Part shown: piece after piece, positions 1 to 64,000 of the stretch
How the letters are laid out: each line of letters opens with the position of its first letter
Position numbering within the stretch: the first letter of the stretch is position 1
Assembly: GCA_025360005.1 (NCBI GenBank)
Contig: JANYDA010000048.1
Coordinates: 1 to 64,000 of the forward strand
From: Fibrobacteria bacterium
Lineage (GTDB): Bacteria > Fibrobacterota > Fibrobacteria > UBA11236
Direction of reading: 5' to 3'
DNA: 64,000 bases
Notes under the pieces: generated by a model
Seen by the model: the letters and a program-made list of their open reading frames with translations, nothing else
Databases searched by the model: none
Told to the model about the DNA's origin: nothing
Translations under genes and position numbers: made by a program

Positions 1-50
1 AAATGGCCTTAGCGGGGGTCGATCGCGAGCGGCCCCCGATAAGGCCATTT
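1..50. repeat. 50-nt near-perfect stem-loop at the window edge
   Basis: Bases 1-11 are the exact reverse complement of 40-50. The inner bases 13-20 pair with 31-38, apart from one G:A mismatch (12/39) and one G:U pair. The whole element folds into one long hairpin with a loop of about 8-10 nt. No U tract follows on the plus strand, although the outer arms end in AAA/TTT. It lies 14 bp upstream of tRNA-Leu. It may be a bidirectional terminator for the preceding gene or a dispersed palindromic repeat; one copy cannot decide. Confidence 0.6.
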
Positions 51-64
51 CCGCGGGAGAGCCA

Positions 65-147
65 GCGAAAGTGGCGGAATTGGCAGACGCACCAGACTTA
101 GGATCTGGCACTTCGGTGTGGGGGTTCGACTCCCCCCTTTCGCACCA
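65..147 (+). tRNA. tRNA-Leu (anticodon UAG)
   Basis: The acceptor stem GCGAAAG pairs with CTTTCGC and is followed by an encoded ACCA. The anticodon stem is CCAGA/TCTGG around the loop CTTAGGA, giving anticodon TAG. A long class II variable arm (around CACTTCGGTGT) and the T arm GGGGGTTCGACTCCCCC are both present. The anticodon and variable arm identify leucine (CUA codons). The gene ends 138 bp before the tig start. Confidence 0.96.
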
Positions 148-285
148 CTCCCACTGGGGATAACAGCAACGCCGGCCGCATCCGCAGAGGCCGGCAACAT
201 CGCGTCGAAGGCAGGGAACACCGCCTCCGGCGCGCAACGGAAAGCCGCCCGGACAGGGCGGGATGATTTTGGAAAGGAAGATGCA

Positions 286-1524
286 GTGAAAGCGACTATC
301 AGCGAACCGACAACCACCGAGCGCGTGCTTGAAATCGAAGTGGAGCGCGAGCGCCTCGACAAGATTTTCGATCAGAAGGTTAAAAAATACAGCAAGGAAG
401 TCCGCATCAATGGCTTCCGCCCCGGCAACGTGCCCAAGGACGTGATCGCCAAGCGCTTCAAGGATCCCATCAACGCGGAATCCATGGAAGCCTTGATCGA
501 AGAGGTCATCAAGGAAGCCTGCAAGGAGCACAACATCGAGCCCATCGCTCCCGGCCGCATCGACAAACTGGAGAACGAAATCGGCAAACCCATCATGGTC
601 AAGGCCATCATGGAAGTGGATCCTACCGTGGAGGTCAAGGACTACAAGCTCGATATCCCCGTGCACGGCGCGGACATCACCGAAGATGAAGTAAACGTCC
701 AGGTGGATGGCTTGCGCAAGCGCCAGGCCGAAGAGACCAAGGTGGATCGCCCGGCCGTGTTGGGCGACGTGGTGGTGGCGCAATACCTGGGCATCAATAT
801 CGGCGGCGAAGCCAAGCCTCTGCCCCCGCGCCCGGAGTTCCGCATGGAGCTGGGCACCAGCAGCGTGCCGGCCATGGATCGCGCCCTCATCGGCGCCAAG
901 GCCGGCGACGAGAAAACGGCCGCCTTCACCTTCCCCGCGGACTACGCGCAAGCGGATTTCGCCGGCAAGGATTCCGAATACCAGCTGAAAATCCTGGAAG
1001 TCAACGAAGTGAAGCTCCCCCCCCTCGACGACGAGCTGGCCAAGAAATTCAATTTCGACACCATGGACATCTTCCGCGCCCGTATCCGCGAGGACCTGGC
1101 CAAGCAGTCCATGCAGAAGGCCAAGGAAGAAGCCTACGAAGAGGCCATGCGCCGCCTGATGGAGATGAATCCCTTCGAGATTCCCAAGGCCCGCATCCAG
1201 AACTACGTGCGCTACAAGCTGGAACAACAAGGCCACGTGCATGACAACGACGACCACGGCCACGATCATTCCGATCTGGAACGGGAAGCCGTGTTCAACA
1301 TCCGGCGCTATCGCCTCTTAGAGGAGATTGCCAAGAAGGAAAAGATCAAGCCCACGGGCGAGGAGGTGGACGCGCGCCTCAAGGAGATGGCCGAGCAATA
1401 CGGCACCGATTTCGAATCGCTGAAGGCCTCGCTGCGTAAGAGCGGCAAGATCCTCGACGTCCGCGAAGAACTGAAATCGGAGAAGACTCTCGACTTCGTG
1501 ATCGGATACAAACGCGAGTCTTAG
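286..1524 (+). CDS. tig: Trigger factor, ribosome-associated chaperone and peptidyl-prolyl isomerase
   Basis: Trigger factor binds ribosomal protein L23 near the peptide exit and shelters nascent chains. The protein is 412 aa (E. coli 432). The ribosome-docking signature GFRPGNVP is at about residues 43-50. An FKBP-type PPIase domain occupies roughly 155-240 and the helical chaperone domain follows. I chose the GTG at 286 because GGAAAGGAAG ends 5 nt before it; the longer open frame runs back into tRNA-Leu. A His/Asp-rich stretch near residues 313-331 (HVHDNDDHGHDHSD) sits in the C-terminal arm and is not a standard part of the family. The order tig-clpP-clpX-lon is the usual bacterial arrangement. 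Confidence 0.97.
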   Translation: MKATISEPTTTERVLEIEVERERLDKIFDQKVKKYSKEVRINGFRPGNVPKDVIAKRFKDPINAESMEALIEEVIKEACKEHNIEPIAPGRIDKLENEIGKPIMVKAIMEVDPTVEVKDYKLDIPVHGADITEDEVNVQVDGLRKRQAEETKVDRPAVLGDVVVAQYLGINIGGEAKPLPPRPEFRMELGTSSVPAMDRALIGAKAGDEKTAAFTFPADYAQADFAGKDSEYQLKILEVNEVKLPPLDDELAKKFNFDTMDIFRARIREDLAKQSMQKAKEEAYEEAMRRLMEMNPFEIPKARIQNYVRYKLEQQGHVHDNDDHGHDHSDLEREAVFNIRRYRLLEEIAKKEKIKPTGEEVDARLKEMAEQYGTDFESLKASLRKSGKILDVREELKSEKTLDFVIGYKRES

Positions 1525-1571
1525 GCCGATCCGCTTGATAGCATGCGGATTGGGCTTTGCCAATCTGCTCA

Positions 1572-1633
1572 CGGCTCACTTTGTGAGCCGCGGTTACTGA
1601 GAGGAAACCCGTTGCGCCGGGCCGGGGCCCGGC
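1572..1633. other. Two perfect short hairpins between tig and clpP
   Basis: CGGCTCAC (1572-1579) pairs exactly with GTGAGCCG (1583-1590) over a TTT loop. GCCGGGCC (1616-1623) pairs exactly with GGCCCGGC (1626-1633). A weaker stem of about 9 bp lies just after the tig stop (about 1528-1553). No clear U tract follows any of them. They may attenuate or process the transcript between tig and clpP. Confidence 0.45.
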
Positions 1634-1644
1634 CGATAAAGGGC

Positions 1645-1673
1645 TGGCTTCTTTCTTGTGCAACAGGTAAAAT
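1645..1673 (+). promoter_or_regulatory. Possible sigma-70-type promoter for clpPX
   Basis: A weak -35-like TGGCTT (1645-1650) lies 17 bp from a good -10-like TAAAAT (1668-1673), about 54 bp before the clpP start codon. This is the only AT-rich patch in the tig-clpP gap. The -35 match is poor, so the assignment is tentative. Confidence 0.3.
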
Positions 1674-1726
1674 GGAGATATGTATATTACCGTAAACTCA
1701 TTTTTCCCCCGGGGAGCATAGGTCGC

Positions 1727-2329
1727 ATGTACATACCTACCGTTATCGAAACCACCGGCCGCTCCGAGCGCGTCTACGACATCTACTCGCGCCTGCTCAA
1801 GGAGCGCATCATCTTCATCGGGTACGAGATCAACGACGTGGTGGCCAACACCATCGTCGCGCAGATGCTCTTCCTGGAATACGAGGATCCGGACAAGGAC
1901 ATCCTCCTCTACATCAACAGCCCGGGCGGCGTGGTCACTTCCGGCCTCGCCATCTACGACGTGATCAAATACGTGAAGCCGGACGTGCAGACCATATGCG
2001 TCGGATCCTGCTACAGCATGGGGGCCTTGCTCCTGGCGGCGGGCACCAAAGGCAAGCGCTTCATCCTGCCCCACGGCAAGGTGATGCTGCATCAGCCCAG
2101 CGGCGGGGCCACGGGACAGTCCTCGGACATCCAAATCCACGCCAAGGAAATCATCAAGACCAAGAAAGAGCTGCTCGGCATCCTCGCGGAAGCCACCGGC
2201 AAGAGCCAGGAGCAGATCCAGAAGGATACGGAGCGGGATCTCTACATGAACGCGCAAGAGGCCGTGGCCTACGGCGTAGTCGATGAAATCTTCAACCCCC
2301 TCAACCGGAAGAAGAAAGCGGCGGCGTAA
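1727..2329 (+). CDS. clpP: ATP-dependent Clp protease proteolytic subunit
   Basis: ClpP is the serine peptidase barrel that degrades substrates unfolded by ClpX or ClpA. The protein is 200 aa, normal length. The catalytic triad falls at Ser97 (in GSCYSMGA), His122 (LHQPSGG) and Asp171 (ERDLY). The residues before Ser97 are GSCYS rather than the common GQAAS, a mild deviation. The ATG at 1727 is preferred over the 23-residue upstream extension because GGGGAG (1711-1716) precedes it and MYIPTVIE is a typical ClpP start. Only 4 nt separate its stop from the clpX start, so the two are almost certainly co-transcribed. Confidence 0.97.
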
Positions 2330-2333
2330 GACT

Positions 2334-3590
2334 ATGGCGAGGACCGGCAATGGCTACGGATTGATCCGCTGTTCGTTCTGCGGCAAGAACGCGGAACAGG
2401 TGGAAAAGATCATCACGGGCCCCTCCGTGCACATCTGCAACGAATGCGTGGCGATGTGCAATGACATCCTGACCGAGGAGTCCAACAAGGACGCCCAGGT
2501 CTCCACCGGTCCCGCGACCGCTTCCAGCCCGCTCGACATCAAGCGGCACCTGGATGAACATATCATCGGCCAGGACGACGCCAAGGTCTCCTTGGCGGTG
2601 GCCGTCTACAACCATTACAAGCGCATCGCCGCCCGCATGGGCGCGGACGGCGTGGAGGTGGAGAAATCCAACATCCTCTTCCTGGGGCCCACGGGATCCG
2701 GCAAGACCCTGTTGGCGCAGACCATCGCCAAGTTCCTCAAGGTCCCCTTCACCATCGTGGACGCCACCATATTGACCGAGGCCGGTTATGTGGGCGAGGA
2801 TGTGGAGAACATCATCGTGCGCCTGCTCCAGGCCGCCGACTACGACGTGGAGCTCACCGAACGCGGCATCGTCTACATCGACGAGATCGACAAGATCTCG
2901 CGCAAGAGCGCCAACCCGTCCATCACGCGCGACGTTTCCGGCGAAGGCGTGCAGCAGGGCCTGCTCAAGCTGCTGGAAGGCACCGTGGCCGCGGTCCCGC
3001 CCAAAGGCGGACGCAAGCATCCCGAGCAGAACCTGATCCAGATCAACACCAAGAACATCCTCTTCATCTGCGGCGGCGCCTTTGAATCGCTGGAGAAGAT
3101 CATCGAACGGCGCACGCGCGAGACCAGCATCGGCTTCGGCGCCGCCTCCCAGTCCAAGAAGGACAAGAAGGTGGGCGCCATCCTGAAACTGGTGGAACCG
3201 GACGACTTGATCCAATTCGGCCTCATCCCGGAATTGGTGGGCCGCCTGCCCGTCATTACCGCCCTGGAGGAATTGCCCCGGGAAGCCCTGCTCGACATCC
3301 TCACCAAGCCGCGCAACGCCCTGGTGAAGCAATACACCAAGCTTTTTGAGATGGACGATATCCGCCTCAAGTTCCAGCCGGAAGCCCTGGAAGCCATCGT
3401 CGATCGCGCCATCCTGCGCAAGACGGGCGCGCGCGGCCTCCGCTCCGTGATGGAAAGCGCCCTGCTGCCCATCATGTTCGAGCTGCCCTCGCGCACGGAC
3501 GTAGCCGAGTGCGTGGTCACGCGCGAAGTGGTGGAGCATAGGAAAGAGCCGATGCTGATCCTCAAGAAGAACAAAAAGAAACTGGCGTAG
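2334..3590 (+). CDS. clpX: ATP-dependent Clp protease ATP-binding subunit ClpX
   Basis: ClpX is the AAA+ unfoldase that feeds ClpP. The protein is 418 aa. The N-terminal zinc-binding domain has Cys13, Cys16, Cys35 and Cys38 (CSFC...CNEC). Walker A GPTGSGKT is near residue 118, the pore loop is GYVGED, Walker B is IVYIDEIDK, and an RKH-type loop is present (GGRKHPEQ). The ATG at 2334 is chosen because it gives the standard short N-terminus before the zinc finger; the longer frame starts inside clpP. Its ribosome-binding site would lie inside the clpP 3' end, which suggests translational coupling. Confidence 0.97.
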
Positions 3591-3612
3591 CGGATTCCCG
3601 CACCGGCGCGGC

Positions 3613-4194
3613 TTACCCGCGAACGAGGCCGCCGGGATCTTTATGCGCGGCTGCGGCCCAGATGGACGTCTGCGCGTGCAGCACGAAATACCATCCCTTG
3701 CTGTCCGGCAGGATGTCATGCTGCAAATCGGTTCCGAATCCCTGTCCCGCATTGAGCTGGGTCAAATGATCATGGGCCGCTTTTGCGATCAAAAGAAAAT
3801 TCTTCCCGAGCGATTTCTGGGCCGTGAGGGCCCAGGCGAAGTCATCCCGGGTGTAGTCCTTGGTGGGATCCACGTTCAAGCCGCTGGCGGGATTGGACAT
3901 GTGCCCATAATCCGGGATCGCCCCCAGGGCGCTCTGGGAGCTGACGTTGTACTAGCTGTTGATATAGGGATTCTTCCAGTATTCCACTTCCGCCGCAAGA
4001 CATCCAGGAATTTATAAGTCGGGATATCGACGCCCAGCATCATGGGAACCCGGTTCATGGGTTTTTGGTAGAAGACGGGATAATTCTTGGTGCCCCCTAT
4101 CGGCTCCCAGCAATGTCAGGAAGGGGATTATAACCAGGCCCAGGACGAAGGGCGATCTCTTTCGGGAGGATGAACTCTTTTTAACTTCGGGCAT
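3613..4194 (-). pseudogene. Decayed, internally deleted gene for a secreted or outer-membrane protein
   Basis: Reading leftward from 4194, one frame begins with a basic N-terminus and hydrophobic stretch typical of a signal peptide (MPEVKKSSSSRKRSP then VLGLVIIPFLTLLGA). Protein-like sequence then jumps to a second frame (NYPVFYQKPMNRVPMMLGVD, about 4090-3990). It then moves to a third frame (AAEVEYWKNPYINS), which holds an in-frame TAG near 3953 before running on to a proper end at 3613 (about 95 aa; contains DWTAQ-like aromatic strands such as WYFVLHAQTSIW). Two frameshifts, one stop and the short total length show a broken gene that has lost most of its middle. The tail recalls conserved Fibrobacter outer-membrane proteins, from memory only. 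Confidence 0.6.
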
Positions 4195-4507
4195 AGTTCC
4201 TCGTGATTGGGGTAAGGCCCGATATAGGCGCCCTGTTCCGGCCCCAATAAGGCCGGGAATGATTCCGTTGAGGGTTCCCTGTCAACATTTGGAAAACGGG
4301 AATAACCCGGCATTTAAGGTAAGAAGGCTTAAGAGCAAGAGTAGTCTTCCATTGACGAGGCATTTTCCGTGATTCTTGTATTCGCAAGCCAAGCCCGCAA
4401 TGTTATTTCTCCGGCAAATTCCTGCATCGCTGCGTGAATGCCCGATATCACTTCCCCCTCCGGGGTAATTTTGCTTGATTTACTCCTCCTTCCGTTCAGG
4501 AGTAAAC
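4195..4507. other. Intergenic region upstream of lon
   Basis: This stretch of about 310 bp holds no convincing gene. It lies between the start of the decayed minus-strand gene and lon and is more AT-rich than the flanks, so it probably contains the lon promoter and the old promoter of the decayed gene. I could not pick out a clear -35/-10 pair or a heat-shock CIRCE-type repeat. Confidence 0.5.
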
Positions 4508-7027
4508 TTGGCCCATCCCAAATCCAAAGATCAGAGCGCGCCTGCCGAGTCCGCCGCTGGAACCGCCGCCGCGAACGCGGAAGCCCTGGAGAAATCCCGC
4601 GCCGCTTCCGCGGAGGAATGGGCCCAGCTGCTGGCCGCGGGGCTTCCGGTAATCCCCTTGCGGGACATCATCCTGTTTCCGGGAACCGTGACGCCTATCC
4701 TGTTGGGCCGGCCGCAGTCCCTGTCCGCCATGATGCGGGCCATGGAAAGCCCCTCGCAACTGGCTCTTTTCGCATTGCAGAAAACCGCTTCCGAGGACGA
4801 TGTCTCCCCGGATACCCTCAAGCCCGTCGGGGTGGTGGGGCGCATCGCATCCTCTCTGCCCCTGCCCAACAATCTTTCCAAGATCCTGGTGGAAGCCCTG
4901 GGCGTGGCCCGCGCCACCCAATGGCAACCCCTGCCTTCTTTGATAGTGGCCAATCTGGAACCGGTGACGGCCGCGCCCCTCAAAGAGGAAACGGCGCGCC
5001 GCCGCATCGAGTCCACGCGCGTGATGTTCGCGGAGTACCTGTCCCAGAATCCCGATCTGCCGCGGGGCGTGGCCGACCTTATCGACGGGCTTTCCGGTCC
5101 GGAGGAAAAGGTCTACGGGATGGCCAGCCACCTCAAGATCCCGGTGGACCTGAAGCAACTGCTGGTGGAAGAGCCGACGCTGGAAACCAAGCTGGACATG
5201 ATCCAGGAATTCCTGCGCAACGAGGTGGACACCACCATGATGGGCCGCCGCCTGGAGCATGAGGTCCGCGCCGGGATCGCCCAGAGCCAGCGGGAATATT
5301 TCCTGACCGAGCAATTGCGCAAGATCCAGTTCGAGCTGGGATCCTTTTCGCCTCCCGTGAACCATGAGATCAAGCAGTTGGAGGACGCCGTCAAGGCCAA
5401 AGCCATGCCGGAGAAGGTGCGGGCGCGCGTGAGCGCGGAGCTAAAGCGTTTGGAATACCTCAACCCCTCCTCACCGGAATATTCGGTGGTGCGCACCTAC
5501 GTGGATTGGTTCCTAGGACTGCCTTGGAACCGTTACAACGCGGACAATCTCGATCTGCACAACGTGAAGAAGCAGCTCGATCGCGATCACCACGGCCTCA
5601 AGCAGGTGAAGGAGCGCATCCTCGAGCACGTCGCGGTGTACAAGCTCTCCAAGCACCACTCCACGCCCATCCTCTGCCTGGTGGGCCCTCCGGGCGTAGG
5701 CAAGACATCGCTCGGCAAATCCATCGCCCAGGCGCTGGGCCGCGAGTTCGTGCGCATCTCGTTGGGAGGCGTGCGCGATGAGGCCGAGATCCGCGGGCAT
5801 CGGCGCACCTATATCGGTTCCATGCCCGGCCGCATAGTGCAAGCGCTGAAGAAATCCCAGTCCATGAATCCGGTCATCCTGTTGGACGAGATCGACAAGA
5901 TGGGCAGCGATTTCCGCGGCGACCCGGCCTCGGCGCTGCTGGAGGTGCTGGATCCGGAGCAGAACCAGGAGTTCATCGATCATTTCATGGAGATAGGCAT
6001 CGATCTCTCCAAGGTGTTCTTCGTGACCACCGCCAACGTGGAAGAGCAGATCCCGGCGGCCCTGCATGATCGCCTGGAGGTGATCCGCATTTCCGGATAC
6101 TTCGACTCGGAAAAACTCGCTATCGCCAAAGGTTACCTGGTCCCCAAGATCAAGGCCTCGTCCGGATTGGAGAACGGGCAATTGGATTTGCAGGATGCGG
6201 TGCTCTCCACCTTGATCCGCCGTTATACCCGCGAGGCCGGCGTGCGCCAGTTGTCGCGGCAAATCGCCAAGATAGCGCGCAAGCGCGCCCGCGAAGTGGT
6301 GGACTTCCAGGACAGGAAACCCGTGAAGCCGGGGAAGGGCAAGGCAAAAGGCAAAGGCCCCGGCCCCATCACCCGGGAAACCCTCATCGATTATCTGGGC
6401 GTTCCCATCCGCCAGGAGCGCATGGTGCCGGATACATCCAACTCGGGCGTGGTGACGGGCCTGGCCTGGACGCCGGTAGGCGGGGAAATCCTGCGCGTGG
6501 AATGCACCTTGCTTTCCGGCAAGGGCCGCTTGCATCTGACCGGCCACCTGGGCGAGGTGATGAAAGAGTCCGCCCAGATTGCTCTGACCCTGGTGCGGGA
6601 ACGCGCCCGTCGTTACGGGGTGGATCCGGATGTCTTCCACAAGACCGATATCCACCTGCACGTGCCGGAAGGCTCCATCCCCAAGGACGGGCCCTCCGCC
6701 GGCATCGCCATCACCCTGGCTTTGGTCTCCGCCATGACCAAGCAGAAGGTGGATCCCAAGATCGCGTTCACGGGAGAAGTGTCCCTGGTCGGCAAGATCC
6801 ACGCCATCGGGGGATTGCCCGAGAAATCCCTGGCGGCGCTGCAAGCGGGCGTTACCCGGATAATGGTTCCGCAGGAGAACAATCCCGAGGTGCGCGAACT
6901 TCCGCCGGAAGCCAAGCAGGGCCTCAAGATCACCCAGGTGGATCATATCGATGACGTGCTCGCGGCCTTGTTCAAGCCCACGCCCAGGCAGCCGGGACCG
7001 GCCGCTTCCCGTAAGCAACCGCGGTGA
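4508..7027 (+). CDS. lon: ATP-dependent Lon protease
   Basis: Lon is a cytosolic AAA+ serine protease that removes misfolded and regulatory proteins. The protein is 839 aa with three parts: an N-terminal LON substrate domain (about 50-250), an AAA+ module with Walker A GPPGVGKT (about 393) and Walker B VILLDEIDKM, and a C-terminal protease domain. The catalytic dyad is Ser in KDGPSAG (about 730) and Lys in VGKIHAIGG (about 763). I chose the TTG at 4508 because AGGAG (4498-4502) lies 5 nt upstream. Another in-frame TTG at 4475 has no such site. A Lys/Gly-rich linker (KPGKGKAKGKG) precedes the protease domain. The yggS start follows 25 bp after the stop. Confidence 0.96.
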   Translation: MAHPKSKDQSAPAESAAGTAAANAEALEKSRAASAEEWAQLLAAGLPVIPLRDIILFPGTVTPILLGRPQSLSAMMRAMESPSQLALFALQKTASEDDVSPDTLKPVGVVGRIASSLPLPNNLSKILVEALGVARATQWQPLPSLIVANLEPVTAAPLKEETARRRIESTRVMFAEYLSQNPDLPRGVADLIDGLSGPEEKVYGMASHLKIPVDLKQLLVEEPTLETKLDMIQEFLRNEVDTTMMGRRLEHEVRAGIAQSQREYFLTEQLRKIQFELGSFSPPVNHEIKQLEDAVKAKAMPEKVRARVSAELKRLEYLNPSSPEYSVVRTYVDWFLGLPWNRYNADNLDLHNVKKQLDRDHHGLKQVKERILEHVAVYKLSKHHSTPILCLVGPPGVGKTSLGKSIAQALGREFVRISLGGVRDEAEIRGHRRTYIGSMPGRIVQALKKSQSMNPVILLDEIDKMGSDFRGDPASALLEVLDPEQNQEFIDHFMEIGIDLSKVFFVTTANVEEQIPAALHDRLEVIRISGYFDSEKLAIAKGYLVPKIKASSGLENGQLDLQDAVLSTLIRRYTREAGVRQLSRQIAKIARKRAREVVDFQDRKPVKPGKGKAKGKGPGPITRETLIDYLGVPIRQERMVPDTSNSGVVTGLAWTPVGGEILRVECTLLSGKGRLHLTGHLGEVMKESAQIALTLVRERARRYGVDPDVFHKTDIHLHVPEGSIPKDGPSAGIAITLALVSAMTKQKVDPKIAFTGEVSLVGKIHAIGGLPEKSLAALQAGVTRIMVPQENNPEVRELPPEAKQGLKITQVDHIDDVLAALFKPTPRQPGPAASRKQPR

Positions 7028-7052
7028 TACCGTTCCCTGCAGGTTACCCAGG

Positions 7053-7847
7053 ATGACGCTAGAGGACAATTTCGCGGCCGTTTCCGGGCGCATCCGGGCC
7101 GCCTGCCTGCGCTCCGGCCGCGATCCTTCCCTGATCCGGTTGATCTGGGTGAGCAAAAACCATCCCCGTTCCTCGGCCCGGGAAGCCGCGGCCCTGGGGG
7201 CCCGGTATTTCGGCGAGAATCGCGTGCAGGAGGCCATGGGGAAATTCCCTTTGCCGGGCGACCCCCCCGTGCCGGCGCTTCCCGGGCCGGGCGGGTGGCA
7301 GGGTAACGGCAAGGATACCCTGGGCCATGAGCTGCATTTCATCGGGCGCATGCAGAAGAACAAGATCCGGAAAGTGCTGCCGTTGGCCACCACCATCCAT
7401 TCCATCGACTCCCTGGATCTGCTGGAGGGGGTGGATCGCATCGCCGGGGAAATGGGGATCCGCAGGGACGTTTTCCTGCAGGTGAACACATCGCGCGAGC
7501 CGGCCAAGGGCGGGTTCGAGCCGGATGCCCTGTTGCCGGCTTTGGCCGCCCTGCCCTTACTGCCGCATGTCCGTATCGTGGGGCTGATGACCATGGGGCC
7601 GCGGGAGACCGCGACGGGAGAAACCGCCGGCCTGGAAAACGCGCGCGCCTGTTTCCGCGAACTGAAGGGACTGTTGCAGGCCGCGCGGGCGCAAGCGGAG
7701 TCCGGTTCCATCCCGCGCCGAAGCCCGGGCGGGCGTTTGCCGGATTTGGCCTGGCTGTCCATGGGCATGTCCGGCGATTTCGAGACGGCCATAGAGGAGG
7801 GGGCGGACTTCATACGGGTGGGTACGGCCCTTTTCGGCGCGCGCTAG
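7053..7847 (+). CDS. YggS/PROSC-family pyridoxal-phosphate homeostasis protein
   Basis: Members of this family bind PLP without known catalysis and balance vitamin B6 and amino-acid/keto-acid pools. The protein is 264 aa. Features are the PLP lysine in WVSKNHP (about Lys35), FGENRVQE, HFIGRMQKNK, and the C-terminal LSMGMSGDFETAIEEGA with IRVGTALFG. An insertion around residues 63-87 (Pro/Gly-rich) lengthens the usual loop before HFIG. The ATG at 7053 gives the standard N-terminus; a longer frame overlaps lon. The gene lies just upstream of a DivIVA-like gene, an order familiar from cell-division clusters of Gram-positive bacteria. Confidence 0.93.
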   Translation: MTLEDNFAAVSGRIRAACLRSGRDPSLIRLIWVSKNHPRSSAREAAALGARYFGENRVQEAMGKFPLPGDPPVPALPGPGGWQGNGKDTLGHELHFIGRMQKNKIRKVLPLATTIHSIDSLDLLEGVDRIAGEMGIRRDVFLQVNTSREPAKGGFEPDALLPALAALPLLPHVRIVGLMTMGPRETATGETAGLENARACFRELKGLLQAARAQAESGSIPRRSPGGRLPDLAWLSMGMSGDFETAIEEGADFIRVGTALFGAR

Positions 7848-8015
7848 TTTCAGGGGACAGGCCCGGCCGCGCGATTGTCGGGCGTTCGGATCGAACCCTT
7901 GCCCCCTTGGTAGATAGACTCGCGGCCAGGAGTTGTCGCATAAACGGACTCAAAGGGCAAAGTGACTACCTTTATCGGATACCCTGGTGCGGATTCATCG
8001 GGACGGAGAGCCAGC

Positions 8016-8558
8016 ATGATTACACCGTTGGACATCAAGAAACACGAGTTCGGTACCCGGTTCAAGGGTTATGACAGGGATGAAGTCCGGGCCTTGCTGG
8101 AATCCATCGCCAAGGATTTCGAGGAGTTGACCCGCCAGAACATCCAGCTTTCCGAGCGGATTAAAATCGCCGAAGAGCGGCTGAACCATTACCGCCTCAT
8201 CGAAAAGACCCTTCAGGATGCCGTCATCACCATCCAGAATACCCTGGAAGAGAAGCGGAAGGTGGCGCAGCAGGAGGCGGAGGCCATCATCACCGATGCG
8301 CGGCAGAAGGCTGTGGACGAGATGACCGGCTCCCGGGAGCATGTGGCCGGGCTGAGGTCGGAGATTTACGTTCTCGAGAACCAGAAGATGCAGTTCTTCG
8401 CCCGGTTCCGGAACCTGCTGCGGAGCCAGGCCCAGATCCTGGAGGCCATGATGGAGGCGGAAGAGAGGGAGATGCCGCCCCGTCCCGCCGATGCTCCGGC
8501 GCCTCAAAAATCCCCCGCCGCCGATTCCATCGACACCCGCTGGGCTCGCAAGGGCTGA
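8016..8558 (+). CDS. DivIVA-domain coiled-coil protein
   Basis: The first 40 residues (MITPLDIKKHEFGTRFKGYD, then DEVRALL) match the DivIVA N-terminal membrane-curvature-sensing motif. A long coiled coil follows (about 45-150), then a Pro/Ala-rich tail; the total is 180 aa. DivIVA proteins mark poles or septa in Gram-positive bacteria, and relatives also occur in diderm lineages. The ATG at 8016 is chosen because GGAGAG (8005-8010) lies 5 nt upstream; the longer frame lacks a site. The yggS neighbour supports a role in cell division or envelope growth. The exact function is not known from sequence. Confidence 0.88.
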   Translation: MITPLDIKKHEFGTRFKGYDRDEVRALLESIAKDFEELTRQNIQLSERIKIAEERLNHYRLIEKTLQDAVITIQNTLEEKRKVAQQEAEAIITDARQKAVDEMTGSREHVAGLRSEIYVLENQKMQFFARFRNLLRSQAQILEAMMEAEEREMPPRPADAPAPQKSPAADSIDTRWARKG

Positions 8559-8638
8559 GTCCTTTGCCGGAAGCTTCCGGCAATTCGTATCTTTCCCGTA
8601 GCCGGTTGCAATTCGATCGCTGAAGGAAGGTTGCTTTC

Positions 8639-8791
8639 ATGTCTCAGTTAGTCGCGAATAAGGGATCCAAAATCATCAAGGCCCTGGGGCTCATAACCCT
8701 CATCGGCGTGATCATCGCCGTGGGGCGGATTGTCTTGAGGGTGTTCAACGAGAAGAAGAGCGAACCGGAAGACGGCCATAACGGGATCTGA
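8639..8791 (+). CDS. 50-aa single-pass membrane protein
   Basis: This short frame starts with ATG after a strong GAAGGAAGG (8622-8630). It encodes a basic N-terminus, one hydrophobic helix (ALGLITLIGVIIAVGRIVL, about residues 15-33) and a charged C-terminal tail (NEKKSEPEDGHNGI). I do not recognise a family. It lies 80 bp after the DivIVA-like gene and 36 bp before the secreted HExxH gene, so it may be part of either transcript. Shine-Dalgarno quality and residue pattern support a real gene. Confidence 0.65.
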   Translation: MSQLVANKGSKIIKALGLITLIGVIIAVGRIVLRVFNEKKSEPEDGHNGI

Positions 8792-8827
8792 AATCGATGC
8801 CGCTGCGCCCAAGCCGATGGAGCGTTT

Positions 8828-10045
8828 ATGTCCCAGCCGACAATCCCATCCCTGTTATTCGCGTTCGCGACCGCAGCCTTGCTGCTCCCCATCCAGGCGC
8901 AAACCCACAAGCTGACCTTGCATCCCGGACAGAGGATCGCATCGCTGGAGATGTCCGCCGCGGAATATGCCGACTGGAAGTCCGCTGACGGATTCAGCGA
9001 CGACGTAAAGCGCGAGGACATCGTAAAGGAACTCTACAACACCTTCACCGATGCTTTCGATTTCATCTTCCTGGTTCTCGATGAAACCAATACCCCTTCC
9101 GCCATCGATTATTCCGGCAAGCTGATCCCCGTTTCCAATGCCGCGACGGGGTTGGGTTTAAGCCCGTTCAACGCTGCCGGAGCGTACGGCTCGGGCGGGA
9201 AATTGAAGGCCGTGATGGCATTGACCAAAAGGACCCATATCCAAAATGGACCCGCCTTGCACGAACTCATGCACGCGTGGGGAAATTTCGGAATCCCCAC
9301 CGCTGCTTTCGATCCCACGGGTCCCGGTTGTTGCGGAGGCGCGGTGGATGACTTTGAACCTCATTGGGGATTCACGGGAGGCAATACCAAGGGTCAGTTG
9401 GGGGGCTTCCGGCAAGGGAGTTTGCAAACCGCGGTAGGCGGCAACCCCAACCGGTATAAGGTGGAGTCCTTCGGGCAGATCGCCAACGGCGGCAATACGG
9501 TGCCCTACTCGGAAATGGAACTTTATCTGATGGGAATGATCCCCGTTGCCGAGGTGACCCCGTTCGATGTTTTTCGCGGCGTCAGCGCTTTCGATCCCAA
9601 CACCTATGAGTTTACAGCCGCGACCCGGGTCCGTTATGATGCCGCCCGCATCGAATCCGAATTGGGCAAGCGCTCGCCCGCGAGTACCCTGTCCCAGAGG
9701 TCCTTCCGCCTTCTCATCGTGGTCATCAGCGGGGCCCCCTTGACCGAAGCGGAGGGAAGCGGACTGGACGCGGATGCGGAACGGTTCGGGCGTATAGGGG
9801 ATGAAGGAACGGAGTTCTACAATTTCTGGGAGGCGACGGGAGGGAGGGGAACCCTGGAAACTGGCAACCTGAACGGAACCTTGAAGTCCGCGGCCATTAT
9901 GCCTTACCGGGAACATCGCCTCTCCCGGGAACCGGTCCCCCTCGCGGAACGGGACTTCGACCTATGCGGGCGGCGCATGCGTCCCTGGGCCGCTTCCGCA
10001 AGCGGAACGGATCCCATATCCTTCCGGCTCCCGGCCGCGAATTAG
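8828..10045 (+). CDS. Secreted protein with HExxH metallopeptidase-like motif
   Basis: The protein is 405 aa with a signal peptide (hydrophobic residues about 8-21, cleavage likely after PIQA). The motif HELMH at residues 145-149 sits after an aromatic and Gly-rich segment, and FEPHWG at about 176-181 could supply a third zinc ligand. This is consistent with a zincin-type metallopeptidase, but I cannot name a family. A Cys-Cys pair (about 168-169) is nearby. The C-terminus has no clear sorting domain. Start: ATG with GGAGC 5 nt upstream. Substrate is unknown, and the motif could also be fortuitous. Confidence 0.7.
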   Translation: MSQPTIPSLLFAFATAALLLPIQAQTHKLTLHPGQRIASLEMSAAEYADWKSADGFSDDVKREDIVKELYNTFTDAFDFIFLVLDETNTPSAIDYSGKLIPVSNAATGLGLSPFNAAGAYGSGGKLKAVMALTKRTHIQNGPALHELMHAWGNFGIPTAAFDPTGPGCCGGAVDDFEPHWGFTGGNTKGQLGGFRQGSLQTAVGGNPNRYKVESFGQIANGGNTVPYSEMELYLMGMIPVAEVTPFDVFRGVSAFDPNTYEFTAATRVRYDAARIESELGKRSPASTLSQRSFRLLIVVISGAPLTEAEGSGLDADAERFGRIGDEGTEFYNFWEATGGRGTLETGNLNGTLKSAAIMPYREHRLSREPVPLAERDFDLCGRRMRPWAASASGTDPISFRLPAAN

Positions 10046-10067
10046 GATTCGCCGAGCCGGCGCGCTT

Positions 10068-10601
10068 TCACTTGTCCAACGCCACCCGGATTTGCGACAG
10101 ATGGTGATCGCCATGCCATCCGTACAAGGCGGCCGCCTCGAAAAGCGGGACGCTGCGGTTCTGCTGGGGATGGAAAAAGGTGCGGCGGAATTCCGGTTCG
10201 CCCATGGTTCTGAGCGTCTGCACCCATTTCGAATGGATGGCGCTGATGAGATCCACGGCCGGTCGCATATCCCCCGTGCGGGCGTCGGGAAGTTCCGACC
10301 AGCGATCCTCCAGGTAGGGCTTGATGGTGGGGTTGTCCTCGGTGAGGGCGAATTTGAAACGCGTATAATTGTTCACGTTGGCGTCCACGATATGATTGGC
10401 AACCTGGCGGATGGTCCAGGAGCCGGGTCGGTATTGCCGTTCCCAATCCGAGGGGGAAAGGTTGGACACAACGGCCAGCAGCTTGCGGGGCAGGCAATCA
10501 ATCGAAGCGATGGCGAGTTTGACGGCGGAGGCCGAATAGCCATCCGGTCGGGAAAACCGGCCGATGGGATAGCGCTGGATTTCGGGCACGCTCGGTTCCA
10601 T
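10068..10601 (-). CDS. DinB/YfiT-like metal-dependent hydrolase or transferase
   Basis: The protein is 177 aa and fits the four-helix DinB fold. The expected metal-binding histidines are visible: one in the VANHIVDAN helix (about residue 70) and a pair in GWHGDHHLSQI near the C-terminus. WTIRQVANHIVD and YGWHGDHHL are hallmark segments of the YfiT/BstA-like branch, whose members include bacillithiol transferases. GAGG lies just before the ATG at 10601. Convergent with the secreted HExxH gene. The substrate in this organism is unknown. Confidence 0.85.
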   Translation of the reverse strand: MEPSVPEIQRYPIGRFSRPDGYSASAVKLAIASIDCLPRKLLAVVSNLSPSDWERQYRPGSWTIRQVANHIVDANVNNYTRFKFALTEDNPTIKPYLEDRWSELPDARTGDMRPAVDLISAIHSKWVQTLRTMGEPEFRRTFFHPQQNRSVPLFEAAALYGWHGDHHLSQIRVALDK

Positions 10602-10725
10602 AAGTCCTCACAAAGTATTTTAAAAGCGCGTAAGGAAGATAAGAAAATGGCGACGGGAAATCCCGTCGCATCTGCAGCCGCTTATCCGGCCTGGGTTATA
10701 TACCCATGTTTCCTAAGGGAAGCGT

Positions 10726-10752
10726 GCCGGGTCCTCCCAGGAGGATCCCGGC
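10726..10752 (-). terminator. Stem-loop terminator candidate after the secreted protein gene
   Basis: GCCGGG-TCCTCC (10726-10737) pairs with GGAGGA-CCCGGC (10740-10752), with one bulged T and a 2-nt loop. It lies 9 bp beyond the stop codon of the minus-strand gene ending at 10761. No U tract follows on that strand, so it may be an RNA-stability element or a factor-assisted terminator. Confidence 0.5.
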
Positions 10753-10760
10753 GTCGGGAG

Positions 10761-11804
10761 CTACCGCGAGATTCGGTCCACGATAACCCGGATGAAGGTC
10801 CCGGCTTTGCGGGTCTCGCTGCCGGCGAGTCCCAAGGATACTGTTCCCGCGTTGGGAGCGAAGCCCGTACGCGCCAAAACGCGGCCATGCGCGTCCACCG
10901 CTTGCACCGATCCGCTCTTGTGGCGATAAGCTTCCGGCAGGCTTACCAGGATGAGGTTGCCGGATTTCCGGATGCGGATGCCTCCCTGCCCGCGCGCCGG
11001 GTCCAGGGGGCGGACGCGATCCGTGATGGTGGGGTCCACGTATTTCCAGTTCTGGATGCTGACGTCATCGATCAGCAAACCGTTCACAAGATGGGCTGCA
11101 TTCCCCCCTGCGCTTACGTTGAAGCCCAGACCCTTGGCATGCGTAAGTTCAAAAGGCTTGTGGGCGGAGTAAGAGGGCTGCTTGAAATCGACCGAGGGCT
11201 TGAGGGTGATGGAATAAAGTTTCCAGGTGGTATCGATAGTGAAAGCTTGGCCGTAATCGGATGCGTTGGTGGTGGTATCCACGGTGGCGAAGGATGTGTT
11301 CAACGCCAGGGGCGCGGTGTCGGCCTTGGCCCAGAACGAAATGCTGGTCGCCCCCGTCAGGTCAAGGGTATCCGCATTGGTCGTGAAGGTTACGCCGAAG
11401 CCGACATAAGGAGGGTAGGTGCAAATTCCGCCGCAGGAAAGCGAGCGGTTCCCCAGGGCATAGCCAAATCGCAGGCAATGGGTGCCGGAATCCCCGGTGT
11501 GTCCCCGCGGAAAGGTCCGGGCATCGGGATATCCCAAAGTATCCCTGAAGTAAGCGCCGGTTGAATCGAACGATGTCAGGGTGGAATTCCCATGGATGCT
11601 GTCGACCGCCGTCGACGAGTTTTGATCCGTGTAGTTGAACCAATACCCGTAAAGGGGTGTGTTTAAAGGTTCAGGAGATTCAAAATCCGTCACCATGTAA
11701 CTTGTCGTGTCCGCCGGGGGAACCGCTTGTGCGTGCCCGTTTCCAACCGCCAGGGAGAAACCGACCAGCCCCCCCAAAATAATGCCGGAAAGCTTGCTGC
11801 CCAT
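10761..11804 (-). CDS. Secreted jelly-roll-like protein with C-terminal sorting-like domain
   Basis: The protein is 347 aa. A signal peptide is clear (LSGIILGGLVGFSLAVG, cleavage near GHAQA). The middle has a beta-rich module of the carbohydrate-binding type: MVTDFESPEP at its start, SISFWAKAD in the centre, and a closing strand with LLIDDVSIQNW. The last 75 residues (GGIRIRKSGNLILVSLP ... VDAHGRVLARTGF ... GTFIRVIVD) have the strand pattern and GR-V motif of type IX-like C-terminal sorting domains. AAGG lies 7 nt before the ATG. It is probably exported to the surface or medium; the ligand is unknown. Confidence 0.75.
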   Translation of the reverse strand: MGSKLSGIILGGLVGFSLAVGNGHAQAVPPADTTSYMVTDFESPEPLNTPLYGYWFNYTDQNSSTAVDSIHGNSTLTSFDSTGAYFRDTLGYPDARTFPRGHTGDSGTHCLRFGYALGNRSLSCGGICTYPPYVGFGVTFTTNADTLDLTGATSISFWAKADTAPLALNTSFATVDTTTNASDYGQAFTIDTTWKLYSITLKPSVDFKQPSYSAHKPFELTHAKGLGFNVSAGGNAAHLVNGLLIDDVSIQNWKYVDPTITDRVRPLDPARGQGGIRIRKSGNLILVSLPEAYRHKSGSVQAVDAHGRVLARTGFAPNAGTVSLGLAGSETRKAGTFIRVIVDRISR

Positions 11805-11973
11805 ACCATGTCCTTGTGAATGTGAAGAGTGTGAATCCGACCGGAATGATGATCCGAAGTCGTTTTACATTGGTAGAAAAAAGACATGGCGAGGTTTTAC
11901 CCGTCGCCACACCTTGATGCCTGGATGGATAAAATAATACCCCGATAGAAATTGCGTCTGAATCGGCTTGAAT

Positions 11974-12460
11974 TCAGGTTCCCAGATTCACAGATGCTAT
12001 CCGGATAGCGAAAGTATTCGCGGCTTTCAGTTCCAATCGTTCCGTACCGGGACCGATGCCGGGATCCGCTTCGTCCGAGGCGTACTGCCGCCAGCGATCC
12101 CGGGTTATAAGCTGCCAAGCCCCGGACGGGCCCATCGGGCGCCGTTTCCGTTCCCGGGCCGGCGCCGGCCCAGGATGCATCGCATCTTTCCCATGTAAGC
12201 CGGTAATGATATCCGCCGTCCGCATCCGGGGAAACCCACGCGTTACCCCGGGATGCGGACCCCTTAAGTTCACGGATCCCAGCCGCGATGGCCGGGTTTG
12301 GGATTTCCGCGCTTGCCGCCTCTTGTCCCGGTTTGCCCTTGAGCGGACCAGGTAACTCCCGCGCTTCCATCCAAACGGTCGATCCGGGCGCGTACAATTT
12401 GTAATTCCGGTTTTTTAGTCTTGCCCGGCCTGGAGCCCCTTCCGTGGCGCCGCGGAACGA
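11974..12460 (-). pseudogene. Possible frameshifted gene remnant in the 11.8-12.6 kb gap
   Basis: The gap 11805-12567 contains no clean gene. On the minus strand one frame reads protein-like from about 12460 to 12130 (YKLYAPGSTVWMEARELPG, GYHYRLTWERCDASW). A second frame continues the protein-like sequence from about 12130 to a stop at 11974 (WQLITRDRWRQYASDE, ERLELKAANTFAIRIASVNL). One frameshift near 12130 would join them. No good start or ribosome-binding site is visible. I do not recognise the family. The rest of the gap must hold the promoters of the diverging flanking genes. Confidence 0.3.
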
Positions 12461-12567
12461 GGCGCATCCTGCTTTGCTATCATCCGCAATTAATAATATG
12501 ATCGGAGACGCTGATTCGGCGCTACCCCTTGGGTGCCAGGAGCCGGTAAGAGCGGAAGGCGGTAGGC

Positions 12568-14121
12568 ATGGAAAAGTCATTGCGCATCCTCCATCTGGAG
12601 GACGATGTGGCCGATGCGAAGCTGGTGCGCGCCACCCTTTGGAAAGAGGGTATCGCTTGCGATATCGCTTGGCAACAATCCGGCAAGGCGTTCCGGGAAG
12701 CCTTGAGCGGGCAAAGCTACGATCTCATCTTCTCGGATTATTCCCTCCCGGATTTCGACGGGCCCGCGGCGCTCAAGCTGGCCAAGGAAAAATGCCCCGA
12801 CACGCCTTTTATCTTCGTGTCCGGAACCATGGGCGAAGATACCGCCATCGAAAGCCTGCGCAGCGGGGCCACGGATTACGTGCTCAAGCAGAACCTGAAA
12901 AGGCTTTCCCCTTCCGTGCGGCGCGCCCTCCGTGAAGCCTCGGAGCGCGGCGAGCGCAGGCTCCTGGAGGAGAAATTCATCCGGGCCCAGAAGATGGAAG
13001 TGGTGGGGCAATTGGCCGGCGGCCTGGCGCATGATTTCAACAACCTGCTGACCGTGATCCTGGGCCATGTGCAACTGCTGTTGGAAAGCACCCCTTCCCC
13101 GGAACATCGGGGTTCCCTGAAGAACATTCATCATGCCGCGGAAGCGGCCGGGAATCTCACGCGGCAATTGCTCACTTTCAGCCGTCAGCAACCGTTCAAA
13201 CCGGCGGCGTTGGATCTGAACCAGGTGATTCTGGACATGGCGGGCATGCTGGGCCGCGTGATCGGCGCCAACATCAACCTGCGGACTTTTTGCGCCCCCG
13301 ATCTTCCCGGCGTGAACGCGGACCTGGGAATGCTGGAACAGGTGGTGATGAATCTGGCTGTCAACGCGCGCGACGCCATGCCCGGCGGCGGCATCCTGGC
13401 CATCCGATCCGGATACGAAAGCGTGCAATCGGATCGGGCCCATTTCCAGGTGGGCGCGCGCGCGGGCAATTTCGTTACCTTGGCCGTCTCGGATACGGGG
13501 ACCGGCATTCCCCCGGAAATCCTGCCGCGCATATTCGAACCCTTCTTCAGCACCAAGGGCGAGAGCCGGGGAACCGGCTTGGGATTGACTGGCGCCTACG
13601 GGATTGTGCAGCGCCATATGGGTTGGATCGAGGTAGTCAGCGAATACGGTCACGGCGCCGAGTTCAAGATTTTCCTTCCCGAAAGCCAGGAGCGGATTTC
13701 CCCGCCCAAGCCGCAAAGCGGCGAAGCGGAGTCCCCGCGCGGGCGCGAGACCATCCTGGTGGTGGAGGACGAACCGCTGCTCAGGAAATTGATGCAAATC
13801 ATCCTGGAGGACAGCGGATACAGCGTACTCGCATCCGATTCAGGCAGGCAAGGGCTGGAGCTTTGGGAACATTGCCGAGGAAAAATCGACTTGGTCTTGA
13901 CCGATATGATCCTGGCCGACGGAATGACCGGGAAGGAGTTGGCGGGTCAGTTGAAAATCAAAAAACCGGACCTGAAGGTCATCTATACCAGCGGCTACGG
14001 CATTGAACAGATAAACGTGGCCGCGGCTATGGAAGGCGACACCTACTTTCTGCAAAAGCCCTTTCAGCGCCGGGAACTCACCACAATGATCCGGGATTGC
14101 CTGGATTGGAAACCCGCGTAA
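12568..14121 (+). CDS. Hybrid histidine kinase, receiver-HisKA-HATPase-receiver
   Basis: The protein is 517 aa and has no membrane segment, so it acts in the cytoplasm. It begins with a receiver domain (acceptor about Asp57 in IFSDYSLPD). Next come a histidine-kinase dimerisation box with His155 in LAHDFNNLL and an ATPase domain with the N box (NLAVNARDAM), G1 (DTGTGIPP) and G2 (GTGLGL). A second receiver (ILVVEDEPLL; acceptor in VLTDMILADG) ends the protein. It probably receives a phosphoryl group at the first receiver and outputs through the second. GGAAGGCGG precedes the ATG. It lies 110 bp upstream of another hybrid kinase; no DNA-binding response regulator is adjacent. Confidence 0.93.
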   Translation: MEKSLRILHLEDDVADAKLVRATLWKEGIACDIAWQQSGKAFREALSGQSYDLIFSDYSLPDFDGPAALKLAKEKCPDTPFIFVSGTMGEDTAIESLRSGATDYVLKQNLKRLSPSVRRALREASERGERRLLEEKFIRAQKMEVVGQLAGGLAHDFNNLLTVILGHVQLLLESTPSPEHRGSLKNIHHAAEAAGNLTRQLLTFSRQQPFKPAALDLNQVILDMAGMLGRVIGANINLRTFCAPDLPGVNADLGMLEQVVMNLAVNARDAMPGGGILAIRSGYESVQSDRAHFQVGARAGNFVTLAVSDTGTGIPPEILPRIFEPFFSTKGESRGTGLGLTGAYGIVQRHMGWIEVVSEYGHGAEFKIFLPESQERISPPKPQSGEAESPRGRETILVVEDEPLLRKLMQIILEDSGYSVLASDSGRQGLELWEHCRGKIDLVLTDMILADGMTGKELAGQLKIKKPDLKVIYTSGYGIEQINVAAAMEGDTYFLQKPFQRRELTTMIRDCLDWKPA

Positions 14122-14231
14122 CCTTGATCACGTACATTTTGTAAGCATTCGTGACGCCGGGTACGGTTTGAAAACTCCCGATTTGTTTCTCAATTTCCTT
14201 TCGGCAACCTCCTGTGCAACGAGCGGTGGGG

Positions 14232-16694
14232 ATGGATAAGCGAGAGCCTTCCGATTTCAAAATCCTGTTTGAAAACCTTCCCGGGCTTTACCTTATCCTG
14301 CGCCCGGATTTGACGATTGCGGCCGCGACCCAAGCTTATGCCCAGGCTACCATGATCAGCGTAGAGAAAATCCTGGGACGCCACCTTTTTGAAGTATTTC
14401 CGGACAACCCCGAGGATCCGCATGCCACCGGGACCAGCAATTTAAGGGATTCGCTGCAGCGCGTGCTCACGGAAAAAACCGCCGACACCATGGCCATCCA
14501 GAAATACGATATCCGCCGTCCGGATTCCGAGGGCGGGGGCTTCCAGGAACGGCATTGGAGCCCCGTCAATTCGCCCATCCTGGGGCCGGATGGCAGCGTG
14601 GCCTATATCGTGCACCGCGTCGAGGACGTGACGGAGTTCATGCGGGTCAAAGAGCGCGGCAGCGAACAGGCAAGCCGGGCGGAGCGGATGGAAGTGGAAG
14701 TGATCAGCCGCGCCCGGGAGCTGCAAGACGCCAATAAAAAGCTCCAGCGCCTGGACGCGATGCGGACGCGTTTCTTCGCCAACGTCAGCCATGAGTTGCG
14801 CACGCCGCTCACCTTGATACTGGCGCCGGTCCGGAGGATCCTGGCGGAAGGGAAAACCGATTCCGGTATCGCGTCGGATTTGCAAGGCGTGGTCAATAAC
14901 GCCCGCTTGCTGCTCAAGCATGTGGATGATCTCTTGGAAGTGGCCAAACTGGAAGCGGGCAGGATGGAGCTCCGCTATTCCGAATTCGATTTATCGGGCC
15001 TCATACGCATGATTGCATCCAACTTCGCCTCTTTCGCGCAGGACAAGGGGTACCGCTTCTCCGTTTCCGCGCCCGAAATTCTGTCCATCCAGGCGGATCC
15101 GGAAAAGGTCCAGAGGATCTTGATCAACCTGCTTTCCAACGCCTTCAAGTTCACTCCGGTAGGCGGATGGGTACACTGCGAACTGGCTGTGGGAGGCGAA
15201 GGGACGGCTAGTCCGGATGACGCCGCCGGAGTAGCCGCCGCCGTCATCATGGTCAAGGATTCGGGCCCGGGAATCCCGGCCCGCTTGCGCGAAACCATCT
15301 TCGATCGTTTTTACCGCGTAGAGCAGGGACCCACGCGCCGGAGCGGAGGCACCGGCCTGGGGCTTTCCATCGTCAAGGAGCTGATCGGCCTGCACCGGGG
15401 ATCCGTATCGGTGGAGGGCGGCCCCGGCGAGGGGGCCACCTTCAGGATCACTCTGCCCTTGCGCGCTCCCCGGGGCGCGGAGGTTCAAGGCGAAGGAGGG
15501 GACGCCATCCAGACCGTGGACACCGGCCCGCTTTACCAGCTCGTGGCTCAGGACCCGGATCCGACCGCATTCCAGCCCCCGGCCGAGGAGGCGGCGGACC
15601 CGGCTCGCCCGCGCCTGTTGATCGTGGAGGACAATCCGGAAATGCGCGAGCTTCTGATCCGCACCCTGGTCGGGAAATTCCGCGTTGTCACCGCACGCAA
15701 CGGAAGCGAGGGATTCCTGGCCGCGGAACGCTCTAACCCGGATTTGATCCTCAGCGATCTGATGATGCCGGAAACCAGCGGCGCGGATCTGCTGCGGATG
15801 ATCCGGGCGCAGGCCCGGTTCGACGATACGCCTTTCATCCTGTTGACCGCCAAGGCCGACGAAGAATCCCGCGTTTCCCTGCTGGAGGCGGGCGCGCAGG
15901 ATTATATCGAAAAGCCTTTCGTGGCGGAGGAAGTGCGGGCCCGCGTCGGGAACCTGGTGGCCATGAAAAAGGCCCGCGAGGCTTTACGCAAGGCCAAGGA
16001 TGCGGCGGAAGCCGCCAACCAGGAGCTGGATGCCTTCGCACATTCCGTCTCCCATGATTTGCGCACGCCGCTGCGGCATGTCCAGGGCTTCTCGGAATTG
16101 CTCCGGCAACGCATCGCATCCGGTCCGGACGAAACCGCGCGCGGCCTTCTCGATGAGGTGCTCCAGGCCTGCCTAAAGATGTCCGCCCTCATCGATGACG
16201 TCCTTTCCTTTTCGCGCATGTCTCGCTCGGAGTTGCGGCAGGACCAAGTGGACATGCGGAGACTGGCGGAAGAATCCATCCGGGATTTGGCGCCGGAAAC
16301 GGCCGGCCGCCCAATCCAATGGACGGTGGCGGAACTCCCGGACGCGACCGGGGATAGGGCCATGCTCAAACAGGTATTCCTCAACCTGCTGTCGAATGCG
16401 CTCAAGTTCACGCGGCCGCGCGATCCCGCCCTCATCGAAGTGGGCTTCCGCAAGGACGACGGGGGCATCGTCTATTGGGTGAAGGACAACGGCGCCGGCT
16501 TCGATATGGAATATGCGGACAAGCTCTTCGGGGTTTTCCAGCGGCTGCATAGCGGCTCGGAATTTGAAGGCACCGGAATCGGGCTTGCCAATGTGCGCCG
16601 CATCCTCAACCGCCACGGCGGCAAAACCTGGGGGGAAGGCGCGCCGGGTAAAGGCGCCGCCTTTTATTTCCGCTTGCCCATGGCGGAAGCATGA
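14232..16694 (+). CDS. Multidomain sensor: PAS, histidine kinase, receiver, second histidine kinase
   Basis: The protein is 820 aa and soluble. The order is a PAS-type sensor (about 5-125), coiled linker, first kinase core (His about 187 in NVSHELRTPLT; G1 DSGPGIP, G2 GTGLGLS) and a receiver (about 460-580, RLLIVEDNPEM, acceptor about Asp509 in LILSDLMMPE). A second kinase core with a phytochrome-like H box (His about 608 in SVSHDLRTPLRH) and its own ATPase domain (NNGAGFD-type G1, GTGIGLA) follows. Two complete kinases in one chain are uncommon. ATG 14232 is preferred to GTG 14214 because GAGCGG lies just upstream. Probably works with the preceding hybrid kinase. Confidence 0.92.
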   Translation: MDKREPSDFKILFENLPGLYLILRPDLTIAAATQAYAQATMISVEKILGRHLFEVFPDNPEDPHATGTSNLRDSLQRVLTEKTADTMAIQKYDIRRPDSEGGGFQERHWSPVNSPILGPDGSVAYIVHRVEDVTEFMRVKERGSEQASRAERMEVEVISRARELQDANKKLQRLDAMRTRFFANVSHELRTPLTLILAPVRRILAEGKTDSGIASDLQGVVNNARLLLKHVDDLLEVAKLEAGRMELRYSEFDLSGLIRMIASNFASFAQDKGYRFSVSAPEILSIQADPEKVQRILINLLSNAFKFTPVGGWVHCELAVGGEGTASPDDAAGVAAAVIMVKDSGPGIPARLRETIFDRFYRVEQGPTRRSGGTGLGLSIVKELIGLHRGSVSVEGGPGEGATFRITLPLRAPRGAEVQGEGGDAIQTVDTGPLYQLVAQDPDPTAFQPPAEEAADPARPRLLIVEDNPEMRELLIRTLVGKFRVVTARNGSEGFLAAERSNPDLILSDLMMPETSGADLLRMIRAQARFDDTPFILLTAKADEESRVSLLEAGAQDYIEKPFVAEEVRARVGNLVAMKKAREALRKAKDAAEAANQELDAFAHSVSHDLRTPLRHVQGFSELLRQRIASGPDETARGLLDEVLQACLKMSALIDDVLSFSRMSRSELRQDQVDMRRLAEESIRDLAPETAGRPIQWTVAELPDATGDRAMLKQVFLNLLSNALKFTRPRDPALIEVGFRKDDGGIVYWVKDNGAGFDMEYADKLFGVFQRLHSGSEFEGTGIGLANVRRILNRHGGKTWGEGAPGKGAAFYFRLPMAEA

Positions 16695-16734
16695 ACGGCT
16701 TTCCCATCCCGCCTAATCGCAAGGGCGCAAGGCT

Positions 16735-18117
16735 CTATCCCAGTAACCTGATCTTGAACTTCCGGCCTTTGATCTTGTTCTCGCTCAAGCGGGCGAAAGC
16801 CCTCTGCGCCGATTTGCTTTCCACCGAAACGTAGGCCTCGTAGTCGATCACGTCGATTTTCCCGACCGACCCGGCAGCGAGCCCCTTTTCTCCCGTCAAG
16901 GCTCCCAGGATGTCCCCGGCCCGCAGCTTGTCTTTGCGGCCCGCAGCAATCCCCAGCGTCACCTGGTCCGCCACCAAGGCTTTCAGGGAACCCTTATCGG
17001 CCCATTCCATCGTCTCGCTGGGCACTTCGATCTTAAGGAATTCGCGCGCGGCCAGGATCTTGTGCTCTTCATGCGCCGAAGCCAGCGTAATGGCATAACC
17101 CGAATTCCCCGCCCGTCCCGTGCGGCCGATGCGATGCACGTAGGTTTCCATATCACGCGGCACCTCGAAGTTGATGACCGCGCTGAGATCTTCGATATCC
17201 AATCCCCGCGCCGCCACGTCGGTGGCCACCAGCACCCGGCAACTGCGATGCCGGAAGCGCATCAGGACCTGCTCCCGATCCCGCTGCTCCATGTCCCCAT
17301 GCAGGGCGGCAACGCTGAATCCCAGGTCGAGCAAGTGCTGGAACACTTCCTTGGCCGCCACCTTGGTATTGCAGAATACGATGGCGCTGCGGGGCCGCAG
17401 GCGCGAGAGCAGGGAAGCCAGGCCGTCCAATCTGCCTTCCTTTTCGCAGAGGATGAATTTCTGATCGATACGGGAATCCGCGGGATCGGATTCGATGCGG
17501 ACGTGGACGGGGCCGCGTTGAAAACGTTCGCTCAGCAATTTGATGTCTTCCGGAAAAGTGGCCGAAAAGAGCAGAGTCTGGCGCTCCGCCGGTATTCCGG
17601 CGATGATTTCCGTGATGTCCCCCAGGAAGCCCATGTCCAGCATCCGGTCCGCCTCGTCCAAAACCAAAGTCCGGACCGACTCCAGGGAAATGGTTTCCCT
17701 TCTGAGATGGTCCTGGATGCGGCCCGGGGTCCCCACCAGCACATGGGAGCCGTTGCGGAGCGCGGTCTTTTGCAGCCCCATATCCTGGCCGCCGTAAAGC
17801 GGCACCACCTTGACGTTCCCAAGGTAACGCGCCAGCTTCCGTAACTCTTGAGATACCTGAATGCACAATTCCCGCGTGGGACAGAGCGCCAGGGCCTGGG
17901 TTCCCGCCGCCCTGGGGTCCAGCCTTTGCAACAGGGGGATAACGAAGGCCGCGGTCTTGCCGCTGCCCGTTTCCGCCTGGGCGATGATGTCCTTGCCCTT
18001 TAGCGCCGTCGGCAGGGCCGCCGCCTGGATGGGCGTCATGGCCAGGTAGCCCAGCTTTTCCAGATTGGCGAGCTGGGCGGGGGGCAGATTGAGGCGGGAG
18101 AACGGGGGGGATTGCAT
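16735..18117 (-). CDS. dbpA: ATP-dependent RNA helicase DbpA
   Basis: DbpA is a DEAD-box helicase that remodels 23S rRNA around hairpin 92 during 50S assembly. The protein is 460 aa (E. coli 457). Motifs are the Q motif (TPIQAAALP), I (AETGSGKT), Ia (PTRELCIQ), II (DEAD), III (SAT), V (ATDVAARGLD) and VI (HRIGRTGRAG). The C-terminal RNA-binding domain typical of DbpA follows (DKLRAGDILGALTGEKGLA ... GKIDVIDYEAYVSV). I use the ATG at 18117, which gives the standard N-terminus PPFSRLNLPPA; the frame stays open upstream but is not protein-like. Confidence 0.95.
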   Translation of the reverse strand: MQSPPFSRLNLPPAQLANLEKLGYLAMTPIQAAALPTALKGKDIIAQAETGSGKTAAFVIPLLQRLDPRAAGTQALALCPTRELCIQVSQELRKLARYLGNVKVVPLYGGQDMGLQKTALRNGSHVLVGTPGRIQDHLRRETISLESVRTLVLDEADRMLDMGFLGDITEIIAGIPAERQTLLFSATFPEDIKLLSERFQRGPVHVRIESDPADSRIDQKFILCEKEGRLDGLASLLSRLRPRSAIVFCNTKVAAKEVFQHLLDLGFSVAALHGDMEQRDREQVLMRFRHRSCRVLVATDVAARGLDIEDLSAVINFEVPRDMETYVHRIGRTGRAGNSGYAITLASAHEEHKILAAREFLKIEVPSETMEWADKGSLKALVADQVTLGIAAGRKDKLRAGDILGALTGEKGLAAGSVGKIDVIDYEAYVSVESKSAQRAFARLSENKIKGRKFKIRLLG

Positions 18118-18158
18118 GGGGGCAAATCTACTAAGACGGGGTACCCTCGTATTCAGCC

Positions 18159-18186
18159 TTGAGGGATGGAAAAATTTATGTACCAT
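18159..18186 (+). promoter_or_regulatory. Possible promoter for the three-gene cluster
   Basis: TTGAGG (18159-18164) and TACCAT (18181-18186) are separated by 16 bp within an AT-rich patch between the divergent dbpA start and the PLP-enzyme start. The match to a sigma-70 consensus is moderate. Confidence 0.3.
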
Positions 18187-18241
18187 ATTGATTGATCGCG
18201 CGCATGTTCGACACCCTCGGAAAATCCACAAAAGGTCGAAA

Positions 18242-19396
18242 ATGGAGCCCCGTCTAGACATCGAGAGCGTCCAAAAGGGTTCTCGCCGGGATGAAGGGCG
18301 TTTCTTTGCGCTTTCCGATTTCAAATTGGAAGACTTCTTTTTTAAGTATGAGCATTCACCGGGGTTGATCAATCTCGCCTCCAGTGACGTGCAGCCTTGG
18401 TCTTGGCGTGAGCTGGCACGGAAATGCCCCAGGCTTTCCGGATGTCTGAAGCAGATGGACTTCAGGTACCCCGATATTGCCGGAGCCCTTCTTAAGCCAA
18501 TGCAAAAAGCATTACGCCTTCCTCCTGGAAAAAAAGTCTTTCCAACCAACGGCGCCGAAGAATCCCTGTTCCTGGTTCTTGGGGCCTTACGCAACCGGTA
18601 CAAATCCGGGCCCCTGATTTCTTTTCCGGAACTAGGGTTCGGATCTTATGCGGGCATTTCCCGATATCTAGGATTCAAAGTATCGACTATCAAATGCGAT
18701 CCAACTAACGATTGGAGGATTTCTGAGGAGGCCCTTTTCAATGCTTGCGCTAAATCCAGGATAGTGGCTATTGCCAACCCCAATAATCCGACCGGGGCAA
18801 TAATCCCGAAGGAAACCTTAAGGCAGGCGGCAAAAATCCTGGCGAAAAAAGATGGCGTGTTGTTGGTCGATGAAGTTTTCGCTATGCCTGGAGAATATGA
18901 TTCTGTGGCTGCTCTCGGAGAAAATGTGGTTGTCGTAGGAAGCCTGTCCAAAGTTTACGGGCTTCCCGGGATACGGCTGGGCTGGACGTTAGCGGAACCT
19001 GGCTTGATTGCGACGATGCAAACCCTGCAGCAATATACCACTCTTTCCTTGAATTCCTTTTCCGTAGTCGCAGGAACCCATATCATGAATAATCTGAGAA
19101 CATTCACAAGACAAGAAGACGTGGGCATTAACAGACGGTACCTAATCAATTGGTGCCATACCGTGAGCGCAATCAGGTTAATCGATCCGGAAGCCGGAAC
19201 CACGGCCGTCCTGCAGATCGAATCCAAATTGTCAGAGGATCGCTTGTTTCGGAATTTCAAGAGTAAGGGCGTACTGCTGGTTCCCGGATCGAAATGCTTC
19301 GGCTTCTCTGGAAAAAAACCGTGGTTCCGCTTGGGCTATGGGGGCAATCACAGATCGCTTGCCAAAGGTCTGGAAATTCTCGGTAACATACTCTAA
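18242..19396 (+). CDS. PLP-dependent enzyme, class I/II aminotransferase fold, capreomycidine-synthase-like
   Basis: The protein is 384 aa. The PLP lysine is Lys237 in GSLSKVYGLPGIRLGW. Asn182 lies in NPNNPTG, Asp210 in LLVDEVF, and Arg245 follows, so the active site looks intact. From memory of VioD (capreomycidine synthase), several segments correspond: an early LxxF/W plus SS-V...-WRELA segment, GxEESLFLVL, the SLSKVYGLPGIR loop, YTTLSLN and VLLVPGSKCFGF. VioD-type enzymes use a beta-hydroxylated amino acid for beta-replacement or cyclisation. An Fe(II)/2OG oxygenase gene two places downstream would fit that chemistry. AAAGGT lies 7 nt before the ATG. Generic histidinol-phosphate-type transaminase activity is the alternative. 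Confidence 0.75.
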   Translation: MEPRLDIESVQKGSRRDEGRFFALSDFKLEDFFFKYEHSPGLINLASSDVQPWSWRELARKCPRLSGCLKQMDFRYPDIAGALLKPMQKALRLPPGKKVFPTNGAEESLFLVLGALRNRYKSGPLISFPELGFGSYAGISRYLGFKVSTIKCDPTNDWRISEEALFNACAKSRIVAIANPNNPTGAIIPKETLRQAAKILAKKDGVLLVDEVFAMPGEYDSVAALGENVVVVGSLSKVYGLPGIRLGWTLAEPGLIATMQTLQQYTTLSLNSFSVVAGTHIMNNLRTFTRQEDVGINRRYLINWCHTVSAIRLIDPEAGTTAVLQIESKLSEDRLFRNFKSKGVLLVPGSKCFGFSGKKPWFRLGYGGNHRSLAKGLEILGNIL

Positions 19397-19448
19397 GCCA
19401 TTTTCAGGTAGACGGGCTTTCGCGTCCAATCCACCGGAAGGGTCTCAC

Positions 19449-21227
19449 ATGAAAAAGAGAATTAGTCTTTCGGATTTTTCGGGAGAATACCCCAGGAGCT
19501 ATCGAAAATTATCTCTTCCTCATATTGCCGGTTGTTGCCTGATCGATGCCCTGGAATTCCTCCGAACGGATCCACGCTGGCCTTCGCGATTCAGCTCTTT
19601 GACCATCGCGCACGCGGTAAGGCTGACTTGGACTTGTCTTGGAGACTTAAAAAACCGCAAGGTGGACGCTTGTTTCAAGGAACGCATAGGCCTCGCCGGC
19701 GCACTTCTGTTAGACAATAGCAACGAAATGATCCCGCATTTCGGATACGATTTTTGGGACTGGGCCTATATTCTGGAAGCGATCACGACCACCAGGGACG
19801 AGTTAAAATCCGAGCGAGCCCGTGACTTGGACTATGATCTCCGGCAATTTTACCGGGAGGTCCGGCAAAGATTGGACCTTCCCCAAGGCTTATCGCTTTC
19901 GCTTGGCACGTCAAAGGAGTGGTATGGTCCTGCAACCTATTCCGCAGCGTATCGATTGATCGAACAGGAGACCGCATCACTCCAGAGCGAAACGGATTTC
20001 CACGAGGTTTTGGGAAAGCTTAAAGAACGATCCCTACGACTTGTCGCGGATCAAAAATTAGCCGGGATGAAAACATACCCACATTTCCTGGAATGGCACT
20101 ACGGCCAGGTTGTCGCCCAGTTTCCCCGAGATGCCGGAGCCCAAAATGACCTGATAAAGGTTTCGGCGAGCCTCACCGATCTGGAGGAGGAGCAGCAAGT
20201 TTATGCGCTTGCCAGAATTCTTCAGGGTTCCGCCGCAATGGGCGACGCAAGGAATTTCAATGAGGCTTTGATTCATCTTAATAAATGCAGAAACCTGGAT
20301 AGGCCTTTCGGGACAGGCGTTTTCGGGGACGACGTAAAGGCGTCGCTCAACGTATTGGAGGGCATCTGGGCAAATATCAAAGAGCAGGAAAGAGGGATTA
20401 TCAATGCGATGCTGGATGAGTATTTATCCACAATCAAACGAGCCAATCAGATTGGCGTTCTGGTGGCCATTGATACTGAATACGAAGCCTTTATCCAAAA
20501 ATACACGAGTGAAGGGGCGAAAATCGCCAGGCAGAAGAATGGATTGGTAAAGATCGAGACGCGGGAGTACAGCATAGTCCTTGCAAAGGCCAAAGCCCTT
20601 TTGGGGGCAGTCGATGCGACCCGGGATTTGGTTCAAGAAAACGTTGGGGCGATTATCTTGGTGGGGGTTGCAGGGTCCCTTGCGAAAATAGAGGCTGCTG
20701 CGGACGGGAAGGAGACTATCCATGGACCCAAAAAGGGCGATGTGGTTGTCGGAGCCGCTTTTGTGGCTCATGACATCCGGAAAAAATTGCGTGACAACGC
20801 ATTGAACGTGCCCGTGCCTTTCAAGGAGTTTGAATTCTCAATCTTGCCCAGTGATCCTTTCCTATTCATATCAGGCTGCGCGGCGGCCCGTGAAAAAGGA
20901 GATTTTGAAGTTCATTTCGGTACCATCGTCACCAAGAACGGAATCGTAGATATTGAAGAAGGAAAGCTGGAGGTGCTGAAGGATTTTCCGGCTGGACTCG
21001 CGGTGGCAGAAGAAGGATTCCCGATGGCTCTCTATGCCTTTTTCTGTAAAGTTCCCTGTTTGGAAATTCGGGGCATTTCCGATTATGCCCAGGGAGATAA
21101 ACAGGAACAAAAGACCGACAAGAAAATGGAGAAGCGCGAGCAGCGCACTGCGGCTAAGAATGCGGCTTCCCTGGTTTATAAAATGCTCGAAAAAATCAGC
21201 AAGGACCTTTTTACCTTCGACCCCTGA
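19449..21227 (+). CDS. Protein with unknown helical N-terminal half and nucleoside-phosphorylase-type C-terminal domain
   Basis: The protein is 592 aa. Residues about 1-330 look all-helical (FGYDFWDWAYILEAI, then many amphipathic stretches) and match no family I can name. Residues about 333-585 fit the PNP/MTAN nucleosidase fold: VLVAIDTEYEAF, IILVGVAGSL, GDVVVGAAFVAHDI, FGTIVTKNGIVD, AVAEEGFPMALYAFF, and LEIRGISDYAQGDK with the catalytic-type Asp of the R-ISD motif. Such domains cleave N-glycosidic bonds of nucleosides or nucleotides; some are immune effectors that destroy ATP, others are metabolic. GGAAGGG lies 6 nt before the ATG. It sits between the PLP enzyme and the oxygenase on the same strand. 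Confidence 0.72.
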   Translation: MKKRISLSDFSGEYPRSYRKLSLPHIAGCCLIDALEFLRTDPRWPSRFSSLTIAHAVRLTWTCLGDLKNRKVDACFKERIGLAGALLLDNSNEMIPHFGYDFWDWAYILEAITTTRDELKSERARDLDYDLRQFYREVRQRLDLPQGLSLSLGTSKEWYGPATYSAAYRLIEQETASLQSETDFHEVLGKLKERSLRLVADQKLAGMKTYPHFLEWHYGQVVAQFPRDAGAQNDLIKVSASLTDLEEEQQVYALARILQGSAAMGDARNFNEALIHLNKCRNLDRPFGTGVFGDDVKASLNVLEGIWANIKEQERGIINAMLDEYLSTIKRANQIGVLVAIDTEYEAFIQKYTSEGAKIARQKNGLVKIETREYSIVLAKAKALLGAVDATRDLVQENVGAIILVGVAGSLAKIEAAADGKETIHGPKKGDVVVGAAFVAHDIRKKLRDNALNVPVPFKEFEFSILPSDPFLFISGCAAAREKGDFEVHFGTIVTKNGIVDIEEGKLEVLKDFPAGLAVAEEGFPMALYAFFCKVPCLEIRGISDYAQGDKQEQKTDKKMEKREQRTAAKNAASLVYKMLEKISKDLFTFDP

Positions 21228-21255
21228 AATCGAATCTCAATGAAAAGGAATCGGG

Positions 21256-22101
21256 ATGAATTCCGGAGACAGTATTTTTGCGCGGATTAAACCGGCCGCA
21301 ACGCCATGCGTTACCGAAAAGGAAAAATGGTTTACTTGGTCGCCCCGGTTTCGAAGAGCCATTACCCAGGCAAAAGAGGAAATTGGCCCGGTTGTTCCGG
21401 GCCTCAAAGCCATCACGGGCTTCTTGGAGTATAACAACACTTACGATCTTCATGGATCGAAAAAAGGAATACGAAGCGCTTTAGATGTTTTCAAGCCTTT
21501 TGCAATTGACTTATACAACCTTGAAGTAGATGATGGAATATTTCTTTTTGACAGATTGATAGACGAGAAAATATCGGGTTCCGATTTGGGGCTGACTTTG
21601 ACCCTACTACGGAAATCCATAGTGAATACGATGGGGGGGCAAATGGAGGCCTTGTACACCCCTTTGACCGAGTCCACCAAGGGAGATTTTCCCTTGCATT
21701 GCGACTTGTATATACCAACGCGACTTTTCAATATCTATGAGGACGTGGCTCGAGATGGCTCGGGGGCCTCCATTTTCCTCCCCATGGACGTGTTTAACGA
21801 AAGAGTTCTCTCCCGCCTCGATACTATGCCCATCAGAATACGGCGGAAACTGTGTTCGTTACTTGGAGCACGCAGCGCCAAGGATCGGTATAGTATTTTT
21901 TTTGATTTGATAAATAGTCCGATGAATCCGTGGTTCAGGCAGTTAAAGCGATTGATGAACCCACTCGCTTTTAAACACAAGTTCGAGATAGGTCAAGGTT
22001 ATTTGCTGCATGACCGGAGATGGCTGCATGGGCGGACAAAACCAAATGGGCATTTTACCATAAAAAGGGTTCATCGCCTGGTTTACAATTCAAAAGCTTA
22101 A
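21256..22101 (+). CDS. Fe(II)/2-oxoglutarate-dependent oxygenase of the TauD/clavaminate-synthase type
   Basis: The protein is 281 aa. A facial triad is visible: His148-x-Asp150 in FPLHCDLYI and His258 in DRRWLHGR. Arg271 or Arg274 is placed to bind the 2-oxoglutarate carboxylate. The segment GYLLHDRRWLHGRT resembles the closing DNRRxxHGR motif of VioC-like arginine hydroxylases, and DGSGASIFLPM matches the strand after HxD. These features point to C-H hydroxylation of an amino-acid-like substrate. AAAAGGA (21242-21248) precedes the ATG. Base composition is clearly AT-rich (bases 21481-21540 have only 19 G/C of 60), unlike the flanking genes. The substrate is unknown. Confidence 0.72.
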   Translation: MNSGDSIFARIKPAATPCVTEKEKWFTWSPRFRRAITQAKEEIGPVVPGLKAITGFLEYNNTYDLHGSKKGIRSALDVFKPFAIDLYNLEVDDGIFLFDRLIDEKISGSDLGLTLTLLRKSIVNTMGGQMEALYTPLTESTKGDFPLHCDLYIPTRLFNIYEDVARDGSGASIFLPMDVFNERVLSRLDTMPIRIRRKLCSLLGARSAKDRYSIFFDLINSPMNPWFRQLKRLMNPLAFKHKFEIGQGYLLHDRRWLHGRTKPNGHFTIKRVHRLVYNSKA

Positions 22102-22154
22102 TACCCGAAGAGGAGTGATCTTCGCTATGTCTCCCCAGGGAGAGTCCTGAATGA

Positions 22155-22231
22155 TGGTGCACCCTGAGGGATTCGAACCCCCAACCCTTGGCTTCGAAGG
22201 CCAGTACTCTATCCAGTTGAGCTAAGGGTGC
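22155..22231 (-). tRNA. tRNA-Arg (anticodon UCG)
   Basis: On the minus strand the acceptor stem GCACCCT pairs with AGGGTGC followed by ACCA. The anticodon stem CTGGC/GCCAA (with one mismatch) holds the loop CTTCGAA, giving anticodon TCG. The T arm GGGGGTTCGAATCCCTC is typical. The first ten nucleotides overlap the end of the upstream lipoprotein gene. The 3' end faces the AT-rich three-gene cluster. Confidence 0.95.
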
Positions 22232-22767
22232 CCGTTCTCGTCGATCAGCTCCAGCAGGAAGAATCCCACCTTGGCTTCCGGATCCCGGTTCTTCACCGGC
22301 GTCAGATCGTAGGTATAGCGGCCCGGAGCCAGGGGGGTCTCGCCCGTGAAGTCTATGGGTTGGCAAAAGTACTCTTTACCGCCGGACTTGGCCTGGATGA
22401 ACGCGTAGCGGTAGGCGCTGTCCACGGCGAAGTAGGTTGAATAGCCGCCCGGGCGGATGAAGGCGAAATGCGCCGAATCATGGGGCAGGCGGACCGTCAC
22501 CTCTTCCAGGGCCAGGGAATCGGAACGGTTATGGAGCCGGAGAAATACCTTGGTGTCCATGGGCGCGTGGTTTTGCGCGCTCGGGGATGGGGCGGACGAA
22601 TCTCCGGCCGCCGCTGCGGGGGCTGCAGCCGGCGGAGGCAGAAAGGCTTTCCGCTCAAGATTGGAAGGGCCGCAGGCCAGCAAAGCCAGGCTCAGAGCCA
22701 GGGCGGAAAGCCGGAGCGATTTAGAGGCTAAGGGGAGCCCTTTGGGCCGCGCCCGCGATTCCGCCAT
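22222..22767 (-). CDS. Lipoprotein of unknown function
   Basis: The protein is 181 aa. A signal sequence with lipobox LALLACG (Cys about 32) is followed by an Ala/Pro/Ser-rich linker, then a beta-rich domain (TKVFLRLHNRSDSLALEEVTV, PGRYTYDLTPVKNR). The start codon ATG at 22767 overlaps the TGA stop of the upstream MORN-type lipoprotein gene (TGATG), so the two are translationally coupled. The stop TAG lies inside the tRNA-Arg gene, so the lipoprotein mRNA and tRNA share ten nucleotides and need RNA processing. No family recognised; location is a lipid-anchored envelope protein. Confidence 0.75.
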   Translation of the reverse strand: MAESRARPKGLPLASKSLRLSALALSLALLACGPSNLERKAFLPPPAAAPAAAAGDSSAPSPSAQNHAPMDTKVFLRLHNRSDSLALEEVTVRLPHDSAHFAFIRPGGYSTYFAVDSAYRYAFIQAKSGGKEYFCQPIDFTGETPLAPGRYTYDLTPVKNRDPEAKVGFFLLELIDENGHP

Positions 22768-24110
22768 CAAGGCGAGGCCTTGCCCGTATCCGACGGCTTC
22801 GCTTGGCCGGCGGGTACGGTCCTGCCCGCCGGGGCGCCGCCCTCAGGTACCGCATTTGTTACGGTACCCTTGGTGATACCCTGGGTATTGATCCTGCCGG
22901 CCAATCCCTTGGGGATCCTGCCCGTGGAGGGAAACCCATGCTCATAGGTCTGGGTCCGCTGCAGCTTGCCCTGCTCGTCGTAAAAAGAGCGTTCCCCGTG
23001 CAAGGCGCCGTCCAGGAAATGCGAAACCTCCTTGAGTGCGCCGTTCTCCCACCAGTCTTTCCACTCGCCCGCCCGGTGCCCGTTCTCGAACACGCCGTTC
23101 GCCATGGGTTTGCCGTTGGGATGCCACTTGAACATGCTCACCGGCTTGCCGTTGGCGTAGATCAATAAGGAGCGCTTGCCGCCTTGCGGCCAATAGGCCC
23201 AGCTCTCGCCGTCCGGTTGGCCCGCGAGGAAATGCCGGCTTTCGATCAAACGGCCCAGGCTGTCGTATGCCAGCCGCTCGCCCGTGCCGGAATCGAAATG
23301 CGCGCGTTCCCGAAGGCGGCCCGCCTCATCCCAGGCATAGGCGCTGTCCTGATCCATCCCTCCCGCGAAGCCTCTCACCGATGCCTTGGCGCCGCCGGAA
23401 TAGAACGTCTCCCAGGTCCCGTCCTTGCGGCCTTGCGCGTCGAACGCCCCGCGTTCCACCACGGTTCCGTCGGGATCCTTTTTCGCGTAAGCGCCCATGG
23501 GGACGCCTCGTTCGCATCGGTAGTCTTCCTTGACGGTCTTGTTGGCATGATAGGAAAGGTAGCGGCCTTCCGCGTTGGCCTCGAAACAAGAGTTTTCGCT
23601 GACGGGCTCGCCCTTGGGCGTCCATTCCTTCCAGGTCCCGGTTTCCTTGCCGGCTGCGTATTCGCCCTGGGACTTGAGCGCGCCGTTCTCCCAGAAATTG
23701 TTCCACGGGCCCGCTTGTTGGCCGTTGGCGTAACGGCCTTTGGAAGCCAGCGTGAACTGGTTGAAGTAGACCTCCCAATCGCCTTCCTTCTTACCGTCCC
23801 GGTATTCGCCTTGGGATTTCTTCTGGCCGTTGTACCAGAAATCCTGGTAGCGGCCGTGGAGTTCGCCGTGGCGGTATTGGGCTTCCGACTCGGTATGCCC
23901 ATTGAAATAGAACTTCTGTTCGCGGGTGAGATTTCCGGGATTGGCGCCCCCCCAAATGCCGTAGGTACGGATGACCTTGGGTTTTCCGTTGGGATACTTG
24001 GCTTCGATCCGTTCCTTACCGCAACCGCTGAAGCAACCCGCGCAGATGAACAAAACCACGCTGGGGATAAGCCGGATGGGCGCGCTGGGCATGGGGCGGC
24101 GGTGTTTCAT
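22767..24110 (-). CDS. MORN-like repeat lipoprotein (YwqK-type repeats)
   Basis: The protein is 447 aa. It starts with a lipoprotein signal (SVVLFICAGCFSGC). More than ten repeats of about 23 residues follow, with the pattern YxNGxxxxxGxYxxGxxxGxWxxYxxxG, for example GEYRDGKKEGDWEVYFNQ and WWENGALKEVSHFLDGALHG. A low-complexity Gly/Pro/Ala tail ends the protein. This repeat family is found in bacterial surface and YwqK-like proteins and usually mediates binding. I use the ATG at 24110; a TTG at 24119 is also possible. It is coupled to the lipoprotein gene downstream by a 1-nt stop/start overlap. Confidence 0.85.
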   Translation of the reverse strand: MKHRRPMPSAPIRLIPSVVLFICAGCFSGCGKERIEAKYPNGKPKVIRTYGIWGGANPGNLTREQKFYFNGHTESEAQYRHGELHGRYQDFWYNGQKKSQGEYRDGKKEGDWEVYFNQFTLASKGRYANGQQAGPWNNFWENGALKSQGEYAAGKETGTWKEWTPKGEPVSENSCFEANAEGRYLSYHANKTVKEDYRCERGVPMGAYAKKDPDGTVVERGAFDAQGRKDGTWETFYSGGAKASVRGFAGGMDQDSAYAWDEAGRLRERAHFDSGTGERLAYDSLGRLIESRHFLAGQPDGESWAYWPQGGKRSLLIYANGKPVSMFKWHPNGKPMANGVFENGHRAGEWKDWWENGALKEVSHFLDGALHGERSFYDEQGKLQRTQTYEHGFPSTGRIPKGLAGRINTQGITKGTVTNAVPEGGAPAGRTVPAGQAKPSDTGKASP

Positions 24111-24265
24111 GGCGGACAAAATATGCCTTTTTTGCGGCCGCGCGTTCCGGGGCGCCCTCAGAAACGCGAGTCCAGAAATAGGGAATCATTCCCGGCCTCA
24201 AAGTCGACGAATTTTCAAACGAGGTGGATCCATACTGTCGGGAAATTGCCTACTATCCAAGTCCT

Positions 24266-25444
24266 ATGATGCAGTTGCAATCCCAATCGAAGCCCGGTGA
24301 AACCGATGTCCTTGAGAACGTCAAGGCCCCCAGCCTGGCCGGGGACGGCCTGCCCTTGGTCCACGGTGAAGCGTCTTTCGCGCTGGGAAACCGGGATGTG
24401 GAACTGTCCCTGACGCGCCGCGCCGGCCACCTGGGCCCCGTGCGGTTCCGCTTGGGAAAGCGTTGGGTACAGCCGTATGCCATGGCACCTTGGCTGCCGC
24501 AGGAATTGGGGAATGAATTTCCCCCCGTGCTCCGGGTTCTGCGCGGCGATTATTTCTGCCTGCCTTTCGGGGAAAGCAAAGGCATCAAGACCGTGCATGG
24601 CGAAACCGCCAACGCGATCTGGGATCTGATCGAGAACGGCACCGGCCGACTGTCGCTGGAAATGAAAGTCAAAGCGCCGGACTGCAAGGTGACCAAAACC
24701 CTCAGCATCAAGGAAGGCCAGCGCGCCGTCTACCAAGAACACCGGATCGAGGGGCTGCAGGGCCGATACAATTTCGGCCACCACGCCATCATCCAGTTCC
24801 CGGAAAAGGGCGGACCTTTCCATGTGAATACCAGCCCTTTCAGCTATGGCAGCGTGAAGCCGGACGCCTTCTCCAATCCTTTGGCCCGCGAGTACGGCGC
24901 GCTCAAGACGGGAGGGCGTTTCACCAATCTGGGCAAGGTGCCGCTCGCCAACGGCGGCTTCACCTCCCTGCAGGAATATCCCGCGCGCCAAGGCTTCGAG
25001 GATTTGATCATGGTGGCCAGCCGGGCCGGCGATTTCGCCTGGACGGCGGCCACCTTGGACGGCTATGTCTGGATTTCCCTCAAGGATCCGCGCACCCTGC
25101 CCAACACCCTGTTCTGGCATTCCAACGGCGGCCGCCATGGCGCGCCCTGGAACGGCCGCCATCTGCGCCGCTTGGGACTGGAAGAGGTGTGCGGGCATTT
25201 CTCCGATGGCCTGGAGATTTCCCGGAAGAACCTGCTCAAGGCGCAGGGAGTGACCACCACCTTGCCTTTCAAGGCCAAGGAAGCGAAATCCATCCGCGTC
25301 ATCCATCTGGTGCATTCCGTAGGCGCCGGATTCGGCAGGGTTGAGAATATCGAGCGGGCCGGCAAGGGGACCCAAATCATCGTCACCGGGGCGCATGGCA
25401 AAATCGCGCGCGTGCCCGTGGATTGGGGCTTTCTGCACGGCTGA
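24266..25444 (+). CDS. Galactose-mutarotase-like beta-sandwich protein
   Basis: The protein is 392 aa. Its pattern of long beta strands, an acidic/basic centre (GHHAIIQFPEKGGPF) and a late HSNGGRHGAPWNGRH segment is consistent with the aldose-1-epimerase/mutarotase superfamily, but I cannot place it in a named subfamily. No signal peptide, so cytosolic. The start is uncertain: ATG 24266 or 24269, or an upstream GTG at 24224. No convincing Shine-Dalgarno was found for any of them. It heads a run of carbohydrate enzymes on the same strand, which supports a role in interconverting or binding a sugar. Confidence 0.55.
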   Translation: MMQLQSQSKPGETDVLENVKAPSLAGDGLPLVHGEASFALGNRDVELSLTRRAGHLGPVRFRLGKRWVQPYAMAPWLPQELGNEFPPVLRVLRGDYFCLPFGESKGIKTVHGETANAIWDLIENGTGRLSLEMKVKAPDCKVTKTLSIKEGQRAVYQEHRIEGLQGRYNFGHHAIIQFPEKGGPFHVNTSPFSYGSVKPDAFSNPLAREYGALKTGGRFTNLGKVPLANGGFTSLQEYPARQGFEDLIMVASRAGDFAWTAATLDGYVWISLKDPRTLPNTLFWHSNGGRHGAPWNGRHLRRLGLEEVCGHFSDGLEISRKNLLKAQGVTTTLPFKAKEAKSIRVIHLVHSVGAGFGRVENIERAGKGTQIIVTGAHGKIARVPVDWGFLHG

Positions 25445-25635
25445 GGCATGGGCGCCTATCCGCTTGAGACCCGGGATTTTCCGCCTAATCCTCCGCATCC
25501 CACCGATCCCTGGGAACTACCGAAGGCGTCCAAGTCAACAATATGTGTGTGGCTCGGATAAAGGGATTTAAGCATGTTGGATACTCCCATAGGGTCCCCT
25601 TGCTGGGCGGCCTTCATCATTAGCGGAGAATCATA

Positions 25636-26892
25636 ATGGCTGAATTAGTGGCGGTACCCAAGGTGAGTAAAAAGCCCAATGTGCGGGCGGCGATCGAAGC
25701 GGGGGAGGGCATCCTCCGGTTGGCTCCGGCCTGGGTGCCCCGATCCTTCATGATCCCGGGACGCCGGATCAAATTGCATCCGGACGACATTTATGCTTTG
25801 GGCGCGCATCGCGGCGGCATCTGCGAACGCTGGTTCGCCTCGACCACGGAAGCGGGCAATGAGAACCGCCAAATCGACGAAGGCCTCAGCTACGCGGTGA
25901 GCGAAGGCGAGCGCTTCACCCTGTTGGAGGCGGTGGCCGCGGAAGGCGTCACCCTCATTGGGAAGAAGATGTGGGACAAGTACAAGCGCTGGCCCGTGTA
26001 TTCCAAATACTTCGACAACGCGGGTCCCATCGCCCATCATATGCATCAGAGCAAGGAACAGGCGGCCAAGGTGGGGCGCGAGGGGAAACCGGAAGGTTAT
26101 TACTTCCCGGCCCAGCTGAACTCCATCGGCAACAATTTCCCGCATACCTATTTCGGACTGGAACCCGGCGTCACCAAGGAAGACGTGCGCCGCTGCCTGG
26201 AGAATTGGAACAAGGGCGATAACGGCATCATCGATCTGGCCAAGGCCTACCGCCTCAAGGCCGGCACCGGCTGGCACGTTCCCGATCGCATCCTGCATGC
26301 GCCCGGATCCTTCGTGACCTACGAACCGCAATGGGGCAGCGACGTGTTCGCCTATTACCAGAGCATGGTGGAAGGCCGCCGCATCGAATGGGAACTTTTG
26401 GCCAAGGATTTCCCCGCGGACAAAGCGCATGATCTGGACTTCCTGGTGGATCAGCTGGATTGGGAGGCCAACGTGGACACCCACTTCCGCGATCACCATT
26501 TCCTGGAACCGATCAACGTAGCGGATTCCTGGACGGAAGGTTACCAAGACAAGTGGGTGGTGTACGGCAACTTCCACGGCGAACAGTTGTTCACCTCCAA
26601 GGAATTGACGCTCGACCCGGGGGTCAAGGTCACCGTTAAGGACGGCGGCGCCTACGGTCTCATCACCGTGCAGGGCGTGGGCCGCGTGAACAAGACGCGT
26701 CTGCAAAGCCCGTCCATGATCCGCTTTGGCGAGATGACCGAGGACGAAGCGTTCGTTTCGCACGAAGCGGCCGTGCGCGGGGTGAGCTACGAAAACACCG
26801 GCAGCGAACCGCTGGTGGTGCTGCGCTATTTCGGTCCGGATTCCTGCCCGGACGCACCCGACGTCGGCGCTTTCAAAAACCTCCGCAAATGA
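25636..26892 (+). CDS. Phosphomannose-isomerase-like cupin protein, copy 1
   Basis: The protein is 418 aa. Two regions match the metal site of type I phosphomannose isomerases. One is PVYSKYFDNAGPIAHHMHQ with closely spaced histidines (about 125-140). The other is GWHVPDRILHAPGSFVTYEP with QWGSD, the H-A...E-Q-x-S-D arrangement of that family. A second cupin-like half closes the protein (LTLDPGVKVTVKDGGAYGLI). It is a close paralogue of the gene at 27054; most residues are identical by eye. GGAG lies before the ATG. The likely reaction is an aldose-ketose isomerisation, but the substrate is unknown; other sugar-binding roles remain possible. Confidence 0.68.
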   Translation: MAELVAVPKVSKKPNVRAAIEAGEGILRLAPAWVPRSFMIPGRRIKLHPDDIYALGAHRGGICERWFASTTEAGNENRQIDEGLSYAVSEGERFTLLEAVAAEGVTLIGKKMWDKYKRWPVYSKYFDNAGPIAHHMHQSKEQAAKVGREGKPEGYYFPAQLNSIGNNFPHTYFGLEPGVTKEDVRRCLENWNKGDNGIIDLAKAYRLKAGTGWHVPDRILHAPGSFVTYEPQWGSDVFAYYQSMVEGRRIEWELLAKDFPADKAHDLDFLVDQLDWEANVDTHFRDHHFLEPINVADSWTEGYQDKWVVYGNFHGEQLFTSKELTLDPGVKVTVKDGGAYGLITVQGVGRVNKTRLQSPSMIRFGEMTEDEAFVSHEAAVRGVSYENTGSEPLVVLRYFGPDSCPDAPDVGAFKNLRK

Positions 26893-26948
26893 TGTAACTC
26901 GACCGGATCGGAATCCTGGAATCACAACGGTTAATCAAGTGATAAAAT

Positions 26949-26977
26949 CGTATTGGGAGGGCGATCCTCCCAATACG
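26949..26977. other. Perfect 12-bp stem-loop between the two cupin paralogues
   Basis: CGTATTGGGAGG (26949-26960) is the exact reverse complement of CCTCCCAATACG (26966-26977), with a 5-nt loop GCGAT. No U tract follows. It lies 57 bp after the first cupin stop and may stabilise the upstream mRNA or partly terminate transcription, giving the two copies unequal expression. Confidence 0.6.
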
Positions 26978-27006
26978 GCGACGGATTAACTTTAGGGTCC
27001 GGCCGG

Positions 27007-27024
27007 AATCCGGAAATCCGGATT
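27007..27024. promoter_or_regulatory. 7-bp inverted repeat upstream of cupin copy 2
   Basis: AATCCGG (27007-27013) and CCGGATT (27018-27024) flank AAAT, a near-symmetrical 18-bp site 30 bp before the start codon at 27054. This size and place fit an operator or a leader hairpin. No similar copy was found upstream of the first paralogue. Confidence 0.3.
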
Positions 27025-27053
27025 TACGGGTAGAATTCATCACGGAGCTTTCG

Positions 27054-28337
27054 ATGCCTGAAGCAGTCGCGGTACCACAGACAGCCAAGAAACCCAATGT
27101 CAAGGCGGCCATCGAAGCCGGGGAGGGAATCCTCCGCTTGGCCCCGTGCTGGGTGCCCCGTTCCTTCCTGATGCCCGGCAAGCGCCTCAAGCTGCATCCG
27201 GATGATTATTACGCCCTGGGCGCGCATCGCGGCGGCATCGACGAACGCTGGTTCGCTTCCACTACGGAAGCCGGCAATGACAACCGCGCGGACGACGAAG
27301 GCCTCAGCTACGTGGTCAGCAACGGGGAGCGCTTTACCTTGCTGGAAGCGGTGATGGCTGAAGGCCCCACCCTCATCGGCAAGAAGATGTGGGACAAGTA
27401 CAAACGCTGGCCCGTGTATTCCAAGTTCTTCGACAACATGGGGCCCATCCCCCATCACATGCATCATAACGAGGATCAGGCCGCCAAGGTGGGGCAGGAG
27501 GGGAAACCCGAATGTTACTACTTCCCGCCGCAACTGAACGCCATCGGCAACAACTTCCCGCACACCTATTTCGGACTCGAGCCCGGCGTCACCAAGGAAG
27601 ACGTCCGCCGCTGCCTGGAGAATTGGAACAAGGGCGACAACGGCATCCTGGACTTGTCCAAGGCCTACCGCCTCAAGCCCGGCACCGGCTGGCACGTGCC
27701 CGCCTGCGTCTTGCATGCGCCCGGTTCCCTGCTTACCTACGAGCCCCAGTGGGGCAGCGACGTATTCGCCATGTACCAGAGCATGGTGGAAGGCCGCCGC
27801 GTGGAATGGGATCTGTTCGTCAAGGACACTCCCGACGAATACAAGCAGGACCTTGATTACCTGGTGAACCAGTTGGATTGGGAAGGCAATGTGGATCCCA
27901 ACTTCCGCGACAACCATTTCCTGGCCCCGATCAACGTGGCCGAGACGTGGACGGAAGGCTACCAGGATCGCTGGGTAGTCTACGGCCGCTTCGGCGGGCC
28001 CAACACGGCTGCGGTCCGGGGCAATCGGGATCTGTTCACGGCCAAGGAATTGACCATCGACCCCGGCGTCAAGGTCACCATCAAGGACGGCGGCGCTTAC
28101 GGTCTCATCACCATGCAAGGCGTGGGCAAGGTCAACAAGCATCGGTTGCAATCGCCCAGTATGATCCGCTACGGAGCCATGACGGAAGACGAAGTGTTCG
28201 TCTCCCATGATGCGGCCACGCGCGGCGTGACTTTCGAGAATACCGGCACGGAACCGCTGGTGACGCTGCGGTATTTCGGTCCGGACGCGAGCCCGGACTC
28301 GCCCCATACCGGCGCGTTCAAGAACATCCGGAAATAA
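27054..28337 (+). CDS. Phosphomannose-isomerase-like cupin protein, copy 2
   Basis: The protein is 427 aa and has the same layout as the preceding paralogue: PVYSKFFDNMGPIPHHMHH for the first histidine cluster and GWHVPACVLHAPGSLLTYEP with QWGSD for the second. It carries a 9-residue insertion (GPNTAAVRG region) before DLFTAKELTIDPGVKV. Both copies keep the metal-binding histidines, so neither looks dead. GGAGC lies 7 nt before the ATG. The tandem arrangement suggests recent duplication with possible division of labour, for example two substrates or a heteromer. Confidence 0.68.
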   Translation: MPEAVAVPQTAKKPNVKAAIEAGEGILRLAPCWVPRSFLMPGKRLKLHPDDYYALGAHRGGIDERWFASTTEAGNDNRADDEGLSYVVSNGERFTLLEAVMAEGPTLIGKKMWDKYKRWPVYSKFFDNMGPIPHHMHHNEDQAAKVGQEGKPECYYFPPQLNAIGNNFPHTYFGLEPGVTKEDVRRCLENWNKGDNGILDLSKAYRLKPGTGWHVPACVLHAPGSLLTYEPQWGSDVFAMYQSMVEGRRVEWDLFVKDTPDEYKQDLDYLVNQLDWEGNVDPNFRDNHFLAPINVAETWTEGYQDRWVVYGRFGGPNTAAVRGNRDLFTAKELTIDPGVKVTIKDGGAYGLITMQGVGKVNKHRLQSPSMIRYGAMTEDEVFVSHDAATRGVTFENTGTEPLVTLRYFGPDASPDSPHTGAFKNIRK

Positions 28338-28498
28338 AAGCGGGCCGGCTCGGGCGGCCGCGCCGTACTTTGGGCGTTAAAGTTGTAGATAAAGAGGGAT
28401 ACGCTGGGATTCGGATCGCGGACTGAAGGTATCTTAACCCAGCGGAACCAGGAAAAACCCGGAAGTCAACCTTACCCATAATCCGCACGGAGTCAATC

Positions 28499-29533
28499 AT
28501 GGCAAATACATTCCCGAAATTACATAACGCGGCTTGGCCCGGACTTGTCGGCAAGGGCGGCAAAGAGCCTGGGGCCGAACCGGTCATTTCCCAGGACAGG
28601 ATGCTGGAGTTGACGGCCAACGCTTCGGTGAACGGCGTCAAGTTCGACGGTATCGATCTATTCCTCTCCCTCCCCCACACGGATCTGGAATCCAGCGACG
28701 ACGATCTCAAGAAGCTGGCCGACAAGGTCGCGGCCAAGAACCTGGTCATCGGATCCATCGTCGCGCCCATCTGGGGCGGCGGCGGCGCCTTCGGGACGGA
28801 AGAGGACCGGAAGAACTACCTGAACATGCTCAGGAAGTCCTGCGTCCTCGGCAAAAAGCTGAAGGACATCGGCATCCGCAAGTACGGCATCATCCGCATC
28901 GACACGGCCAACAGCCCCGCCAACTTCGCCAAGGACCCGATAGGGAACCAGAAGAAGAACATCGAGACCATCAAGGAAGCCGCCAAGATAGCGGAGAGCT
29001 ACGGCGAACAGTTGGCCATCGAAGGCGAGATCTGCTGGGGCGGCATGCACGGCTGGAAATCCCTGCTGGAAATCCTCAACGGCGTCGACAACCCCAAGAC
29101 CGTCGGCATCCAGGCGGACATGGCGCATACCCTGCTCTTCATGCTGGGTTACAATGCCGAGGAAGATGCTTTGGTGCCCAAGGGATTCAATTGGGAGAAG
29201 GACGCGTTCGACAAAGGCTATCAGGCCCTTACGGACAAGCTGCGGCCATGGGTCAAGGACTTCCACGTGGCGCAGAACGACGCGACCGCATTCGGCTCCG
29301 GTTCCCATGATAAGACCGGGCGCCATTGCCCCGTGGACGACAAGAACGGCAAACTGGATATCCCCTACCATGCCGGCTTTTGGCTGCGGGACAAAAATCA
29401 CCAGCATATCGACATCAAGCATATGTGCTGGGACGGCTGCATGTTCCCGAACGCGCTCATGGAGCAGCAGGAAACCTGGAACAAGATCCTGGGCGCGATG
29501 GCGGCGGTCCGGGAGAAACACGGCTGGAACTGA
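28499..29533 (+). CDS. Sugar phosphate isomerase/epimerase, xylose-isomerase-like TIM barrel
   Basis: The protein is 344 aa. Segments fit the AP-endonuclease-2/xylose-isomerase-like barrel: KFDGIDLFLSLP, the Glu on a strand in LAIEGEICWGG, VGIQADMAHTL, KDFHVAQNDAT and HIDIKHMCWDGC. The Glu/Asp/His set could bind a divalent metal. Several family members isomerise or epimerise keto-sugars. GGAG precedes the ATG. It lies between the cupin pair and a Gfo/Idh/MocA dehydrogenase, a combination common in catabolic clusters for unusual sugars, uronates or inositols. The substrate is unknown. Confidence 0.75.
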   Translation: MANTFPKLHNAAWPGLVGKGGKEPGAEPVISQDRMLELTANASVNGVKFDGIDLFLSLPHTDLESSDDDLKKLADKVAAKNLVIGSIVAPIWGGGGAFGTEEDRKNYLNMLRKSCVLGKKLKDIGIRKYGIIRIDTANSPANFAKDPIGNQKKNIETIKEAAKIAESYGEQLAIEGEICWGGMHGWKSLLEILNGVDNPKTVGIQADMAHTLLFMLGYNAEEDALVPKGFNWEKDAFDKGYQALTDKLRPWVKDFHVAQNDATAFGSGSHDKTGRHCPVDDKNGKLDIPYHAGFWLRDKNHQHIDIKHMCWDGCMFPNALMEQQETWNKILGAMAAVREKHGWN

Positions 29534-29624
29534 AACAGCCCTGACTCGCGCCGACGATGGCGCGTTCAAGCACCTGAAGCCCTAAACGACTTCCACTCCA
29601 TTACATCATATAGGGGACTACGGC

Positions 29625-30773
29625 ATGGCCAAGAAAAAACTGAATGTAGGCATGGTGGGTTACGGCTTCATGGGCCGTACCCATTCCAACGCCTTCCGCA
29701 AGGTGAGCAACTTCTTCGACAACGAGCACGTGCCCGTTCTCAAGGCCATCGCCGGTCGCAACGAAACGAACGTGAAGGCCTTCGCCGAGCAATGGGGCTA
29801 TGAGTCCATCGAGACCGACTGGCGCAAGCTGATCGATCGCAAGGACATCGACGTAATCGATATCTGCACGCCCAACGACAGCCACATGGAAATCGCCATC
29901 GCCGCGGCCCAGGCCGGCAAGATGGTCATGTGCGAAAAGCCTTTGGCACGCAATGCCGAAGAGGGCGAGAAAATGGTGGCCGCCGTGGAAGGCGCTAAGG
30001 TGCTGAACACCGTCTGGTACAATTACCGCCGCGTGCCGGCCGTGACCATGGCCAAGCAGCTTATCGACGAAGGCCGTCTCGGCCGCATCTTCCATTATCG
30101 CGCCAACTTCCTGCAGGACTGGACCATCTCCGCGGACCTGCCCCAAGGCGGTGCCGGGCTTTGGCGCCTGGACGCGGCCGCGGCCGGATCCGGCGTCACC
30201 GGGGATTTGCTGGCGCATTGCATCGATACGGCCATCTGGCTGAACGGTTCCATCAAAAACGTCACGGGCATGACGGAAACCTTCATCAAGGAGCGCAAGC
30301 ATACCTTGACGGGCAAGGTGGAAAAGGTGGGCATCGAGGATGCTTGCTCTTTCCTGGCGCGTTTCCAGAACGGGTCGCTGGGGCTTTTCGAGTCCACCCG
30401 CTACGCCCGCGGCCACAAGGCACTGTACACCTTCGAGATCAACGGCGAGCATGCCTCCATCAAATGGGATCTCCACGATCTGCACCGGCTTGAATGGTTC
30501 GATCATCGCGACGAAAGCAAGCTGCGCGGATGGAAGTCCATCCACATCACCGACGGGGATCAGCCGTATATGAAGAACTGGTGGGTGCCGGGACTCCAGA
30601 TCGGTTATGAGCATACCTTCGTCCACCAAGTGGCGGATTTCCTGGCCAACGTGGCCCAGGGCAAGTCCACCAGCCCCACCTTCCGCGAGGCTTTGGAAAC
30701 CACCCGCATCTGCGACGCGGTGTTGGATTCCGCCAAAACCGGCAAGTGGATGGATGTGAAGAACCAGGGCTAA
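29625..30773 (+). CDS. Gfo/Idh/MocA-family NAD(P)-dependent oxidoreductase
   Basis: The protein is 382 aa. The N-terminal Rossmann fold shows [26 protein letters not shown] gives the EKP motif with the catalytic-site lysine, and [28 protein letters not shown] carries the downstream GD-xxH region of the family. Members oxidise or reduce sugars and cyclitols at a ring carbon. GGGGA precedes the ATG. It is the last gene of the 24.3-30.8 kb cluster; a hairpin follows at 30832. The exact substrate cannot be read from sequence. Confidence 0.9.
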
Positions 30774-30831
30774 CGGCTTCGGCTTTCAAGTGTAGAGCCT
30801 GGAACCCAGGCCTCCAGCGAGCGTGGCAAAA

Positions 30832-30850
30832 GCACCATTTTCCATGGTGC
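30832..30850 (+). terminator. Hairpin after the Gfo/Idh/MocA gene
   Basis: GCACCAT (30832-30838) pairs exactly with ATGGTGC (30844-30850) over a TTTCC loop, 59 bp beyond the stop codon. The following sequence is CCCCTCGCCTTTT, a poor U tract, so this is only a candidate terminator. Confidence 0.4.
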
Positions 30851-31020
30851 CCCTCGCCTTTTCGGTTCCCTAATTCCGGAATATCCCGTTCGCTCACATC
30901 CAGAGAGCGCTTCCTGAAGGCGCTACTGCCCAATCTCGCTTTGGCGGATCGTACATTATGCGCCGGATGCGAGGGACAATTCCCATGCGTCCATTCGTCT
31001 ATACCCGTAGGAGGATTAAT

Positions 31021-32244
31021 ATGACCCAAAAATTTCGCGCCATAGGATTCGCACTCGCCGCTTTCGGCCTATTCGCTTGCAACCAGGATGAAAAGGTGGC
31101 GGCCCCATCCGGTTCCGAGGGAACGGGCAGCGCCCGTTTTGAACTGCCCGCCATCCCCGCTGGTTTCCTGGCCAAGACCAGCGCCGGTTCCAAAGCGGTT
31201 TTTTCGCTTACCATTTCCGGCCAGGGCATGACCCCGATCCAGAAATCCTGGACCCTGGGCAATGCCGGCGGCAATCAAGTCACCGTTACCGGCATACCCG
31301 CGGGATTCATCCGCACCTTTTACGGACGTTTGTCATCGTCCTCCCTCGACACCACCAAGAAGGATACCGGCGCCGTCTACGAAGGGTGGGACAGCGCCTT
31401 TGTCGATCGCGATCAGGTCGCGGAAGTGCATCTCTATCTGCGCAAGAAAGGCAAAGGCTCCGCGCATGTTTGCGTGGACGTGGAAGGATTGCCGCCGGAT
31501 TCCTCTTGCATCCCGCGGACCCATATCACCAATTTCGCCGGTTGTTGGGCGGTGCAAATCACCAAGCTGGGCAAGACTCCCAAGACGGATACCGTCTTCA
31601 AGGGCAAGCTGAAAATCAACCAATGGGACACCAGCCTGAGTTCCACCATCACATGGCCTTCCGGCAAACGCGATTCTTCTTTCGGCTATGTCGGCCAAGG
31701 CGGTGATACGGCGTTCCTAGGGTATGGAGGCGGCAGCTTCCGGTTCAAGGGCGTTCTCGATTCCAGCGGACTCACCTTGCGGGGCGATTTTAATGACAGC
31801 CTGAGGCGTATCGCGGGAGCATTGGTGGGGACGTCCACGGCCTGCGATACCGTGGTGCCTCCCAACAACGCTTCCGCCTGTTTCGATGTGTCCCAGACGC
31901 TGGTGAAAGGCAAAAGCGGCACGGGCCGGTTGTCCCTTTCTTCGGTGGGAAATTTTTATGGCGGCGCCTTCCATTGGAACGGTTTCCCCACCATGAATGT
32001 TCGGGGCGAGTCGTCCTTGCAAGGATCCATCCTGGATTCCGCCGCCATCAGTCTGATGGGAGTGCTTCCCAAAGGCATGGCGGACAGTTCGGTGCAGCAG
32101 GACAGCATGTTCTACCGAATAAACCTGCCCGGCGCGGGAACCGGCAAGGGCAACATATTCCGCTTGTTGCCCACCACTTTGAGCCCGGCCGGAACCTGGA
32201 CGGCAACGCGTTCCAAGTGCACGGCCAAGGATACCCTGCCCTGA
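31021..32244 (+). CDS. Lipoprotein of unknown function, paralogue 1
   Basis: The protein is 407 aa. The signal ends in a lipobox FGLFACN (Cys about 20). Domain A (about 35-160) has FELPAIPAGFLA, FSLTISGQGMTPI, VTGIPAGF and a strand VAEVHLYLRKKG. A cysteine-containing segment, HVCVDVEGLPPDSSC, follows, and then beta-rich modules around TNFAGCWAVQITK and ACFDVSQTLVKGK. The start is fixed by AGGAGG about 8 nt upstream of ATG 31021. The next gene has the same architecture, so they are paralogues. Function unknown; a surface-displayed beta protein is likely. Confidence 0.75.
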   Translation: MTQKFRAIGFALAAFGLFACNQDEKVAAPSGSEGTGSARFELPAIPAGFLAKTSAGSKAVFSLTISGQGMTPIQKSWTLGNAGGNQVTVTGIPAGFIRTFYGRLSSSSLDTTKKDTGAVYEGWDSAFVDRDQVAEVHLYLRKKGKGSAHVCVDVEGLPPDSSCIPRTHITNFAGCWAVQITKLGKTPKTDTVFKGKLKINQWDTSLSSTITWPSGKRDSSFGYVGQGGDTAFLGYGGGSFRFKGVLDSSGLTLRGDFNDSLRRIAGALVGTSTACDTVVPPNNASACFDVSQTLVKGKSGTGRLSLSSVGNFYGGAFHWNGFPTMNVRGESSLQGSILDSAAISLMGVLPKGMADSSVQQDSMFYRINLPGAGTGKGNIFRLLPTTLSPAGTWTATRSKCTAKDTLP

Positions 32245-32284
32245 CTTTTCCGGATTGACCCGCCCGGGGACCCTTGGCCCGGGG

Positions 32285-32307
32285 AGCGCTCTCGTTATGT
32301 GAGCGCT
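32285..32307 (+). terminator. Stem-loop terminator candidate after lipoprotein 1
   Basis: AGCGCTC (32285-32291) pairs with GAGCGCT (32301-32307), followed by TTTCC. It lies 41 bp after the lipoprotein stop. The short U tract makes it a fair intrinsic terminator candidate. A TTTTTT run near 32333 lies farther downstream without a clear stem. Confidence 0.45.
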
Positions 32308-32411
32308 TTCCGCCCGCCGAAGGCTCCGGATTCTTTTTTCCGCGTTTACATTGAAGTGAAGTTGAATCGCGCTCCGCAACAGTTCCGCAGCAATGAACCC
32401 AAGGGGATGGC

Positions 32412-33434
32412 ATGAAACCCGATGGCTTCCATTATGTACTGGCTTTCGGGCTGCTGGCCCTTACCGCTTGCGATTCGGAGCGGCCTACTTCCGCCGCCGA
32501 AGAGAATGCGCCCGTGCCCGCCCACTTTGGATCCGCGCGCATCCAACTGCCCAACCTGCCGGCGGGCTATCCTGGGCCCGTCGCCATTCGCGACTCCTCC
32601 GTTCCATCCTCCGGCGGGGAAGCGCTTTTCCGCTTGACCATCAGCGGGCCCGGCATGGAGCCGCAGGTAAGAAGCTGGATTCTCCAGCCCGTCATGAAGG
32701 ATCCCATCCTCATCTCCGGCATTCCGGAGGGGACGCGCAGAATCTTTTCCGGAAGCCTGGCGTGGCTGGATTCGAATACCCGGGATACCCTCATCACCCA
32801 TGAAGGGGCGGACACGGTAGCCATCGCGCGGGGCCGGGTTGCGGGTTTGGTCCTGCGACTGCGCAAGGTGACCGGCGGATCCGCCAACATTTGCCTGGAA
32901 GTGGAAGGCTGGTCGGATTCCTCATGCGTTATCGTTCCGCCGGTTCCCGTGATCCCGCCCCCTCCGCCGGATAGCGCGGACACCCTGGGTAACATGGGTG
33001 ATACGGTGATATCCTGCTGGAACGTAACCCAGCAACTGGTGAACGGCATGGGCGGCAAGGGCGAATTCTGGTTGCTGCAATTTCCGGGGCGAGGCTCGGC
33101 GCGCGGGTTCTTCCTGTGGGACGGCTATCCCGCCATGTGGGTGACCAATGAGGGCGCACCCGTGCTCAACTCGCCGCTTTACCTCTACGGGAATATGCCC
33201 GCGGGCATGGCCGGCGCTCCGGAAGACGCTCCGCATCACGCGCATTACAAAGCCAAGGTTGCCGAGGATGGGAGCCTGCAAGCCGGGACCATCTACCAAA
33301 GGCTGGGCGGCGGCGAATATACGACCGATGATGCCTGGGGCGCCTGGGGCGGCGCCCGGAAACCATGCTCCGATAGGGCGACGCGTTTTCTATTGCAGGG
33401 CGGTTTTCCCAAGGTCGCGGCCGGGGGTCGATAG
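32412..33434 (+). CDS. Lipoprotein of unknown function, paralogue 2
   Basis: The protein is 340 aa. A lipobox LLALTACD (Cys about 18) is followed by the same module as the preceding gene: ARIQLPNLPAGY, FRLTISGPGMEPQ, ISGIPEGTRRIFSG, VAGLVLRLRKV and NICLEVEGWSDSSC. A proline run (VPPVPVIPPPPPDSA) separates this from a beta-rich C-terminal module with SCWNVTQQLVNGMGGKGEFW. The second gene lacks one middle module found in paralogue 1. Start codon ATG 32412; only a weak AAGGGGA lies upstream. The gene converges with the DUF72 gene. Function unknown. Confidence 0.72.
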   Translation: MKPDGFHYVLAFGLLALTACDSERPTSAAEENAPVPAHFGSARIQLPNLPAGYPGPVAIRDSSVPSSGGEALFRLTISGPGMEPQVRSWILQPVMKDPILISGIPEGTRRIFSGSLAWLDSNTRDTLITHEGADTVAIARGRVAGLVLRLRKVTGGSANICLEVEGWSDSSCVIVPPVPVIPPPPPDSADTLGNMGDTVISCWNVTQQLVNGMGGKGEFWLLQFPGRGSARGFFLWDGYPAMWVTNEGAPVLNSPLYLYGNMPAGMAGAPEDAPHHAHYKAKVAEDGSLQAGTIYQRLGGGEYTTDDAWGAWGGARKPCSDRATRFLLQGGFPKVAAGGR

Positions 33435-33454
33435 GTTGCCAACACCTTATTAGG

Positions 33455-34372
33455 TCATAAGGCCAAGCTGGGTTCTTCTTCGGCGCCTTGCAGCCTTGGC
33501 TGCCGCAGATCCAAGCCCGTGGCCTTCCCAAGGCCCGCGATGAAATGCGCGCTCAGCTCCACGGTGCGATCCTTCGGATCGAGGTGCGTGTAGAAGTAGA
33601 GATCCCGTAAACCCTGGTCCATCCATTTCCGGATGCGTAGCGACCAGCCGTCCAGGCGCCGGAAGTCCACGGCATCCCCGGCGTGCCCGTTGAAGCGGAT
33701 GAATGCGGAGGACGTGGTTAGCCTTTGATGCAGCGCATCCCTGCGCCCCGGCGTATCGTCGATGATGGAAGTGACGCCATGCGCTGCCAGCAAATCGAAG
33801 AAGCGATGCTTGGCGCCGTCCTGGAACCATCCGGCATGCCTCACTTCCAAGGCCAGGGGAATGGTTCCCGTCTGCGCGTCCAGGAAACGTTCCAACTCGG
33901 CGAAGCGGGACGGGCCGAATTGTTCGGGGAATTGCAGAAAGAAAAGCCCCAGCTTGTTCCCGAAGGCCAGCGCGCTTTCGCAATGGGCCGCGAACTTCCG
34001 CCATACGCCGTCCAGGTTGGGCACATGGGTGACATCCATGGGGACCTTGGGGCAGAAGCGGAAATCCTCCGGCACTTCCGCCGCCCATTGGGCGGCTTTG
34101 CCCGGGATCAGGCCATAGCCGGTAGAGTTGAGCTCCAGGGAATTGAATTGCCGCGCGTAGCAAGCCAGCCGCTTGGATTTAGGGGTGCGGGGCGGGCAGA
34201 GCTTCTTGGCCATGGCATCGTCCTGCCAGATGGGGCAACCCGCATGCACGCTCAGGCGCAACCGGCTTTTTCCTTCCGATTCGCTTTGGGCCAAGCGGGC
34301 CGCGGTGGCGGGGTGATCGGGCGGCAAGCTGAAATCGATGCCGCTGATATCTTCGACCTTCCCGAAATCCAT
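33455..34372 (-). CDS. DUF72 (YecE-like) family protein
   Basis: The protein is 305 aa and fits the DUF72 TIM-barrel family: VHAGCPIWQ, YARQFNSLELNSTGYGL, FRFCPKVPMDVTH, LGLFFLQFPEQFGPS, ALEVRHAGWF, SIIDDTPGRRDALH, FIRFNGHAG and LYFYTHLDP. The family is widespread, and its biochemical role is not established. An AGGAGGG-type site lies before the ATG at 34372. The gene is upstream of, but not clearly in, the ABC importer operon (the importer reads in the same direction and ends 75 bp before it). Confidence 0.9.
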   Translation of the reverse strand: MDFGKVEDISGIDFSLPPDHPATAARLAQSESEGKSRLRLSVHAGCPIWQDDAMAKKLCPPRTPKSKRLACYARQFNSLELNSTGYGLIPGKAAQWAAEVPEDFRFCPKVPMDVTHVPNLDGVWRKFAAHCESALAFGNKLGLFFLQFPEQFGPSRFAELERFLDAQTGTIPLALEVRHAGWFQDGAKHRFFDLLAAHGVTSIIDDTPGRRDALHQRLTTSSAFIRFNGHAGDAVDFRRLDGWSLRIRKWMDQGLRDLYFYTHLDPKDRTVELSAHFIAGLGKATGLDLRQPRLQGAEEEPSLAL

Positions 34373-34447
34373 GCGCCCTCCTATGAGCCGGGGAGTCCCC
34401 GATCGGAAAATGCCTTTTTCCTTGCCGCCGGGAAAGCGTTCCGGCGA

Positions 34448-35404
34448 TCAGGGCTTGGATCCCAATCGATCCAATCCCATCGCTCCGATAATGATGGCCC
34501 CCACCACTATATTCTGGAGATAGTTGGGGATGCCCGCCATGTTGCAGCCGTTGCGGAGCACGGCCATCAGCAAGGCGCCCAGCAAGGAGCCGGCTGCGCG
34601 GCCCTGGCCTCCGCGCAGCGATCCTCCCCCGATGACAACCGCGGCGATGATATCCAATTCCATGCCTTCCGCGGCGGTGGGATCGCCCAAGGTGAGATTG
34701 GCGAATTGCAGAACGCCCGCCAGCCCGGCCAAGGCGCCCCCCAGCATATAAATGAGCAGGCGCCGGCGCACCACGGGAACGCCGCACAGCCTGGCGGTGG
34801 CTTCATTGGATCCCAGGGCATACACGTGGCGCCCGAAAACGGTATAACGCAGGATCACGGAGACGGCCGCGGCCAGGAGCAAAAGCACCCAGACTCCCGG
34901 GGCCAGCCACAACCAGGCCGGCGCGGGATCGACCTCCATCAATCCGTTCAGCCAAGTGGCGGGTGCGGTAACGGTTTGCTCATGGGCCAGCCATTTGGCG
35001 CCGCCCCGGAAAATCTGCATGGTACCCAGGGTCACGATAAAGGGTACGATGCGCAAACGCGCGGACAGGAATCCGTTGCAGAGACCGCCTAAGGCTCCCA
35101 CCGCTACTGCGCCCGCGCCCGCGGCCCACGGCAGCCAAACCGGCACGGCCTCCCCGTACAAGTTGAGGATGCGGGCCATGGCTACGGTGGCAAAAGCGAT
35201 AAGCGATCCCACGCTGAGATCGATCCCGCCGCTGATGATGACGAAAGTCATGCCCATCGCCCCCACGCCCACGATCACGGATTGGGTCAGGATGGTTTTC
35301 AGGTTATAGGCCCCATGGAAAGCGGCCGGACCGAGCGCGGTGAATAGCAGGAATGATCCCGCCAATCCCAGATAGGGAACCAATCCGCGCAGCTTCGCCC
35401 TCAT
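34448..35404 (-). CDS. Ribose/rhamnose-type sugar ABC transporter permease
   Basis: The protein is 318 aa with about 8-10 hydrophobic helices. Family segments are MTFVIISGGIDLSVGS (the GGIDLSVG signature of RbsC-type permeases), LGTMQIFRGG, ALGSNEATARLCGV and EGMELDIIAAVVIGGGSLRGGQG. The inner-membrane permease works as a homodimer or with a partner. ATG 35404 overlaps the TGA of the ATPase gene (ATGA), so they are coupled. Only one permease is encoded, whereas classical rhamnose importers (RhaPQ) have two. The named sugar cannot be inferred from the permease alone. Confidence 0.92.
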   Translation of the reverse strand: MRAKLRGLVPYLGLAGSFLLFTALGPAAFHGAYNLKTILTQSVIVGVGAMGMTFVIISGGIDLSVGSLIAFATVAMARILNLYGEAVPVWLPWAAGAGAVAVGALGGLCNGFLSARLRIVPFIVTLGTMQIFRGGAKWLAHEQTVTAPATWLNGLMEVDPAPAWLWLAPGVWVLLLLAAAVSVILRYTVFGRHVYALGSNEATARLCGVPVVRRRLLIYMLGGALAGLAGVLQFANLTLGDPTAAEGMELDIIAAVVIGGGSLRGGQGRAAGSLLGALLMAVLRNGCNMAGIPNYLQNIVVGAIIIGAMGLDRLGSKP

Positions 35405-36930
35405 GCTTTCCCGCCGCTCCCGGAAGTCGCCCATGCCATCACTTCGGATTCGCTCCATAAGCCTACCGGTTTAACCGGGCTCATGTTCCCCCTGTGCATC
35501 ACCGCCAGGCTGTCGCACATGCCGAACAGCTCCGGCAGATGGGATCCCGCCCAGAGTACCGCCTTGCCTTCCGCCGCCGCACGCGAAACGAGCGCGTAGA
35601 TCTCCGCCTTGGCCCCCACGTCCACGCCCCGCGTGGGTTCGTCCAGGAGCCACACCTCGCTATCGCCCAGCAATAATCGGCTCAAGGCCACTTTCTGCTG
35701 GTTGCCTCCGGAAAGCGCGCCCACGGGCTGATCCAGGTGCCGATAGCGCACGCGCAGTTTCGCGCACACCGCCCGCACGGCCTCCGCCTCCGCGCCCAGG
35801 CGAAGCAGGCCTGCCGGGCCGCGGAAGCGATTCAGATCGGCCAGGGCGGCATTCGCGCGCACGGACAGGTTCAAGGCCAAGCCTTCTTCCTTGCGATCCT
35901 CGCTGAGAAAACCGATGCGCTTTCCCGGCTCCGCGCGGGCCCGGCCTTGCGAATCCGCCATTGTCTCCGCTGTCTTGGCCCAAATCGCCTGCCCGGAGGA
36001 ATGGGGGCGCAATCCGGCCAGGCTGCGCAATAGGGAACTTCGCCCCGATCCCACCAAACCGGCCAGCCCCAGGATCTGCCCGCGCCGCAAGCTGAAGGAA
36101 GCGGGAGCGGCGCCTGTCCCGCACACCCAAGCGCGCACGTCCAGCAGGGTATCGCCTATGTTACGGGGGGAGGAAGGGAAGATCTCCGCCACCGGACGGC
36201 CCACCATGGCCGCCAGGATATCCCGGACGGGAGTCTCCGCAGGCAAGCCCGCCGCCACGGTTTCCCCGTCCCGCAGCACCGTGATCCGATCCGCCACGCG
36301 CGCCACCTCTTCCAGGAAATGGCTGATGTACACCACCGACACCCCCCGCGCCTTGAGGCGGGCGATCATGGCGAAAAGACTTTCCGCATCCGCGGCCGGC
36401 AGGGAACTGGTGGGCTCGTCCATCAGGATCAAGCGGGCGTCATGGAACAAGGCGCGGGCGATTTCCACGATCTGGCGTTCCGCCACTCCCAGATCGCCTA
36501 CCCGCGCTTTAGGATCCAGGCGGCCGTAGCCCAGCCAGGAAAGGACTTCCCGCACGCGCGCGGTTTGCGGCAGCACGAAACCCAACCGCGATTTTTCCCG
36601 ACCCAGGCAGATGTTGGCCTCCACATCCAGGTCTGGCGCCAAAGCCAGTTCCTGGTGAACCAGGGAAACCCCCAGGTTACCCGCCTCGCGGGGATGGACG
36701 GGCCGAAAGGGCGCTCCCAGGAATTCCATTTCCCCGGAATCGGGGGAAAGGGACCCGCCCAGGATGGACATCAGGGTGCTCTTGCCCGCGCCGTTCTCGC
36801 CCACCAGGGCATGGACCTCCCCCGGTGCGATTTCCAAATCGGCCGCGCGCAGGGCCTGCGCGTTCCCGAACGCTTTCCGCACGCCCCGCAGCCGCAGCAG
36901 GGGCGCGCCGGATTTCAATTCCCCAACCAT
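35401..36930 (-). CDS. Sugar ABC transporter ATP-binding protein, RbsA-type tandem ATPase
   Basis: The protein is 509 aa with two nucleotide-binding domains. Domain 1 has Walker A GENGAGKST (about 44) and Walker B LILMDEPTSSLP. Domain 2 has a degenerate P-loop GLVGSGRSSLL, signature LSGGNQQKVALSR and Walker B VWLLDEPTRGVD. The degenerate second Walker A (GRSS) is usual for this family. It powers sugar uptake with the permease downstream and the binding protein upstream. Its start overlaps the binding-protein stop by about 16 nt, so the three genes are one operon. Confidence 0.94.
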   Translation of the reverse strand: MVGELKSGAPLLRLRGVRKAFGNAQALRAADLEIAPGEVHALVGENGAGKSTLMSILGGSLSPDSGEMEFLGAPFRPVHPREAGNLGVSLVHQELALAPDLDVEANICLGREKSRLGFVLPQTARVREVLSWLGYGRLDPKARVGDLGVAERQIVEIARALFHDARLILMDEPTSSLPAADAESLFAMIARLKARGVSVVYISHFLEEVARVADRITVLRDGETVAAGLPAETPVRDILAAMVGRPVAEIFPSSPRNIGDTLLDVRAWVCGTGAAPASFSLRRGQILGLAGLVGSGRSSLLRSLAGLRPHSSGQAIWAKTAETMADSQGRARAEPGKRIGFLSEDRKEEGLALNLSVRANAALADLNRFRGPAGLLRLGAEAEAVRAVCAKLRVRYRHLDQPVGALSGGNQQKVALSRLLLGDSEVWLLDEPTRGVDVGAKAEIYALVSRAAAEGKAVLWAGSHLPELFGMCDSLAVMHRGNMSPVKPVGLWSESEVMAWATSGSGGKA

Positions 36931-38027
36931 TTCGCCAAATCCGGATGGATCAATTCCATGATGACCGGGTCCGCCAATGAAGAAGCGGAAACATAGCGCG
37001 CGCCCGTATCCATGCGGGCATCCACCTTTTGCCCGCGCTTGGCAGCCAGCGCCGCCTTGACGCCAAGGTAACCCATGCGGAACGGGTCTTGCACCACCAG
37101 GCCTTGCACCTGGCCGGATTTCAACCCCGCTACCAGCGGATCGGTGGCATCGAACCCGATCAACTTCGCTTTGCCCGCGCGACCGGCAATCTGCAAGGCC
37201 CGCAGCATGCCGAAAGTGGTGGGCGCATTGGGCGTGAAGATGCCGTCCACATCGGCGAACTTGTTCAACAGGTTCTGCGCCGTCTTCAGGGCGGACTCCG
37301 CGGTGACTCCCGCGTACTGGTTGGAGGAAACCACTTCCGCCTTGGGGGCATACTCCTTAAGGCCGGCCAGGAACCCCTCTTCGCGGTTGCTGTTGCTGGC
37401 GGAGCCTTCTTGATAGCGCATCACCATTACCTTGCCTGCGGGCTCCGAAGCCCGTCCGGAGGCGGGCCCGCCGCGCGCCGTCAACGCCTCCGCCATGTTC
37501 TTGGCGGCCAGTTTGCCTGCCGCGAAATTGTCCGTGGCCACAAAGCTGGAGAAAGCCTTGGATTTGAGATCCGAATCGATGATGATCACGGGGATGCCGC
37601 GTTTGACAGCCGCTTCCACGGGCCGCGCCAAAGCCGTTTCATCCAAAGGGGCCAGCACTATCGCGTCCAGGCCGCGGCTGGTGAAATTCTGGACCACTTC
37701 TATCTGACCCTTGCGATCGTCCTCTTTGGCAGGGCCTTGCCAGATGATGTCCGCGCCTTCTTCGCGTCCCGCTTTGATGGCGCCCGCATGCACGGTTTTC
37801 CAGAACTCATGGGTGGTGCCTTTGGGGATCACGGCTATGACAGGTCGGCCGGCTGCGCCGGGAGCGGGAGCGGTTTTTCCGGATGGGGCGGAGAGCGGGG
37901 AGGCGGACGCTTCGGCTCCCCGCACCGGCGCGGTCCCGCAAACCAAGGCGATCCAGGCAGCTATCCAAAGACGCGAGCCTGCGAGATCGGAACCGGGTTC
38001 GGCGAATATTTGTGATTTCCGCATCAT
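36915..38027 (-). CDS. Sugar ABC transporter substrate-binding protein
   Basis: The protein is 370 aa. A signal peptide (SRLWIAAWIALVCGTAPVRG) is followed by an Ala/Ser/Pro-rich linker and a periplasmic-binding-protein type 1 domain of the RbsB/RhaS kind: VIAVIPKGTTHEFWKTVHAG, EDDRKGQIEVVQNF, DAIVLAPLDETAL, VIIIDSDLK and FVATDNFAAGKLA. ATGs at 38027 and 38024 both follow AAGGGG; a TTG at 38042 also exists. The gene is divergent from a DeoR-type regulator across a short AT-rich region with a palindrome. Proximity to rhamnose genes suggests rhamnose or a related sugar. Confidence 0.9.
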   Translation of the reverse strand: MMRKSQIFAEPGSDLAGSRLWIAAWIALVCGTAPVRGAEASASPLSAPSGKTAPAPGAAGRPVIAVIPKGTTHEFWKTVHAGAIKAGREEGADIIWQGPAKEDDRKGQIEVVQNFTSRGLDAIVLAPLDETALARPVEAAVKRGIPVIIIDSDLKSKAFSSFVATDNFAAGKLAAKNMAEALTARGGPASGRASEPAGKVMVMRYQEGSASNSNREEGFLAGLKEYAPKAEVVSSNQYAGVTAESALKTAQNLLNKFADVDGIFTPNAPTTFGMLRALQIAGRAGKAKLIGFDATDPLVAGLKSGQVQGLVVQDPFRMGYLGVKAALAAKRGQKVDARMDTGARYVSASSLADPVIMELIHPDLAKWLGN

Positions 38028-38101
38028 TAGCCCCTTGTTCAAAAGATGAAAATAAAGATAAGAAGAACCCCCGGGATTTCACCGGAATCGCTAGATTATA
38101 T

Positions 38102-38114
38102 TTTCATATTGAAA
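38102..38114. promoter_or_regulatory. Palindromic operator candidate TTTCATATTGAAA
   Basis: A perfect 13-bp dyad (TTTCA-TAT-TGAAA) sits 18 bp before the DeoR-type start codon, between it and the divergent ABC importer. A related dyad, TTCA-AAAGA-TGAA (38038-38050), lies at the importer side. AT-rich half-sites of the TTTCA type also occur at 38949-38980, upstream of the aldolase gene. This is where an autoregulating DeoR repressor would be expected to bind. Confidence 0.45.
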
Positions 38115-38132
38115 GTATATCCGGGAGCCCGA

Positions 38133-38912
38133 ATGCGCACGATCAAATTCAGAAACGAACGCCGCGAGAAAATCCTGGGGCTCCTGCTTTCCCGCCGCCG
38201 CATGTCCGTCATCGAACTCAGCAAACAGCTGCGCGTCACCGGGGCCACCATCCGGGCGGACCTGGAAGCCTTGACCCAGCAGAACAAGCTCATCCGCACC
38301 CACGGCGGCGCCGTGGTGCCTCAGGAAAAGGCCCCGCCGGAAATGCCCATGGACGTCCGCTTGCGCAATCAGGTCAATGAAAAACAGGCCATCGGCCGTT
38401 TGGCCGCTTCCCTCATCCAGGACGGCATGGTAGTGGCCTTGGACGCCAGCACCACCTCGCTGGCGGTGGCCGGGTTCCTGCGCAACCGCAAGGGTTTGAC
38501 CGTGATCACCAACAGCTTGGCGGTGGCCATCCAATTGATCGATGCTCCCGGCGTCAACGTGCTGATGCCCGGCGGCACGCTGCGGCACGAGTCCTCCTCC
38601 ATCGTGGGTCCGGAAGCGGTGACCTTCCTGTCGGGGCTGGAGGCGGAGATATGCCTGATGGGCGCGCATAGCGTGCACATCAGCCGGGGCCTGGGGGAGG
38701 TGAACCAATCGGAAACGGAAATCAAAAGGGCGCTGGCGACCATCAGCCGCAAGGTGGTGGCTTTGGCGGATTCGACCAAATGGAACAAAGTTTCCCTGTC
38801 CTATTTCTGGCCCTTGGAGAAAGTGGATTCCATCATAACCGAGGGCCGGATTTCCCGGGAAACCAAGGAATCCTTGCAAGCGCAGGGGGTCGGCTTGTTG
38901 CTCGCCCAATAA
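38133..38912 (+). CDS. DeoR-family sugar-phosphate-responsive transcriptional regulator
   Basis: The protein is 259 aa. An N-terminal winged helix (RREKILGLLLSRRRMSVIELS, then VTGATIRADLEAL, HGGAV) has the DeoR signature. The C-terminal DeoRC sensor domain (VALDASTTSLAVAGFL, TVITNSLAVAIQL, GTLRHESSSIVGPEA, ADSTKWN) belongs to the NagB-like fold that binds phosphosugars. GGGAG lies 5 nt before ATG 38133. The gene divides the ABC importer from the rhamnulose genes and probably represses both when no inducer is present. Confidence 0.93.
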   Translation: MRTIKFRNERREKILGLLLSRRRMSVIELSKQLRVTGATIRADLEALTQQNKLIRTHGGAVVPQEKAPPEMPMDVRLRNQVNEKQAIGRLAASLIQDGMVVALDASTTSLAVAGFLRNRKGLTVITNSLAVAIQLIDAPGVNVLMPGGTLRHESSSIVGPEAVTFLSGLEAEICLMGAHSVHISRGLGEVNQSETEIKRALATISRKVVALADSTKWNKVSLSYFWPLEKVDSIITEGRISRETKESLQAQGVGLLLAQ

Positions 38913-38940
38913 AAACCACAATGAGCCATCCGTGCGCGGT

Positions 38941-39000
38941 GATTTTCGTTTCAAAAATATAAAAAACGGAATACTTTCATTTTAAAAACATATTACCTTA
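38941..39000 (+). promoter_or_regulatory. AT-rich control region upstream of the rhamnulose operon
   Basis: These 60 bp are mostly A/T in a GC-rich genome. They contain TTTCAAAAAT (38949), TTTCAT (38975) and a CGTTT/AAACG dyad (38947-38951 with 38964-38968). The position, between the regulator stop and the aldolase start, is right for a promoter with operator half-sites. Individual -35/-10 boxes cannot be assigned with confidence. Confidence 0.4.
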
Positions 39001-39091
39001 AGGATAGGTCGGCCCCGGGGCCAGTCGCCCATGGTGGGCGGCGATGGTCCAGCAACACAGGATCCCCCGCCTTGCCGATCGAAGGAGAGAC

Positions 39092-41191
39092 ATGAAGCCC
39101 GTCCAATCCACCCACATTCCCGACAAGTGGGACGAGCAAGCCTGCCGCGGCTTTTCCGAGGAGCAATTGCTCCTCTATCGATCCAACCTGCTCGGATCCG
39201 ATCTGCGCGTCACCAACTACGGCGGCGGCAACACTTCCGCCAAGGTGGCTATGAAGGATCCCCTTACCGGCAAGGAGGTGGAAGTCCTGTGGGTCAAGGG
39301 TTCCGGCGGGGACATCGGCAGCATGAAGCTGGACGGGTTCTCGACCCTGTATATGGACAAGCTCAACGCGCTCAAGAGCCTGTACCGCGGCCTGGCCAAC
39401 GAGGATGAGATGGTCGGCTACCTGCCGCATTGCACTTACAACCTCAATACGCGCGCGGCCAGCATCGATACGCCCCTGCATGCCTACATCCCCTTCAAGC
39501 ATGTCGATCACGTGCATCCGGATTCCGTTATCGCCATCGCCGCTTCCAAGAACGGCGAAGCCGTCACTCAGAAGGTGTTTGAAGGCGAGCTGGGCTGGAT
39601 CCCGTGGCAACGCCCGGGTTACGACCTTGGCCTCAAGCTGGAAGCCATGTGCAAGGCCAAACCGAATCTCAAGGGAATCATGCTGGGCGGGCACGGATTC
39701 TTCACCTGGGGCAAGACCTCCAGGGAATGCTACCAGAACACGGTGCATGTGATCCAGAGGGCCCAGGACCATATCGACTCGTTGGACAAAGGCACCGCTT
39801 TCGGCGGATCCAAAGTGGCGGCGCTGGCCAAGGCCGATCGCGCCGAGTTCGCTTCCCGCCTGATGCCGGTGCTGCGCGGCAAGCTCAGCAAGGAGAACCG
39901 CAAGATAGGCCATTTCAACGACTCGGAGGAAGTGCTGGCCTTCGTATGCGCGCGGGAAGCCAAGGCGCTGGCCGCCATGGGCACATCCTGCCCGGATCAT
40001 TTCCTGCGCACCAAGATTTTCCCCCTGTTCGTGGAGATCGATCCTTCCAAGGATGGGGTCGACAAGATCCTTGGCGATCTGGATGGCCTCCTGGAAGGTT
40101 ACCGCAAGGAGTACGAGGCCTATTACGAGCGCTGCAAGCGCCCGGGCTCCCCGGCCATGCGCGATCCCTATCCCGTCATCATCCTGGTGCCGGGCGTAGG
40201 CATGTTCTCCTTCGCCAACGATAAGGCCACGGCCCGCATCGCCGGGGAGTTCTACGTCAACGCCATCAACGTTATCCGCGGCGCGGGCACCATCGATCAA
40301 TACGTGGGCCTGCCGGAACAGGAAGCCTTCGACATCGAGTATTGGGCCTTGGAAGAAGCCAAGCTCCAGCGCATGCCCAAGCGCAAGCCCTTGGCTGCGC
40401 GGATCGCCCTTATAACCGGCGGCGCCGGCGGCATAGGCAAGGCCACCGCCCGCCGCCTGCTCGACGAAGGCGCCGTGGTCTGCCTCTCCGACATCGACGC
40501 GGCCACGCTCAAGGAAACGGAAGCGGAGCTGCAGGCCAAGTACGGCAAGGATGCCGTGCGCACCGCCGTCTGCAACGTGACCGACGAGGCTTCCGTGATC
40601 GAATCGCTCAAGGTCTGCGCGCGGGAATTCGGCGGCCTGGACATCCTGGTCAACAACGCCGGCATCGCTTCCGCCGCCGCCTACGAGGAGACCACGCTGG
40701 AGCTTTGGAACAAGAACATCAGCATCCTGGCCACGGGATATTTCCTGGTCTCGCGGGAAAGCTACAAGGTTCTGCTGGCGCAGGGCCTGGATGCATCCAT
40801 GATCTTCATCTCCAGCAAGAACGGCCTGGCCGCTTCGCCGGGCGCGGCGGCGTATTGCACCGCCAAGGCCGCGGAGATCCACCTGGCCCGCTGCCTGGCG
40901 CTGGAAGGGGCCCCCAAGGGCATCCGCGTCAACGTGATCAACCCGGACGCGGTACTGCGGGGATCCAAGCTCTGGCAGCAGGGCAACTGGCGCAAGGAAC
41001 GCGCGGAATCAAACAAGATCAGCGAAGATCAACTGGAAGAGCATTACCGCCAACGCAGCCTGCTCAAGCGCAACGTTTTTCCGGAGGACATCGCGGAAGC
41101 GGTGTATTTCTTCGCCGGTGACGCATCGTACAAATCCACCGGCAATATCCTGAACGTGGACGCCGGCAACACCCAATCCTTCCCGCGTTGA
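39092..41191 (+). CDS. Bifunctional rhamnulose-1-phosphate aldolase / L-lactaldehyde dehydrogenase
   Basis: The protein is 699 aa with two modules. Residues about 1-420 form a class II aldolase/adducin-like domain (GGGNTSAKV, GSGGDIGSMKLDG, LPHCTYNLNTRAASIDTPLH, IMLGGHGFFTWG) that would split rhamnulose-1-phosphate into DHAP and L-lactaldehyde. Residues about 435-699 form a short-chain dehydrogenase (ALITGGAGGIGKATARRL, LVNNAGIAS, SSKNGLAA, Tyr-xxx-Lys in AYCTAKAAE) that would convert lactaldehyde to lactate or propanediol. This fusion is known as RhaE/RhaEW or YuxG. AGGAGA lies before ATG 39092. Rhamnulokinase follows 40 bp later. Confidence 0.93.
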   Translation: MKPVQSTHIPDKWDEQACRGFSEEQLLLYRSNLLGSDLRVTNYGGGNTSAKVAMKDPLTGKEVEVLWVKGSGGDIGSMKLDGFSTLYMDKLNALKSLYRGLANEDEMVGYLPHCTYNLNTRAASIDTPLHAYIPFKHVDHVHPDSVIAIAASKNGEAVTQKVFEGELGWIPWQRPGYDLGLKLEAMCKAKPNLKGIMLGGHGFFTWGKTSRECYQNTVHVIQRAQDHIDSLDKGTAFGGSKVAALAKADRAEFASRLMPVLRGKLSKENRKIGHFNDSEEVLAFVCAREAKALAAMGTSCPDHFLRTKIFPLFVEIDPSKDGVDKILGDLDGLLEGYRKEYEAYYERCKRPGSPAMRDPYPVIILVPGVGMFSFANDKATARIAGEFYVNAINVIRGAGTIDQYVGLPEQEAFDIEYWALEEAKLQRMPKRKPLAARIALITGGAGGIGKATARRLLDEGAVVCLSDIDAATLKETEAELQAKYGKDAVRTAVCNVTDEASVIESLKVCAREFGGLDILVNNAGIASAAAYEETTLELWNKNISILATGYFLVSRESYKVLLAQGLDASMIFISSKNGLAASPGAAAYCTAKAAEIHLARCLALEGAPKGIRVNVINPDAVLRGSKLWQQGNWRKERAESNKISEDQLEEHYRQRSLLKRNVFPEDIAEAVYFFAGDASYKSTGNILNVDAGNTQSFPR

Positions 41192-41231
41192 GCGGGGGGC
41201 CTGGCTAGGGAAAGGAAAAAGGTCATATCGT

Positions 41232-42698
41232 ATGGAAAAGCATTATCTGGCCATAGATCTGGGCGCCGAAAGCGGCCGCGTGATGTTGGGCTCGCTGGCG
41301 GACGGGAAGCTGACCCTCGAAGAGATCCATCGCTTCGCCAACGTGCCGGTCAATATCCAGGGCACCTTGCGCTGGAATCTGTTGAACCTGTTCTCGGAAG
41401 CCAAGGAAGGCCTGCGCAAGGCGGCGGCCCGCGGCGTGCAGATCAGCGGCATCAGCACGGACGCTTGGGGCGTGGACTACGTGCTCTTCAAGGAGAAGGA
41501 GGCCATGGTCACCAACGCCTTCCATTATCGCGATTCCCGTACGGACGGCGCCATGGAGAAGGTATTCGCCAAGGTTCCGGCCGATCATATCTTCGCCGAG
41601 ACCGGCATCCAATTCATGTCCATCAATACCCTTTACCAACTTTTCATGGACGTGCAGCAACGGCCGGACGTGCTGGAATGGGCGGATCGCTTCCTCAACA
41701 TCGGCGATTATTTCAACTACCTGCTGGCGGGATCGCCCGTAGGGGAAGCTTCCCTGGCGAGCACGTCCCAGTTGTACAATCCCGTCAAGAAGGATTGGGC
41801 TTGGGATCTCATCTCCAAGCTGGGCATGCCCAGGAAGCTGTTTCCCAAGCTGGTGCCGTCCGGCAGCAAGCTGGGCCCGCTTCTGAACGAGGTGGCGCTT
41901 GAGACCAACCTCAAGGGCGTGCAGGTGATGGCCACTTGCTCGCACGATACCGCCGCCGCCGTGGCGGCCGTTCCGGGGCAAGGCCAGGATTGGGCTTTCC
42001 TCAGTTCCGGCACCTGGTCCTTGCTGGGCGCGGAGTTGGGCGCTCCCCTCATCGACGCCAACAGCCGCAAGTACAATTTCACCAATGAGGCCGGCTACGC
42101 GGGTACCACCATGTTCCGCAAGAACATCGTGGGCTTGTGGATTGTGCAGGAGTGCCGCCGCGCATGGGCGGAGATGGGCAATGAATACAATTACGACGAG
42201 TTGACCGCCATGGCGGAAGCCGCCGAACCCTTGCGCAGCCTCATCCGTCCCGAGGATGCGCGCTTCGGGAAGCCGGGCCGCATGCCCGGCAAGATCGTGG
42301 ACTATTGCCGCGAGACCGGGCAGCCGGTGCCCACCGATCCCGGCAGCATGATCCGCTGCGTGCTGGAGAGCCTGGCTTTGCTATACGCCAAGACGCTGGG
42401 GGAATGCGCCGCCGCCACCGGCCGCAAGTTCCGCACCTTGCACGTGGTGGGCGGCGGCAGCCGCAACCGCTTGCTGAACCAGTTCACGGCGGACGCATTG
42501 CAATTGACCGTGCATGCGGGTCCCGTAGAGGCCACCGCCATCGGCAATCTGCTGATCCAAGCCAAGACCCTGGGCCACGAGACCGGGGATCTGCGCAGCG
42601 TGGTACGCAAATCCTTTCCGGTGGACACCTTCTCGCCCAGCGACGCGGGTGCATGGCACGGCGCGGCCAAACGTTTCGAGGGCCTGGCGATAACCTAG
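41232..42698 (+). CDS. rhaB: Rhamnulokinase
   Basis: The protein is 488 aa, in the FGGY carbohydrate-kinase family, and phosphorylates L-rhamnulose at C1. Features are LAIDLGAESGRVMLG, STDAWGVDYVLF, FLNIGDYFNYLLAG, a catalytic Asp in CSHDTAAAVAAVP, FLSSGTWSLLGAEL, the FTNEAGYAGTT loop and VVGGGSRNRLLNQFTADAL. These match RhaB rather than xylulo- or glycerol kinases. AAAGGAAAAAGG precedes the ATG. Its product is the substrate of the aldolase encoded just upstream, so both genes act in sequence in one operon. Confidence 0.95.
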   Translation: MEKHYLAIDLGAESGRVMLGSLADGKLTLEEIHRFANVPVNIQGTLRWNLLNLFSEAKEGLRKAAARGVQISGISTDAWGVDYVLFKEKEAMVTNAFHYRDSRTDGAMEKVFAKVPADHIFAETGIQFMSINTLYQLFMDVQQRPDVLEWADRFLNIGDYFNYLLAGSPVGEASLASTSQLYNPVKKDWAWDLISKLGMPRKLFPKLVPSGSKLGPLLNEVALETNLKGVQVMATCSHDTAAAVAAVPGQGQDWAFLSSGTWSLLGAELGAPLIDANSRKYNFTNEAGYAGTTMFRKNIVGLWIVQECRRAWAEMGNEYNYDELTAMAEAAEPLRSLIRPEDARFGKPGRMPGKIVDYCRETGQPVPTDPGSMIRCVLESLALLYAKTLGECAAATGRKFRTLHVVGGGSRNRLLNQFTADALQLTVHAGPVEATAIGNLLIQAKTLGHETGDLRSVVRKSFPVDTFSPSDAGAWHGAAKRFEGLAIT

Positions 42699-42826
42699 CG
42701 GCCGGAAGCCGGATTGTCGCCCGGGGTGCCTGGGCGGCGCATGGGCTTAGTCCCGCGAATGTTGTTGCGATTTGGATTGCGCTGATTACCTTCGGGAAAC
42801 GGTTTCTGATGGGCGCACCCTGCGAA

Positions 42827-42856
42827 TTGCGCCCCTCCGAATTAAAATGCTATAGT
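42827..42856 (+). promoter_or_regulatory. Sigma-70-type promoter for the GntR-LacI regulator
   Basis: TTGCGC (42827-42832) and TATAGT (42851-42856) are 18 bp apart. They fall after the rhaB stop and before the TTG start at 42908, so the regulator seems to have its own promoter. This placement also argues that the upstream ATG at 42809 is not the start. Confidence 0.45.
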
Positions 42857-42907
42857 AACTTGAAGGGCCCGGGTGTTTCCGTAATTCCCGGGTGTGGGGA
42901 CTCTCCT

Positions 42908-44488
42908 TTGCAACGAATCCATCCGGCCGTGCAAAAATCCTTGACCCATGTCCGGGATGAAATCAACGCCGCAGCATGGTCGCATGGCGATCGGCTGCCG
43001 CCCATCCGGGTTTTGGCCCGCCAGGCCCAGGTCTCGGCGGCGGCCATGTGCTCGGCCTTGGGCGTGCTCAAGAGCGAAGGCCTCATCAGCATCATCAAGA
43101 ACCGAGGGGCCTATTTCGGCCAGCCCCCGGCGGACGGCAGAAACGGTTTCCACGTTTCTTCTCCCGGCGAATCCCAACGTTGGCAGCGCCTCAAGATCCA
43201 GATCGAGAAGGATATTTTCAACGGCTTCTTCGTGCCGGGGGAAGCCATGCCCTCGCTGCGTGATCTGCAGAAATCCTACGCCGTCTCCTACAAGACTTTG
43301 CGCAAGGCCATGGAAGCCATCGCCGCCGAAAGCGTGGTGGTGCCGCACAAGAAAACCTACCTGGTCCCGCACCTGCGCCGCGCGCACGGTACCCTGGTGT
43401 TCATCAGCGCGCCCGAGGCCGCCTCCAAGATCATCTGCGGCGGTTATCCCGTCACGGAATTCCTGTCCACCCTGCGCCGCGAAGGCGGCAAGAGCATGAT
43501 CAACGTGGTGGTCATCCCATTCGATCCGGATCGCCGCAAGGCCGTGTTCGGCAACCAGCTGACCGCGCTGCAGGAAAAACATTCCGTGCTGGGCTATATC
43601 CTGTGGAGCTCCATGCTGCCGGAACGCAAATTGGATCAGGCCCTGCAGACGCTCCGGGAAGTGCAACGCCCGGAGGCCAAGCCCGGCAGTCTGGACAAAC
43701 CCGTGGCCGTGGTGGATACCACTTGGGACATGGCCATCACCAACGCCCTGCATCATCAAGCCGATCTGGCCGGTTGGGCCTTCCGCATCTTCACGGTGGC
43801 CGGCCTGCTGGCGGGGCGCCAGGTGGGCCAATATCTGCTCAAGCTCGGCCATCGCAAGATCGCCTTTCTGTCCTATTGCCACAAGGAACTCTGGTCGCAA
43901 TACCGTTTCCGGGGCCTGTTGCAATCCTTCCAGGGCGCCGGCTTCGGCGAAGGCGTCCGCAAGTTCGTGATCGAGGAAGTGGACGATCGTTTCCACGCCT
44001 TGCCCGGACCCAATGAGCTGGAAGAGTTCCGCAAGCAGGTGGACATCTTCCTGGCCGCTTCTTTGGAGGCGGGCCAAGGTTATTACGCGTCCTATGCGCA
44101 GGAACAGATGACGGGATCGGTATGGAACTTCATTCATCAGCTCAAGATGGCCGCCCGCATAGAACCTATCCTCACCGCCGCTTTGTTGGAGCCGGGGCTC
44201 ACCGCGTGCGTGGGCGCCAATGATCGCATGGCTCTTTTGGCCCGCGATCACCTGATCAAGAAAGGCGTTCGCATCCCCCGCGATATGTCCGTGCTCGGGT
44301 TCGACGACAGCAAGGCCGCCACCGACAACGATATTTCCAGCTACAGCTTCACCTTCTCGGAAATCGCCCGCAAAATCCTGACGCATGTGCTGAGCCCCCG
44401 CCAGCGCGCGCATTCGCAGGAAGGCAACGCCGTGGAATGCGAGGGCCTGCTTATCGAGCGGGGATCGAGCGGCCAAGCCCGTTCTTGA
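42908..44488 (+). CDS. Transcriptional regulator: two GntR-type winged helices plus LacI-type sensor
   Basis: The protein is 526 aa. The first winged helix is at about 1-70 (GDRLPPIRVLARQAQVS, then MCSALGVLKSEGLI). A second GntR-like winged helix is at about 95-155 (FVPGEAMPSLRDLQKSYAVS, KTLRKAMEAIAAESVVV). A LacI/periplasmic-binding-type domain follows (TLVFISAPEA, AGLLAGRQVGQYLLKLGHRKIAFLS, ACVGANDRMALLARDHL, VLGFDDSKAATDNDISSYSF). GntR-LacI chimeras such as AraR are known; two DNA-binding modules in one chain are unusual. I chose TTG 42908 because GGGGA lies 7 nt upstream and a promoter lies just before it. It probably responds to a free sugar and controls the rha or lut genes. Confidence 0.85.
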   Translation: MQRIHPAVQKSLTHVRDEINAAAWSHGDRLPPIRVLARQAQVSAAAMCSALGVLKSEGLISIIKNRGAYFGQPPADGRNGFHVSSPGESQRWQRLKIQIEKDIFNGFFVPGEAMPSLRDLQKSYAVSYKTLRKAMEAIAAESVVVPHKKTYLVPHLRRAHGTLVFISAPEAASKIICGGYPVTEFLSTLRREGGKSMINVVVIPFDPDRRKAVFGNQLTALQEKHSVLGYILWSSMLPERKLDQALQTLREVQRPEAKPGSLDKPVAVVDTTWDMAITNALHHQADLAGWAFRIFTVAGLLAGRQVGQYLLKLGHRKIAFLSYCHKELWSQYRFRGLLQSFQGAGFGEGVRKFVIEEVDDRFHALPGPNELEEFRKQVDIFLAASLEAGQGYYASYAQEQMTGSVWNFIHQLKMAARIEPILTAALLEPGLTACVGANDRMALLARDHLIKKGVRIPRDMSVLGFDDSKAATDNDISSYSFTFSEIARKILTHVLSPRQRAHSQEGNAVECEGLLIERGSSGQARS

Positions 44489-44769
44489 TAACGTTCCCGC
44501 TCCGGCAGCCGCCGTCATTGCCTGAGGCACGCTCCCTGGGATCGGATTCCAACGTAGGCGGTGCCGGTGCAAAAAGGCAAAAAAGGCGAGACCAAAAACG
44601 CCAAAAATAAATTGGGTGTTTAAGTCAATAATCCTTGCTGCAATTCCGAGACGTACATCAGGGTGTTTGGATACTTTTTTCCAGACGTGACGGCCGCGCA
44701 CGCACGTGGCCCACAAGGGATGCAAGTGGGAGGAATCGGCGGGCGTATGAAAAAAACGGGCGGATAAAA

Positions 44770-45519
44770 ATGACGGCTCCAAAAAAAATCCAGCTCTTCC
44801 ATACCTGCATCATCAACGAAGTCTACCCGGAGGTAGGCATGTCGGTGGTGAACATCCTGGAACGCCTGGGGGTGGAAGTGGAAGTCCCCGTTTCCCAGAC
44901 CTGTTGCGGTCAGCCCGCTTTCAACGCCGGTTTCCATGCGGATGCGCGCAAGGTCGCACGCCATACTTTGGATCTGCTTTCCGCCACCGAGGGTCCCATC
45001 GTGGTGCCTTCCGGATCGTGCGGGGACATGATCACGCATCAATACCACATGCTTTTCAAGGACGACGGCGAGGAGAAGGAGTACGCGGCCAAGGCCCACG
45101 CCATCTCGGAACGCTGCTATGAATTCTCGGTATTCCTGGTCGACGTTTTGGGAATCACGGATCTGGGCGCGCGCCTGGGGCTGAAAGCGGCCTATCATCC
45201 TTCCTGCCATCTGCTGCGCGGGCTGGGAGTCAAGACCCAGCCCCGCGCTTTGCTGGCCGAAGTCAGAGGCCTGGAATGCGTCGAAGTCAAGGACCAGGAG
45301 GAGTGCTGCGGATTCGGCGGCATGTTCTCCGTCAAGAACGCGGCCATCTCCACCGGTATGCTGGAAAACAAGCTGCGCAACCTGGAAGCCTCCGGCGCCA
45401 AAACCGTGGTGAGCTGCGACATGGGCTGCCTGATGCATATGCAAGGCGGTTTGCATCGGAAGGGTTCAAAAATGGAAGTGAAGCACATATCCCAGATTCT
45501 GGAAGCGGGTTTGCCATGA
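44770..45519 (+). CDS. lutA: L-lactate utilisation protein LutA, CCG-type iron-sulfur protein
   Basis: LutABC oxidise L-lactate to pyruvate. LutA is 249 aa with two cysteine-rich CCG domains (SQTCCGQPAFNAG and KDQEECCGFGGMFSV, plus YHPSCHLLRG and SCDMGCLMHM) that bind Fe-S clusters, like the GlpC/heterodisulfide-reductase family. ATG 44770 gives the standard length. The stop TGA overlaps the lutB start (ATGA). The roughly 280-bp gap upstream has no gene and should carry the lut promoter. Confidence 0.92.
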   Translation: MTAPKKIQLFHTCIINEVYPEVGMSVVNILERLGVEVEVPVSQTCCGQPAFNAGFHADARKVARHTLDLLSATEGPIVVPSGSCGDMITHQYHMLFKDDGEEKEYAAKAHAISERCYEFSVFLVDVLGITDLGARLGLKAAYHPSCHLLRGLGVKTQPRALLAEVRGLECVEVKDQEECCGFGGMFSVKNAAISTGMLENKLRNLEASGAKTVVSCDMGCLMHMQGGLHRKGSKMEVKHISQILEAGLP

Positions 45520-46985
45520 GCCGCTTCTTGGACCGCGTCGAAACCGCCCTCAAGGACGAGGAACTCAAAACCGCCCTGGGCCGCGCCACCGAGCGTTTGG
45601 GCTCGCGGCGTTCCGCTTCGCTCGCCTCGCTGGAAAACTCGGACATGATCCGGGACATGGCGCGCCGTGCCAAAATGGGACTGCTCCAAGACCTGGCGGG
45701 CAACCTGGAAACCTTCGAGAGGAACCTGATCAAGAACGGCGTCAAGGTGCATTGGGCCGAAGACGGCAAGGCCGCCAACAGGATCATGGTCGAAATCGCC
45801 AAGAGCCGGGATTGCAAGCGCGCGGTCAAGTCCAAGTCCATGGCCACGGAAGAGACGCATCTCAACCATGACTTGCTGGAAGCGGGCCTGGACGTTCTGG
45901 AAACCGATCTGGGCGAATACATCGTGCAGTTGGCGGATACCACGCCCTCGCATATCATCCTCCCCATCATCCACATGACCAAGGAGAAGATCGGCGAGAT
46001 CATGCACCGGAAGATCAAGGTGCCGTACACCAACGACCCGGAGAAACTGGCCAAGATAGCGCGCGCCAAGTTGCGCGAAGCCTTCCTCTCCGCCGATCTG
46101 GGGATCACGGGCGCCAATTTCGGGGTCATCGATTCCGGCACCATAGTGCTGGTCAGCAACGAGGGCAACGCCCGCCTGGTCACCACCTTGCCGCGCGTGC
46201 ACGTGGTGGTGATGGGCATCGAGAAGCTGGTGCCTTCCCTGGCCGACCTGGATCTGATGGTCAAGATCCTGGCGCGCTCCGCCACGGGACAGAAGATCAC
46301 CACCTATACTTCCCTGGTCACGGGCCCGCGCCGCCCCGGCGAAACGGATGGCTGCGAAGAGATGCACGTGATCCTGCTCGATAACGGCCGTAGCAACATA
46401 CTGGGCGGGCCCCTCGCCGAGATCCTGGGCTGCATCCGCTGCGGCGCCTGCCTCAACGCCTGTCCGGTTTACAAGAACATCGGCGGACACGCTTACGGCG
46501 ACACATATCCCGGCCCCATCGGCGCCATAGTAACTCCTGGGTTACGGGGGGTCAAGGATTGGAAGGCTCTGCCGGACGCCAGCTCCCTGTGCGGCGCCTG
46601 CAAGGAAGTGTGCCCGGTGCGGTTGGACATCCCGCGCATGCTGCTGGAGCTGCGCAAACAAGCCGTGGAAGAAGCCAAGGTGCCCTGGACCCTGCGCGCC
46701 GGCCTCTGGGGCTTCGGCCTGGCGGCTTCGCGGCCGTGGCTATTCAAGCCCGGGGCGCGCCTAGGCGGCATCGCCGCCAGGCTGATGGCTCCGGGTGGTT
46801 GGATCAAGAAGCTTCCCGGTCTGGCGGGCGGTTGGACGCGTTCGCGGGACATGAAGGCTCCTGCGCCGAAAACATTCCAGCAGCTTTTCCGGGAACGGAA
46901 GACGAAAGGTCCGGCCGCCTCCGTCCCCATGGGCGCCGAAACGGCGGCCCCGGCGGTCAATGAGGGGAGCGGCCATGTCCGGTGA
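45516..46985 (+). CDS. lutB: L-lactate utilisation iron-sulfur protein LutB
   Basis: The protein is 489 aa. The first 300 residues carry the LUD domain (TEETHLNHDLLEAGLDVLETDLGEYI, GITGANFGVIDSGTIVLVSNEGN). Two ferredoxin-type clusters follow: CIRCGACLNACPVY and CGACKEVCPVRLDIP. A C-terminal membrane-peripheral helical segment ends the protein. It transfers electrons from lactate to a quinone or other carrier. It overlaps lutA by 4 nt and lutC by 11 nt, so the three form one translationally coupled operon. Confidence 0.94.
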   Translation: MSRFLDRVETALKDEELKTALGRATERLGSRRSASLASLENSDMIRDMARRAKMGLLQDLAGNLETFERNLIKNGVKVHWAEDGKAANRIMVEIAKSRDCKRAVKSKSMATEETHLNHDLLEAGLDVLETDLGEYIVQLADTTPSHIILPIIHMTKEKIGEIMHRKIKVPYTNDPEKLAKIARAKLREAFLSADLGITGANFGVIDSGTIVLVSNEGNARLVTTLPRVHVVVMGIEKLVPSLADLDLMVKILARSATGQKITTYTSLVTGPRRPGETDGCEEMHVILLDNGRSNILGGPLAEILGCIRCGACLNACPVYKNIGGHAYGDTYPGPIGAIVTPGLRGVKDWKALPDASSLCGACKEVCPVRLDIPRMLLELRKQAVEEAKVPWTLRAGLWGFGLAASRPWLFKPGARLGGIAARLMAPGGWIKKLPGLAGGWTRSRDMKAPAPKTFQQLFRERKTKGPAASVPMGAETAAPAVNEGSGHVR

Positions 46986-47625
46986 TGCCCGGCTCAACAT
47001 CCTGGCCCGCGTGCGGCGGGCGCAGGTGCAGGCATATATCCCGGAAGCCAAGGCCGGCTTACCGGAACAGCTGGCTTATCCAGCCATGGATGAGGATGCC
47101 CTGCTGGCACGGCTGATCGAAGAATTCAAGCTTTTGGGCGTGGAGGTTTTCCCGGAAACCTCGGAAGAAGAAGTGCGCCGGCGCGTGAGCGGATTCATTG
47201 CGGGGCAGACCGTGCTCAGTTGGGATGCCGTCCGGCTTCCCTACGGCGTAGGCGATTGCCTGCGCGGGGAAAAGGTCCGCTATGGCGGAGACGGCAAGGA
47301 CGAACAGGGCCAGGCCGATATCGGGCTCACCGGTTGCGAGAATGCCATCGCCGAGACGGGAACCCTGGCCATGACTTCCGGGCCCGGCCGTCCGCGCGCG
47401 GCTTCGCTCATGCCGCTCACCCATGTGGTGGTGATCCGTAAGGCGGACATCCTTTTGGGCATGGGGCAATTCTTCCGGAAGTTCCAGGCTCAGGCGGACA
47501 AGGGCGGGGCCGGCCTTCCCTATGTAGTCTTCATCACCGGGCCCAGCCGCACGGCGGACATCGAACTTTCCCTCACGCTGGGCGTGCATGGTCCGGGGCG
47601 CGTGATAGCCGTCATCGGCCCCTGA
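46975..47625 (+). CDS. lutC: L-lactate utilisation protein LutC
   Basis: The protein is 216 aa with a LUD domain (ADIGLTGCENAIAETGTLAM, SLMPLTHVVVIRKADIL, YVVFITGPSRTADIE, LTLGVHGPGR). The ATG at 46975 follows GAGGGGAG inside lutB, which fixes the start. It completes the LutABC set. Upstream genes make L-lactaldehyde and L-lactate from rhamnose, so the operon may serve to finish rhamnose breakdown as well as use external lactate. Confidence 0.94.
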   Translation: MSGDARLNILARVRRAQVQAYIPEAKAGLPEQLAYPAMDEDALLARLIEEFKLLGVEVFPETSEEEVRRRVSGFIAGQTVLSWDAVRLPYGVGDCLRGEKVRYGGDGKDEQGQADIGLTGCENAIAETGTLAMTSGPGRPRAASLMPLTHVVVIRKADILLGMGQFFRKFQAQADKGGAGLPYVVFITGPSRTADIELSLTLGVHGPGRVIAVIGP

Positions 47626-47643
47626 AAATGCTATTTCTTTTCC

Positions 47644-48069
47644 ATGCCGAACCGGGAATACCATCGTCCCCGCCGCCGCATTAGCGGGCTTCCGGCGCTG
47701 GCCTTTTCCATTATCGCCGGGGCATGCGTTATCGGCTGTTCCCTGCTGACGCCGGCGCCTTTGCCGGCGCTGGCGCCGGAATGGCGGCTGGTGCCGGAGG
47801 CCACCGTCCTGGGCGAGAACCGCCAGTTCTTTCTGTATGGCCGCAAGCTGGACGGCGTTATCGTCACGGCGCCACCCACCTTGCTCATGGAAAAGGGCGC
47901 GGTGGGATCGAAGGGGCGGGTGCTCTCCTTCCATTTCAAAGTGCAACCGCTGTCCAAGGATTCCCTGGCCGAAGGGGAAGAGGTGGGCGTACGCGCCGTG
48001 ACCTTCAAGACCGTGGACACCACCGTGACTTTCAAGATCAAGGTGATCGACGAAGCGCATCCGCGCTGA
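47644..48069 (+). CDS. Small lipoprotein of unknown function
   Basis: The protein is 141 aa. A basic N-terminus and hydrophobic segment end in a lipobox (IIAGACVIGC, Cys about 32). The mature part looks like a single beta-sandwich domain (WRLVPEATVLGENRQFFLYG, TVDTTVTFKIKVIDE). It starts 18 bp after lutC; whether it shares that transcript is unclear. It converges with trpF. No family recognised. Confidence 0.65.
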   Translation: MPNREYHRPRRRISGLPALAFSIIAGACVIGCSLLTPAPLPALAPEWRLVPEATVLGENRQFFLYGRKLDGVIVTAPPTLLMEKGAVGSKGRVLSFHFKVQPLSKDSLAEGEEVGVRAVTFKTVDTTVTFKIKVIDEAHPR

Positions 48070-48087
48070 TCCGGATTGATAGGCGCT

Positions 48088-48783
48088 TCAGCCTCGCGCG
48101 ATTTCCAGGCAGGCTTTGATCTTACCCAGGTCCTTTCGGCCCGGCGCAATCTCCACCTTGCTGTTCAAGTCCACCGCAAACGGATCGCAGGCCTGCAAGG
48201 CTTCCGCCAGATTATCGGGCCCCAATCCGCCCGCCAGGAAAAAGGGCAAAGGCAACGGACGCCCGGACAGCAGGCTCCAATCGAAGGCCTTGCCGCTGCC
48301 GCCGAAGCCCCCGCCGTCCTTATCCGTCGGGCCCGCTTGCGTGTCCACCAGGAAATAAGCCAACGGCGATGCGGCCTCGCCCTTGCCCAGGGCCGCCTCC
48401 AACGGAATCCTCAATCCGCCCAGGTCGGCCAGGCGGGTATGCGGGATGGCCTTGATGACGGGAACCGGCATGCGCCGGACATAGTCCCAATCCTCCCGGC
48501 CGTGCAATTGCGCGCAGCGTATTCCAGTTTGTTTCGTTACTTCGATCACAAAATCAGGATCCGCGTCCACGAATACGCCCACCGGGACGGCCGTGCGCAG
48601 GGAGCGGATGATGGGCGCGGCCGCTCCCGCCGTAATATGCCGCTTGCTTCCCGGATGGAAGTTGAAGCCGATCCATTCCACCCCCAAGGCGTCCAACGCA
48701 GCGGCCTCGGCGGGTTCGCGGACGCCGCAAACCTTGACCTGGATGCGTTTTATCGAGCGTGTATCCGCGTTCATCCTTATCAT
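48088..48783 (-). CDS. trpF: Phosphoribosylanthranilate isomerase
   Basis: TrpF converts N-(5'-phosphoribosyl)anthranilate to CdRP in tryptophan synthesis. The protein is 231 aa with the TIM-barrel motifs VKVCGVREPAEA (catalytic Cys), GFNFHPGSKRHIT, VGVFVDADPD, CAQLHGREDWDYV, FLVDTQAGPTDKDGG (catalytic Asp), FLAGGLGPDNLAEA and AVDLNSKVEIAPGRKD. The usual SS-GVE near the end is NSKVE here. GAGAGG lies just upstream of ATG 48783; ATG 48774 is the alternative. No other trp genes are nearby. Confidence 0.93.
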   Translation of the reverse strand: MIRMNADTRSIKRIQVKVCGVREPAEAAALDALGVEWIGFNFHPGSKRHITAGAAAPIIRSLRTAVPVGVFVDADPDFVIEVTKQTGIRCAQLHGREDWDYVRRMPVPVIKAIPHTRLADLGGLRIPLEAALGKGEAASPLAYFLVDTQAGPTDKDGGGFGGSGKAFDWSLLSGRPLPLPFFLAGGLGPDNLAEALQACDPFAVDLNSKVEIAPGRKDLGKIKACLEIARG

Positions 48784-48924
48784 CGTCCTCTCGGTGAGCG
48801 CCGTCCGGGCTGGCCAGGCAAGCAAAATAGAGATTATTTTCCTAAATTTCGATGGGGGCTTCGACCGCGATGTATGGAAATCCGGGGGTTGGCGGGGTCC
48901 GAACAACTTTAGGGGTGTATGGAT

Positions 48925-49902
<978 letters not shown>

Positions 49903-49965
49903 TTTCCGGATCGGCAGGCTCCGCGGCCCGCGGGCCGGACCGGCACTCATCCCCACGGAAACAGC

Positions 49966-52839
49966 ATGGACTCCCTCTACCTTATCGACGTTTCGGCACT
50001 GGCCTACCGGTCCTTCTACGCTTTCATCAACAATCCCCTCAAGAATTCCAAGGGCCAGGAGACCTCGGCGATTTTCGGATTCGCTTCGCATACCTTGCGG
50101 CTGGTGCAGGAATGCAAGCCCACGCATATCGCCTTCGTGAAGGATCTGCCAAAAAAAACATTCCGTCACGAACTTTACAAGGAATACAAGGCCCACCGCA
50201 AACCGATGCCGGACGGCCTGGCGGCCCAGCTCCCCATCATCGATCAATTCGTCGGCATCACCGGGTTGCGCACCGTGGCCCTGGAAGGTTTCGAGGCGGA
50301 TGACGTGATGGCCACCTTGGCCTGCCAGGCGCGCGATAAAGGCATGAAGGTCTATATCGTTACCCGCGACAAGGACATGATGCAATTGGTGGACGACAAC
50401 GTCTTCCTGTTCGACCTGGGCAAAGCCAAGTCCGATTCGCTGGTTATCGGGGCCAGGGAAGTGAAGGAGAAGATGGGCGTGCTTCCGGAGCGCATCGTCG
50501 ACTATCTCTCCCTGATCGGGGACGCATCGGACAATGTGCCCGGCGTGGCCAAGATCGGCCCCAAGACCGCGGTGGAGCTGATCGAGACCTACGGCACCCT
50601 GGAACGGATCTACGAGTTCGTGGAGAACATACCCAAGAAGGGGTTGCGCGAGAACCTGAAGAACGATCGCGATAACGCTTTCCTTTCGCAAAAGCTGGTG
50701 ACCTTGAATTGCGATTTGGAGTTGCCCTTGGGGCTGGACGACTTGCGGTTTCCCGGCGTGGAGGCGGAGACCACCTCGGCCTTCCTGGTGGAATGGGAAT
50801 TCAAGTCGCTGCTCAAGCTGGTGGCCGGATCGGGAACCACCGCAGTGGCGGCCGCCCGCACGGCGGAGAGCAAAGCCGCGGAAGCCGCCGCTGGGATGGA
50901 CGCCGCCCGGGAAAATGCGGAGGGCAAGGATTCCGGGGCCGGAGCCGCGGCGGACGGCGAAGGGAATACCGTCCCGGCCGCGCCGGTGCGCACGGACAAT
51001 CCCAGGTATGAATTGATCGATACCCCGGAATCGCTCGCAAGCCTGTACGATAGGCTGAAGTCCGCGCCCGTGATCGCCATGGATACGGAGACCACGGATT
51101 TGGACAACAAGGTGGCCAAGCTGGTGGGCCTATGCCTCTCCATCGCCGCCGACTCGGGGTTCTATCTGCCGATCGGCCATGCGGAAGGCCGCAACCTGGA
51201 TCTGGAGGCCGTGCAGAAGGCCCTCAAGCCCATCTTCGACGATCCGTCCAAGCGCATGGTGTTCCATAACGCCAAATACGATCTTCCCATCCTGGCGCGG
51301 CACGGGTTGCTGCCCGCCGAAATCGATAGGCCGGGAAAGCTGGTGGACACCATGGTGGCGGCTTACTTGGTGAATCCGGGCGAACGCAATCTCTCGCTGG
51401 ATGATCTGGCCCTGCGGCATTTCGGCCACGCCATGATTCCCATCGAAGCGTTGATAGGCAGGAACACGGCGGCCCGAGGGAAGACCCCGGCGGCCAAGCA
51501 GAAGAATTTCTCCCAGGTTCCCATCGCGGAAGCCTGCCAGTACGGCGCGGAAGACGCGGACATGACTTTGCGGCTGTGGGAATTGTACCGGGAGGAATTG
51601 CGGGACAAGAATCTGGACAATCTCTATTTCGAAATGGAGATGGCCCTGCTCCCCGTGCTGATGACCATGGAGGGCAAGGGCATCACCCTGGACGTGGAGG
51701 CGTTGAAGGCCCTGTCCGCGCGCTTGGCGGAGGAAATCATCCGCCTGGAGAAGAAAATCCACGAGCTGGCCGGCGGCGAATTCAACATCGGATCCCCCAA
51801 GCAGCTGCAGGAAATCCTCTTCGTGAAGCTGGGCCTGGACACGGGCAAAAAGACCAAGACGGGTTTTTCCACGGACGCGGACGTGCTCGCTAAGCTGGAG
51901 GGCCAGCATGAAATCATCGCCAACCTGCTCGATCACCGCGAATACACCAAGCTGCAGAACACCTATGTGGAAGCCCTGCCGACCATGGTGCATCCCGTTA
52001 CGGGCCGGATCCATACCAACTATTCCCAGGTCATCGCCGCCACCGGCCGCCTCTCCAGCATCAACCCCAACCTGCAGAACATCCCCATCCGCACGGAGCT
52101 GGGCCGCGTCATCCGCAAATGCTTCACCGCCTCCTCGCCGGACAAGGTCCTGCTGTGCGCGGATTATTCCCAGATCGAACTGCGCCTCTTGGCGCATCTG
52201 AGCGGCGATCCCGCGTTGCGGGAAGCGTACCGGATGAATATCGATATCCACACGCGCACGGCGGCCAGCCTCTACAAGGTCCCGGAGGCGGAGGTTACCC
52301 CGGTCATGCGCCGCAGCGCCAAGGTGGTCAACTTCGGCGTGCTGTACGGCATGGGCGCGCAACGCCTGGCCTCCCAGCTGCGCATTCCGCGCGCGGAGGC
52401 GGCCAAGTTCATCGAAAATTATTTCTCCACCTTCGCGATGGTGGAAAACTACATGACGTCGACCGTGGATAAAGGGCGCCGCGACGGCTATGTGGAAACC
52501 CTGGCGGGCCGGCGCCGCTACCTTCCGGACTTGCTCTCCGACAACCGTTTGGCCAAGGAAAACGCTGAGCGCATCGCCGCCAATACTCCCATCCAGGGCA
52601 GCGCGGCCGACCTGATCAAAATCGCCATGATCCGCATCCACCATCTCCTGAAGGCGGGTCCATTGCGGTGCGACATGCTGTTGCAGGTCCATGATGAATT
52701 GGTTTTCGAAGTCGCCTTGGCGGACGTGGCGGCCGCGTCCCGCCTGATCAAAACGGAAATGGAAGGTGCCATGCAATTGGAAGTGCCGTTGGTGGTGGAA
52801 ATCGGGACCGGGTTCACTTGGCTGGATGCGCATAGCTGA
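49966..52839 (+). CDS. polA: DNA polymerase I
   Basis: Pol I fills gaps in repair and removes RNA primers. The protein is 957 aa. It has an N-terminal 5'-3' exonuclease domain (about 1-290; LIDVSALAYRSFYA, EGFEADDVMATLA, VTRDKDMMQLV). A linker rich in Ala/Glu/Gly (about 290-330) follows, then a 3'-5' exonuclease domain (about 350-530; VIAMDTETTDLD keeps the Asp and Glu, so proofreading is likely active). The polymerase domain has motif A (CADYSQIELRLLAHLSGD), the O helix (RRSAKVVNFGVLYG) and motif C (LLQVHDELVFEV). Length and order are standard. coaE follows in the same direction, as in many bacteria. Confidence 0.97.
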   Translation: MDSLYLIDVSALAYRSFYAFINNPLKNSKGQETSAIFGFASHTLRLVQECKPTHIAFVKDLPKKTFRHELYKEYKAHRKPMPDGLAAQLPIIDQFVGITGLRTVALEGFEADDVMATLACQARDKGMKVYIVTRDKDMMQLVDDNVFLFDLGKAKSDSLVIGAREVKEKMGVLPERIVDYLSLIGDASDNVPGVAKIGPKTAVELIETYGTLERIYEFVENIPKKGLRENLKNDRDNAFLSQKLVTLNCDLELPLGLDDLRFPGVEAETTSAFLVEWEFKSLLKLVAGSGTTAVAAARTAESKAAEAAAGMDAARENAEGKDSGAGAAADGEGNTVPAAPVRTDNPRYELIDTPESLASLYDRLKSAPVIAMDTETTDLDNKVAKLVGLCLSIAADSGFYLPIGHAEGRNLDLEAVQKALKPIFDDPSKRMVFHNAKYDLPILARHGLLPAEIDRPGKLVDTMVAAYLVNPGERNLSLDDLALRHFGHAMIPIEALIGRNTAARGKTPAAKQKNFSQVPIAEACQYGAEDADMTLRLWELYREELRDKNLDNLYFEMEMALLPVLMTMEGKGITLDVEALKALSARLAEEIIRLEKKIHELAGGEFNIGSPKQLQEILFVKLGLDTGKKTKTGFSTDADVLAKLEGQHEIIANLLDHREYTKLQNTYVEALPTMVHPVTGRIHTNYSQVIAATGRLSSINPNLQNIPIRTELGRVIRKCFTASSPDKVLLCADYSQIELRLLAHLSGDPALREAYRMNIDIHTRTAASLYKVPEAEVTPVMRRSAKVVNFGVLYGMGAQRLASQLRIPRAEAAKFIENYFSTFAMVENYMTSTVDKGRRDGYVETLAGRRRYLPDLLSDNRLAKENAERIAANTPIQGSAADLIKIAMIRIHHLLKAGPLRCDMLLQVHDELVFEVALADVAAASRLIKTEMEGAMQLEVPLVVEIGTGFTWLDAHS

Positions 52840-52947
52840 TCGGCTCCGCGTGGCGCGGCCACGGCGCTAAATTCTATCTTGCTGAACGATCAACCGGATC
52901 CGGAAATCCCGGGTTCCGGTCCAGGAAGGAACCCGCTACATGCCCGC

Positions 52948-53595
52948 ATGCAGGAGTCCGATGTGGCACGCTTGATCTTGGGCGTGACCGGGAACATCGC
53001 CAGCGGAAAATCCGAGACGGCCCGGTTGCTGCAGCAAAAAGGCTGCGCCCTGGTGGACGCGGATGCGGTGGGTCATGAGTTATACGGTTATGATCGCGCC
53101 CTGGTGCAGCAGTTGGGTGCGGAATTCGGCGGGGGAGTTATCCTGGACAATGGGACCCTCAACCGCAAAAAGCTCGGCAGCCTGGTATTCGGCCGCCCGG
53201 AAGCGATGGCGGCCCTCAACCGAATCGTGCATCCGGCCCTCATCAACGCCATCCGCGAGCGCATCCGTTCTTCGCAACGGGTCATGAACCGCCTGGTCCT
53301 GGACGCGGCTTTGATAGTGGAACTGGGCTTCGCCAAGGAAGTGGATCATCTGGTGTTCGTTTCCGCGTCCGTGCCGGTGCGCCTTGCGCGCTTGATGGAA
53401 CGCAGCGGTCTGGGCGAAGAAGAGGCCATGCTCCGCATCGACAGCCAGATGCCCGAAGAAACCAAGCTGCAGCACGCGGACTTCATAATCAAGAACGAGA
53501 CGACCCGCGAGTACTTGCGGGAGCAGGTCGATGCGCTGTGGGACGAGATCCTCGCGCGCGAAAGCCAAGCGGAGGAGCGGCGCGAGCTGCCTTAA
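52948..53595 (+). CDS. coaE: Dephospho-CoA kinase
   Basis: CoaE phosphorylates dephospho-CoA, the last step of coenzyme A synthesis. The protein is 215 aa with P-loop VTGNIASGKSETARLL, DADAVGHELYGYD, and the segment HPALINAIRERI. A LID region (VRLARLMERSGLGEEEAMLRI) and ADFIIKNETTREYLREQVD complete the fold. Start is uncertain: ATG 52948 gives a normal N-terminus but has no close ribosome-binding site; a TTG at 52879 is possible. Located between polA and an unknown membrane-anchored gene. Confidence 0.94.
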   Translation: MQESDVARLILGVTGNIASGKSETARLLQQKGCALVDADAVGHELYGYDRALVQQLGAEFGGGVILDNGTLNRKKLGSLVFGRPEAMAALNRIVHPALINAIRERIRSSQRVMNRLVLDAALIVELGFAKEVDHLVFVSASVPVRLARLMERSGLGEEEAMLRIDSQMPEETKLQHADFIIKNETTREYLREQVDALWDEILARESQAEERRELP

Positions 53596-53596
53596 C

Positions 53597-53613
53597 CCCC
53601 GGAATCCCCGGGG
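53597..53613 (+). terminator. Short GC-rich hairpin after coaE
   Basis: CCCCGG (53597-53602) pairs with CCGGGG (53608-53613) with a 5-nt loop AATCC, two bases after the coaE stop. No U tract follows. It may mark the end of the polA-coaE transcript. Confidence 0.35.
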
Positions 53614-53676
53614 ATCGTTCCGCCGGCGGGACCCGCCTCGCTTCGGATTTTTTCCGGCAACCATTAGGAGGAATTC

Positions 53677-54384
53677 TTGGACAAGAAAATCATCATCCTG
53701 GCCATCCTGGCCGCGGTCGGCGGCGTGGCACTGGGCATTTTCCGCTCGCCCGAACGCAAAAACGCCCAAGGCCAGGATCTGTTCCCGCCGGAAAAACTGC
53801 TCGGCTATGTCGAGAACACCCGCATATCCGTCAAGGAGGACGGCAAAGGCGGCCGACCCGTGTTGGCGGTAGCGGTCACGCCCTTGGGCATCAAACCGGA
53901 ACAGGTCTCGCCAACGGGATACGGGGCGCTAAAGGCGATCCATCGTTCCTTCCCGAAGGCGGATTGGGTTTCCGTTTTCATCGCGGAGGATTCCGCCATG
54001 GCGGAGGCTTCCAACTGGGTGGGCATGGCCGAGCTACGTAGTGGGAAGGTTACCGTAACCGGAGGGATACCCACGCAGGCGCAAATCGATTCCCTGGGGA
54101 AGCTCGGGCAGCCCTTCCGCCGCCCCACCGCCGAGGATCTCAAGGCCGTCTCCGCCGTCTTCGACAGCACCGGTACCCTGGCTCCGGAACGCTGGGACCT
54201 GTCGCAAAGCCTTTTGGGCGCGGGCTCGGGCCGGATCGACAAATCCCATTTCCTCAACCTGGACATGCAGACCAACGCCCTGCACGCGGCCGCCAAGGCC
54301 CTGGGCAAGGATCCCAAGCAGTTGCAGGCCCAAGTCCTGGGAGTGACCCGTTTCTATTGGTCCAAGGCCGGGGATCCTTTATAA
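53677..54384 (+). CDS. Membrane-anchored protein of unknown function
   Basis: The protein is 235 aa. It starts at TTG 53677 after a strong AGGAGGAA (53666-53673). One hydrophobic N-terminal segment (IIILAILAAVGGVALGIF) is an uncleaved anchor or signal, then a soluble alpha/beta domain follows (VLAVAVTPLGIKPEQVSPTG, WVSVFIAEDSAMAEASNWVGMAELRSGKVTVTGGIP). I recognise no family. The strand-helix pattern in the middle may be a small ligand-binding fold. It stands alone between coaE and tRNA-Val. Confidence 0.7.
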   Translation: MDKKIIILAILAAVGGVALGIFRSPERKNAQGQDLFPPEKLLGYVENTRISVKEDGKGGRPVLAVAVTPLGIKPEQVSPTGYGALKAIHRSFPKADWVSVFIAEDSAMAEASNWVGMAELRSGKVTVTGGIPTQAQIDSLGKLGQPFRRPTAEDLKAVSAVFDSTGTLAPERWDLSQSLLGAGSGRIDKSHFLNLDMQTNALHAAAKALGKDPKQLQAQVLGVTRFYWSKAGDPL

Positions 54385-54562
54385 AACCGGGCTATTCCGC
54401 TGCTGCCCGCGTCCGCTATCGCGGCGATCCGGATTTCGACAAGGTGCCAGTCTGGTCCGGCCCGGGGCGCCATGCGCCGCGATCCGGAAGGCCATCGCGC
54501 CGAATTCATCGACTTGGCGGAGACCGGCAATCCTTAGCGGCCGGGACCGGATAGGTTACCGC

Positions 54563-54609
54563 CGATACCCGGAGTAGCCCGCCCCAAAGCGGGGAATTTC
54601 CGGGTATCG
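54563..54609. other. Long 11-bp inverted repeat before tRNA-Val
   Basis: CGATACCCGGA (54563-54573) is the exact reverse complement of TCCGGGTATCG (54599-54609). A second short stem, CCCGC/GCGGG (54578-54582 with 54589-54593), sits inside. The element lies 50 bp before tRNA-Val and after the unknown membrane gene, so it may stop read-through into the tRNA. Bases 54385-54540 also hold short protein-like stretches in two frames but no supported gene. Confidence 0.5.
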
Positions 54610-54658
54610 CACCCGCGCGTTGAGATAAGACCAAGGCTGAGTTATATTTACTCGCCTT

Positions 54659-54735
54659 GGTCGTTTAGCTCAGCTGGTTAGAGTACATCGTTCACATCGA
54701 TGGGGTCGAAGGTTCAAATCCTTCAACGACCACCA
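54659..54735 (+). tRNA. tRNA-Val (anticodon CAC)
   Basis: The acceptor stem GGTCGTT pairs with AACGACC followed by ACCA. The anticodon stem CATCG/CGATG holds the loop TTCACAT, giving anticodon CAC. The D arm (AGCTCAGCTGGTTAGAG) and T arm (GAAGGTTCAAATCCTTC) are standard. Reads GUG codons. Confidence 0.96.
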
Positions 54736-54962
54736 ATTAATCCCCGCCTTGGACCTCCCGCCCCGATTCCGCATCTTCCCTCAAGGGCGCCGTTTCCGCG
54801 CGAACATGGCCCATAGCGATCCGGATCGCTCTTCCTTATAGCGCCATTTTTCCCGCCGCAGTGATGCCGATCACCACGATTGACGTCAGGTTCGTGACCG
54901 TCATCGCATTTCAAACCGCCGCGGCGACCTAGTTTCTCCTGGATACAAACCAGGAGTATCCC

Positions 54963-55814
54963 ATGAACGCTTTGATTCCCGCTCCCAGCACCAGCTACAG
55001 CCGCGCGCCGCAATCCTTCCCCGGCCAGGACGCGCCATCCGTCCAGCATCCGCAGTCCGTCGGAAGGCGGATGGGCAATCCCGCCCCGCCATCGGCTTCC
55101 GCTTCCACCTGCGCGGCCGATCGCCGTTTGGAAACCCTGCGCCTGGTGGATATGTTCTCCGCGCTCGCGGAAACGGATCTGCGCCGGGTTTCCGATTCCC
55201 TGGTAGAACGCCATTACACTTCCGGATCCGCCATCGTGCATGCGGACGATCCCGCGGGCGGCCATTTCTTCATCGTGGCGGAAGGCGAAGTGGCCGTGGT
55301 CCTGGAAACGGCGGAAGGCAAGGAAACGGTGCTGGCGACTTTGCAGCCCGGGGATTTTTTCGGGGAGATGTCCTTGTTGGATGAAAGCCCGCGCGCGGCC
55401 ACGGCGCGGGCCGTGCGCCCCACCCGCCTTGCGTTATTGCGCCGGGAGGATTTCCGCCGCCACCTGCGCGAATGCCCGCAAATGGCTTTCGCCCTGCTCA
55501 TCGAGATGAACCGGCGCCTGCGCCAGAGCAATCGCAAGGTGATGGGGCTTTCCTATCGCTCCATGCATGCGCGCGTGGCCGGCGCCATCCTGGGGCTGAT
55601 GGAAGACCGGGGCGTGCGCCTCCGGGAGGAGGGGGTAGTGCGCGTGCTGATCCGCAACCGCCCCACCCAGCAGTTCCTGGCGGAGATGGCAGGGACCACG
55701 CGAGAGTCGGTCTCGCGGACCTTGGCGGCCTGGGGACGGAAGGGATGGCTGAAGGCGAAGGGCCGCGACTTGTTCATCCTGGAGGAAGAACGGATCAAGG
55801 AGTTCGCGGCCTGA
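54963..55814 (+). CDS. Crp/Fnr-family transcriptional regulator
   Basis: The protein is 283 aa. A disordered Pro/Ser-rich N-terminus of about 50 residues precedes the cyclic-nucleotide-binding domain (about 60-180; HFFIVAEGEVAVVLETAEGKE, LQPGDFFGEMSLLDESPRAATARA, with the FGE-S-L and R-A-T phosphate-binding-cassette pattern that could bind cAMP). The C-terminal winged helix has QFLAEMAGTTRESVSRTLAAW. No Fnr-type cysteine cluster is visible. AGGAG lies before the ATG. The effector and regulon are unknown. It converges with purF. Confidence 0.92.
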   Translation: MNALIPAPSTSYSRAPQSFPGQDAPSVQHPQSVGRRMGNPAPPSASASTCAADRRLETLRLVDMFSALAETDLRRVSDSLVERHYTSGSAIVHADDPAGGHFFIVAEGEVAVVLETAEGKETVLATLQPGDFFGEMSLLDESPRAATARAVRPTRLALLRREDFRRHLRECPQMAFALLIEMNRRLRQSNRKVMGLSYRSMHARVAGAILGLMEDRGVRLREEGVVRVLIRNRPTQQFLAEMAGTTRESVSRTLAAWGRKGWLKAKGRDLFILEEERIKEFAA

Positions 55815-55817
55815 AGC

Positions 55818-57206
55818 TCACTCGCACCTGAACTTGGTGCTCCCCGCCGGGATTTCTTCCGGGTATTTTCCGTCGAAGCAGGCGGCGCAATAGTTCTCGG
55901 CCCCGCCCGGGGCCACGCCCAGGAGGCCCTTGATGCTCAGGTATTCCAGGGTGTCCGCCCCCAGTAACTTGCGCGTTTCCTCCTTGGTGAGGTTGCTTGC
56001 GATGAGCTCCGTCTTGGAGGGGAAGTCCATGCCGTAATAGCAGGGGTTCATCACCGGGGGCGAACTGATGCGGATATGCACTTCCTTGGCGCCGCCGTCG
56101 CGGAGCATCTTGGTCAGGAACTTGAGGGTGGTTCCGCGTACGATGGAATCGTCCACCAGGACCACGCGCTTGTTGCGGAGGACGCCGGCGATGGTGTTGA
56201 ACTTGAGCTTGACCTTCTGCTCGCGCACGTTCTGGGACGGATCGATGAAAGTGCGCCCCACGTAATGGTTGCGCAACAGGCCGATATCGAAATTGATGCC
56301 CGCCTCCTGGGCGTACCCGAGCGCGGCGGTGTTGCTGGAATCCGGCACCGAGACCACCACGTCCGCCTGGGCGGGATACTCCTTGGCCAGCGCCTTGCCT
56401 ATCTTGCGGCGGATCTTGTCGCAGCTTTCCTCGAAGATGCGGGAATCCGGGCGCGAGAAGTATACGAACTCGAATATGCAATGGGCCCGGTGCGGCTTGG
56501 TGGTGAAGGTGGTGGATTCCAACCCCATGTCGTTGATGCGGCAGATCTCGCCGGGCTTGATGTCCCGCACGTAACTGGCGCCGAGGAGATCGAGGGCGCA
56601 GGTCTCGGAGGCCACCACCCACGTCTTGTCCAGGCGGCCCATGCAGAGGGGACGGATGCCGTAGCCGTCCCGGGCCACGTAGATTTCCTTGTCGGTGAGG
56701 AATACCAGGCAGAAGGAACCGGTCAATTGCTTCAGGGTTTCCGTGATGGCTTCCATGAGGGAAGGCTTGCGTGAGCGCGCGATCAGGTGCAGGATGATTT
56801 CCGTATCGGACGTGCTCTGGAAGATGCTGCCTTCCTCTTCCATGCGCAGGCGGATTTCCGGGGCGTTGACGATGTTGCCGTTGTGCGCAACCGCGATTTG
56901 CCCGTGCCTGGTGGAAGCGAGCATGGGCTGGGCATTGTTGATATGCGAATGCCCGGTGGTGGAGTAGCGGACATGCCCGATGGAGGCGATGCCGGTCATC
57001 GACTCGATTTCCTTCTCTTCCTTGTTCAGCTCCGTCACCAATCCCATGCGCTTGAGCACATGGATGCTTTCGCCATTGCTGGTGGCCACGCCCACGCTTT
57101 CCTGGCCGCGATGCTGGAGCGAATAGAGGCCCATGACTACGCGGCGCGTGACTTCGGGTCCCCCGAAAACGCCCATCAGCCCGCATTCTTCTTTGATACG
57201 TTCCAA
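55818..57206 (-). CDS. purF: Amidophosphoribosyltransferase
   Basis: PurF makes phosphoribosylamine from PRPP and glutamine, the first step of purine synthesis. The protein is 462 aa. The glutaminase starts right after the short propeptide MERIKEE, with Cys8 as nucleophile (CGLMGVFGG). The PRPP-binding site is VVLVDDSIVRGTT. The C-terminal YCAACFDGKYP matches the CxxC of the Bacillus-type enzyme that carries a 4Fe-4S cluster. The start codon is TTG (CAA on the plus strand at 57204-57206), with a GGCGG-type site just upstream. The gene stands alone among other functions; no other pur genes flank it. Confidence 0.96.
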   Translation of the reverse strand: MERIKEECGLMGVFGGPEVTRRVVMGLYSLQHRGQESVGVATSNGESIHVLKRMGLVTELNKEEKEIESMTGIASIGHVRYSTTGHSHINNAQPMLASTRHGQIAVAHNGNIVNAPEIRLRMEEEGSIFQSTSDTEIILHLIARSRKPSLMEAITETLKQLTGSFCLVFLTDKEIYVARDGYGIRPLCMGRLDKTWVVASETCALDLLGASYVRDIKPGEICRINDMGLESTTFTTKPHRAHCIFEFVYFSRPDSRIFEESCDKIRRKIGKALAKEYPAQADVVVSVPDSSNTAALGYAQEAGINFDIGLLRNHYVGRTFIDPSQNVREQKVKLKFNTIAGVLRNKRVVLVDDSIVRGTTLKFLTKMLRDGGAKEVHIRISSPPVMNPCYYGMDFPSKTELIASNLTKEETRKLLGADTLEYLSIKGLLGVAPGGAENYCAACFDGKYPEEIPAGSTKFRCE

Positions 57207-57413
57207 CCCGACCGCCTTTTTGAAAGGACCTTTCCGGCGAAGGTCCGGGTGACCTTAGCTTAGGAAGGCCATCGAGCCCGGAAATATAGGACTTTGGGAT
57301 GCCACCGAAGGTCAATAAACTAGAAAATGGACCGGGGCCGACGATAGCTGTGGTACCGGGCCGGGGCCTTTCCCTATACTCTCAGAGATATCCCCAAAAA
57401 GGTCCAAACCACG

Positions 57414-58340
57414 ATGTCGCAAAGCGTTTTTTCCGAGGTCGGCCGGATTGTGGCTGTGGGCGATTTGCATGGGAACTACGCCGGCTTCAAGCGCATCCTC
57501 CAGGAAGCGGGTCTGGTGGACAAGCGGGGACACTGGAAAGCCGAGGATACGCATCTGGTCCAGCTCGGCGATATCCTGGGACGGGGCGGCGAACCCGGCA
57601 AGATCTTCAAGCTGCTGAAGCGCTTGGAAGCGGAAGCGCCGCGACATGGATCGCGCGTGCATGTGCTTTTGGGAAACCACGAGGCCATGTCCATGAGCGG
57701 GCTCCTCATCTACAACACCATGGAGGAGTTCCGGGATCTGGCCGGCCAGGATTTGCTCGAGGATGGAGCCGAGAGCCCGCCCCAGGAGCCGGGAGAGGGA
57801 AAGCGATCCGACCTGGACGCAAAGTTGCGCAAGCGCCTGGACATGCTGGGATGCCGCGAGTTCCGCGCTGCGCTTTCGCCCCGGGGTAAGGTGGGTGGGT
57901 GGCTGGCCGGGCATGATTCCGCCGTCTCCATCAACGGGTGCCTGTTCGTGCACGGCGGACTCAACCGCGATCACGGCTTCATACCCTTGCAGGACCTCAA
58001 CGATCGCGTGCGCCGGGAGCTGTGCGACGATGGCGCGCCGCATGCGGGCAAGGACATCATGCTCCGCCGCGACGGACCGCAATGGAACCGCGAGTTCACC
58101 CTGAAGCCGAACGACGAAAAACGCCGGGAGCTGGACGAGGTGCTGGCCTACCACGCTTGCAGCCGCATGGTGGTCGGCCATACCCCCACATCCTGCATCC
58201 AGCCGGAAAAATCCGGATGCATCCTTCCCATGTACGATGAGCGGCTGTACTGCATCGATACCGGCATCGGCAAAACCTACGGCGGGAACCTGAGCGCCTT
58301 GAACATGGAACGGGGCCAGGCTTCCGCCTTGTATTTTTAA
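57414..58340 (+). CDS. Calcineurin-like metallophosphatase
   Basis: The protein is 308 aa and shows the metal-binding motifs of the PPP/calcineurin superfamily: GDLHGNY (about 19), GDILGRGG, GNHEAMS, a histidine in HGGLNRDHG, and VVGHTPT. This resembles bacterial PPP-type serine/threonine or bis-nucleotide phosphatases. AAAAAGGT precedes the ATG. The natural substrate cannot be read from the sequence. It stands between purF (divergent) and a DUF3467 gene, with a promoter-like CTTACTATAT (about 58371-58380) before the latter. Confidence 0.88.
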   Translation: MSQSVFSEVGRIVAVGDLHGNYAGFKRILQEAGLVDKRGHWKAEDTHLVQLGDILGRGGEPGKIFKLLKRLEAEAPRHGSRVHVLLGNHEAMSMSGLLIYNTMEEFRDLAGQDLLEDGAESPPQEPGEGKRSDLDAKLRKRLDMLGCREFRAALSPRGKVGGWLAGHDSAVSINGCLFVHGGLNRDHGFIPLQDLNDRVRRELCDDGAPHAGKDIMLRRDGPQWNREFTLKPNDEKRRELDEVLAYHACSRMVVGHTPTSCIQPEKSGCILPMYDERLYCIDTGIGKTYGGNLSALNMERGQASALYF

Positions 58341-58441
58341 GAACCAGGGCGCGTTTCCGCGCCGGCCCCCCTTACTATATTTCCTCCGGGCTACCGTCGC
58401 CGCGGCCATCTCCGCTGCCGACGCGGCCTCCGGAGCCTCCC

Positions 58442-58810
58442 ATGGTAACGCCCAACAGCGAATTCGAAGATCAGAACCAGCAGCACATCAACATCGAACT
58501 GTCGGAAGCGGCCGCGGAGGGGATCTATTCCAACCTGGTGCTGGTCTCCCATTCCCCGTCCGAATTCATCATCGACTTCGCGAGGTTGCTCCCGGGACCT
58601 CCCAAGGGCAAGGTGTATAGCCGCATCATCATGACGCCCATGCACGCCAAGTCCCTCATCGCGACCTTGCAGGAGAATCTGTCCCGTTATGAACGCAATT
58701 TCGGTATCATAGTGCCGCCCACCGGACCCGGCGGCCAGGGGCCTGGCGGACGCGGCCCGGCAGGCCAGGGACCGGCCGGCCAAGGGCCGGGCAGCGAGTT
58801 CGACCTCTAA
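58442..58810 (+). CDS. DUF3467 family protein with Gly/Pro-rich tail
   Basis: The protein is 122 aa. Residues about 10-92 match DUF3467 (NIELSEAAAEGIYSNLVLVSH, FIIDFARLLPG, SRIIMTPMHAKSLIATLQEN, YERNFG). The last 28 residues are a low-complexity tail of Gly, Pro, Gln and Arg with GPAGQ and GPGGQ units. DUF3467 proteins are small, widespread in bacteria and of unknown function. It starts at ATG 58442 with GGAG about 6 nt upstream. It is followed after 13 bp by thrH, so the two may be co-transcribed. Confidence 0.9.
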   Translation: MVTPNSEFEDQNQQHINIELSEAAAEGIYSNLVLVSHSPSEFIIDFARLLPGPPKGKVYSRIIMTPMHAKSLIATLQENLSRYERNFGIIVPPTGPGGQGPGGRGPAGQGPAGQGPGSEFDL

Positions 58811-58823
58811 CGCGGAATATGCA

Positions 58824-59423
58824 ATGAAAGTGGTTTGCTTGGACATGGAAGGGGTGCTGACCCCGGAGATTTGGCAGCATGTGGCGCGACGTACCCGAAT
58901 CCAGGATCTGAATCTCACCACGCGTGATGTCAAAGATTATCGCGAGCTGATGGACAAGCGCTTGGACATCTGCGCCCAGCACGATGTGACACTGGAGAAG
59001 ATCCAAGGCTACATTTCGGAGCTTTCCGTATTCGAGGGCGCGCGCGAATTCCTGGACTGGATCCGCGAGCGCTACCAGCTCATCATCCTATCGGACACCT
59101 TCAACGAGTTCGCGGATCATTTCATGAAGCTGTTGGGCCGCCCAACCCTGTTCTGCCACAATATTTCCTACAACCCGCGGACCAAGCGGCTGGAGTACCT
59201 CTTGCGCCAGGACAATGCCAAGGCCAAGGCGGTGCAAGCCCTGCGCGCGTTGGCCATCCGCACCTGCGCGGCGGGCGATTCCTACAACGATATCCACATG
59301 CTGAAGGAAGCGGATGCGGCCACCTTTTTCCGCGCGCCTGCCGGCATCAAGGATCAGTTCCCGCAATTCGGGAACCTGGAGGCTTACGCCGATCTCAAGG
59401 ATTTCATCTCGCGATCCCTCTGA
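58824..59423 (+). CDS. thrH: Bifunctional phosphoserine phosphatase / homoserine phosphotransferase ThrH
   Basis: The protein is 199 aa and belongs to the HAD superfamily. The nucleophile is Asp7 in CLDMEGVLTPEIW, and the rest matches ThrH closely: TTRDVKDYRELMDKRL, ILSDTFNEFADHFMKLLGRPT, and AAGDSYNDIHMLKEADA for the Mg2+-binding acidic loop. ThrH of Pseudomonas makes homoserine phosphate from phosphoserine, or simply dephosphorylates serine phosphate. The start codon ATG 58824 has only a weak site (GCGGAA). Converges with the esterase gene. Confidence 0.93.
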   Translation: MKVVCLDMEGVLTPEIWQHVARRTRIQDLNLTTRDVKDYRELMDKRLDICAQHDVTLEKIQGYISELSVFEGAREFLDWIRERYQLIILSDTFNEFADHFMKLLGRPTLFCHNISYNPRTKRLEYLLRQDNAKAKAVQALRALAIRTCAAGDSYNDIHMLKEADAATFFRAPAGIKDQFPQFGNLEAYADLKDFISRSL

Positions 59424-59485
59424 TTGTCCGTTCGCGCGGGCAAGCAAGGCCGGATAGGATAGCCCCCGCGCCGCGCCCATGGGCG

Positions 59486-60148
59486 TCAGGCCGGGTCCGC
59501 CATCCGCACCATCAGCCAATTACGGATGTCCCGGAGCTCAGCCGGCAAAATGGTGTGATCCTTGTCGTAGGGCTTGAAGGTAAGGTTAATCCCCTGGGTT
59601 TTCAGGAATGCGTATTGGGCCTCGCTCGCGGCGAAGGGAAGCAGCGGATCCCGTAACCCATGCGTTACCAGGAATTCCTGCCGCGCCGCCGCCGGGGCTA
59701 AGGCGCCGGGGTATTCCTCCTGGAACGCCAGCCAGCCGGAAACGCCGCATACCCCGCCCAGCACTGCATCCGCGCGCAGTCCCGCATCCAAAGCCATCAG
59801 GCATCCCTGGCTGAAACCGAACAACAGGATATTCCCCGGCCGGATTCCCTGCGCCCGCAATTCCCCCAGCAAAGCTTGGATCAACTTGCGGCTGCGGAGG
59901 ATGCCGGGACGGGCGTTTTCCATGAAGCGTCCGCCTCCGGAAAAATCGAACCAGCTGAACCCGCCATAATAATCGTCCGGGGCGTTGACCAGCAGATAGG
60001 AGAGCGAGTCCAGCCGCAACTCCTGCGGCATCCAGGTGAACCCGTTCAGCGAGTCCCCCAGGCCGTGGAATACCACCAGGACTTTTTCCTCCGGGCCGGG
60101 AATCCGGGCCGGAAAATATTTGTGTTGGAACAAATCGGTTTTGATCAT
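59486..60148 (-). CDS. Carboxylesterase/phospholipase-like alpha/beta hydrolase
   Basis: The protein is 220 aa. It follows the family of small esterases (PF02230 type): VLVVFHGLGDSLNGF, NAPDDYYGGFSWFDF, nucleophile elbow GFSQGCLMA (Ser about 116), Asp in THGLRDPLLPFA and His in YDKDHTI. The catalytic triad is complete. No signal peptide, so cytosolic. The substrate could be an acylated protein, lipid or xenobiotic ester. Convergent with thrH, and followed upstream by htpX in the same direction. Confidence 0.9.
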   Translation of the reverse strand: MIKTDLFQHKYFPARIPGPEEKVLVVFHGLGDSLNGFTWMPQELRLDSLSYLLVNAPDDYYGGFSWFDFSGGGRFMENARPGILRSRKLIQALLGELRAQGIRPGNILLFGFSQGCLMALDAGLRADAVLGGVCGVSGWLAFQEEYPGALAPAAARQEFLVTHGLRDPLLPFAASEAQYAFLKTQGINLTFKPYDKDHTILPAELRDIRNWLMVRMADPA

Positions 60149-60228
60149 GGGACTCCAGCCTGGGCTTTATCGCAAAGTAGCAATCGGAGCCGCCCGCCGG
60201 ACGCGGGCGTCGGGCCTGGCAGGCGGGC

Positions 60229-61128
60229 TCAATCCCGGGCGTTCTGCAAGCGCGCGATGCGCTCTTCCAGGGGAGGATGGGTGGAGAGCAGCGCCAGCAA
60301 GCCGGAAGGTTTGCCGGAAATTTTCAAGGTGGCTATCGAACCGGTGCGCCGGTTGGGATCCGTATCCTTCCCGAATACGCGTTGCAAGGATTGCAGCGCG
60401 CCGATCATTTTCTCCTTGCCGGCGAAAGCGGCCCCTCCCGCATCCGCGCGGAATTCCCGGCGGCGCGAGAACCAGGCCACCACCACGTAGCCCAGCGGGC
60501 TGAGCAGGGTTTCCAGCAGCATCACCACCATCCAGTTGCCGCCATAGCCGAAGCCCCGGTCATCGTCACGCCCGCGCGCGCTGAGCGCCATGGCGATGAC
60601 GCGCGCCAGGAACATTACGAACGCGTTGATGACGCCTTGCAGCAAGGACATGGTCACCATATCCCCGTTGGCGACGTGGGCTATCTCATGGCCCAGCACG
60701 CCCTCCAGTTCCTGCCTGTTCATGCGCTGCAGCAATCCCGTGGAGACGGCCACCAGCGCGCGGCTGCGGGTGGGACCGGTGGCGAAGGCATTGGCTTCCG
60801 GGCTTTCATAGACGCCCACTTGGGGCATGGCGGGCAGGCCGGCGCGTTGCGCCAAGGCGTGCACCGTTTCCACCAGCTCCGAAAATCGGCCGGGCTGCCG
60901 CGGATCGATCACGGAAACGCCCATGGCGGTCTTGGCCATGATGCGCGAGAGGCCCAGCGATATGAACGCGCCCGCAAAGCCCCAGACCAGGCAGCCCAGG
61001 AACAGGCCGGTATAGTTCGCGCCATAGCCGTTGAGGAAGCGGCCCACTCCCAGAACATTCAGGATAAGGGTGATGGTGAGAACCACCAGGATGTTGGTGG
61101 CGAACAGCAATAGAATTCGTTTACTCAT
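60229..61128 (-). CDS. htpX: Membrane zinc metalloprotease HtpX
   Basis: HtpX degrades misfolded inner-membrane proteins with FtsH. The protein is 299 aa. Two N-terminal membrane helices (LLLFATNILVVLTITLILNV and LFLGCLVWGFAGAFISLGL) precede the catalytic motif HEIAH (His147-His151). Two more helices (LLQGVINAFVMFLARVIAMAL, MVVMLLETLLSPLGYVVVAWF) follow, then Glu in RRREFRADAGGA as the third ligand and a tail with STHPPLEERIARL. These are all HtpX hallmarks. Divergent from terC with a 165-bp gap. Confidence 0.96.
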   Translation of the reverse strand: MSKRILLLFATNILVVLTITLILNVLGVGRFLNGYGANYTGLFLGCLVWGFAGAFISLGLSRIMAKTAMGVSVIDPRQPGRFSELVETVHALAQRAGLPAMPQVGVYESPEANAFATGPTRSRALVAVSTGLLQRMNRQELEGVLGHEIAHVANGDMVTMSLLQGVINAFVMFLARVIAMALSARGRDDDRGFGYGGNWMVVMLLETLLSPLGYVVVAWFSRRREFRADAGGAAFAGKEKMIGALQSLQRVFGKDTDPNRRTGSIATLKISGKPSGLLALLSTHPPLEERIARLQNARD

Positions 61129-61292
61129 GATTCATTCGGCTCCTGTTGGTGAGGAAAGTATTATTTTGGGGGCTCCCGGGCCATGCCGAACGCATTGTCC
61201 GGGCCTTCCGCAGGCAGAACGCGTCGGATTGGAACGCAACCCCGGAAAGTTCACGGCAAAACGGTCGGATAAGCAAAAGAGGAACCGTTATC

Positions 61293-62030
61293 ATGATGCA
61301 TGCGCTGACCGATCCGCAGACCTGGATCAGCTTGGTTACCCTTACGTTACTGGAAATAGTTCTCGGCATCGACAACATCGTTTTCATCACCATCCTATCC
61401 GGCAAGCTTCCCGTAACGCAGCAACCGAAGGCCCGCCGGACCGGGCTCGCAGCGGCCCTGGTGACCCGCTTGATGCTGCTCGCGTCCCTTGCCTGGATCG
61501 TGAAGCTCACCAAACCTTTTTTCGCGCTGTGGGGTCATGAGATCTCCGGACGCGATTTGGTATTGATCCTGGGAGGTCTGTTCCTGCTCTACAAGAGCAC
61601 GGCGGAAATCCATGAGAAGGTGGCCGGAGACAAAAGCGAAGCGGACGGAACCGCAGGGAGGGGGAAGCAGGGAATCGGGTTCGGCGCCGTTATCGTGCAG
61701 ATCATGTTCCTTGACATCATTTTCTCCCTGGACTCGGTGATCACCGCGGTGGGCATGGTGGATAATCTCTATGTGATGATGGCCGCGGTCGTGATTGCCG
61801 TGCTCATCATGCTGGCGGCGGTAAACCCCATCAGCGATCTGGTGAACAGATTCCCCACCATCAAGATGCTGGCGCTTTCCTTTCTGCTCCTGGTCGGCAT
61901 GGCGTTGATAGGAGAGGGTTTCGGCGTGCATATCCCAAAGGGGTATATCTACTTCGCTATGTTTTTTTCCATGTCGGTGGAAGTCCTCAATATACGGGCC
62001 GCGAAGGGGAAGGGCTCCCGGCAAACATAA
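61293..62030 (+). CDS. TerC-family integral membrane protein
   Basis: The protein is 245 aa with seven hydrophobic segments. The family motifs are LEIVLGIDNIVFITIL (Asp/Asn pair), DLVLILGGLFLLYKSTAEIHE, VQIMFLDIIFSLDSVITAVGM and FPTIKMLALSFLLLVGMALIGEGF. TerC proteins handle divalent metals such as Mn2+ during export or tellurite stress. ATG 61293 is chosen because AGAGGAA lies about 10 nt upstream and the next methionine follows at once; the longer open frame is not membrane-like. Divergent from htpX. Confidence 0.9.
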   Translation: MMHALTDPQTWISLVTLTLLEIVLGIDNIVFITILSGKLPVTQQPKARRTGLAAALVTRLMLLASLAWIVKLTKPFFALWGHEISGRDLVLILGGLFLLYKSTAEIHEKVAGDKSEADGTAGRGKQGIGFGAVIVQIMFLDIIFSLDSVITAVGMVDNLYVMMAAVVIAVLIMLAAVNPISDLVNRFPTIKMLALSFLLLVGMALIGEGFGVHIPKGYIYFAMFFSMSVEVLNIRAAKGKGSRQT

Positions 62031-62244
62031 AAACGCGCTTTTGGGGCCGCAGAACGGAGAGCGGAGATGAAAAACGCTTTACCGATTCCCCGGGTAAGCT
62101 ACTATTCACGTCCGTGGCGGGGGCGATTGGAAAAAGCGGCGACCGTTCCTTAAGTCCGGGTTTCCCTTCCTGCGGACGGGAATCCATAAGCGGGCCGATT
62201 CAATCGGGATTAATGTTCTTCCACGCCATGCCTACGCGGACGAA

Positions 62245-62547
62245 ATGGAGTCGGTGGTGAATATCAGGTTTCTCCCGGGAACGGTTGCGCTCTTTTTCCT
62301 GGCCGCTTGCAAGCTCCCCGAGCAAAGACAGGCTTTTTACCCCAACGGGTTCCTTAAGGAACGTTATTGGGTTTACCGGGACAGCGGCCGTGAAGTGATG
62401 GACGGTTTGTATATCGGGTGGTTTCCCAACGGGGAACGCGAAGTGGAAATTCTCTATCAGGACGGCTCCGAGGTGGCCAAGACCTACTTCACCGATCGAG
62501 GTCATTTCATGGGCAGCGCGGATTTGGCGGCACTCCGGGATCCTTAA
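62245..62547 (+). CDS. Small lipoprotein with a YwqK-like repeat pair
   Basis: The protein is 100 aa. A signal with lipobox TVALFFLAAC (Cys about 22) is followed by short repeats FYPNGFLKERYWVY and GWFPNGEREVEILYQDG, similar in pattern to the large MORN-like lipoprotein at 22767. The start could be ATG 62245 or a GTG at 62257; GGAG (62247-62250) fits the GTG better. It seems to stand alone; the 214 bp upstream hold no convincing gene. Function unknown. Confidence 0.6.
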   Translation: MESVVNIRFLPGTVALFFLAACKLPEQRQAFYPNGFLKERYWVYRDSGREVMDGLYIGWFPNGEREVEILYQDGSEVAKTYFTDRGHFMGSADLAALRDP

Positions 62548-63045
62548 CCCCCTTTCCGGATTGCCCGCTCTGCGGCCGGTCCGTCCGTCCCGTTCCCGTT
62601 TCCCTGTTACTACGCTTTGGCGCCGGGGGATCCCCACGGAACCGTTTCCCAACCTGGGCGGTCAAAACCCGCTGGCGCTCCCAACGCGATTCCCTGTCTA
62701 CGGATCTCGGCAGAGCGGGGGTGAAGCGCAGCGAATGCAGTAAAGTTTTTTAACCGGCGGAAAATTTTCCATGCGCTTTTTGAGCTGTGATCTCCCGCAC
62801 GTCTTTGATGAGGACGCCATAGCCGAACCGACTGGTAAAATCATGGTAAATTCTCCCCGCATACCCTGTTGCATCCGAAGGGGTTTTCGCTTACTTTCAT
62901 CCGGCAACCCTGTATTTAAAGGCCCTTATCATAGGGGGTAGCCTGCGGGTTTCGGGACTCGGAGCGAAGATCCGGGGGCCGGAAACGACTTAGGCAGTTG
63001 TGTCCGTCCGGACAATGTGAACTTTAATGAAACCAGGAAAAAAAA
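62548..63045. other. Gap with a possible gene remnant before the HA-repeat gene
   Basis: These ~500 bp hold no complete gene. On the minus strand, a protein-like stretch of about 40 residues (YHDFTSRFGYGVLIKDVREI, then TAQKAHGK) runs from about 62880 to a stop near 62755, without a start codon in frame. It may be the 3' end of a lost gene. The AT-rich part at 63030-63045 contains the AGGA site and TTG start of the next gene. No clear promoter could be placed. Confidence 0.35.
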
Positions 63046-63930
63046 TTGAGTAGTAAATTTGATAATGCAAAGGGCGTTTCCCGCGTAGAGTTCGCCACCC
63101 GCTGGGATGAGCAATGGGTCCGTCAATATGGCCATCTGGTGCGCTACCGCGCCAAGAACAAATCCTGGCCTTCCACCCTGGAGGAATTCCCCAAAGGCAA
63201 CCGCCTGGGCCAATGGGTCCATCGCCAGCGCGATCTGCAGGGCCGGAAGAAGCTGTCCGGCGATCGCGTAAAGCTGCTCAACAAGCTCGGCTTCGCGTGG
63301 GAGAAGACCGACGAACGCGAATCCCATTGGGAGCAGCAGTTCCGCTACCTCAGGGACTATCGCAAAACGCATCCCGGCGAGTGGCCGTTCGCCCGCGAAG
63401 AGTTCCCCAAGGGCAATCGCCTGGGCCTTTGGGTCTGGCGCCAACGCCAGAATTACGCCCGGAAGAGTTTGGAAAAGGATCGCCAGCAGGCCCTGATCAA
63501 GCTGGGATTTCCGTTGATCCTGCCCGATAGCTGGGAAGGGCATTTCCAGACCCTGAAGGAGTATCGCGCCAAGCATCCGCAACGCTGGCCCAAGGCGCGG
63601 GAGGAGTTCCCCGCCGGCAACCGCCTGGGCCTCTGGTGCCATCTCCAACGCTGCGCCTATAAAGCGGATAAGTTAAGCCCGGAGCGCGCGGCCAAGCTGA
63701 ACCGCGCCGGTTTCCTGTGGAGCGTCAAAAACCTGGGTTGGATGCGCTATTACGAGCAGCTCAAGGAATACAAGAAGAAGAATCCCGGCAAGTGGCCGTC
63801 CCTGGAAGCCGCGGCCTTGCAAGACAAGAAGCTGATCTCCTGGTGCAGCGCCCAGCGCCATAAGAAGAAGCTGAAGAAGCTGGACAAGGAAAAAACCAAT
63901 CTGCTCAACAAGCTGGCTTTCCGTTGGTAA
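63046..63930 (+). CDS. Protein made of four helicase-associated (HA) domain repeats
   Basis: The protein is 294 aa and consists of four tandem units of about 70 residues. Each has the pattern W-x-x-x-F/Y-x-x-L/L-x-x-Y/K-W-P/E-E-F-P-x-G-N-R-L-G-x-W-x-x-x-Q-R, then L-L-N-K-L-G-F-x-W. This is the helicase-associated domain (PF03457 type), normally the C-terminal DNA-binding tail of a DEAD-type helicase. No helicase is adjacent. The start is TTG 63046 with AGGA about 8 nt upstream. The last unit is more basic and less conserved (KKLKKLDKEK). Likely a stand-alone DNA- or RNA-binding protein. Confidence 0.82.
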   Translation: MSSKFDNAKGVSRVEFATRWDEQWVRQYGHLVRYRAKNKSWPSTLEEFPKGNRLGQWVHRQRDLQGRKKLSGDRVKLLNKLGFAWEKTDERESHWEQQFRYLRDYRKTHPGEWPFAREEFPKGNRLGLWVWRQRQNYARKSLEKDRQQALIKLGFPLILPDSWEGHFQTLKEYRAKHPQRWPKAREEFPAGNRLGLWCHLQRCAYKADKLSPERAAKLNRAGFLWSVKNLGWMRYYEQLKEYKKKNPGKWPSLEAAALQDKKLISWCSAQRHKKKLKKLDKEKTNLLNKLAFRW

Positions 63931-64000
63931 AGGGCGGAAAAGCGCCGGGACGGGGCGTCCGAAGGGGCCTGGGTACTCGCCAGGTTACGTAGCCGGCGAG

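Follow-up and report, generated by a model that had tools for sequence, protein, structure and literature searches.

A complete free-standing protein of four helicase-associated domains, conserved in one family of Fibrobacteria, as a candidate nucleic-acid-binding regulator

The gene and its product

The window, i.e. the whole stretch of 64,000 nucleotides that was analysed, contains close to its right end an open reading frame (ORF) of 294 amino acids that begins with TTG and encodes four helicase-associated (HA) domains in tandem. The contig runs on to 152,554 bases, so the gene is not cut by the end of the window. The gene and its repeats are located as follows.

63046..63930, plus strand: free-standing four-HA protein of 294 amino acids (Pfam; orthologues in all ten genomes of the family)
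63103..63294, plus strand: HA repeat 1 (51.2 bits; cut-off 28.4)
63319..63510, plus strand: HA repeat 2 (42.5 bits)
63526..63714, plus strand: HA repeat 3 (51.3 bits), the best-conserved repeat between the genera
63739..63921, plus strand: HA repeat 4 (38.4 bits), divergent and without the EEFPxGNR stretch of repeats 1 to 3

In Pfam the protein belongs to the HA family PF03457, with a whole-protein score of 149.4 bits (E=3.4e-44) against the curated cut-off of 28.4 bits, which each of the four repeats also exceeds (38.4-51.3 bits). No other family, and in particular no catalytic family, was recognized by Pfam, which confirms the preliminary description of the four units as a whole TTG-started protein. 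In NCBIfam only NF033934 was matched, at 27.3 bits and thus below its cut-off of 85. With at least two HA domains and no further family, the protein is a free HA array; it is not an HA-tailed SF2 helicase, in which ResIII or DEAD and Helicase_C domains would lie in the same protein, as the HA domains stand alone and the frames upstream are closed. It is the only HA gene above the cut-off in its genome (4.98 Mb, 98% complete), where two other HA matches, with E values of 0.37 and 0.61, both fall below it.

The protein is strongly basic, with a pI of 10.3 and a charge of about +35, to which each repeat contributes +7 to +12. Repeats 1 to 3 are 44-48% identical to one another and 29-37% identical to repeat 4; the sequence EEFPxGNRLG, with small variants, is common to the first three and missing from the fourth.

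Start site and reading frame

From position 62547, where the upstream ORF ends, to the TTG codon, the three forward frames contain nine, two and six stops, and the last stop in the frame of the gene lies at 63028. A possible ribosome-binding site precedes the start:

63035..63038, plus strand: AGGA, 7 nucleotides before TTG (from the sequence)

The aligned start codon is TTG in five of the six genomes of the genus and GTG in the sixth. In two of them (G003 and G004) the frame stays open further upstream, for 55 and 63 codons; we take the aligned start as the putative real one. A run of eight A residues lies directly ahead of TTG (window 63027-63048). In the window, an ATG at 63027 does not share the frame of the gene; the matching ATG of G002 does, seven codons before TTG.

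The preliminary description had considered that the protein might be the tail of a helicase that was split off. A sequencing or assembly error that severed the gene from an upstream helicase frame has a negligible probability, given the stops in all three upstream frames and the identical four-repeat architecture in ten genomes, and the same two observations rule out a recent split.

Conservation and gene neighbourhood

HA matches were found in ten of 61 genomes (the organism's own and 60 relatives), and these ten are all the members of its family. Each contains the four HA domains in one frame, and the nine orthologues align repeat to repeat with the window protein at 56-89% identity. A comparison with the sister-genus genome G008 revealed 74% identity for repeat 3 and 51-58% for the other repeats. 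The dN/dS ratios of 15 within-genus pairs are low, at 0.067-0.165, values that are rough at synonymous distances of 0.7-1.5. The only extra HA sequence among the ten genomes is a second ORF of 101 amino acids with one HA domain in G005 (L049 9195-9500, minus strand).

An M48 peptidase gene lies upstream in nine of the ten loci; the contig of the tenth, G009, starts too near to tell. In all six genomes of the genus a TerC gene and a MORN-like ORF are also located upstream. The MORN-like ORF (window 62245-62547, plus strand, 100 amino acids) adjoins TerC and matches MORN_2 with 17.7 bits, below the cut-off of 29.6. Downstream in the window's genome a convergent ORF of 867 amino acids without a Pfam match is followed by an ORF with carboxypeptidase-regulatory-like domains. 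In the sister-genus genome G008, the HA gene is flanked on one side by a Ppx/GppA gene in divergent orientation and a polyphosphate kinase gene, and on the other by an ORF without a Pfam match together with a TatD-type gene. The GC3 of the HA gene is 0.78, within the range of its neighbours (0.67-0.81).

The upstream element

Two conserved features were identified upstream of the gene.

62834..62852, plus strand: conserved 19-bp element GGTAAAATSATGGTAAATT, candidate operator or promoter part (upstream alignment, control regions)
62890..62897, plus strand: conserved block CTTACTTT (CTTAATTT in G001), possible promoter core (six-genome upstream alignment)

The element GGTAAAATSATGGTAAATT holds the direct repeat GGTAAAAT-N3-GGTAAATT with a spacing of 11 bp, about one helical turn. 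It is present without mismatch upstream of the HA gene in all six genomes of the genus, which contain no other match with up to one mismatch. At the same stringency it is absent from the other 55 of the 61 genomes, including the four sister-genus genomes that keep the protein; the site is therefore not needed by the whole family. Allowing three mismatches, ten extra matches were obtained in the ten genomes as compared with six for the reversed pattern, a level so close to the control that no regulon is seen. The longest word shared at one mismatch by the six upstream regions of 420 bases was 20 bases for the HA gene versus 14 for TerC, 14 for M48 and 11 for the MORN-like ORF; the TerC and M48 control regions share one intergenic stretch. 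The element could also serve another factor or form part of a promoter.

A possible upstream peptide that would begin with the ATG in GGTAAAATSATGGTAAATT was rejected by eye, since in G002 this frame stops after nine codons and is not preserved. A second upstream word, GGGGTAGCCTGCGGGTTGCG, was likewise discarded as a gene-specific site, as it occurs at 2-11 places per genus genome with up to three mismatches. With three mismatches allowed, the word GGGGTARCCTGCGGGTTRCG (window 62935-62954), a near-palindrome of the form GGTAACC..GGTTACC, recurs 2-11 times in each genus genome, compared with 0-2 for controls; it is a dispersed element.

Predicted structure

AF2 predictions on five sequences yielded as the best model four groups of three helices, a weak prediction with a pLDDT of 68.1 and a pTM of 0.33, and the remaining four models scored 39-44. 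A single repeat was predicted to form three helices, with a score of 75.4. Fold searches with these weak models revealed no DNA-binding relative above noise; the best matches, within noise, were a TetR-type protein (Z 3.5, rmsd 3.0, 65 residues aligned) and a designed protein (Z 2.6). These searches say little because the HA domain 2KTA, which was found by sequence, is missing from their results. The entry 2KTA was the sole PDB match by sequence (E=6.8e-7 to repeat 3); it belongs to the same HA family as the window protein but consists of a single domain, and the record is named 'Putative helicase'.

Free HA arrays and HA helicases elsewhere

In a survey of 167 genomes of the phylum, HA matches occurred in 16 at E<=0.001, in 15 of them above the cut-off, and no HA domain was seen on a helicase. 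Further free arrays were recognized in G094 (357 amino acids, five HA domains), G166 (297 amino acids, four HA domains) and G093 (315 and 322 amino acids). They resemble the window protein in that HA domains are their sole real match, and in G166 and G093 the first repeat contains a TEFPPEN or EENPKGF stretch similar to that of the window protein, whereas the identity between single repeats does not exceed 33%. Single HA domains were present in an ORF of 123 amino acids in G077 and at the end of a 566-residue ORF stretch without Pfam helicase domains in G161. These two and the 101-residue ORF of G005 were not counted as arrays, nor was a 365-residue ORF of G070, which fell below the cut-off and by eye is not an array.

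Plasmid records matched the window protein in 190 cases and the Arthrobacter protein described below in 571. Among ten hand-picked annotated plasmid HA genes, five encode 159-567 and five encode 775-1088 amino acids. The domain scan covered four of the five short genes, all but one of 359 amino acids, and disclosed no domains other than HA in these four. The scanned products, none of which contains a motor, are free arrays annotated as 'helicase associated domain-containing protein' from Arthrobacter alpinus (285 amino acids, four HA domains), Rufibacter tibetensis (567, seven), Mycolicibacterium pallens (364, five) and Rhodococcus oxybenzonivorans (159, two). They differ from the window protein in being plasmid-borne, in belonging to other phyla and in their repeat numbers, whereas the window gene occupies a conserved place in ten genomes of one family. 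Arrays of this kind are thus already in public annotation by name, and the window protein adds one more. The notion of HA domains as regular parts of helicases has to be narrowed accordingly: HA-tailed helicases exist, but half of the ten plasmid genes are short, and the four that were scanned contain HA domains alone. Many Streptomyces plasmid HA genes (e.g. H63, H73, H81 and H83) lie within about 3 kb of the end of the record, as if near the telomeres of linear plasmids.

Among plasmid and phage sequences, the window protein is matched best by the four-HA tail of such a helicase (33-35% identity over 88%). The example encoded on the Phocaeicola massiliensis plasmid OY726003.1 (L086) comprises 753 amino acids with ResIII (PF04851), Helicase_C (PF00271) and four tandem PF03457 domains; 33% of the residues are identical over 88% of the window protein. 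It differs in that the array forms the tail of a motor protein and the repeats are shorter. A closely related four-HA helicase, with a motor 77% identical, occurs in a 'Bacteriophage sp.' record (L085 4796-7078, as compared with L086 4516-6777 in the Phocaeicola plasmid); both genes lie amid ORFs that by eye resemble sugar-nucleotide and glycosyltransferase genes.

A tree of 51 repeat units from 12 proteins was constructed, in which units with E>=0.001 were left out; these were one unit each of G093 and Rufibacter as well as spurious matches inside helicase motors. Each of repeats 1 to 4 groups with its counterparts from other genomes (support 0.89-0.99), and judged by this grouping the four-unit array existed before the two genera separated. 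Repeats 1 to 3 cluster at a low support of 0.55 with repeat 4 apart, so that growth of the array by doubling while it was already free is likely, although weakly supported. The window repeats do not pair one-to-one with repeats 1 to 4 of the Phocaeicola tail, and the best identity of any window repeat to a unit of that tail is 38%.

Could the array work in trans with a helicase?

A split-off tail might still work with a separate motor of the same cell, and the resemblance to the four-HA tail of the Phocaeicola helicase speaks for such an arrangement. The repeats, however, are not colinear with that tail, and the HA gene is not next to a helicase. The statement that no helicase is nearby holds for the adjoining genes but not for the window as a whole: a profile search revealed a DEAD-box helicase of the DbpA type at 16735-18603 (minus strand), about 44 kb from the HA gene. 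The genome contains 19 Helicase_C and 18 ResIII matches, and the DbpA-type protein is the only one on the contig of the HA gene. None of the 19 Helicase_C matches overlaps an HA domain. The motor of the Phocaeicola helicase has no relative in any of the ten family genomes at E<=0.001; over 16 genomes it matched in G077 only. In a direct BLAST comparison with six of the 19 Helicase_C proteins, the best match, to the generic DEAD-box protein, had an E value of 2e-4 over 106 amino acids, as compared with 77% identity for the control, the second Bacteroidales-like helicase. A separate motor piece of the Bacteroidales type was therefore found neither next door nor elsewhere in the genome. The closed frames, the conservation in ten of ten genomes and the lack of a match to a Bacteroidales-type motor do not fit a tail that was split off a helicase recently or through an assembly error, and action in trans with a motor is distinctly unlikely.

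DNA, RNA or a mobile element

The independence of the protein, which had been suggested as one of two possibilities, fits its closed frame and its conservation throughout the family; a putative binding to nucleic acid is suggested by its charge and the kind of domain it contains. In the reading we favor, to which we assign a middling confidence, the gene encodes a complete four-HA nucleic-acid-binding protein that would regulate or organize DNA and perhaps control its own synthesis. This reading is drawn from the combination of a free, basic protein of four units, devoid of a catalytic family and present family-wide, with an upstream site that is private to one genus.

The best surviving alternative is an RNA-binding protein, such as a translation or ribosome-assembly factor, whose HA units would lie on RNA. 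Basic, repeated small helical units would suit RNA equally, and helicases, in which the HA domain is known to occur, may have RNA as their substrate. However, the protein contains no RNA-specific domain, Rfam identified no known RNA leader in 62500-64000 at E<=1, and no ribosomal or RNA-processing gene was present among the neighbors examined, the DbpA helicase being the nearest. DNA is the more likely ligand, and we consider the RNA alternative rather unlikely.

A plasmid- or phage-derived DNA-binding protein with a role in mobile-element or defence biology is very improbable. Many HA proteins are plasmid-borne, as the matching plasmid records indicate, but the window gene occupies a conserved place on the chromosomal contig, with one four-HA gene per family genome and a host-like GC3; neither PHROGs nor PADLOC gave a match, and 23 pattern-matching stretches in viral contigs included no confirmed relative.

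A model for the free-standing HA protein

In the proposed model the four three-helix HA units would line up on double-stranded DNA and each contribute a share of the affinity. The protein would serve as a regulator or as a local organizer of DNA, not as an enzyme, and it may bind to GGTAAAAT-N3-GGTAAATT ahead of its own gene and thereby set its own level. This autoregulation through the direct repeat is the weakest step of the model, and we regard it as doubtful. Still more speculative, and on balance unlikely, is the generalization that free HA arrays form a separate class of sequence-specific DNA-binding regulators in which the HA units read a direct repeat of one helical turn.

HA domains are present in numerous bacterial helicases and free proteins. 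Among the titles and abstract openings seen in the open literature, no study of an HA-domain ligand or of the function of free arrays was found; the one paper in which PF03457 was encountered has a title that concerns a plant gene family. Should this generalization hold, the HA gene and GGTAAAAT-N3-GGTAAATT would constitute the first protein-operator pair of the free-HA-array class. With a small single-copy array that lacks a motor and has a candidate site beside it, the old conjecture of nucleic-acid binding by HA domains could be tested directly.
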